Below are positions 1 through 27,379 of a DNA stretch of 27,379 nucleotides, piece after piece. Both the position numbers and the translations under genes were made by a program. This DNA is from a virus, in the IMG/VR virus record IMGVR_UViG_3300025881_000067, positions 1 through 27,379 of that record; one strand, written 5' to 3'. Positions within the stretch are counted from its first letter, which is position 1; the number at the start of each line of letters is the position of its first letter. The notes under the pieces were generated by a model, which saw only the letters and a program-made list of their open reading frames with translations, did not search any database and was not told the origin of the DNA.

Positions 1-614
1 CCCCCATAAGGAGCTATACCAGCAAGATCAAATTTAGTAAAAGATCCTTGTATTGCGTTTGTTGCTCCGTAAAAAAAACAAGAATCATCAGTTGACCAAG
101 TGTAAAGCCTATTTTTATGAACATTGCAACCGTCCAATTCTGTTGCTGTTAATCCTGTACCGTTTATAGTTGAATTGCTTAAACTTGTGCCATTATATAC
201 TTGAGGAGTGTTCACTCCATTAAATAATAATAAATTGCCATTCATGCTTACTGTTTGCCATCTGGCATTTGCAAATCCTGATCCTAAGTTGGTTATTGAG
301 GAGGGGTTTGTGACATCGTTTATTTCATCTGAATTTGCACAAATAAATTTTTTAATTGTACCATCTCTTAATTCTGCTAAAGTTTCTACATTACCATTTA
401 ATCCTGTTGCGTATTCTGAATATCCTTTTCTTGTTACTAATTTACCTTGTGAAGGAAACCAATTTCTCATCTCTGGAGCGTCTGTAGCTTCCATTTGCGA
501 TAAAGAATCTCTACTATTAAGACCACCAGTTGGTGCGGCAACATTAGTTCTTAATGCCTGCCCTACTCGCTCTTGTTGTAATCCTGGATATTGTCTTAAT
601 ATTTCTAATACCAT
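1..614 (-). CDS. Tail hub / packaged-DNA stabilisation-type protein (partial, 3' end off window)
   Basis: This open frame starts with ATG at 614 and runs off the left edge, so the C-terminus is missing. The visible 204 residues begin MVLEILRQYP and contain the stretch PTGGLNSRDSLSQM followed by NWFPSQGKLVTRKGY. That N-terminal signature (glycine-asparagine, then a 'NWFP..G.L..R.G' block) is common in podovirus virion proteins placed after the head-tail adaptor, in the position of P22 gp10. Later residues look beta-rich, as expected of a beta-propeller hub. It starts in a TAATG overlap with the stop of the adaptor gene, so the two are translationally coupled. The role in closing the portal channel is inferred from gene order and the N-terminal motif. 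Confidence 0.75.
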   Translation of the reverse strand, partial: MVLEILRQYPGLQQERVGQALRTNVAAPTGGLNSRDSLSQMEATDAPEMRNWFPSQGKLVTRKGYSEYATGLNGNVETLAELRDGTIKKFICANSDEINDVTNPSSITNLGSGFANARWQTVSMNGNLLLFNGVNTPQVYNGTSLSNSTINGTGLTATELDGCNVHKNRLYTWSTDDSCFFYGATNAIQGSFTKFDLAGIAPYG

Positions 615-1312
615 TAAATTGTTATAATTTCTGGATAACCAATTTTACCATTTCTTAATCTTGTTGCTTTGTGTCTGACGGTTTGCCTTCCTGCATTAAT
701 AGACATTCTTTCAGCTAGTGCTAAATTAGCTGTTCTTTGATCTTCTGCGTATGGTCTGCCTTGCACTTTTAACAAGTTCCAAGTTGCATCTAACTTTAAT
801 ATATATTCATCTATTACAGAAATATCTGTATCAGCAAGCCAGCTAGTTTGAGCAGCTCCTCCACTACTTTTTACTAGATTATTGCTTACATATTCAAAGA
901 CATACCCATTTGTTGAGGTTGGCGTAGGGTATATTAAGATTTCATTACTTCTGACCCTGTAATACTCTAAAACTGCCCCAGATCCTACTGTACTATTTAC
1001 CAACTCCCTCCAATCTTGAGGAGTGGTAGATCCAATCATTTCTCGCTTGGCAGTTGTATTCCAAAAAGAATTATTTACTATCCTGTCAAAATCACTAGGT
1101 AAGTTATAATTATTTTGAGATGCAACCGCATTAAAACTGTATTCTTTTAACAACTCTTGCCAGTAATAAGATCTAGCAAGGTTGATTATTGATCTTTTAA
1201 GCACCTCCAAGACTTGAACAGCAACTGTTTGGTTGTTACCTATAATTGTTGTTGGCACTGTCGCAGACTTAGTCTGTTGCAGTATTTCTTGCGCGATACT
1301 TAAAAGTGTCAT
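614..1312 (-). CDS. Head-tail adaptor (P22 gp4 / tail tubular A type)
   Basis: A 232-residue protein with an all-alpha start (MTLLSIAQEILQQ..) and the pattern LARSYYWQELLKEYSF...NYNLPSDFDRIV, then a central block YYRVRSNEILIYPTP and a helical end. This arrangement is typical of the head-tail adaptors that dock under the portal in short-tailed phages; the 'Y.LP.DF.RI' and 'I.PTP' motifs are the recognisable parts. It sits after the coat and decoration genes and before the hub-type gene, the expected place. Both ends are TAATG overlaps (start at 1312 with the gene before, stop at 614 with the gene after), so the three genes form one translational unit. The function is by family pattern and order. 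Confidence 0.75.
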   Translation of the reverse strand: MTLLSIAQEILQQTKSATVPTTIIGNNQTVAVQVLEVLKRSIINLARSYYWQELLKEYSFNAVASQNNYNLPSDFDRIVNNSFWNTTAKREMIGSTTPQDWRELVNSTVGSGAVLEYYRVRSNEILIYPTPTSTNGYVFEYVSNNLVKSSGGAAQTSWLADTDISVIDEYILKLDATWNLLKVQGRPYAEDQRTANLALAERMSINAGRQTVRHKATRLRNGKIGYPEIITI

Positions 1313-1620
1313 TATTTTTTATTTAAAAAGTTTCGTAAATCAATAAAAACTTGATAAGCCTTTGGAAATCTTTTTTTATCTTCTATAAAAAAACTATCTC
1401 CTAATTTATTAGTAAATTTTTGTTCTCCTGTAGGTCTTATTAATTTTGTATATTTATCATTATAATTATAAATAGATATATATTCTTTTACAATTTCGTT
1501 ATTATTCTTTGTTTTTATTGATTTTTCAAAAAACGCTACATTCCACCCGCTTTCATTGATAAATTCCGCCTTATCTTTACTAACTATAGTTTCGCCTTTT
1601 TTTAACTCTCTTTTTGTCAT
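1312..1620 (-). CDS. Hypothetical protein in head operon
   Basis: A 102-residue basic protein that I do not recognise. It begins MTKRELKKGETIV and has a middle part rich in asparagine, lysine and tyrosine (YISIYNYNDKYTKLIR) and a C-terminal helix ending FLNKK. No signal peptide, membrane segment or cysteine motif is seen. It lies between the decoration protein and the head-tail adaptor, with its stop in a TAATG overlap with the adaptor start. The position would fit a small head-completion or assembly protein, but nothing in the sequence proves it. The real start could only be this ATG or a later one, because a hairpin lies just upstream. Confidence 0.7.
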   Translation of the reverse strand: MTKRELKKGETIVSKDKAEFINESGWNVAFFEKSIKTKNNNEIVKEYISIYNYNDKYTKLIRPTGEQKFTNKLGDSFFIEDKKRFPKAYQVFIDLRNFLNKK

Positions 1621-1634
1621 ATTTTTTTAATTAA

Positions 1635-1658
1635 GTTAGGGGTTTTTACTCCCCTAAC
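1635..1658 (-). terminator. Stem-loop after decoration gene
   Basis: An 8-base perfect inverted repeat (GTTAGGGG / CCCCTAAC) with an 8-base loop lies six bases past the stop of the decoration gene. On the transcribed minus strand it is followed by TTAATTAAAAAAA rather than a T run, so it is not a textbook rho-independent terminator. A partial terminator or a 3' stabilising hairpin that sets the ratio of decoration protein to downstream proteins is more likely. Confidence 0.6.
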
Positions 1659-1663
1659 AGGTT

Positions 1664-2167
1664 TTAGTTGTCTTTACCGTCTCTAACAAAAGGTCTTGCA
1701 ATCTCTAATTCTGCTAAACCAGTCGATGGAGTGTCAATAGCAGAAGCTCCCTTGCAATTACTTATGTAATCACCAGCAACATCAGCGTCATCAATAGTAC
1801 CTGCTGTTGAGGTCAAATAGCAATCAGCATTATCAGCAAAAGAAGCTGCTACTTTACCAACTGCTTTACCGCTGATCTGATACCAACCATATTGGTTAGC
1901 TATATTAATAGATAATGCAAAAGCTACTGAACCGATTGCATTTGCAGAGGCTAAAGTTGTTGAATAATCATCAGGATTATATACAACTGCTGAACCAACA
2001 ACTGTTGATGCAACACCTTTTAAATAAATAAACTCACCAGTACCATAATCAGTATCTGCTTTATCTACTGCTTTAATAATAGTTCCTAAAGGAAGATTTT
2101 TAACTGTTGAAGTTTCATCTATCTTTTGTGGATTTATTGTGTTTTCTATACTTTTAAAATTTGACAT
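1664..2167 (-). CDS. Capsid decoration protein
   Basis: A 167-residue acidic protein directly downstream of the coat gene. The segment GEFIYLKGVASTVVGSAVVY followed by YNPDDYSTTLASANAIG and a glycine/valine/alanine-rich beta pattern is characteristic of small head proteins found next to the coat gene in many phages (decoration or head-stabilising proteins). It has no signal peptide or metal site. It is flanked on both sides by strong stem-loops (1635-1658 and 2183-2201), which suggests its mRNA is separately stabilised, as expected of a product needed in hundreds of copies. The family assignment is by motif memory, and the role is inferred from position. Confidence 0.75.
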   Translation of the reverse strand: MSNFKSIENTINPQKIDETSTVKNLPLGTIIKAVDKADTDYGTGEFIYLKGVASTVVGSAVVYNPDDYSTTLASANAIGSVAFALSINIANQYGWYQISGKAVGKVAASFADNADCYLTSTAGTIDDADVAGDYISNCKGASAIDTPSTGLAELEIARPFVRDGKDN

Positions 2168-2182
2168 TATTTGAAATATTGC

Positions 2183-2201
2183 GAGGGGGATTGCCCCCCT
2201 C
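2183..2201 (-). terminator. GC-rich stem-loop between coat and decoration genes
   Basis: GAGGGGG and CCCCCTC pair around a 5-base loop in the 41-base gap between the coat stop and the decoration start. It is one of the few GC-rich spots in the window. No T run follows on the minus strand, so it is probably a stabilising or attenuating hairpin rather than a full terminator. Confidence 0.6.
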
Positions 2202-2208
2202 TTGTTAA

Positions 2209-3168
2209 TTAGTCTATCATTACACCATGTACTCTTGCATTATCAATAGTTAGGTTCATTAAACCTGTCATTGGTAATACATAAACATCTTGGTTTACTG
2301 GTCTAGTTACTTCCCCTTTTTCCAAGAAGTCTCCTAAATGTTTTAACTTAATATGTTGAGAATTTAAGAAATACATATGATTAGCAGGACATTCTGGATC
2401 ATAGTAAACATCAGCTCCTTTGTATTGTAATACATCGAAACCTGCGTCAGCTAATTTACTGCTAGCTACTCTTTGGATAGTCTGTAAAGAATCTTCATAA
2501 AATCCAAAGTTTATATCATCAGCAGTTATCAAATCAATCTGTTTACCAGCTTGAGCTTGACATCTTCTGTAAAGGCTATTCATTGCTTTTCGAATAGTTG
2601 TTGCGTCTTTAGTTACTGACTCTACTGAAAAATCATAGATTTTGTTTCTAAAAAAAGCACCTTCTGTCGAAGATCTATCGATACCGCCTACCGTTCCAGA
2701 TGTTGGGTCATCAGCAACTAATAATTGCAAACCGCCAATTTCTTGACCACCTGTTCCAGTGCCATCTGAATAAATAGCAGATCCAAGTGTATTTTTAATT
2801 GAGCTTTCTAAGTTTTTAATTTTCTCCTCCATTAAATTTGCAATTCTCTCTTTACCAGAGTTTTGCTTCATTTCCTTGCCAGACATTGAAATAGTACCAG
2901 TAATGATTTTTTGTTCAAAATCTGCTGCAGTAATGACATCTTGGATAGTAGTGTCAAAAGTATCAAATTCACCCTGAAATTGTACTGTTCCATTTGAAGA
3001 ATAAGTTAGATTTTCTCTAAAAGCTACACCACCAGATTCTTTAATTACATTTCCCTTTTCTTTTAGTCTTATAAATAAAGGGTGAAAATTTTCGATATTG
3101 TCAATAACTTCTTTTCTATAGTTATGTAATGTCGTTGTCAATATCTCCGAAATATTAGGATTAGTCAT
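2209..3168 (-). CDS. Major capsid (coat) protein
   Basis: A 319-residue protein placed right after the scaffold and before the decoration gene. It begins MTNPNISEILTTTLHNYRKE, then has a helical domain with the motif QEIGGLQLLVADDPTSGTVGGIDRS, followed by FFRNKIYDF and a C-terminal part with VYYDPECPANHMYFLN and HLGDF. The 'IGGL..LV.DDPT.GTVGGIDRS' block with a C-terminal 'MYFLN' strand is typical of one class of HK97-fold coat proteins. The length fits a T=7 head. It should be one of the most abundant products; the promoter at 4098-4126 ahead of the scaffold gene would serve both. Confidence in the coat role is high from motif plus order. Confidence 0.88.
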   Translation of the reverse strand: MTNPNISEILTTTLHNYRKEVIDNIENFHPLFIRLKEKGNVIKESGGVAFRENLTYSSNGTVQFQGEFDTFDTTIQDVITAADFEQKIITGTISMSGKEMKQNSGKERIANLMEEKIKNLESSIKNTLGSAIYSDGTGTGGQEIGGLQLLVADDPTSGTVGGIDRSSTEGAFFRNKIYDFSVESVTKDATTIRKAMNSLYRRCQAQAGKQIDLITADDINFGFYEDSLQTIQRVASSKLADAGFDVLQYKGADVYYDPECPANHMYFLNSQHIKLKHLGDFLEKGEVTRPVNQDVYVLPMTGLMNLTIDNARVHGVMID

Positions 3169-3210
3169 TTTTAAAATTTATTAAAATTATTATTAATAAA
3201 TGTTTAAAGA

Positions 3211-4068
3211 TTATGCAAAAAGTTCAGAAATAGCCTTATAGTTTAGCTCTTTAGCGGAAAGGTTTTTATTGCCACTGCCTACGCTAGGAGAATATTTTTT
3301 ATTTTTCTTCACTTTCTCAAGAGCTTCTTTTTGTTTAATCTTCTCTTTTAAAAGTAATTCTTGCCTTTGCTCTCCTTCTAATTCATCATCAAGTAACACT
3401 GCTTTATTATATGCCTTTTCTAAGGTCATTGTGCCGTTTTGATCTGCCTGGAATAACAAAGACATATTCTTTCTAACTCTTTCAAAATAAGGATGTTTTA
3501 AACTTCCATCTTCATTTTGACTTTGTGCAAAGCTTGTTAATTCTTTTTGCACCGTTTGAGCTTGGCTTACCGCCTCCTGTTCCTTTAACTCTTGCAATTG
3601 TCTCTCAACATTTTCAAGTTGTTTTTTTTGCTTTAGCTCTTGCTCTGTTAGATATTCATCTTCATCTTCTGCAACAGGGTTATTTTGCTTCGAGGTTAAC
3701 TCCTCTAATTTTGTTCGCATTTCTGCCAACTCTTTCCTAGTATTCCCGAGTTCAAGACTTCTACGATCAAAATCTACTCTTCTTTTTTTGGTAGCTTCTA
3801 CTGCTTCTTGTCTTAATTCAGGGTCTTTAATTTTTTTGACGAGTTCTTTTTCTTCCTTAGTCCAACCGCTGGTTAATCTAATAAATTTAAGTTCCTCCTC
3901 CGGATCTTCTGATTCTTCGGTTGGTGCGTTTTCTGCATCAACTTCTGTATCATTATTTTCAGTATTGTTTTCTTGAACAGTTTCTTGATTCTCAGTTTCT
4001 TGAGTTTCGGTACTCTCTTCCAGAATTTCAGCTAATGAATCGCTGTTTTTTTCTAATGTATCTGACAT
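3211..4068 (-). CDS. Capsid scaffolding protein
   Basis: A 285-residue protein with no globular look: residues 1-60 are extremely acidic (glutamate, asparagine, threonine; for example TETQETENQETV), the middle is a long charged coiled coil (ELGNTRKELAEMRTKLEELT, QLENVERQLQELKEQEA), and the C-terminus is basic (KEKIKQKEALEKVKKNKK). This acidic-head, coiled-coil, basic-tail design, between portal and coat genes, is the hallmark of tailed-phage scaffolds: the basic C-terminal end binds coat during procapsid assembly and the protein is later expelled. It is the first gene after the late promoter at 4098-4126 and is separated by 42 bases from the coat gene. Confidence 0.88.
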   Translation of the reverse strand: MSDTLEKNSDSLAEILEESTETQETENQETVQENNTENNDTEVDAENAPTEESEDPEEELKFIRLTSGWTKEEKELVKKIKDPELRQEAVEATKKRRVDFDRRSLELGNTRKELAEMRTKLEELTSKQNNPVAEDEDEYLTEQELKQKKQLENVERQLQELKEQEAVSQAQTVQKELTSFAQSQNEDGSLKHPYFERVRKNMSLLFQADQNGTMTLEKAYNKAVLLDDELEGEQRQELLLKEKIKQKEALEKVKKNKKYSPSVGSGNKNLSAKELNYKAISELFA

Positions 4069-4097
4069 AAAAATATTTAAAGATAATTATTTTAATT

Positions 4098-4143
4098 AGA
4101 ATAGGTTATGTAAAATTAATTGTCAAGGTTATGTAAAATTAAT
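4098..4143 (-). promoter_or_regulatory. Late promoter with a double 17-base repeat
   Basis: Read on the minus strand, TTGACA (4126-4121) and TATTCT (4103-4098) are 17 bases apart, a good sigma70-type promoter 30 bases before the scaffold start. The whole spacer is the 17-mer whose plus-strand form is GGTTATGTAAAATTAAT (4104-4120), and an identical second copy (4127-4143) abuts the -35 box. The copies are 23 bases apart, about two helical turns. A third, near-identical copy lies before the portal gene (6499-6513). A regulator binding site for late genes is inferred. Confidence 0.7.
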
Positions 4144-4378
4144 AATCTTTTATATGGCAATTATTCACTTTTAAATGATTTAAGTATCCGTTTTTTGTAG
4201 TGTAAACTTTATTATCAACATGGCTTTCAATTCCTCCATGCTTAGAGATATAACCGTCTATTGTCAAATCTTCTCCAGAAGCAGGCATCTTTCTTTGTTT
4301 TGACGCTCCGCCTTTTCCGTATCCATCAAATACCCATTGTTTTTTCCCGTCTATAGTTTTTAAAACTTTTCTAGTCAT
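4139..4378 (-). CDS. Small hypothetical protein between portal and scaffold
   Basis: A 79-residue basic protein that I do not recognise. It begins MTRKVLKTIDGKKQWVFDGY and contains GKGGASKQRKMPASGEDL; a single cysteine lies near the C-terminus (NNCHIKDY). It overlaps the 3' end of the portal gene by 8 bases, so it is probably co-translated with it. Its own 3' end runs into the second late-promoter repeat (4127-4143), so the portal transcript must read through that site. The role is unknown; small genes at this place are often head-assembly accessories. Confidence 0.65.
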   Translation of the reverse strand: MTRKVLKTIDGKKQWVFDGYGKGGASKQRKMPASGEDLTIDGYISKHGGIESHVDNKVYTTKNGYLNHLKVNNCHIKDY

Positions 4379-6470
4379 TTTTTATTTGTTCGTTGAGTCT
4401 TTGGGTTCTATTTTCAATTACCTGCTCTGCTGTTGGTGCGACCTTTTCCAGTGTTTTTGCTTGGCGATCTGCTGCTTTGTTTGCGTCTTCAAAATCAATT
4501 TTATCGTCAAATTGCCTTTGGTTTTGTAAAACTCTTGCTTTTTCAATATCTATCTTTTGTTGTTCTAAATTAATTTTAGCCTTTTCACTTTCTACTTTAA
4601 ACTGGAACTCTCTTTCTTGTCTTTCGTTTTCTGCTTGTGCCAACACTTCTTCTTGTGAAGGCTGCTCCTCTTCTTTCGCCTCTTCTGGCTTAGATAGTAA
4701 AAACTCCTCCAGATTTCTACCTACTTTAAAAGGTCTTGCTATAAACCCTAAAAACTCGTTAAAAGCATCTGGCTGTAATATTCCAGCTTGCACCAAAGGG
4801 GTAAATTGACTTGCAAAGTTTGTTACACTACTAATAAATTCAAATCTTTCGGTCTTTTCTCTTTGTTGGTCAACCTCAATAGTGCTGTCAGTTTCAATAT
4901 CTATTGAAAAAGATCTTAAAACATCATCTTTTAATATTTCATCTATTTTTTTTACTTGGTCTATCTCCATTGCAAAGCCTTTCAATTCGTTTTGTGCAAT
5001 TTTCATAGTCTTATCAAATCCTTTTTTGGCTTGTTGTTTTAATAATTCTACTTGTTGCACTTTTTCTGCACCTGGCAAATTTTCTGGCAAGTTGTTTACT
5101 GCTTCTTGTAATAGCATGTTTTGGTTGTCTTGTGCTGTTTCTGCAATATCTTTTAAACTTACTATTTGGCAACCAGAAATTTTTGCCAACTCTTCTATTC
5201 TGTAGTTTTCGCAAATTAACTCTGCCATAATTTCCATAGTGTCTTTTATCATAATGGCGTTAGCTTTCTGTAAAGGTTGGATTCTACTAATAGCAAAATC
5301 GCCCTTGAGTCTTTGTGCTGTTGCCGTCTCGCTCGCTATACTTACACCCCTAACAATATCAGATAAGCCCGTAATTTCTCTTATATTATTAATAATTTGT
5401 GCTTTTTGTTGTGTTAAAATGGTTATAGTGTTAGCAATAGGAACTATATCTTTTATATAAATTTGATTTTTAATATCTACGGTTGCACCTCCAGACATAG
5501 GAGCAAAGTCCCCGTCTTCTCCATTAAATAAATTTTGGACATCTTCATTTTCTGCGACTGAATTATAAACGCCTGTATATTTTATTTGCTCCGTTAAAGA
5601 CCTTATTCTTTCATCTAAAATATTTAATTCTTCAGCCTGTGATTTATACATCCTATATAAAGGTATAGGCAATAATGAACTAGGATCGCTGTCGGTGCCT
5701 ACTGGTCTGGCTATAGGGAAGAAATTGCTTAAATTATAAGGGTTTTGATCTACTTGGATAATCTTTTCTTGTGTGTACCATAATACCTGATCGTTTACCT
5801 TGTCCCAGATTTCCCAAATTTCTAAAGTTTCCAGTTTTCCATCATTGTCCGTTGAATCTGGCTCTAAGTCTTTTGCATCTTCGCCAAACAATTCCAATAA
5901 TTCTGCTTGTGTTTTATAAGACCTAAAAGCTAACCAATTTAAATCGTCCCAACTGGTCGCTGTGTAATCTGTTATAAAATTTTTATATTCTATTCTTTTT
6001 AAGAAGATTTTTTTGTTGCTTTCGTCCAGAATTTCTTCTCCCTCTTCGGTTTTTACAACTTCTCCCTCTTCCATGTAAACACGAACCAAACCACGCCCAT
6101 TAATTAAAAAGTCTTTTCTTGCTTTACTAAAAATTGTATCTGCTTTTGTTGTTTCTAAAAAAAAGGTTGTGACTCTTTCTAAAATTTCACTTGCAATTTT
6201 AGCCTCCTCATTTTCATCTTTAAATCTTCTTGTTATATTAGGCTTGGGTAGTTTTGAATACACTAAAGGGGCTAATGTTTCGGTATTGGCATATAATATA
6301 TTATACCTGTTTACATCTTCCACATTATACTGATCTTTATAAATATTTTCATATTTTTTAGATTCTCTAAAATATTTTTCATGAAATATTAAACATTTTT
6401 CAATTTCTTTTTTCCAGATCTCGTGTAAATCTGATTTTTGTTTTGATTTCTTTTGGTCTTCGTTGCTCAT
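4371..6470 (-). CDS. Portal protein (P22-like)
   Basis: A 699-residue protein, close to the ~725 residues of P22-type portals, which form the dodecameric DNA entry channel and dock the terminase. Visible parts: a helical start (EIWKKEIEKCLIFHEKYFRES), the clip/stem region with NLSNFFPIARPVGTDSDPSS and LLPIPLYRMYKSQAEELN, then the segment IREITGLSDIVRGVSIASET that is very typical of this portal class (a 'TGlsdi.RG.s...etA' helix). The last ~100 residues are a long glutamine/glutamate/alanine-rich coiled coil (AEEEQPSQEE..., KINLEQQKIDIEKARV), matching the barrel extension of P22-like portals. It follows the large terminase gene after a 57-base gap holding a late-promoter repeat. Confidence 0.9.
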   Translation of the reverse strand: MSNEDQKKSKQKSDLHEIWKKEIEKCLIFHEKYFRESKKYENIYKDQYNVEDVNRYNILYANTETLAPLVYSKLPKPNITRRFKDENEEAKIASEILERVTTFFLETTKADTIFSKARKDFLINGRGLVRVYMEEGEVVKTEEGEEILDESNKKIFLKRIEYKNFITDYTATSWDDLNWLAFRSYKTQAELLELFGEDAKDLEPDSTDNDGKLETLEIWEIWDKVNDQVLWYTQEKIIQVDQNPYNLSNFFPIARPVGTDSDPSSLLPIPLYRMYKSQAEELNILDERIRSLTEQIKYTGVYNSVAENEDVQNLFNGEDGDFAPMSGGATVDIKNQIYIKDIVPIANTITILTQQKAQIINNIREITGLSDIVRGVSIASETATAQRLKGDFAISRIQPLQKANAIMIKDTMEIMAELICENYRIEELAKISGCQIVSLKDIAETAQDNQNMLLQEAVNNLPENLPGAEKVQQVELLKQQAKKGFDKTMKIAQNELKGFAMEIDQVKKIDEILKDDVLRSFSIDIETDSTIEVDQQREKTERFEFISSVTNFASQFTPLVQAGILQPDAFNEFLGFIARPFKVGRNLEEFLLSKPEEAKEEEQPSQEEVLAQAENERQEREFQFKVESEKAKINLEQQKIDIEKARVLQNQRQFDDKIDFEDANKAADRQAKTLEKVAPTAEQVIENRTQRLNEQIKND

Positions 6471-6498
6471 GATTCTTATAGTAAATAACTTTTTTCTA

Positions 6499-6525
6499 GG
6501 TTATGTAAAATTAGATAAAAGTCAA
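6499..6525 (-). promoter_or_regulatory. Candidate late control site before portal gene
   Basis: The gap between the terminase stop (6528) and the portal start (6470) contains, on the minus strand, TTGACT (6525-6520) and then a third copy of the late repeat (plus strand GGTTATGTAAAATTA, 6499-6513). The best -10 box at the normal distance is poor (TAACCT), unlike the site at 4098-4126, so activity may depend on a protein bound at the repeat. The repeated motif is seen directly; the role is inferred. Confidence 0.5.
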
Positions 6526-6527
6526 GT

Positions 6528-7997
6528 TTATTCATAGTTCTTGTTTTTCTTTCCTTTTCTTACCTGGTGCGGGTTAAAGTTTTCCCAGAAATCTTGTGTT
6601 GGATCTGGTAAAGCCTCTTTTATGTCTATTGTTATAGGTCTTGACATTGCTATATATCTGGCTACATCCAATAAATGGTCTTCTAGTGCTGTGTCTAAGT
6701 CCTCTGGCTTCGTTCTGTCATATTGCATTATCGGCAGTGTTCTTATTAAGTTTTTACAATCTTCAGTAATATACATTAGTGGTCTACCGTCTTTCCCTGT
6801 CAATCTTGTTCTTATTTGTTGCCAACCTGCTACCCTTTTATTGTCGGCTCTTTCATAAATACAGCCATATTTTGCCAACTCTTCGGCCTGTGTCATTCCC
6901 ATATTTTTTTTACTTTCATCAAAAATTGCTGGATCTGCTACCTGTCTGTTCATCTTTTCTTTTCCTTGTCTTTCCATTGTGTTTTTTGCTATTTCTGGCA
7001 ACTCCATTTTTAAACCTTTATTGGGCTTCCCTGTCCATCCGTAATATTCACGATAAAAAATTAAACTACCACGAGGTAATGAGATTTCTTTTCCTCCAAT
7101 GTTTATTAAACTTCCATCACTTATAGCCGCCCACAATACACCAAAGGGTGCAGAATAGCCCCAGTCAAAACCTCGTATTTTAAACCAATCTTTTGGTATT
7201 TCAAACCTTGGTATTATATGAGTATCTTTATTAAAGGTATCAAAATAAGCCCCCTCGATAGCATCCCAATCGCCATCTAGCATTGCCCTGGCTAATGCAC
7301 CACCTAAGCCTAGCAACTTATGCTTGTAATTAGGGTCACTTTGTGTCATTGTCGGGTTGTCGTTTAATTTTGCCGGTATAAACTGCCTTGTCATTCCTCC
7401 TTCCTCTGGATCCATCTCGTAAATTTTTAAAGGGTCTTTATTGTCTATAAATTCACTTTTTACAAATTCATGTCCCACTCCACCAGGGTTTGATCCGCAA
7501 ATTATTCTTGGTAATGTTCGAGGTAAAAAATCTGGTGTGTTTGCAGGATATACAAGTCCCGCCGTTCTGCATCTTGCTCTAAGAAATTTATATATAAAGT
7601 CTGTAAAGTGAGTTAACTCATCTATTAGTAAAATATCTATTTCCGCACCCTGATAATTGTAAACATCTTTCTCATGTTGGCAATGACATAAGTGGATCAT
7701 GGAACCGTTTTTAAAAGCAATTTTACCAGTCGATTCATTAATTTTTACTATTTTTTTTTCAATCAGTGGTGATAAAATGTTTAAAAATCCATTTTTACCG
7801 TATAAATGATTTTTTTTTAAATCTTCCGTTTTCCTTCTAAATAAATAAATTTGTATGTTAGGAATAAAGCCTGCATAAGCTATTGCTAAAGTTCTCATGC
7901 AGTGAGACTTGCCCCCACCTGCTGCCCCTCCATATAAAATTTCAGTTGCCTTACTTGTTAAGCATAATGTTTGTTTATAATGTAAATTAAACTCCAT
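6528..7997 (-). CDS. terL: Terminase large subunit
   Basis: A 489-residue packaging motor protein with both enzyme domains visible. The N-terminal ATPase has a Walker A motif GGAAGGGKS (residues 23-31), the arginine-rich strand YLFRRKTEDL, and a Walker B with catalytic glutamate ILLIDELTHF (D126, E127); a coupling-type motif IICGSNPGGVGHEF follows. The C-terminal RNase H-like nuclease begins at FDWGYSAPFG (around residue 275), with further acidic residues in ADPAIFDESKK and EDHLLDVARY. The length matches P22-class TerL (~500). It pumps DNA through the portal, whose gene follows directly. Its start overlaps the preceding 81-residue gene by 11 bases. Confidence 0.95.
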   Translation of the reverse strand: MEFNLHYKQTLCLTSKATEILYGGAAGGGKSHCMRTLAIAYAGFIPNIQIYLFRRKTEDLKKNHLYGKNGFLNILSPLIEKKIVKINESTGKIAFKNGSMIHLCHCQHEKDVYNYQGAEIDILLIDELTHFTDFIYKFLRARCRTAGLVYPANTPDFLPRTLPRIICGSNPGGVGHEFVKSEFIDNKDPLKIYEMDPEEGGMTRQFIPAKLNDNPTMTQSDPNYKHKLLGLGGALARAMLDGDWDAIEGAYFDTFNKDTHIIPRFEIPKDWFKIRGFDWGYSAPFGVLWAAISDGSLINIGGKEISLPRGSLIFYREYYGWTGKPNKGLKMELPEIAKNTMERQGKEKMNRQVADPAIFDESKKNMGMTQAEELAKYGCIYERADNKRVAGWQQIRTRLTGKDGRPLMYITEDCKNLIRTLPIMQYDRTKPEDLDTALEDHLLDVARYIAMSRPITIDIKEALPDPTQDFWENFNPHQVRKGKKNKNYE

Positions 7998-8232
7998 TCG
8001 CTTTTCTTAATAAACTCTTAACAGATATTAAAATATTATTTTCTGCTTCTTTAATTGTTAGCTTGCTATTATCTGTTGTAATGCACGAATAAATATCATC
8101 GCTCATATTGTTTATGTACGATTTCGGTAGGGTGTAAATTTTTAAATTAAAAACTTTATATTTTTTTAGGTGTGTCTTAAAATCTGATATTTTTAAATTA
8201 TTTATCTTTTTTAATACTTCTAGGTTTTTCAT
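7987..8232 (-). CDS. Hypothetical protein between terminase genes
   Basis: An 81-residue basic protein that I do not recognise: MKNLEVLKKINNLKISDFKT at the start, then KYKVFNLKIYTLPKSYINNM and a helical end (KEAENNILISVKSLLRKANG). It lies between the small and large terminase genes and overlaps the large terminase start by 11 bases, which argues that it is translated. It shows no membrane or metal motif. It could be a packaging accessory or a small regulator. Confidence 0.65.
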   Translation of the reverse strand: MKNLEVLKKINNLKISDFKTHLKKYKVFNLKIYTLPKSYINNMSDDIYSCITTDNSKLTIKEAENNILISVKSLLRKANGV

Positions 8233-8299
8233 ACAGTTTTATTTGTCTCCACCCCGTGGAAGAAGTTGCCTAATCCCTGGTTTATAAGGGTTCAGTTTT
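8233..8299. other. GC-rich gap behind small terminase (candidate packaging site)
   Basis: A short gap that is clearly more GC-rich than its surroundings (for example CCACCCCGTGG, an 11-base hairpin-forming element, and CCCTGGTTTATAAGGG). On the minus strand the small-terminase frame has just stopped, but the +1 frame stays open and reads LNPYKPGIRQLLPRGGDK before stopping. Two readings are possible: a pac/cos-type recognition sequence next to the terminase genes, or the remnant of a longer terminase tail after a frameshift. The sequence does not decide. Confidence 0.3.
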
Positions 8300-8758
8300 T
8301 TAGTTATTTTCTGTTTTTAGATTAAATATTACTGGGATACCATCATCTGATTTAATATTTTGCTCCAGGTCTTGCTTATCAGCCCAAACACAATTGTATC
8401 CGTCCCTTTTAAATCTGTTCTTAGTGTTGTAAACAAACGCGCCATTGTTAAACCCGTCAATCTCTCCAACTGTCCCTCTGCGTCCTCTTTCTTCCCACCA
8501 GACCTGACTTAATATGTTCCCCCTTTTAATTGTGTCTAAAAAATTTATCTCTATTGGTTCAAGATTTGCCTCGTCTGATCTTAATATTCTATAAAAAGTT
8601 TCTCTTGTAATATCCAATAAAGCAATCGCCACTATATCACTACCACCATTTTCATAGCTGTCTAATATCTTCTTTTTTAATTCTTCGTTCCATTTTTGCG
8701 GTATAACTCTAGGTCTTCCTGACTTTTCTTTGTCTTCTTGCTTTTTGTTTACTGCCAT
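8300..8758 (-). CDS. terS: Terminase small subunit
   Basis: A 152-residue protein with an N-terminal DNA-binding region (SGRPRVIPQKWNEELKKKIL then a helix-turn-helix-like stretch SDIVAIALLDITRETFYRIL, about residues 13-60) and a C-terminal part with the very typical TerS motifs NILSQVWWEERGR (the 'WWe..gR' helix) and GFNNGAFVYNTKNRF. Such proteins recognise the packaging site on phage DNA and form a ring that feeds DNA to the large subunit, encoded two genes downstream. It is preceded by a promoter with a 16-base palindrome (8800-8815). Confidence 0.85.
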   Translation of the reverse strand: MAVNKKQEDKEKSGRPRVIPQKWNEELKKKILDSYENGGSDIVAIALLDITRETFYRILRSDEANLEPIEINFLDTIKRGNILSQVWWEERGRRGTVGEIDGFNNGAFVYNTKNRFKRDGYNCVWADKQDLEQNIKSDDGIPVIFNLKTENN

Positions 8759-8787
8759 ATTTAATTAATTAAGATTATTATAATAAC

Positions 8788-8815
8788 ATAATAAGCTAAT
8801 TGACTAAATAGTCAA
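8788..8815 (-). promoter_or_regulatory. Promoter with palindromic operator for terminase genes
   Basis: On the minus strand TTGACT (8815-8810) and TATTAT (8793-8788) are 16 bases apart, 30 bases before the small terminase start. The -35 box is one half of a perfect palindrome, TTGACTATTTAGTCAA (8800-8815), with 7-base arms around TT. A dimeric repressor bound there would cover the -35 box. The regulator is unknown; the Cro/CI-like protein (16733-16972) is one candidate. Confidence 0.6.
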
Positions 8816-8853
8816 GTTATAGGAGAAATGACTTATTAAGTAATTCTTAACAG

Positions 8854-9042
8854 CTATTTATCAAGTAGTAATTTCAAGGTTAAATGCTCCGCGTCACGAA
8901 AAAAAATAAACTGTTCTTTATCTCGTTTTATCCAGTAATTTACCGATGTTTTAATATAGTCTAATTTGTTAGTTAGTCTTTCTTTAGAGTGAGAAGCTTG
9001 AATAATAGATTTATGTAATTCTGAATTTGTGAAATCTGTCAT
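8854..9042 (-). CDS. Small hypothetical protein
   Basis: A 62-residue protein of mixed charge (MTDFTNSELHKSIIQASHSK...) ending TLKLLLDK, predicted mostly helical, with no recognised domain. It has its own strong promoter (9074-9102) and the shared early leader motif (9057-9066) before the ATG, which supports that it is a real, separately expressed early gene. Its function is unknown; small early proteins of this kind often act on host factors. Confidence 0.65.
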   Translation of the reverse strand: MTDFTNSELHKSIIQASHSKERLTNKLDYIKTSVNYWIKRDKEQFIFFRDAEHLTLKLLLDK

Positions 9043-9073
9043 TTTATTTTGATTTGAGTTAATTACAGAATTA

Positions 9074-9102
9074 ATTATAACTAACTCTTTTTAAGATGTC
9101 AA
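9074..9102 (-). promoter_or_regulatory. Early promoter, TTGACA-N17-TATAAT
   Basis: On the minus strand a perfect -35 (TTGACA, 9102-9097) and perfect -10 (TATAAT, 9079-9074) with a 17-base spacer precede the 62-residue gene. The segment after the -10 contains the shared leader GTAATTAACT (9066-9057). It closely resembles the promoters at 9691-9719 and 11160-11187. Confidence 0.85.
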
Positions 9103-9106
9103 CTAT

Positions 9107-9658
9107 TTATTTTAAGTTTTTTAATTCTGGTAATATATAATGATTTACCGAGTACATACAATTATTATTCCAAAGCCTCTGCCAACAATTGTTATTTCTT
9201 GACCATTTAAAGCCGTGTTTTTTCATTATGTCAATTCCTGCCCTTTCTGGCTTATCATCAAAAAAGAATTGCACCCTATCGTTCTCTGCGTTTTGCTCAT
9301 CTGACCTTATCTCGCTTGAGGGGTTATTTTTCTTATCTATTGCTTTTTTTACCTTATCAATAAAATCATACATTTCTTGACTTCTTGCCCTCTCTCTATT
9401 GTTCATTTTTTCCATCCTAGCAACTGGAAAATTAGATGGTCCAGTAATCATTGGAGACATACAATTGCTTTTAGCGTTTAATGAGGCTAGAAATAAGCTC
9501 TCAAACTTTGTAAAGGCTCTTTCATCTGCTCCTAATTCTGTAAATTCTTTATTTATCTCGTCAAAATAGTTGCATGCGCTTACTGCTCTTTTTTTTGGTG
9601 AAAAACTTATAGCATAATAAGCTCTGTAAGCAGTGTCATAGTGTTTATGTTTAGTCAT
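9107..9658 (-). CDS. Mobile-element type protein of unknown function
   Basis: A 183-residue protein. Its first 120 residues contain the block CMSPMITGPSNFPVARMEKM followed by NNRERARSQEMYDF, and its last 50 residues read VQFFFDDKPERAGIDIMKKH then GFKWSRNNNCWQR. From memory, these two blocks recur together in uncharacterised phage and conjugative-element proteins, the second as a small domain with the pattern 'F..KP......lk..GF.Ws.....WqR'. No catalytic motif is evident. It has a dedicated early promoter (9691-9719) and the shared leader, so it is probably made early and alone or with the gene downstream. Confidence 0.7.
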   Translation of the reverse strand: MTKHKHYDTAYRAYYAISFSPKKRAVSACNYFDEINKEFTELGADERAFTKFESLFLASLNAKSNCMSPMITGPSNFPVARMEKMNNRERARSQEMYDFIDKVKKAIDKKNNPSSEIRSDEQNAENDRVQFFFDDKPERAGIDIMKKHGFKWSRNNNCWQRLWNNNCMYSVNHYILPELKNLK

Positions 9659-9690
9659 TTTATTTTTAGTTTGAGTTAATTACAAAACTA

Positions 9691-9719
9691 AGTATAACTA
9701 ACTACTTTTAATATGTCAA
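9691..9719 (-). promoter_or_regulatory. Early promoter, TTGACA-N17-TATACT
   Basis: On the minus strand TTGACA (9719-9714) and TATACT (9696-9691) are 17 bases apart, followed by the shared leader GTAATTAACT (9683-9674) and an A-rich run up to the ATG at 9658. It is nearly the same sequence as the promoter at 9074-9102, so the two are paralogous control modules. Confidence 0.85.
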
Positions 9720-9723
9720 CTAT

Positions 9724-10125
9724 TTATTTTAATTTATACCAATTTTTAAAATTTAAAACTTTTTTCCTTTTTTCCTCCGAGTCATGCACATAATCATAAT
9801 AATCAAATATATCTTCAATATTAGCTACTTTTAGCTCTACAGCTTGCTTTAAGTCTTCCGTTGTTATCCAATACTCTTCATTAATTATCAATGTTTCTCC
9901 TATGTTGTTATGCAACCATTCCCCCGTGATTAATCCCTCGTCACTACCGTCACTTGCTAAAAAATTTGTACCCTCTGCCGCTTCACAATCTAAAAGTTGC
10001 TTGCCGTCATGAAAGCCAAAGATAATATCTTTGTAATCTGATCTTAGCAAGATTTCAACAAGTAGTTCATTAATTGATTTATTATATGCTTTTAGTAAGT
10101 CTTCTGCTTTAGTGTTAATTTTCAT
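9724..10125 (-). CDS. Acidic hypothetical protein
   Basis: A 133-residue acidic protein with no recognised domain. It begins MKINTKAEDLLKAYNKSINE, has a central section DYKDIIFGFHDGKQLLDCEA and ends with an aromatic/acidic stretch (IEDIFDYYDYVHDSEEKRKK). Its strong negative charge and small size would fit a protein that binds a basic or DNA-binding partner (a DNA-mimic type inhibitor is one possibility), but this is speculation. Its start overlaps by one base the stop of the small HTH gene, in a TAATG arrangement, so the two are co-translated. Confidence 0.65.
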   Translation of the reverse strand: MKINTKAEDLLKAYNKSINELLVEILLRSDYKDIIFGFHDGKQLLDCEAAEGTNFLASDGSDEGLITGEWLHNNIGETLIINEEYWITTEDLKQAVELKVANIEDIFDYYDYVHDSEEKRKKVLNFKNWYKLK

Positions 10126-10316
10126 TATTTTTCATTTAATATATTATATATTGCTTGCCTTGAGATTCCTTTCATTTTTGAAATTTTCATTATTGTATAA
10201 TTTTTTTTTAACTCTTTTATCTCATTTCTGTCAATTTCTCTTGGTCTGCCTGCCCTTTTGTCTGATTTTGCTTGTCCTTTTTTAATTTTTTCTGAATGAT
10301 TTTTATATTTTTCCAT
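10125..10316 (-). CDS. Small helix-turn-helix protein
   Basis: A 63-residue basic protein. Residues 20-63 read GRPREIDRNEIKELKKNYTI then MKISKMKGISRQAIYNILNE, a helix-turn-helix of the resolvase C-terminal (Hin-like, HTH_7) type: a GRP minor-groove hook followed by a trihelical unit. No catalytic resolvase domain is present, so it is likely a free-standing DNA-binding regulator. I chose the ATG at 10316; a TTG at 10346 would add ten residues, but those are the antisense of the RNase III fragment and look like chance. It shares a TAATG overlap with the acidic gene downstream. Confidence 0.75.
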   Translation of the reverse strand: MEKYKNHSEKIKKGQAKSDKRAGRPREIDRNEIKELKKNYTIMKISKMKGISRQAIYNILNEK

Positions 10317-10325
10317 TTTTATTTT

Positions 10326-10466
10326 ACCAGAAAGATTATTACTCAATTATGGTCAAAATTAATTGAAGAACATATAACTCCACCCAAAGGTGCAATTTCT
10401 TCTTTGCAAGAATTAACTCAAGCTAAACATAAAACGTTACCAGAATATCAAATTCAAAAAATTGGA
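10326..10466 (+). pseudogene. rnc: Fragment of a host-type RNase III gene (antisense to phage transcript)
   Basis: On the plus strand, opposite to all genes around it, 47 codons stay open and read RKIITQLWSKLIEEHITPPK then SSLQELTQAKHKTLPEYQIQ and KIG. This matches the RNase III segment that joins the nuclease domain to the double-stranded RNA-binding domain; the diagnostic pattern is 'ii..lW..li......k..LQE..Qa....LP.Y.i...g', as in Rickettsia-type and other alphaproteobacterial RNase III. The nuclease core and most of the RNA-binding domain are absent, so no enzyme is made. It overlaps the last codons of the cysteine-rich gene and stops 10 bases short of the HTH start. The match was made from memory of the family and needs a database search. 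Confidence 0.7.
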
Positions 10467-11129
10467 ATTATGTTCGTCAACACATTTATCACAACCTACG
10501 CAATTATAGCAATCAAAACAATCATCGCAATCTATGCAATCTTGGCAATCTTCACAATATACGCACCCTTTACAATCTTCTAATTTTTCGCAATTTTTAC
10601 AATTTTCTGATCTTATACAATCTTGGCAATGCTCGCAACTTGTGCAATCAATGCAATCTTTACAATTATAACAATTAGTGCAATGTTCACAATCTTTACA
10701 ATCTTTACAATCATAACAACCTTGACAATCTTTACAATATACACATTCTTGGCAGTCTTCTGATGTTTGGCATTTTCTGCAATTAGTGCAAAGTGTACAT
10801 CTTATACAATCTTGGCAATCTTCGCAGTTAGAACAATCTTTACAATTATAACAATTAGTGCAATTAGTACAATTTTCACAATATGATAATCTTCTACAAT
10901 ATATGCAATCTTTACAATTATAACAATTAGTGCAATTAGTACAATTAATGCAACGCGTACAATTTATGCAATTTTTACAATCTTTGCAATCAATGCAATT
11001 TATGTTTAAATTTTCATCAACTGAAATTATATCATTATTTAATAAATGCTTTTCTTGGTATGGTGTAAGTTTTTTGCTTTTTAAAAAAGGGTATTTTTTA
11101 ATTAATTGCTCTATTGTTTCAAATTTCAT
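10437..11129 (-). CDS. Protein with cysteine at nearly every third residue
   Basis: A 230-residue protein. Residues 1-43 form an ordinary charged head (MKFETIEQLIKKYPFLKSKK...), and about residues 44-218 are an uninterrupted C-x-x repeat with more than fifty cysteines; typical units are CINC, CTNC, CYNC, CKDC. At only four positions is the periodic cysteine replaced (by L, S, S and L), and the three-residue phase is kept across each. The other positions are mostly Asn/Asp before the cysteine and polar or aromatic residues two before. Such a chain could form a regular solenoid with stacked cysteines or bind many metal ions; neither is shown. It has its own early promoter (11160-11187). Its last ~9 residues come from the antisense of the RNase III fragment. 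Confidence 0.8.
   Translation of the reverse strand: MKFETIEQLIKKYPFLKSKKLTPYQEKHLLNNDIISVDENLNINCIDCKDCKNCINCTRCINCTNCTNCYNCKDCIYCRRLSYCENCTNCTNCYNCKDCSNCEDCQDCIRCTLCTNCRKCQTSEDCQECVYCKDCQGCYDCKDCKDCEHCTNCYNCKDCIDCTSCEHCQDCIRSENCKNCEKLEDCKGCVYCEDCQDCIDCDDCFDCYNCVGCDKCVDEHNSNFLNLIFW
10480..11000 (-). repeat. Internal DNA repeats of the cysteine-rich gene
   Basis: The coding DNA is built of degenerate 9-base units (plus strand TTTACAATC, TTGGCAATC, TTAGTGCAA and the like). Longer near-perfect copies stand 72 bases (24 codons) apart: 10834-10874 and 10906-10946 are identical over 41 bases, and 10654-10684 repeats 31 bases of the same string. This indicates growth by unequal recombination, and the length of the array may differ between related phages. 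Confidence 0.85.
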
Positions 11130-11159
11130 AATTTTTATTTTTAGTTAATTACTTAACTA

Positions 11160-11187
11160 AGTATAAACTACTCTTTTAATATGTCAA
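11160..11187 (-). promoter_or_regulatory. Early promoter, TTGACA-N16-TATACT
   Basis: On the minus strand TTGACA (11187-11182) and TATACT (11165-11160) are 16 bases apart, followed by the shared leader GTAATTAACT (11152-11143) before the cysteine-rich gene. Read-through of this promoter would also transcribe the antisense strand of the RNase III fragment and then the HTH gene. Confidence 0.85.
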
Positions 11188-11195
11188 CTAATTAT

Positions 11196-11594
11196 TTAAA
11201 AAGGTATGTCATCATCTAGTAAATTTTCAGATTGATACCCATTCGCTTTTGCTTCGTTGTGTTTATCTACTGCTTCAAATTTTGCCTGATTAATAACTAC
11301 TTTTATATAATTAATTGTTTTTCCGCTTTGATCCTGAAAATTATCAGCAATTAAGTTTATTTCTGCTTCGAATAGTTGCCCCTTACTATCTAGAATAGCC
11401 CTCTCTGTGTCTCTGTCTATTTGGCTTTTAAATGCTACAAACGGCAATGTCTTTGATATATATATATCATTTTTTTTTGTAGAAATATTTACTTTACCAG
11501 AAATAATTTTTTCACTTTCTCTTATTTCAAAAGTGCTTTTTTCATATTGATTACTTTCTTTATTATATACATTTGCTATTCTTAGTTTTTGCAT
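11196..11594 (-). CDS. Single-stranded DNA-binding protein (SSB-like)
   Basis: A 132-residue protein whose C-terminus is SENLLDDDIPF, the same acidic tip (DDDIPF) used by bacterial SSB to recruit replication and repair proteins. The body is beta-rich with alternating hydrophobic residues (TLPFVAFKSQI, GQLFEAEINLIADNF, INYIKVVINQAKFEAVD), consistent with an OB fold. The final proline-phenylalanine tip strongly supports an SSB role; the fold itself is inferred. It is part of the minus-strand replication block and would coat single strands made during replication and during exonuclease/annealing recombination by the plus-strand genes. Confidence 0.8.
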   Translation of the reverse strand: MQKLRIANVYNKESNQYEKSTFEIRESEKIISGKVNISTKKNDIYISKTLPFVAFKSQIDRDTERAILDSKGQLFEAEINLIADNFQDQSGKTINYIKVVINQAKFEAVDKHNEAKANGYQSENLLDDDIPF

Positions 11595-11622
11595 TGTTTT
11601 TATATTAAGTTTTTAATTTTAT

Positions 11623-11832
11623 TTATTGGTCTTTATCGTTATCTATGAAGATATTTCTACCAGCCTCAAATTGATTAATTTGTCTTATTAGCTCATAAGA
11701 TTCTGATCTTAAAACATTAATCTCAACATCTGTTAATCTTGTCTCTTTAAAATTGGCTAGTGTTGAAGATATTATACTAAAAGATTTAATTATTTTTTTG
11801 TGTTTATCTTTGTAAAATTGTTTTTTGTTCAT
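11623..11832 (-). CDS. Small hypothetical protein
   Basis: A 69-residue basic-to-acidic protein, predicted helical (MNKKQFYKDKHKKIIKSFSI at the start, then DVEINVLRSESYELIRQINQ). No domain is recognised. Its leader (11835-11863) is almost identical to that of the SSB-like gene just downstream (11597-11625), which suggests the two genes share a post-transcriptional control or arose with a duplicated start region. It sits in the replication block. Confidence 0.6.
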   Translation of the reverse strand: MNKKQFYKDKHKKIIKSFSIISSTLANFKETRLTDVEINVLRSESYELIRQINQFEAGRNIFIDNDKDQ

Positions 11833-11875
11833 AATTTTTATATTAAGTTTTTAGTTTTATTTAGTTGTTTTTTAC

Positions 11876-12085
11876 TTAATTAAAAAATGTAGGTTTAAAT
11901 CCAGAATTAAAGAACAACTTTCCAACATCAGCCTTTGTTTCTTCTTTAAGATCGGTAAATTGCCATTCAGCAGTCTTATCTACAAAACTAGAGAGTCCTC
12001 CAAAATTTATATTATCTATTTTTTCAATTTCTTTGTTAAGTTTTCTGACTTGATCGTGTGAAATATTTTTAATTGTTATTTTCAT
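11876..12085 (-). CDS. Small hypothetical protein
   Basis: A 69-residue protein beginning MKITIKNISHDQVRKLNKEI, with the later stretch EWQFTDLKEETKADVGKLFF. The layout (beta strand, helix, strand, helix) looks like a small alpha/beta fold, but I cannot name it. It has its own promoter (12118-12146) and a variant of the shared leader (GTAATTAATC, 12110-12101) before the ATG, so it is likely expressed early. Confidence 0.6.
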   Translation of the reverse strand: MKITIKNISHDQVRKLNKEIEKIDNINFGGLSSFVDKTAEWQFTDLKEETKADVGKLFFNSGFKPTFFN

Positions 12086-12117
12086 TTTTTTTTAGTTTAA
12101 GATTAATTACATCAATA

Positions 12118-12146
12118 ATAGTAGAATTGTTAATTATAAAAATCAA
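12118..12146 (-). promoter_or_regulatory. Early promoter, TTGATT-N17-TACTAT
   Basis: On the minus strand TTGATT (12146-12141) and TACTAT (12123-12118) are 17 bases apart. The -35 box overlaps the stop codon of the upstream gene. A shared-leader variant follows. The boxes are weaker than those of the other early promoters. Confidence 0.6.
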
Positions 12147-12535
12147 GCATAAATATTAAAATATTTCCTTTCTACTGCTAATTTATTATTTTTTATATTT
12201 ATTATATCTCCAATTTCAACTGTTGTTTTATTTATTTTTAATAATTTTTTTCTGCTATCTCCTTGAAAAATATATGATTTTACATCATAGACAGAATTTA
12301 GATATTTCGCTATTTGTGATACATTGTTTTCTGTCATCTTTATTGGTAAAGTGATTGATTTATAATTAACTTTTTTGACTCCGCAACAGTGATCGTGCTT
12401 TGCTTGTTTTATTTGTCCAAGCGTCGTTTTTACTTCTGTTCCACACTCACAACAGCGGAATAAGTACTTATCCACCTTTTCACTTTCCTCCTCTGTTATA
12501 ATTATAAATTTTCTAATTTTTTCTCCTACTTGCAT
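12143..12535 (-). CDS. Hypothetical protein with zinc-finger-like cysteines
   Basis: A 130-residue protein. Residues 1-25 resemble a beta strand leading into RCCECGTEVKTTLGQIKQAK and HDHCCG, giving a CxxC...HxHCC arrangement that could bind one zinc ion. The remainder (LPIKMTENNVSQIAKYLNSV...) is mixed. A similar 'C.CG....t....l..g....C.C' knuckle is common in short phage and homing-endonuclease-like proteins, but no catalytic part is seen here. It lies 3 bases before the gene upstream of it ends, so it is in the replication operon. The function is unknown. Confidence 0.65.
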   Translation of the reverse strand: MQVGEKIRKFIIITEEESEKVDKYLFRCCECGTEVKTTLGQIKQAKHDHCCGVKKVNYKSITLPIKMTENNVSQIAKYLNSVYDVKSYIFQGDSRKKLLKINKTTVEIGDIINIKNNKLAVERKYFNIYA

Positions 12536-12538
12536 AAT

Positions 12539-13039
12539 TTAATTTAATTCTTTTGTCCAATTTTCCAAGGTTACAGACTTTTGCATTTTTAGGTTATTAA
12601 ATGCTTTTTCTATTTGTTTCTTGCTGTATGATCTAAATGTTGCAGCTAATGAGCTAAATAGATAATCTCCATAAATTATATTGAAATATTCATAAATTTC
12701 AGTAATTAATTTTTGCTTTTCGCTTTTAATTAATTCTATTTTTTTTGCATTTTCTTTTGAAATTCTAAATGCTTTCTGATCCTTGCAATACTCAATAAAT
12801 ATTTTTACTTGTGGTATTTTATTATAAAAAGTTTCTTTCCTTATAATCTCTAAAGTTGCTTTTTCAAAATCTTCATTTGTAAAATATTGTAAAAAGTTTT
12901 CAAATAGTATTATTTTACCTTTTAGCAGTTGGTCGCCTTTATCTCCTGAAAATTCTAGTCCTGCATCCAGGCAAATTAATTTTAGTCCTTTTAAATATAT
13001 TTCTTTATCTATCATTTGTTTATAATTCGGGGTTTTCAT
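12539..13039 (-). CDS. Candidate replicative helicase loader / replication accessory
   Basis: A 166-residue helical protein. The segment QYFTNEDFEKATLEIIRKET then FYNKIPQVKIFIEYC follows the pattern seen at the N-terminus of phage helicase loaders and replisome organisers (for example the G40P family): 'yf..edFe.A...ii.....f.kiP.i..i'. The rest is a long lysine-rich helical region (IELIKSEKQKLITEIYEYFN). It is next to a DUF6291-type replication protein and an SSB-like gene, which supports a replication role. The assignment is a pattern resemblance, not a clear motif. It overlaps the YopX gene by 20 bases. Confidence 0.6.
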   Translation of the reverse strand: MKTPNYKQMIDKEIYLKGLKLICLDAGLEFSGDKGDQLLKGKIILFENFLQYFTNEDFEKATLEIIRKETFYNKIPQVKIFIEYCKDQKAFRISKENAKKIELIKSEKQKLITEIYEYFNIIYGDYLFSSLAATFRSYSKKQIEKAFNNLKMQKSVTLENWTKELN

Positions 13040-13397
13040 AAATATTTCCTACAACTTCGCACTCTGACAGTTCAAACGAAGCTACCACAGCGATTGAACT
13101 CTTAACTCCGTCAGATGTTATTACGCTAGGATATGAATTATTATCTTTAGAAAAAAATTTGAATTGTAAATCCTCTTTATCATAACTAACTTCAAGTAAA
13201 TATTCTTGAGTGCAAGCTTTATATTTTAACAAATCACCCTCAAAAATTAAATTATTATTTTTGTCTCGTTTGTCGATACATTGCATTATTACATTATAAT
13301 CTTCTATGCCTCTATGAATATCAAAGTAAGTCATACAACCTTCGGGAGAATTATAACTAGGTTTATCCCAAGCTCTAAATTTAAATCTATCTGCCAT
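13020..13397 (-). CDS. YopX family protein
   Basis: A 125-residue protein with the full YopX (PF09643) pattern: FKFRAWDKPSYN at the start, MTYFDIHRGIEDYNVIMQCI, then DKRDKNNNLIFEGDLLKYKA in the middle and CEVVGNIYENPEL at the end. YopX-type proteins are widespread in phages and their biochemical role is not established. It is placed between the DUF6291-type gene (2-base gap) and the candidate loader (20-base overlap), so it belongs to the replication operon. The family assignment is firm. Confidence 0.9.
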   Translation of the reverse strand: MADRFKFRAWDKPSYNSPEGCMTYFDIHRGIEDYNVIMQCIDKRDKNNNLIFEGDLLKYKACTQEYLLEVSYDKEDLQFKFFSKDNNSYPSVITSDGVKSSIAVVASFELSECEVVGNIYENPEL

Positions 13398-13399
13398 AA

Positions 13400-14029
13400 T
13401 TATTTTAATTTAAGTTGATCTGATTGAATTTCTTTTAATACTCTATCAAAAGAATTCTCAGTTGAATTTGATTCTGTATATTCATCTTTCCAACACTCTT
13501 GAGTAAGCCAAGTTGATGGATATTTCCAATACTGGCTGTCGCTTGACCTATTTTTAATGTAGTTGTTTAATCCTGACATAATATTATCAAAGCTATCTTT
13601 TTTTAATGCTGCCTTTAATTTCTTTTCTACATCACTACGACTTTTCTTTTTTCCATATAAATCATAAAACTGTTCAAACTGTTTATTTATTAATTCTTTA
13701 TTTTCATTATTAATTCTACATTTTACATTATCATTTACATTTACATTAGCTTCTGTTTTGCTTTTGTTTTGCTTCTGTTTTGCTTCTGTTTTGCTTTTTT
13801 TCTTTTCTTTTATACCGTTTAAATATCTTTTTCTGTTAGCTTCTAGTTGGGGCTTTATAAGCGTAAAGATGGCATTAGGTATTCCTTCGAGTTTTACATC
13901 TTTAAAATCTAAAGAATAAGAAGAAATAGCTTTATAAATTTGTAATTGCTGATCTTCTGGAAGATGATTTATAGACTCGTAAAACGATCTATAAAAGATA
14001 AAACTATCTCTAGTATTTTGATTTGTCAT
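13400..14029 (-). CDS. DUF6291-type phage replication protein
   Basis: A 209-residue protein in three parts. Residues 1-70 (DSFIFYRSFYESINHLPEDQ, then GIPNAIFTLIKPQLEANRKR) match the DUF6291 domain found at the N-terminus of phage replication proteins. Residues ~75-98 are a lysine/glutamine/threonine linker (KSKTEAKQKQNKSKTEANVN) coded by an 11-base tandem repeat. Residues ~115-180 (QFEQFYDLYGKKKSRSDVEK ... YWKYPSTWLTQECWKDE) match the C-terminal part of phage replication initiator/organiser proteins, with the 'P.tWL....W.de' ending. It probably recruits the host helicase to the phage origin, with the downstream genes as partners. It overlaps the upstream small gene by 20 bases. Confidence 0.8.
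   Translation of the reverse strand: MTNQNTRDSFIFYRSFYESINHLPEDQQLQIYKAISSYSLDFKDVKLEGIPNAIFTLIKPQLEANRKRYLNGIKEKKKSKTEAKQKQNKSKTEANVNVNDNVKCRINNENKELINKQFEQFYDLYGKKKSRSDVEKKLKAALKKDSFDNIMSGLNNYIKNRSSDSQYWKYPSTWLTQECWKDEYTESNSTENSFDRVLKEIQSDQLKLK
13749..13796 (-). repeat. 11-base tandem repeat in replication gene linker
   Basis: On the plus strand the unit GCTTCTGTTTT occurs four times in a row (13749-13792; the second unit has one T for C) with a degenerate fifth. Eleven is not a multiple of three, so each unit is read in a different frame and loss or gain of one unit would cut off the C-terminal domain of the DUF6291-type protein. Confidence 0.85.
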
Positions 14030-14207
14030 TGTTTATTTTTTCACTTATTAACTTTTCACTTAAATTGTCCTTAAATTTCCAAAGACATTTTTTAAAACCT
14101 TTTTTGTGTTGTTCTTGACAATTCATTGATTCAAGAATTGGCATAATATAACCAATAAGCTTTTGGGCTTCTTCTGTTATTATATTGTCTATATTTGATT
14201 TGTTCAT
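14010..14207 (-). CDS. Small hypothetical protein, first gene of the minus replication operon
   Basis: A 65-residue lysine-rich protein: MNKSNIDNIITEEAQKLIGY, then MPILESMNCQEQHKKGFKKC and LWKFKDNLSEKLISEKI. It is predicted helical and has two cysteines; no family is recognised. It is the first gene after the promoter at 14308-14336 and a ~95-base leader with a hairpin, and overlaps the DUF6291-type gene by 20 bases. Its position suggests an early regulator or replication accessory. Confidence 0.65.
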   Translation of the reverse strand: MNKSNIDNIITEEAQKLIGYIMPILESMNCQEQHKKGFKKCLWKFKDNLSEKLISEKINNDKSKY

Positions 14208-14247
14208 TTTTTTAACTTTGCTTTATTAACTTTTACTTACTATTCGA

Positions 14248-14271
14248 AGAAGAAGAGATTGATCTTCTTCT
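14248..14271 (-). promoter_or_regulatory. Leader hairpin before replication operon
   Basis: A 9-base perfect stem (AGAAGAAGA / TCTTCTTCT) around a 6-base loop lies in the untranslated leader between the promoter at 14308-14336 and the start at 14207. No T run follows, so it is not an obvious terminator; an antitermination site, RNA-stability element or protein-binding hairpin is possible. Confidence 0.5.
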
Positions 14272-14307
14272 CCATCCTTTTAAAATTTGGTACAAAATTT
14301 TAATTTG

Positions 14308-14336
14308 ATTATAAATTATTTATTTTTAAAAGTCAA
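14308..14336 (-). promoter_or_regulatory. Replication operon promoter, TTGACT-N17-TATAAT
   Basis: On the minus strand TTGACT (14336-14331) and TATAAT (14313-14308) are 17 bases apart in the gap after the 107-residue membrane gene. It would drive the genes from 14207 down to about 12143. Confidence 0.8.
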
Positions 14337-14339
14337 ATA

Positions 14340-14663
14340 TTATTCTTTTTCTAATTCTGTTCTTGAGTTAATCGAAGCAGAACTTGGTGAGTTGCTTGGC
14401 GTTTCTATGTCAGATTGTATTGCTGCTAATCGTGAGTTATTTACTGAAATATAAAAATTACACATAACTACACCCAATATCCCCACGCCATTTAATGGCC
14501 ACGCTACCGCACCTGCTACTGCTGAACTTTCTGTAATTTGGTTAGTATCTCTAGCGTAAGAAGCATAACCAAAACCAGAATTAGCCGCAACTACTGAAAA
14601 TATAGCTAAATTTCTTGCTGTAGTTAAATTTGAGTTTGATCTTAAAAGCTGTTCTCTATTCAT
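14340..14663 (-). CDS. Small membrane protein, leftmost gene of divergent pair
   Basis: A 107-residue protein with two hydrophobic segments, about residues 16-36 (ARNLAIFSVVAANSGFGYAS) and 47-72 (AVAGAVAWPLNGVGILGVVM), and polar ends. It has no signal peptidase site. It is not recognised; an early membrane protein of this size and position may act in superinfection exclusion or as a holin-like protein. It is the first minus-strand gene at the divergent region, with a candidate promoter at 14758-14786 and the shared leader GTAATTAACT (14688-14679) before its ATG. Confidence 0.65.
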   Translation of the reverse strand: MNREQLLRSNSNLTTARNLAIFSVVAANSGFGYASYARDTNQITESSAVAGAVAWPLNGVGILGVVMCNFYISVNNSRLAAIQSDIETPSNSPSSASINSRTELEKE

Positions 14664-14695
14664 GATTTTTTTAATTTAAGTTAATTACATAATTG

Positions 14696-14753
14696 TTGTG
14701 GAGGTGGCGTAATTAACCAAACCAAAAAAAGAGATATGAGTTCACCCCCACAA
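14696..14753. promoter_or_regulatory. Inverted repeat in the divergent control region
   Basis: TTGTGGAGGTG (14696-14706) and CACCCCCACAA (14743-14753) are inverted copies with one mismatch, 36 bases apart, and are the only GC-rich parts of the 190-base divergent region. Between them a leader-like string (GTAATTAACC then A-rich, 14709-14730) points to the plus strand, followed by a 24-codon open frame (14736-14810, MSSPPQKKYN...). The repeat may be an operator pair or a leader hairpin in the minus transcript. Confidence 0.5.
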
Positions 14754-14757
14754 AAAA

Positions 14758-14786
14758 AATATAATATATATAAAATTAAATTGCAA
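14758..14786 (-). promoter_or_regulatory. Candidate promoter for the leftward membrane gene
   Basis: On the minus strand TTGCAA (14786-14781) and TATATT (14763-14758) are 17 bases apart, directly behind the plus-strand promoter at 14794-14822. The boxes are weaker than those of the other promoters, and the surrounding sequence is almost pure AT, so chance matches are possible. Confidence 0.4.
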
Positions 14787-14793
14787 GAAAAGA

Positions 14794-14822
14794 TTGACTT
14801 TTATAATTAGTGATTATATAAT
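14794..14822 (+). promoter_or_regulatory. Early rightward promoter, copy 1
   Basis: TTGACT (14794-14799) and TATAAT (14817-14822) are 17 bases apart. The promoter lies inside a 35-base segment repeated exactly at about 15018-15052. The spacer contains ATAATTAGTGATTAT, an imperfect palindrome with 5-base arms that could be an operator. It is followed by the shared leader GTAATTAACT (14830-14839) and the 53-residue gene. Confidence 0.85.
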
Positions 14823-14853
14823 ATATTTAGTAATTAACTAAATTAACAAAAAA

Positions 14854-15015
14854 ATGTCAAACAAAGTAATAAAAAAAATTCTCAAAAGAGAAGATAAATT
14901 TTTAGATTATTATATTTATAAAGTCGATATTCATGGAGAATATTATTTAACAAAATTAGCAAATCTTAATCCGTTTAAAACTTTTTTAGTAAAAATATTA
15001 GTTAAATTTGTATAA
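14854..15015 (+). CDS. Small basic hypothetical protein
   Basis: A 53-residue frame reading MSNKVIKKILKREDKFLDYY ... NPFKTFLVKILVKFV. It is lysine-rich with a hydrophobic C-terminal helix. It is too short to name, but it is preceded by a perfect early promoter and the shared leader motif, and followed 8 bases later by the second promoter copy, so it is a complete, separately expressed early unit. Its function is unknown; a regulator or host-takeover peptide is possible. Confidence 0.6.
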   Translation: MSNKVIKKILKREDKFLDYYIYKVDIHGEYYLTKLANLNPFKTFLVKILVKFV

Positions 15016-15023
15016 TAAAAAGA

Positions 15024-15052
15024 TTGACTTTTATAATTAGTGATTATATAAT
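15024..15052 (+). promoter_or_regulatory. Early rightward promoter, copy 2
   Basis: TTGACT (15024-15029) and TATAAT (15047-15052) are 17 bases apart, identical over 35 bases to copy 1 located 230 bases upstream. It is followed by GTAATTAACC (15060-15069) and the 63-residue gene that opens the recombination operon. Confidence 0.85.
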
Positions 15053-15084
15053 TGATTTTGTAATTAACCTAAACTAAAAAAATC

Positions 15085-15276
15085 ATGGCGTTAAACAAAT
15101 ATACTAAATCGCAAGAAAAAGAATTAAACAAATTAATTCATGAAATGTTTCTTGATAATACTGATATAGAAAATGTTACTAAAAAAATTAGTGATATAAT
15201 ACAACAATCTAGTAATGACGCAAAAGAACATTATCGCAAAGCAGAAATAGAATTAAACAATTTAATTAATAAATAA
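15085..15276 (+). CDS. Small hypothetical protein opening the recombination operon
   Basis: A 63-residue helical protein (MALNKYTKSQEKELNKLIHE ... DAKEHYRKAEIELNNLINK) with a regular coiled-coil look. No family is recognised. It has its own promoter (15024-15052) and ends one base before the annealing-protein start, so the two are coupled. It may be a small partner of the recombinase or a regulator. Confidence 0.65.
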   Translation: MALNKYTKSQEKELNKLIHEMFLDNTDIENVTKKISDIIQQSSNDAKEHYRKAEIELNNLINK

Positions 15277-15277
15277 A

Positions 15278-15961
15278 ATGACAGAAGTTAAATTAAAAGG
15301 AGACTCTATATTTTCTAGACTATCCTCCGTAGATATTAAATCAAAAATAAAAACAAAGCAAAAAACATTAAGTTATTTATCTTGGTCTGATGCTTGGAGG
15401 GAAGTTTGCAAGATATATCCTAATGCAAGATATGAGATTATTAAAAATGATAACGGATTACCTTTTTTTAAAAGTGAGGAGGGGTATATGGTCTTTACCA
15501 AAATAACCATTCAAGATATTACTCATGAAATGTGGATGATGGTTACTGATGGAGCTAATAAAACTATGAAAAGTGAGAGATATTCTTATGAAGTAAAAGA
15601 TTGGGATCAGTCAAAGAAACAAAATAAAGATGTTTTTAAAACTAAATTTGTTGAAGTGGCAACGATGTTTGATATTAATACAGCAATTATGAGGTGCTTG
15701 ACTAAGAATATAGCTGTTTTTGGTTTAGGATTATCATTGTATAATAAAGATGATATTCAAGATGATTGGGCAACAATCTCCATTGAAGAATATAAGAAAT
15801 TAAAAAAACTATTAGATGAATCTGGGGCAGAAGAGTCTAAATTTTTAGAACATTTTAAGGCTGATTCTTTAGAAGAATTTAAGTCAAGTGACTTTGAAAA
15901 AGCTATGTCTTTATTAAAAGATAAAATTAAAATTAAAAATAATAATAATGGAAATAATTAA
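15278..15961 (+). CDS. Single-strand annealing protein, SAK3 / DUF1071 type
   Basis: A 227-residue protein matching the DUF1071 (SAK3) family of phage annealing recombinases: KQKTLSYLSWSDAWREVCKI at residues ~28-47, then YPNARYEIIKNDNGLPFFKS, and a helical part with FDINTAIMRCLTKNIAVFGL. Such proteins, related in fold to Rad52/Redbeta-type annealers, pair complementary single strands. It is followed, with a 14-base overlap, by a lambda-exonuclease-like gene, the classical partner that produces the single strands, and an SSB-like protein is coded elsewhere in the window. The C-terminal ~60 residues are a charged tail (KAMSLLKDKIKIKNNNNG). Confidence 0.85.
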   Translation: MTEVKLKGDSIFSRLSSVDIKSKIKTKQKTLSYLSWSDAWREVCKIYPNARYEIIKNDNGLPFFKSEEGYMVFTKITIQDITHEMWMMVTDGANKTMKSERYSYEVKDWDQSKKQNKDVFKTKFVEVATMFDINTAIMRCLTKNIAVFGLGLSLYNKDDIQDDWATISIEEYKKLKKLLDESGAEESKFLEHFKADSLEEFKSSDFEKAMSLLKDKIKIKNNNNGNN

Positions 15962-16553
15962 GGATATTGAGCAGGGTTCTCAAGAGTGGTTGCAATTACG
16001 ATTAGGTATTGCAACTGCTAGCAACTTTAAAAAAATTATTACCTCTACAGGTGCAGAAAGTAAATCATTAAAAGATTATGCATTTGAGTTGGCAAGCGAT
16101 AGCCTTTTAATAGAGCCAGAAGCATCTTTCCAAAGTGAAGCTATGACTCGAGGTAATGAGCTAGAAGAAGAAGCTAGGAGTTATTATTCTTTTGTTAATG
16201 ATGTTAAAATTGATCAAGTAACTTTTATTAGAAAAGATGAAATAGGTTATTCTCCTGACGGATTAATTAGCGATAATGGATTAATTGAAATAAAATGTCC
16301 ATTGAAAAAAAATCATTTAAAATATTTGATTGATAATAAATTACCAACAGAATATAAATCCCAAGTGCAGGGAGGATTACATATATCAGAAAGAGAATAT
16401 TGTGATTTTATATCTTATCACCCACTTTTTAAAGATGATAAAAAAATGTTTGTGGTAAGAGTTTATAGAGATGAAGAATATATTAAAAAATTATCTGAAC
16501 TATTAATTAAAAGTATTGACTTAAAAAATGAAATATTAACTAAATTGCAATAA
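15948..16553 (+). CDS. YqaJ / lambda-exonuclease-like recombination nuclease
   Basis: A 201-residue PD-(D/E)XK nuclease of the YqaJ type. Visible motifs: GSQEWLQLRLGIATASNFKK (residues 9-28), the MTRGNELEEEARSYYSF helix, then the active site EIGYSPDGLI ... GLIEIKCPLKKNH (Asp, then E-x-K), and YKSQVQGGLHISEREYCDFI with the conserved glutamine. It degrades the 5' strand of double-stranded ends so that the upstream annealing protein can act. The two genes overlap by 14 bases. All catalytic residues expected of the family are present. Confidence 0.92.
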   Translation: MEIIKDIEQGSQEWLQLRLGIATASNFKKIITSTGAESKSLKDYAFELASDSLLIEPEASFQSEAMTRGNELEEEARSYYSFVNDVKIDQVTFIRKDEIGYSPDGLISDNGLIEIKCPLKKNHLKYLIDNKLPTEYKSQVQGGLHISEREYCDFISYHPLFKDDKKMFVVRVYRDEEYIKKLSELLIKSIDLKNEILTKLQ

Positions 16554-16554
16554 T

Positions 16555-16719
16555 ATGATAATAAATTATTTTAAATCAAAATCGGATCTTTTGGAAGAGA
16601 TTGACATATTAAAAACAAAACTCCTAATTAATAAAAATTTGGTTGGTAGGTTTGAAGATTGTTACGAGAGTAAAAAACTATTCCAACAAAAACCACTAGG
16701 AAATTTATTAAAAACTTAA
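16555..16719 (+). CDS. Small hypothetical protein
   Basis: A 54-residue frame starting one base after the exonuclease stop: MIINYFKSKSDLLEEIDILK, then LINKNLVGRFEDCYESKKLF. It is charged and helical; it is not recognised. The tight spacing to the exonuclease stop supports translation. It lies between the exonuclease and the Cro/CI-like regulator. Confidence 0.5.
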   Translation: MIINYFKSKSDLLEEIDILKTKLLINKNLVGRFEDCYESKKLFQQKPLGNLLKT

Positions 16720-16732
16720 AATCGCAATTAAG

Positions 16733-16972
16733 ATGAATTCAAAAGAAATTAATAAAATTCTCGGCAGCAATATAAAAGAAATAAGAAAAAAACATAAAAA
16801 GACTAGAAGAGAAATAGCAAAAAATCTTAATGTTAGTACAAAAAGTGTTGAGCAATGGGAACGGGGTGAGGTAATGATAAAATTTTCTTGGATAGTTTTA
16901 ATTGCCGACATTTTAAAAATTTGTGTTACTGATTTAATACCTAACCAACTAAAATTAAAACATGAACTATAA
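16733..16972 (+). CDS. Cro/CI-type (XRE) helix-turn-helix regulator
   Basis: A 79-residue protein made of one XRE-type DNA-binding domain: GSNIKEIRKKHKKTRREIAK, NLNVSTKSVEQWERG, then SWIVLIADILKICVTDLI. The helix-turn-helix (about residues 24-50, with the 'tq..iA..l.vs..tvs.WErG' pattern) is complete. It has no dimerisation/cleavage domain, so it resembles a Cro rather than a LexA-cleavable repressor. It may bind the palindromic sites at 8800-8815 or in the duplicated early promoters; this is inferred. It overlaps the next gene by 11 bases. Confidence 0.88.
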   Translation: MNSKEINKILGSNIKEIRKKHKKTRREIAKNLNVSTKSVEQWERGEVMIKFSWIVLIADILKICVTDLIPNQLKLKHEL

Positions 16973-17462
16973 ATCTAAAATAGAAAATATAAAATTTTCT
17001 AAATATCAATTTAGATATATTGAAATTCGAGGAATAAAACAGTATGATAAAAATTGTGATTTTGAGAAAAATTTTGCAGTTATAAAAAATCACTTTAAAA
17101 AATTATTAGAAAATAGTAAAGGTGATTTATATTTACAAATTTCTTCTAGTAAAAAAACATTGCCGCAGCTAAGAGCTTTTTATGAAGCTAGGAAGCAGTT
17201 GTTACCGCAGTATAATGCAAAACAGGAAGAGTTGGGCGACATGATATTTAATAAAGATGAATTCAAATTTATTCTTAAATTTGCTGGTGGTTGGTATAAA
17301 GAAATTAAGAATAAAAATGACGATGTAATACCTATAGAGAAAAGTTTTAAAGGTATTACTAAGGATGAAATGACACTAGTTTTAAAAAAAATTGATCGGT
17401 GGTCAATGATGAGGGGCTTTTCACTGTCTATTGATAAAGAATTGATGGATTTAATTAAATAA
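16962..17462 (+). CDS. Hypothetical protein, weakly NinB-like
   Basis: A 166-residue protein that I cannot place firmly. The pattern GDLYLQISSSKKTLPQLRAF, then FKFILKFAGGWYKEIK, DDVIPIEKSFKGITKDEMTL and VLKKIDRWSMMRGFSLS, then ELMDLIK recalls the NinB/orf-type recombination proteins of phages (a beta strand, a helix-rich core, a 'S...mt..Em..l...i..f....g' ending). The lambda NinB is of similar length (~145 residues). The place between a regulator and recombination/nucleotide genes fits. Confidence in the name is low. It shares an 11-base overlap with the XRE gene. Confidence 0.65.
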   Translation: MNYKSKIENIKFSKYQFRYIEIRGIKQYDKNCDFEKNFAVIKNHFKKLLENSKGDLYLQISSSKKTLPQLRAFYEARKQLLPQYNAKQEELGDMIFNKDEFKFILKFAGGWYKEIKNKNDDVIPIEKSFKGITKDEMTLVLKKIDRWSMMRGFSLSIDKELMDLIK

Positions 17463-17464
17463 TT

Positions 17465-17800
17465 ATGAGAAAAGCAAAGATAATAATAATACTTATAGCA
17501 ATAAGTTTAAGTGGTTGTATGCAAGATGAGTCAGGAGTAGAAATACCAGGAGGTTATTGGTGTAAAAGATTTAACAAAATATATGATTTCGGTTTTATAA
17601 GGAATAGCGGTGATTTATGTTTTAATAAATCTTATTTATATAAGATTAGTTGTGATACAGAAGCAAGAGCAAAGTTTATTATAGATTGTGCTAGAGCTGC
17701 GAATCCAATGAGCGATGAAGAAGGGGAGGATTTAGTGAAGGAATGCGGGAGGCAGTCAGAAATGTTTTGTGTAAACGAATATTTTACAGAATTTAATTAA
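17465..17800 (+). CDS. Small lipoprotein
   Basis: A 111-residue protein with an N-terminal lipoprotein signal: MRKAKIIIILIAISLSGC, with the lipobox LSGC giving a lipidated Cys18. The mature part has six further cysteines (as in YWCKRFN, DLCFNK, YKISCD, IIDCAR, VKECGR, MFCVNE), an even number that suggests three disulfides in the periplasm. It is not recognised. Phage lipoproteins made early from operons like this commonly block superinfection or act on the host envelope; that is inferred. It follows the NinB-like gene by 2 bases. Confidence 0.7.
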   Translation: MRKAKIIIILIAISLSGCMQDESGVEIPGGYWCKRFNKIYDFGFIRNSGDLCFNKSYLYKISCDTEARAKFIIDCARAANPMSDEEGEDLVKECGRQSEMFCVNEYFTEFN

Positions 17801-17816
17801 ATAAAATCAAAAGACA

Positions 17817-18443
17817 ATGAATATACCATTTAAAGTAAAACTACTAACAGATACAGCAAAAGCACCCGCTAAGGAGAATCAGGGAGATTTATGGGACATA
17901 TATGCTGATGATTTTAGTTTTAATCATTTAAAAGATAGAAATTTTACTATGTATAAATCGGCAGATGGCAAGTATGTGGATTTATGTCCTATGGGACGAG
18001 TCCTTGTGAAAACAGGAATTAGCCTTGAGTTGCCTAAGCAATATCAAGTTAGTGTCACTAATACATCAAAACTATGTGATAAGTGGTTTTTAGTTAGTGT
18101 CACTAATACATCAAAACTATGTGATAAGTGGTTTTTTAAAGAGCCTAAATCTGATATTGGATTCTTCAACTTAAAATCTTATGCAGTAGCTGATTTACGC
18201 CCACGCTCTGGACTCGCTTTAAAACATGGAATTACAGTTTTAAACTCACCTGCAACAATAGATAATTTATATAGAAAAGAAATAGGAGTTATTCTATATA
18301 ATGCAGGACACGAACCTTACACTATTACAAAAGGGGATAAAATCGCTCAAATGCTAATAAGACCACTATATCCAAGTAAAATGGAAATAGTGAAAAGTAT
18401 TGAGGACACTCAAAGGGGTGGTTATGGCTCAACAGGTAAATAA
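17817..18443 (+). CDS. dut: dUTPase with an internal tandem duplication
   Basis: A 208-residue trimeric-type dUTPase (dUTP to dUMP), which keeps uracil out of phage DNA. All motifs are visible: motif 1 DIYADD (27-32), motif 2 RPRSGL (128-133), motif 3 SPATIDNLYRKEIG (144-157; alanine replaces the usual glycine in 'PGTID', the catalytic Asp149 and Tyr152 are kept), motif 4 GDKIAQML (173-180) and motif 5 RGGYGSTG (200-207). Between motifs 1 and 2 there are about 40 extra residues, including a perfect 15-residue repeat (VSVTNTSKLCDKWF at 78 and again at 93). The family is usually ~150 residues. Whether the repeat leaves the enzyme active is unknown. Confidence 0.92.
   Translation: MNIPFKVKLLTDTAKAPAKENQGDLWDIYADDFSFNHLKDRNFTMYKSADGKYVDLCPMGRVLVKTGISLELPKQYQVSVTNTSKLCDKWFLVSVTNTSKLCDKWFFKEPKSDIGFFNLKSYAVADLRPRSGLALKHGITVLNSPATIDNLYRKEIGVILYNAGHEPYTITKGDKIAQMLIRPLYPSKMEIVKSIEDTQRGGYGSTGK
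18047..18136 (+). repeat. 45-base perfect tandem repeat inside the dUTPase gene
   Basis: 18047-18091 and 18092-18136 are identical over all 45 bases and adjoin directly. The length is a multiple of three, so the frame is kept. No sequence difference between the copies means the duplication is very recent, or a read-assembly artefact. Confidence 0.95.
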
Positions 18444-18449
18444 ATAATT

Positions 18450-18821
18450 ATGAGAAAACGATTAAAATATAGAAATATACCTATAACAGTTAATGGTATA
18501 AAATTTGACTCTAAAGCTGAATATAAAAGATTTGTAGAATTAGAATTACTGCAAAAAGCAGGAAAAATATCTAATCTTCAGATGCAAAAAGATTTTGAAT
18601 TGCAACCGTCTTTTCAAGATAATCAAGGTGAAAAAAGGAGATCAATAAAATATATTGCTGATTTTGTTTATAAAGAAAATGGAGCCATTATTGTAGAAGA
18701 TTTAAAAAGTAAAATTACTGCTAAAGATTCTACATACATAATAAAGAAAAAAATGTTGCTATGGCTTTTTAAAAGAGAGGAGGAATATGTTAATTATCAA
18801 TTTAAAGAAGTAATAAAATGA
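18450..18821 (+). CDS. DUF1064 phage nuclease
   Basis: A 123-residue protein of the DUF1064 family (PD-(D/E)XK fold, related to VRR-Nuc-like resolvases). It shows RKRLKYRNIPITVNGIKFDS then KAEYKRFVELELLQKAGKIS, and the catalytic block IKYIADFVYKENGAIIVEDL with KSKIT: Asp, then E-D-x-K and a following threonine. The family is thought to cut branched or single-stranded DNA, which suits the recombination genes in the same operon. It starts 6 bases after the dUTPase stop and overlaps the methyltransferase start by 4 bases. Confidence 0.85.
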   Translation: MRKRLKYRNIPITVNGIKFDSKAEYKRFVELELLQKAGKISNLQMQKDFELQPSFQDNQGEKRRSIKYIADFVYKENGAIIVEDLKSKITAKDSTYIIKKKMLLWLFKREEEYVNYQFKEVIK

Positions 18822-19993
18822 AAATATTAAGTTTATTTGATGGAGTTTCAGGCTGTAGGCAAGCATTGAAAGAATTAAATATTGATTGCCAATATTATGC
18901 TAGTGAGATTGATAAATATGCTATACAAGTTGCTAAGGCTAATCATTCTGATATTGTGCATATTGGAGATGTTAAACAAGTTAAATCTGATAAATATAGC
19001 CTTGGATGGGTAGAGGGTGAAAAAAGGTGTAGATTAAGTTTTAAGAAAAAAAGTTATAACGGATTTGATCTTTTAATAGGCGGAAGTCCTTGCCAAGATT
19101 TATCTATTGCTAAAAAAGATCGAAAAGGATTACAGGGTGATAGATCAAGTCTATTTTATGAATATCTGAGGATATTAAATGAAGTGAAGCCTAAGTATTT
19201 TATACTTGAGAATGTTTATTCAATGGGTAAAGAAAATGCCAAAATAATAAGTAAAGAATTATTTGATATAGAGCCTATAATGATTAATAGTGCTTTATTA
19301 ACTGCTCAAAACAGGAAAAGATTATATTGGGTTGGTAAGTTGGTTGATGGCAAGTATGAACAAGTGAAGATAGAACAACCAGAAGATCAAGAAATTTACC
19401 TCAAAGACATAGTTGAAGAAAATGTTGATGAAAAATATTATATTAGTGAAAAAGCCTTAAAAACATATACTAAAAATAACAAAGTAAAAAACCTAAAAAA
19501 ACTAGATGAAAAAAGTATCTGCCTTACTGCCACAACCCATAAGGGTTTTGGAAATGATGGTTGTACAGTTATCAAAGTAGGACACTTTAACAAAGGGGGG
19601 CAAGGGGACAGAATATATTCAGTTGATGGTAAAAGTGTTTGCCTCTCTGCTAATGGTGGAGGTAGAGGTGCTAAAACAGGTCTATACGCCATAGCACAAA
19701 GGGGCAGAAATATCGTAGATAGTAGAAGAAAAGATATAAAAGGAGCTAAAACAGAGCAACGATTTGAGACAAGCTATTCAGAAAAAGCTAATACCTTAAC
19801 CACCGTTCAAAAAGATAGTATGCTTTTAGAAGATTACAGAATAAGAAAACTAACCCCTACCGAATGTTGCAGGCTTCAAGGCTTCCCTGATGATTATGTT
19901 TCTATGGTTAGCAATACGCAAGGCTACAAAGGTCTTGGCAACTCCTTTACTGTGCCAGTAATTAAACATTTAATTCAATCAATAATAAAATGA
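18818..19993 (+). CDS. C5 cytosine-specific DNA methyltransferase
   Basis: A complete 391-residue enzyme. Motif I SLFDGVSGCRQAL (5-17) binds S-adenosylmethionine; motif IV GGSPCQDLS (88-96) carries the catalytic Cys92; motif VI is ENV (131-133); motif VIII QNRKRLYWVG (164-173); motifs IX and X are RKLTPTECCRLQGFPDDY and KGLGNSFTVPVI near the end. The part between VIII and IX (about 195-345) is the target-recognition domain, so the sequence specificity cannot be read. No cognate restriction nuclease gene is next to it, so it more likely protects phage DNA from host restriction. The last 106 bases are duplicated at 20433-20538. Confidence 0.95.
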   Translation: MKILSLFDGVSGCRQALKELNIDCQYYASEIDKYAIQVAKANHSDIVHIGDVKQVKSDKYSLGWVEGEKRCRLSFKKKSYNGFDLLIGGSPCQDLSIAKKDRKGLQGDRSSLFYEYLRILNEVKPKYFILENVYSMGKENAKIISKELFDIEPIMINSALLTAQNRKRLYWVGKLVDGKYEQVKIEQPEDQEIYLKDIVEENVDEKYYISEKALKTYTKNNKVKNLKKLDEKSICLTATTHKGFGNDGCTVIKVGHFNKGGQGDRIYSVDGKSVCLSANGGGRGAKTGLYAIAQRGRNIVDSRRKDIKGAKTEQRFETSYSEKANTLTTVQKDSMLLEDYRIRKLTPTECCRLQGFPDDYVSMVSNTQGYKGLGNSFTVPVIKHLIQSIIK

Positions 19994-20160
19994 AAATACT
20001 TTTAATATTTTTAATATTATCAAATTGTGTAATAATTCGTGAACCCTACGAAATACAGGAAAATAAAAAAAAGTTAAATAATTATATACAAGATGTAGAA
20101 TATTATCCTAAACTTTTTAAGGTTTACAATGTTCCCTCGTATAATGTTTACTACAAATAA
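19990..20160 (+). CDS. Small candidate lipoprotein or secreted peptide
   Basis: A 56-residue frame whose ATG overlaps the methyltransferase stop (ATGA). It reads MKILLIFLILSNCVIIREPY ... NVPSYNVYYK: a short hydrophobic signal followed by LSNC, a non-canonical lipobox (Asn instead of Gly/Ala/Ser at -1). The rest is polar, with many tyrosines. The overlap and the signal sequence support a real gene; the lipidation is doubtful. It resembles the 111-residue lipoprotein upstream in being an early envelope product. Confidence 0.55.
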   Translation: MKILLIFLILSNCVIIREPYEIQENKKKLNNYIQDVEYYPKLFKVYNVPSYNVYYK

Positions 20161-20181
20161 AAATATTAATAATAAAATGAT

Positions 20182-20412
20182 ATGTTAGAAAAATTACCAA
20201 AAAACACACAAAAAAGTATTGAAGAGTTTATAAGAAAGTATTCTGTCAATCCTGATCAAGAACAGCGTTCTAAAATACAAGACGCAATTAAAAACTTCAA
20301 TGAAAGATCAGAGTTATTAAAAGATGAATTAAATATAATAGAATTAAAACTAAGTATTGCCAATATTTGCAATTTACCTGAAAAAAATAATCATGAAAAA
20401 AAAAGCAAGTAA
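20182..20412 (+). CDS. Small helical hypothetical protein
   Basis: A 76-residue protein (MLEKLPKNTQKSIEEFIRKY ... ELNIIELKLSIANICNLPEK), predicted to be a helical hairpin, with no recognised family. Its last codons overlap the start of a truncated HNH gene copy (20393-20437); the intact HNH gene downstream overlaps its own upstream neighbour in the same way. This suggests that the 76-residue gene once preceded an HNH gene directly. Confidence 0.65.
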   Translation: MLEKLPKNTQKSIEEFIRKYSVNPDQEQRSKIQDAIKNFNERSELLKDELNIIELKLSIANICNLPEKNNHEKKSK

Positions 20413-20437
20413 ACAAGAGCAGGCTTATATGGGGCTT
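20393..20437 (+). pseudogene. Truncated 5' copy of the HNH nuclease gene
   Basis: The first 15 codons of the HNH gene are present (MKKKASKQEQAYMGL), aligned to MKKKTSKQERAYMGL of the intact copy starting at 20781, with a few base changes. After GGGGCTT the sequence switches to the methyltransferase 3' end and meets a stop (CCC TGA), so no functional nuclease is made from it. The switch is at a 5-base microhomology, GGCTT. Confidence 0.85.
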
Positions 20438-20538
20438 CCCTGATGATTATGTTTCTATGGTTAGCAATACGCAAGGCTACAAAGGTCTTGGCAACTCCTT
20501 TACTGTGCCAGTAATTAAACATTTAATTCAATCAATAA
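20433..20538 (+). pseudogene. Duplicated 3' end of the methyltransferase gene
   Basis: Positions 20433-20538 are identical over 106 bases to 19880-19985 (offset 553). Translated in the parental frame it gives the motif X end of the methyltransferase, but no start or enzyme body is attached. It is followed at once by the 86-residue gene (ATG at 20540), in the same relation that the original has to the small lipoprotein gene. Confidence 0.95.
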
Positions 20539-20539
20539 A

Positions 20540-20800
20540 ATGACAAATAAAAACAAAGTATTAAAAGACTTATTAGTAAGTTATGAGGGGTTTTTATGTT
20601 TCTTACATAATAATCAATATAGACTTAAAAAACATAAAGATTATAGAGATTTTGTATTAGATCAGTGCAAAATAAGAATTGACGAATTAGAGAATTTTTA
20701 TAGTGAAATCATTGAAGAAGATGATATAACGGATGAATTTTGGGATAGGTTTCATTTATTCTTAAAAAAAGAAGATGACTATGAAGAAAAAGACAAGTAA
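20540..20800 (+). CDS. Acidic hypothetical protein
   Basis: An 86-residue helical protein: MTNKNKVLKDLLVSYEGFLC, then RDFVLDQCKIRIDELENFYS and EEDDITDEFWDRFHLF. It is acidic near the end; no family is recognised. It begins right after the duplicated methyltransferase tail, so it may have come with that tail from a related phage in which it followed the methyltransferase directly. Its end overlaps the start of the HNH gene by 20 bases. Confidence 0.65.
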   Translation: MTNKNKVLKDLLVSYEGFLCFLHNNQYRLKKHKDYRDFVLDQCKIRIDELENFYSEIIEEDDITDEFWDRFHLFLKKEDDYEEKDK

Positions 20801-21155
20801 ACAAGAGCGGGCTTATATGGGGCTTGTAGCTGAATTAGGCTGTATAATCTGTGGAGGAATACCAGAGATACACCACAACACTAAAAACAGGGGTTACGGT
20901 GCTAAATCTAGCAATTATGATATAATACCTTTGTGTGTTCGTCACCACCGAGGTGAAGAGGGCATCCACCATATAGGAGTTAAAACTTGGCAAGAAAAAT
21001 ATAAAGATCAAGATGATTTAGTAAAGGTGGTTAAAAGAAGTATTTATGAGTATATAGACTACAATGATTATCGAGAATACGAGGCGAAAAGAATTGGAAA
21101 GAGTATCGAAGAGATAGAAAATTATTTATTAAATAACCCAGCAGAAGAAAAATGA
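20781..21155 (+). CDS. Ref-like HNH endonuclease
   Basis: A 124-residue HNH nuclease. The metal/active region is CIICGGIPEIHHNTKNRGYG, then NYDIIPLCVRHHRGEEGIHH and IGVKTWQEKYKDQD: a CxxC zinc pair, the catalytic His pair, 'iPLC..HH' and the 'G.H..G...W..ky' end, as in the phage P1 Ref (RecA-dependent nuclease)-like family. I chose the ATG at 20781, two codons after the first possible ATG (20775), because the truncated copy at 20393 begins at the equivalent codon. The role is probably in recombination or DNA processing with the other nucleases of the operon. Its stop overlaps the next gene by 4 bases. Confidence 0.85.
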   Translation: MKKKTSKQERAYMGLVAELGCIICGGIPEIHHNTKNRGYGAKSSNYDIIPLCVRHHRGEEGIHHIGVKTWQEKYKDQDDLVKVVKRSIYEYIDYNDYREYEAKRIGKSIEEIENYLLNNPAEEK

Positions 21156-21358
21156 AAACAGCAAAAGAAAAGAATCAAGAAATAAATAATATTCAAAAAG
21201 AAAAAGATAAAATGGCTTCTAATGATAAATTATATAATGAAAGTATGTCAAAAGATTCTGGAAAAGATGCTACAGTGCCAAACACCATAATATCAAGATT
21301 TAAAATTCAAGGTATAATGCCTCTTGTGGAAACTCAAAAGGCTAGATATTGGTATTAA
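21152..21358 (+). CDS. Small hypothetical protein, last gene of the rightward operon
   Basis: A 68-residue hydrophilic protein (MKTAKEKNQEINNIQKEKDK ... GIMPLVETQKARYWY) that is lysine/glutamate/asparagine-rich at the start. No family is recognised. Its ATG overlaps the HNH stop by 4 bases. Its stop overlaps the stop of the convergent endolysin gene by 3 of 4 bases (21355-21358), leaving no room for a dedicated terminator between the two operons. Confidence 0.65.
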   Translation: MKTAKEKNQEINNIQKEKDKMASNDKLYNESMSKDSGKDATVPNTIISRFKIQGIMPLVETQKARYWY

Positions 21359-21768
21359 TCAATAATTTCAAAGTGTGGTAAATCATTGAATGTTTGATCT
21401 TTCATGATATTATCTGAATCCCAATCACCACCCCAACGGATTTTAATATTCATCTGGCTTGCTATCCCTTTAACATAACCAGCAAGTAAAATATATCTTT
21501 TGTGATTGTTCCAATCTATTGGATAAGGGCAAACATCTACAGCCTGACTAAGCTGTAAATTATGCTTACTTTCGCCTCCACGAAGCTTTGTTAAACCTTT
21601 TTTAAAAAAATACTCTTGTTCGCTGTTTGATCTATACCCGCCAATAATAGAGCAGTCAAAATGTTTTATGACTTCATTAAATAACTTTTGTAATCTCTTA
21701 TCGCAAGTTTTTAAATTAGCTAAAGATTGCTTAGAAAATTCATATTTAGGCTTTTTGTTCCAGAACAT
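21355..21768 (-). CDS. M15-family peptidase endolysin
   Basis: A 137-residue enzyme of the peptidase M15 type (L-alanyl-D-glutamate or VanY-like peptidase) that cuts peptide cross-links in the cell wall. Visible zinc motifs: GYRSNSEQEYFFKKG, then SKHNLQLSQAVDV (S-x-H-x6-D-type) and DLPHFEI with the second His. A 'WGGDWDSD' segment lies between. It has no signal peptide, so it needs the holin (23073-23489) to reach the wall. It is the last gene of the leftward lysis block and meets the rightward operon end to end. Confidence 0.92.
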   Translation of the reverse strand: MFWNKKPKYEFSKQSLANLKTCDKRLQKLFNEVIKHFDCSIIGGYRSNSEQEYFFKKGLTKLRGGESKHNLQLSQAVDVCPYPIDWNNHKRYILLAGYVKGIASQMNIKIRWGGDWDSDNIMKDQTFNDLPHFEIID

Positions 21769-21769
21769 A

Positions 21770-22159
21770 TTAGTTTAAGTTTTCTATTGTGTCTACTGTT
21801 ATTTTTAAGTTGTAATATTTAATTGTATCTTCAATTCTTTTTATATATTTAAAATCTTTTTTAGATTCGATAATTAATGAGCAAATACCGTGCTTGCCTG
21901 TAATTCTGCTATAGTATAATGCTTGAGATAAACACTCATGATGTTTTTTGGCAAAATCATATTCTATTACTGAATATTTTGTCTCACAATCCACCCTGCC
22001 ACCATCGACCAGAGTTTCTATACTTCCCCCAATTCTGCCACAATCGACTACCTGATAGTCTCTTTCTTTTAATTTAGTCTTGGCGTGTGATAAGTTTGTA
22101 AAAAGGAAAAAGCTGGTAAATATTAAAATAATAGAAATAGATTTTTTAATTATTTGCAT
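21770..22159 (-). CDS. Exported PD-(D/E)XK-like protein
   Basis: A 129-residue protein with a signal peptide (MQIIKKSISIILIFTSFFLF ending around SHA-K) and a mature part containing IGGSIETLVDGGRVDCETKY, SVIEYDFAKKHHECLSQALY and YSRITGKHGICSLIIESKKD. The layout G-x-x-E, Asp, then E-x-D plus a 'K..E.l.Qal.Y' helix is that of PD-(D/E)XK-fold nuclease-like domains, which I recall in small exported proteins of phages and bacteria. It would act in the periplasm. It ends 2 bases before the endolysin start (21768). Catalysis is inferred from pattern only. Confidence 0.65.
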   Translation of the reverse strand: MQIIKKSISIILIFTSFFLFTNLSHAKTKLKERDYQVVDCGRIGGSIETLVDGGRVDCETKYSVIEYDFAKKHHECLSQALYYSRITGKHGICSLIIESKKDFKYIKRIEDTIKYYNLKITVDTIENLN

Positions 22160-22161
22160 TT

Positions 22162-22485
22162 TTATTTATTAATTTTTTTTATCCAACCCATTTTATCAAA
22201 CAAGAATATCATTATATTAACAAAAGATGCAATTAATAATACTTGACTTATCAATCCTCCAAAAATATTAGCAATAAATCCAAAAAGCAATGTATTAAAA
22301 AATAAGACAATCGCAGGGCTTTCTAACAAGATTCTAATTCTGCTGTCGTTTTCAAAAACCTTTCGCCAGAAAAAAGTTAATTCTGTTAAAGTATTAATGT
22401 AAAAAGTATAACACAAATTAATTGTTTTTTTAAGAAAAGATTTAGCTTTACTTTTTTTTATTACTATTAAGTTATCGTCTGTCAT
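22162..22485 (-). CDS. Small membrane protein in lysis block
   Basis: A 107-residue protein with a soluble, basic N-terminus (MTDDNLIVIKKSKAKSFLKK) and two or three hydrophobic stretches, the clearest being AIVLFFNTLLFGFIANIFGG and QVLLIASFVNIMIFLFD, with a lysine-rich end (KKINK). It is not recognised. It lies 2 bases before the exported PD-(D/E)XK-like gene and may be a second holin/antiholin or a membrane anchor in lysis. Confidence 0.65.
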   Translation of the reverse strand: MTDDNLIVIKKSKAKSFLKKTINLCYTFYINTLTELTFFWRKVFENDSRIRILLESPAIVLFFNTLLFGFIANIFGGLISQVLLIASFVNIMIFLFDKMGWIKKINK

Positions 22486-22509
22486 ATTAAAAAATTAATT
22501 CGTCGTCCA

Positions 22510-23073
22510 TTAAAAATATTTATTATATACTATACCAAAAGCATTTTTAATATTAAACTCATTATTACGATCAAACCAATACAATCCATAATAATTATTA
22601 TCTTTAAATAATCCAAAGCCAAGACCAGCTAAAACTGCTGATTTTTTAGTTATGACTCCTTGGTAGTTATCATATATATTGGCGTTAGATATTATTATGG
22701 CTGGTGATATATTGCCAACAGGGGAGATAAAAGTGTAACCTGTTGAACAACTATCGTTTAAAATTTTTCTTTCTATTTTTCCACCTGAAAATCTAATTTT
22801 TACTGGCTGTTGAAATACTCTATTAGTTGAACAACTTATAAAAGCTTTTTCTTTAAATGTAGTTATTCCTACATGAGCAGATTTTAATTGATCTTTTAAT
22901 CTTCCAAGATGTTCATTTTTGTTTATTTGACTACCTTCACTATTGTAATATGTAATTGATTTACCAATAAAAGCTTTGTATTTTATTTCGCTTGCATCTG
23001 AATTTTCAATTATTACTAGCAAAATAATTAAGATTATGCAATAAAGCATTGTGTTTAATACTATATTTCTCAT
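22510..23073 (-). CDS. Exported hypothetical protein
   Basis: A protein of 187 residues from the ATG at 23073 (chosen because it makes a TAATG overlap with the holin stop, as elsewhere in this genome; an upstream ATG at 23094 would add 7 residues). The signal peptide is MRNIVLNTMLYCIILIILLV with a cleavage site probably near SDASE. The mature part is beta-rich (YKAFIGKSITYYNSEGSQIN, GITTFKEKAFISCSTNRV, then NYYGLYWFDRNNEFNIKNAF) with two cysteine pairs candidates. No family is recognised; an outer-membrane or periplasmic role is inferred from the signal. Confidence 0.65.
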   Translation of the reverse strand: MRNIVLNTMLYCIILIILLVIIENSDASEIKYKAFIGKSITYYNSEGSQINKNEHLGRLKDQLKSAHVGITTFKEKAFISCSTNRVFQQPVKIRFSGGKIERKILNDSCSTGYTFISPVGNISPAIIISNANIYDNYQGVITKKSAVLAGLGFGLFKDNNYYGLYWFDRNNEFNIKNAFGIVYNKYF

Positions 23074-23489
23074 TATTCTTTTATTTTTTTCCACTCTCTT
23101 ATACCCTTTTCCGCTGATCTGCCAATAACATAACCACCTAAGCCAATTTTGACAATACTAAATAGTTCTTCTACAATATCTGGATTGTTTATTAAATATT
23201 CAGGAGCTAATCCAAAGAAGTAACTGACCACCAACCCCACTAAAGTTAGCATTACTAAAGGTCGCCAATTTCTTTGTAGCCAAGACTCGCCCTGTGCTTC
23301 GGCTGTTATGATTTTAGATTGTGCTTGTATTAGTTCTTTTTGATAATCTAATAATTTAAAAGATAACTCTGCCTCTATCTTTTTAATATCTTTTTGCAGT
23401 TCGAGCTTTTCTTCGTCTGATGTGTGTACTTTGTCTATAAGCCCCGTGATAGGTTTTATAACATCGCTTACTATATTAAATAAGTTCAT
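23073..23489 (-). CDS. GTA-type 3TM holin
   Basis: A 138-residue protein of the GTA_holin_3TM (Holin_3TMs) family. It shows an amphipathic, coiled-coil N-terminal part (DEEKLELQKDIKKIEAELSF), the signature AEAQGESWLQRNWRPLVMLT, hydrophobic segments (about 90-110 and 116-135) and GLGGYVIGRSAEKGIREWKK at the end. The 'S.lqr.WRP' motif is typical of gene transfer agents and phages of alphaproteobacteria. It makes holes in the inner membrane so the M15 endolysin can reach the wall. Confidence 0.9.
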   Translation of the reverse strand: MNLFNIVSDVIKPITGLIDKVHTSDEEKLELQKDIKKIEAELSFKLLDYQKELIQAQSKIITAEAQGESWLQRNWRPLVMLTLVGLVVSYFFGLAPEYLINNPDIVEELFSIVKIGLGGYVIGRSAEKGIREWKKIKE

Positions 23490-23515
23490 AAATAAATTAT
23501 TGATTTATAATTATA

Positions 23516-23797
23516 TTACTTTTTATCGTTTATCAATTCAAGTAATAACTTTTCTACATGTTTTTGATTGTTTTTATCATGTCTTTTTACTCCTTCAACT
23601 GCATTGTCAAGCTGTTTTTTTAATCGTTCTATTTCTTGCTCTTGATTTTTTTGATTATGACTTTTTAACTCTTCAATCTCTTTTTTATTTTGTTCTGATT
23701 GCATATTTAATTTATATACAAAAAACAAGACAATTATTATAAAAGGGGTCAGTTCAGAATTTGTTATTAATGATGCAATTTTTATTATAATGTCCAC
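23516..23797 (-). CDS. Membrane-anchored coiled-coil protein, candidate i-spanin
   Basis: A 93-residue protein with one N-terminal membrane segment (about residues 17-30, TPFIIIVLFFVYKLNM) and a long charged coiled coil (KEIEELKSHNQKNQEQEIER onward). This topology (short N-terminal inner-membrane anchor, periplasmic coiled coil) is that of an inner-membrane spanin, which fuses inner and outer membranes at the end of lysis. No lipoprotein partner is nested inside it. It overlaps the upstream exported gene by 13 bases and is followed by the 3TM holin. Confidence 0.65.
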   Translation of the reverse strand: MDIIIKIASLITNSELTPFIIIVLFFVYKLNMQSEQNKKEIEELKSHNQKNQEQEIERLKKQLDNAVEGVKRHDKNNQKHVEKLLLELINDKK

Positions 23798-24357
23798 AAC
23801 ATTTTATCTTTAATGTTATTACTTAAATTTTCTAAAAGTTTTTTTATTTTTTCATTACTGCATTTTTTTTCTTTGTTTGTGTTTGTTAAAATATAAACAA
23901 TTATTGTTCCTCTGTAATTTTTTATTACAGTAAAGCCTAAATTTTTTATTTTTCTATTTGTTGAAACTATCATATTTTGTATTGTCTTACAATTTGGTAA
24001 TTGATTAATATTATCAAATATTCTAGCTTTTTTGTCTTGTGTTGCGTTTATGAAGGAATATGTACATTTATCTATTTCTTTTTTTTCTTTGTATGCAATA
24101 TTGCCCTGCTTAACATCATTAATAAAATTATCATCTATAAGTGTAAATAGTTTTGAGTAGTTGTATGTTTTAGTGAAAAATCCTCCTACAGGAATTACTG
24201 ATAAATAATATCCTGCACCGCATTGTTTTAATACTTTTGTTATTTCTTTTTGCTCGTAATCATAAAAAGCCCTAATATTAGACCTGTTATAATCTAAATA
24301 TAGTAAGCAAGATAAGACAAAAATTAATGAAAACGAAAGGCAAGGTATTTTTCTCAT
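23785..24357 (-). CDS. Exported or lipidated hypothetical protein
   Basis: A 190-residue protein whose first 20 residues (MRKIPCLSFSLIFVLSCLLY) look like a signal peptide, perhaps with a lipobox VLSC. The mature part is basic and contains GAGYYLSVIPVGGFFTKTYN and several cysteines. No family is recognised. It starts 4 bases before the NlpC/P60-like gene ends and overlaps the coiled-coil gene by 13 bases. If lipidated it could be the outer-membrane partner of the candidate spanin; this is speculative. Confidence 0.6.
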   Translation of the reverse strand: MRKIPCLSFSLIFVLSCLLYLDYNRSNIRAFYDYEQKEITKVLKQCGAGYYLSVIPVGGFFTKTYNYSKLFTLIDDNFINDVKQGNIAYKEKKEIDKCTYSFINATQDKKARIFDNINQLPNCKTIQNMIVSTNRKIKNLGFTVIKNYRGTIIVYILTNTNKEKKCSNEKIKKLLENLSNNIKDKMLWTL

Positions 24358-24361
24358 GTTG

Positions 24362-24928
24362 TTATAATTCGATTATATCTGCACCCATATTAAGTAATAT
24401 AGCGGCAAGTTCGTTAGGAGTTAAAGTCTTTGGTAGTTCTTTTATTTTTCCTATTTTATAATCTGGATAAGCAGCATATTTAGAGCAAAAGAAATCTTTT
24501 ATTTTAGATTTTTTTAAAAATGCAACTTTTAATCTTGATGGCAAAAAGTTCTCAAAATAAGAAATTGTCGCCTGTAATGCGTTATATTTTTTACCTAACT
24601 GATCTTCCAAAGATTTGTTTATATAGGTTGCTATAGTCTCTGAATAAGCTACATTCAGCCTAATAATAAAAACCCTTGTATAACTTTTATTATATTTTAT
24701 TCTTTCGTTTGCTAGAGTCTTTATGCAACCCTTTCTTTTCCTATCCCAAAATGCACTACCTAAGCACTCGTAAATATAACCTTTGCTATATCTTGCACAA
24801 TGCTCAAATTTATACTTCCTTTCTTTTATGTTTATCTCAACCCCAGTAAATCTTTGTATAATCGATCTAAACAAATATTTAAATCTAAATCTTGATTGAA
24901 AAAATATAAAATCGTTTTCCTCAAACAT
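24362..24928 (-). CDS. Permuted NlpC/P60-like (YiiX-type) cysteine hydrolase
   Basis: A 188-residue protein with the layout of circularly permuted papain-fold (YiiX/YebB-like, NlpC/P60 superfamily) enzymes: an early His in KFEHCARYSKGYIYECLGSA (about residues 42-60), a middle YNALQATISYFENFL, and the Cys in FFCSKYAAYPDYKIG near residue 150. In this superfamily the permutation puts the His before the Cys. A ligand could be a peptide or acylated target; a peptidoglycan role is inferred from the tail/lysis context. It has no signal peptide. Of the three expected catalytic residues, His and Cys are plausible. Confidence 0.65.
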   Translation of the reverse strand: MFEENDFIFFQSRFRFKYLFRSIIQRFTGVEINIKERKYKFEHCARYSKGYIYECLGSAFWDRKRKGCIKTLANERIKYNKSYTRVFIIRLNVAYSETIATYINKSLEDQLGKKYNALQATISYFENFLPSRLKVAFLKKSKIKDFFCSKYAAYPDYKIGKIKELPKTLTPNELAAILLNMGADIIEL

Positions 24929-24930
24929 AA

Positions 24931-25158
24931 TTAAGAAGTAAGTTCATTTAAAAAATCTGCAAATTCTTGCTTTTCTTCTACAGTTGCGTTTTCTATGTAA
25001 AACTCGTCGCTTTGAATATCTTGTATCATATTAATTAAGTTTTCTTTTTTTCGCTTTATTTCTTCTGGCAAAGTTTCTTTATAATCTTTTTTTGCTAAAT
25101 TAAAGTTAGTTAATTTGTTTATTAGTTCGTTTTTATTTGTTAAATTTTTTAGTGTCAT
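24931..25158 (-). CDS. Small hypothetical protein after tail fibre
   Basis: A 75-residue protein from ATG at 25158 (MTLKNLTNKNELINKLTNFN...), chosen because it lies one base after the tail-fibre stop; the earlier ATG at 25194 would overlap the fibre by 35 bases. It is charged and helical, rich in glutamate and lysine (EEIKRKKENLINMIQDIQSD, then EEKQEFADFLNELTS). No family is recognised. As a gene placed right behind the fibre, a fibre-assembly chaperone is possible. Confidence 0.65.
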   Translation of the reverse strand: MTLKNLTNKNELINKLTNFNLAKKDYKETLPEEIKRKKENLINMIQDIQSDEFYIENATVEEKQEFADFLNELTS

Positions 25159-25159
25159 T

Positions 25160-27379
25160 TTATTTTTTATTTTTATATTCAATACCATACTCATTAAAAT
25201 CTTTCATAGCCGTTTCGTCTTTACGATCACCAAAGATTAAAATATTATAAATTCCTTTTTTATCAGTTACTATTTTTACTTTTTTTCCATTCTTAGTAAC
25301 CTCTCCCCAAGCCCTTCCAAAATGCTTAACAGGATTTACCCATACTAAACTATCTTTATTTAAATATTTAAAATAATCTGGTAAGTCAATATAATTTTTA
25401 CCTTTTTTGCATTTTATTTGATATTTATATATATTTCCTCCTGCACTTGGAGTTTCTACAAAGTAATGTCTTAGTCGGTGAGTTTCTTTCTTTTTAGGAT
25501 CAGGGTGTGCAATATCAAACGATCCTGAACCTTTGGATATTGAGCCAGTAACTTGCAAGTTTCCATAAATGTAAGTAGTTTTATTGCCGTAGCCTTGGTT
25601 GTTCATCCGTATCATTAAGTTATCGTTGTTCCAACCCTGCTCGCAGGTAATATCAATAGCTCCGTGCACAGTGTTATAATTGGGGCTGCTGTTATAAGCA
25701 TATTGATAATATCGTATCATACTATAATCCCCGCCTCTAAACCCTGTTCTGCGTGCAATTAAGTTGCCATTAAAAGTAATTCCTTCAAGTTGCGATTGAC
25801 CAGATGCGTCAATGTATCTATTTGTGTTTTGGTTATCTACAAACCTATTTCCCCTAATGTCATTCGCTGTATAAATAAGTTTATTTCCGTAACATCTCAT
25901 ATAGGTTGAATCTTCCATATTCCAACCGCCCCCATGATTATCCCAATATATACCGCTATTTCCATTGACTCTGAACCAATCGCCCATAACCTTAAAACCG
26001 TTGCTTGCCTCAACTCTACCATTGTCAGTTACCAATAATCCTGAATTACCAGCGTCATTATATAGTTTTAATCCGTTGCCATCTACTGCTCTAATTTGTG
26101 AGCTAGCAATATACTTGCTAGCATTTTGTGTCCAGTCATTTTTTACATTAATATTTTGAACGGCTGATAAGCCAACATTACCTTTCGTAATATTCATCGC
26201 TGTTTTTAGTGCTGCGACAGTTACATCTTCTACATCTCCTGAATTTGCTGATAATCTGCCCTTTACCGTGCTTGTTGAGATATGAGCTAGTTTAGAGTTA
26301 GTTACTGACTCATCTGCTATTGATGAACTAGAATTATTATCTACATAAGTTTTAATTGCCTTGGCACTAGCTAAAGTATCATCATTTGAGCTTACTGTTG
26401 TTAAATCTGTATCTATAGTTATATTTTCTATAGATCCTGTTCCTGCTGTCGTTCTACCTTTGACCGTTCCAGTTGAAGTGTGAGCTAATTTTGAATCAGT
26501 TACAGCCTGATCCGTTATTGTTAAAGCTGTTGAGCCTGTGACATCGCCTGTGTGTGTTGAATTAGTTATTTTTAAATTATTAACTCCTACATTAAATAAA
26601 ACTGAATCTAGGTCTATTGATTGATTTAAACTAATATTATTTAATTTTGTGTTGTTTGTAGCTGTTAATAATTTGTAAGTTGCTGTTTGGGATATATCAT
26701 CAAGAGTCAGCCCCCTAGCAACCGCTTGATTGCTTGAATTTCCTATAAAGACATTACCTAGATTTAAATTTGGAACATCGTTTGTTCTTCCTGCACCACC
26801 CACCTTAATTGATCCATTAGACCCATGCACTCGCTGCACCTTACCAATATTCTGTATTTTTGCTGACTCGCCAGCAGGTTTAATATTTGTTAAAGCTCCA
26901 GAAGTTGAAATATATAAAATATCACCTAGAGTAAAACTACTTGTGTTTAATCCTGATAAAGTTCCAAAAGTAACCACGCTAACATTACTATTATTGGAAG
27001 CTGTGTCTTTTGCCAATCCAAAGCATGGCATTTTATTTGAATCGTCCGCATCTGCTATTCCTACAATAGGCTTATTGCCTGAAACATCAAAAGTTGATAT
27101 ATATAATGGGTCACCTTTCGTTATATCTTCTCCTGCCTTCGCTTGAAATTCTGTCGCTCCTCGTAAATCTCCTATTAAAGTGTTAGCTTCAATTTCTCCG
27201 TTAATATTTATATTACCTGTGCCACTAATATCATTAGAGTTTAAATCTAAATTACCTCCCAGTTGCGGGGTTATATCTTCTATTACATCTGCTAATTTTG
27301 TATCTTGCAATAATTTACCTTGATTTGCTGATAGTGGTTTGTCTATGTTAGTTGAAACTAAATCATTAATTACATCAGT
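25160..27379 (-). CDS. Tail fibre / receptor-binding protein (partial, 5' end off window)
   Basis: The frame is open to the right edge (at least 739 codons); a TTG at 27310 is not the start, since the frame continues upstream with LVSTNIDKPLSANQGKLLQ, a motif of tail-fibre repeats. The visible protein has beta-rich repeats, including two related units (SKLAHTSTGTVKGRTTAGTG and SKLAHISTSTVKGRLSANSG), then a glycine/asparagine/tyrosine-rich shaft (GNSGIYWDNHGGGWNMEDST). The last ~110 residues (GSFDIAHPDPKKKETHRLRH, YFKYLNKDSLVWVNPVKHFG, then RDKETAMKDF-like end) match a C-terminal domain common in marine-phage tail proteins. It likely binds the host surface. Confidence 0.85.
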   Translation of the reverse strand, partial: TDVINDLVSTNIDKPLSANQGKLLQDTKLADVIEDITPQLGGNLDLNSNDISGTGNININGEIEANTLIGDLRGATEFQAKAGEDITKGDPLYISTFDVSGNKPIVGIADADDSNKMPCFGLAKDTASNNSNVSVVTFGTLSGLNTSSFTLGDILYISTSGALTNIKPAGESAKIQNIGKVQRVHGSNGSIKVGGAGRTNDVPNLNLGNVFIGNSSNQAVARGLTLDDISQTATYKLLTATNNTKLNNISLNQSIDLDSVLFNVGVNNLKITNSTHTGDVTGSTALTITDQAVTDSKLAHTSTGTVKGRTTAGTGSIENITIDTDLTTVSSNDDTLASAKAIKTYVDNNSSSSIADESVTNSKLAHISTSTVKGRLSANSGDVEDVTVAALKTAMNITKGNVGLSAVQNINVKNDWTQNASKYIASSQIRAVDGNGLKLYNDAGNSGLLVTDNGRVEASNGFKVMGDWFRVNGNSGIYWDNHGGGWNMEDSTYMRCYGNKLIYTANDIRGNRFVDNQNTNRYIDASGQSQLEGITFNGNLIARRTGFRGGDYSMIRYYQYAYNSSPNYNTVHGAIDITCEQGWNNDNLMIRMNNQGYGNKTTYIYGNLQVTGSISKGSGSFDIAHPDPKKKETHRLRHYFVETPSAGGNIYKYQIKCKKGKNYIDLPDYFKYLNKDSLVWVNPVKHFGRAWGEVTKNGKKVKIVTDKKGIYNILIFGDRKDETAMKDFNEYGIEYKNKK

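Follow-up and report, generated by a model that had tools for sequence, protein, structure and literature searches.

Operon and promoters around the insert

The window analysed here is the whole of a marine phage DNA sequence of 27,379 nucleotides (IMG/VR record IMGVR_UViG_3300025881_000067, positions 1 to 27,379), in which a 139-nt segment of host DNA (10327-10465) lies inside a phage operon on the minus strand. The segment takes in the final codons of a Cys-rich repeat ORF (10437-11129, −) and is followed downstream by a resolvase-type HTH gene (10125-10316, −; Pfam HTH_7, E 2.9e-5) and by the next gene of the same operon, a 133-aa ORF (9724-10125, −) with no family match in Pfam or NCBIfam. 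The first-pass annotation had described only minus-strand genes around this position and a promoter at 11160-11187, and both observations held: the neighbours of the segment are minus-strand genes, and a σ70-like promoter, TTGACA-16-TATACT (11160-11187, −), preserving 11 of the 12 consensus positions, precedes them and is followed by an operator-like GTAATTAACT element. This promoter-plus-GTAATTAACT arrangement recurs at 9102-9074 and 9719-9691 (−) and at 14794-14822 and 15024-15052 (+). Repeated promoters of the form TTGAC[AT]-16/17-TATA[AC]T, each followed by a GTAATTAAC element, were observed at 9038-9118, 9654-9735 and 11131-11200 (−) and at 14780-14855 and 15010-15085 (+), and the GTAATTAAC element looks like the common operator of a phage repressor. 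A single terminator-like site was found in the region 8000-15300, placed outside this operon and not between the promoter and the insert.

For ~170 residues of the Cys-rich ORF roughly one residue in three is a cysteine, and the underlying DNA consists of degenerate 9-nt repeats. Its product had no match in Pfam or NCBIfam and is possibly a metal-binding or disulphide-stacked solenoid. Homologous Cys-rich ORFs were observed in the related phage contigs L007, L008 and L009. A protein composed of HALQYVKEQTPEICLEAVKQNG repeats is encoded at L009 6324-6782, and its copy number differs between L008 and L009, a fast-changing repeat gene at this operon position. As to the 3′ end of this ORF as an insertion hotspot, a scan with the Cys-rich N-terminus returned only the contigs already known and one distant one. 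A likeness between the Cys-rich genes and host DNA (G001:C41) was discarded as a simple-repeat, wrong-frame similarity.

Identity and source of the captured segment

The DNA comparison revealed that positions 10324-10465 of the window are identical over 142 of 142 nt, with zero mismatches, to the rnc gene of the metagenome-assembled genome (MAG) "Rickettsiales bacterium C-137" (L004). These 142 nt comprise the 139-nt insert, placed in the rnc sense on the plus strand, and three nucleotides (TTA) of microhomology with the phage flank. The matching host segment (L004 2999-3140) is internal to rnc (2602-3273), covering codons ~133-180 of an intact gene that encodes a 223-aa RNase III; in L004 this gene has an opposite-strand gene upstream and, on its other side, what we take from the translations to be a phosphomannomutase-like gene. 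A second Rickettsiales species carries an rnc 79% identical to the 142 nt, and among 49 relatives of the C-137 MAG, 44 of which have an rnc gene, a substantial match to the 142 nt was found only in the source and in this second species.

The first-pass annotation had recognised in this region, within two bases of the limits given here, 47 open plus-strand codons resembling the linker of RNase III, and had proposed a profile search and a comparison with Rickettsiales genomes, both of which bore the assignment out. Frame 10326-10466 (+) has 47 codons without a stop, and the NCBIfam model TIGR02191 (ribonuclease III) recognises its peptide at E = 1.8e-5, aligning along profile positions 130-175 of 219; the peptide has no match in Pfam, nor in the PDB by phmmer. 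Residues 2-48 of the query are 100% identical to residues 134-180 of the C-137 RNase III, and a genome scan with the peptide returned two loci, each the rnc of a Rickettsiales MAG (L004, 100%; L005, 81% amino acid identity). The captured codons run from the last part of the nuclease domain through the linker into the beginning of the dsRNA-binding domain, and the region of the catalytic E-R-x-E-F-L-G-D motif falls outside them; the TIGR02191 score of 24.4 bits is far below the curated cut-off of 166 for the full protein. Judged from its sequence, the fragment is thus RNase III by descent and not by function, since the catalytic motif and a full domain are absent and the score lies so far under the family cut-off. 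It is an internal part of a bacterial rnc but differs from such a gene in representing only about one fifth of it, in lacking the catalytic motif, a complete domain and a promoter or ribosome site of its own, and in being reversed relative to phage transcription. A coding role for the plus-strand frame was considered and rejected: its only start (10296) is within the complement of the HTH gene, its C-terminal portion reads the opposite strand of the Cys-rich repeats, and it has neither a ribosome site nor a convincing plus-strand promoter.

Independently of the rnc fragment, the C-137 lineage is a good host candidate on sequence grounds, because the end of a tail gene and a dUTPase gene are also common to both genomes. 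The C-137 genome (1.098 Mb) matches the window at 86% over 447 nt at the end of a tail-like gene (25131-25574), and the dUTPase genes are 72-80% identical. This 86% DNA identity links the tail-like protein end with the terminal part of a fibre-like gene of the Rickettsiales MAG (window 25131-25574 and L094 1531-1971), a similarity that suggests phage-host exchange or a prophage remnant. The dUTPase gene of the window (17817-18443, +) contains an in-frame tandem duplication of about 45 nt at 18030-18130, with VSVTNTSKLCDKWF occurring twice in a variable middle part. The rnc piece is the only near-identical host piece within the window, and a comparison of 93 related viral contigs with the host genome yielded no second one except tRNA-Gln at 93%; the host MAG is incomplete, and further captured pieces could therefore be missed. 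These tRNA-Gln genes (L051 5770-5842 and L056 11371-11443; MAG counterpart G001:C18) belong to phages more distant in the group.

Filled and empty sites, junctions and age

Phage relatives were gathered from IMG/VR by means of their TerL sequences, and a scan for the empty junction identified exactly four contigs, L007, L008, L009 and L102, in which the flanks are joined directly. The TerL proteins of L007, L008 and L009 are 97-98% identical to that of the window, and at the site these three contigs read ...CCATTTTTATTTTA directly followed by AATTATATTC..., versus ...CCATTTTTATTTTA, the 139 nt and AATTATGTTC... in the window. L102, a still closer relative (93-97% over long stretches), is likewise empty at the site, and its flanking letters are those of the window. 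Searching for the filled junction brought up L002, L003 and a further contig with the left junction pattern, L191, which was rejected as an unrelated chance match. L002 contains the same insert with identical ends; over 5,136 nt it shows six SNPs relative to the window, two of them about 160-185 nt from the insert and none inside it. L003, which is 100% identical to the window, likewise carries the insert. The segment is therefore carried by two SNP-distinct genotypes and is not a single-virion accident.

All of these sequences are metagenomic, assembled contigs, which raises the question of an assembly chimera. This explanation is scarcely credible, since identical junctions occur in separate assemblies with SNP differences in the flanks, and three nucleotides of shared sequence, present at the left junction alone, would be too short for an assembler overlap. 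A chance resemblance deserves equally little credit, given that a 142-nt match between the window and a genome of 1.1 Mb would be expected by chance about 1e-65 times.

The insertion is clean, with no target duplication and no nucleotide lost at the site. TTA is common to host and phage at the left junction and no nucleotide is shared at the right one, a pattern that would be the signature of illegitimate joining and not of homologous or site-specific recombination. In this respect the locus resembles the morons and captured host genes that phages gain by illegitimate recombination, with which it shares non-homologous junctions, presence and absence among relatives and an identifiable source host: a plausible host has a near-identical donor locus, relatives show the site empty, and neither junction has long homology. 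It differs in that the captured piece is a short internal fragment and not a gene, in that it lies antisense, and in that it was joined bluntly without loss.

The first-pass annotation had offered, as one possibility, a region of attachment or homology with host rnc, through which the phage would recombine into the host chromosome. The 142 bp of perfect homology and the annealing and exonuclease proteins encoded by the phage could be read in this way; however, four close relatives do without the segment, so that the site is not conserved, and integration through an internal gene piece would split rnc, which is intact in the MAG. Moreover, no integrase was recognised in the Pfam, NCBIfam and PHROGs families searched (for PHROGs, the 20 larger ORFs), in agreement with the earlier remark that none was visible and that a classical attP was less likely. 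An attachment function is accordingly very improbable.

Another possibility is that the insert acts through its effect on the neighbouring genes, giving the Cys-rich protein a different C-terminus and separating translation of the HTH gene from that of the Cys-rich gene. In fact, the Cys-rich ORF acquires a new tail, ending in ...DEHNSNFLNLIFW (...EHNSNFLNLIFW) in the window versus ...EHNLK* or ...EYNLK* in the relatives (L102 reads on to EHNLK* at the site and the Cys-rich ORFs of the others end in EYNLK*), and the HTH ATG, placed 2 nt after the Cys-rich stop codon in the relatives, is shifted to about 120 nt after it, across antisense rnc. Against this, there is no sign of selection on either change, and the HTH sequence is intact and 97-100% identical among close relatives. 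Such a structural role is improbable, if somewhat less so than attachment.

The age of the event can be bracketed by comparing the insert with its surroundings. The window and the empty-site relatives have diverged by ~6-14% in the flanking phage DNA, and the insert differs from host rnc at 0 of 142 positions; the insertion therefore took place long after these phages separated. The perfect preservation of the insert is uninformative about selection, because only ~0.2 SNPs are expected within it from the six SNPs observed in 5 kb between the two filled genotypes.

Probable passenger fragment or possible antisense RNA

The most probable explanation, and one that we hold with reasonable though not high confidence, is that a piece of host rnc was captured very recently by illegitimate joining and has so far been a passenger. 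The first-pass annotation had listed a relic of recent gene capture among its readings, and capture itself was demonstrated by the identified source genome and by the empty site in four relatives. In an infected cell, a 139-142 bp piece of the host chromosome would have joined a break or replication gap in the phage DNA by illegitimate recombination, and the Sak-like annealing protein and RecE-like exonuclease that the phage encodes might have helped the capture. The piece would then have settled bluntly between the last Cys-rich codons and the HTH gene, in antisense orientation. It constitutes no gene and would probably be a passenger, so far neither lost nor mutated. The insert is inside a phage operon, with a near-consensus promoter upstream and no terminator recognised between the two; transcripts of the operon should therefore include 142 nt perfectly antisense to the mRNA of host RNase III.

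This expected transcript raises the alternative of a functional antisense RNA against host rnc. The operon transcript, or a piece processed from it, would pair with the rnc mRNA over 142 nt, RNase III would cleave the duplex, and the fall in RNase III during infection would protect phage dsRNA or alter mRNA processing. The complementarity to rnc mRNA is perfect, with a predicted duplex energy of -232 kcal/mol, and no terminator-like site intervenes after the near-consensus promoter. In E. coli, asRNA-mRNA duplexes are primary targets of RNase III (PMC9600491), and the OOP RNA of phage lambda drives cII mRNA decay through RNase III (PMC12197685). The insert, if transcribed, would resemble OOP as a long perfect antisense whose duplex is an RNase III substrate; OOP, in contrast, targets a phage mRNA, and the putative target here would be the host's rnc mRNA. 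On the other side, the target is the middle of the gene and not the translation start, the insert has no special structure (fold z-score -0.17), and the pairing would cut the phage's own operon mRNA too.

Furthermore, there was only one insertion event, and no other phage rnc fragment was found. IMG/VR peptide scans with the fragment, the host protein and an 11-member RNase III alignment found no other rnc pieces in phages; the alignment scan used two peptide patterns only, with correspondingly limited reach, and its two hits look full length or nearly so. By tblastn against 50,697 phage genomes, 10 of 12 matches cover at least 80% of the query, and the other two, which are partial, come from records 1.4-2 kb long. 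A known structured RNA was discounted, as the window gave no Rfam match and no tRNA. The literature searched, which covers the field in part, contained no direct precedent for a phage making antisense RNA from a piece of a host gene. A selected antisense role is unlikely, yet it is the most serious of the alternatives. Its sharpest form, a phage weapon of host sequence in which the 142-nt antisense turns host RNase III on its own mRNA, giving a self-limiting knock-down in infection, is slightly less likely again.

Two observations weigh against a mere passenger: an antisense orientation in a phage operon, directed at an enzyme relevant to phage RNA, is what a selected antisense RNA would look like, and the insert is present in two SNP-distinct genotypes. 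The passenger is nevertheless favoured over all functional readings together, because phage mRNA would also be cut, the target is mid-gene, a single insertion event is involved and no other rnc fragment was found in phages.

Capture of host DNA is a known kind of event; what is unusual here is that the captured piece is a non-coding internal gene fragment, antisense and expected to be expressed, with its donor, filled and empty states at hand. The locus records a phage taking up host DNA, seen close to the event itself, and the junction chemistry can be read directly because donor, filled site and empty site are all identified. It also suggests a phage-host pair for an uncultured Rickettsiales. 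Should the antisense prove active, taking up a random stretch of host gene in reverse within an expressed operon would represent a very simple route by which phages could arrive at host-targeting RNAs. With RNase III as the target this idea is unusually testable, since the enzyme executing the silencing would be the enzyme silenced. If the antisense transcript is plentiful, RNase III would be led to cut both its own message and the phage's own mRNA.
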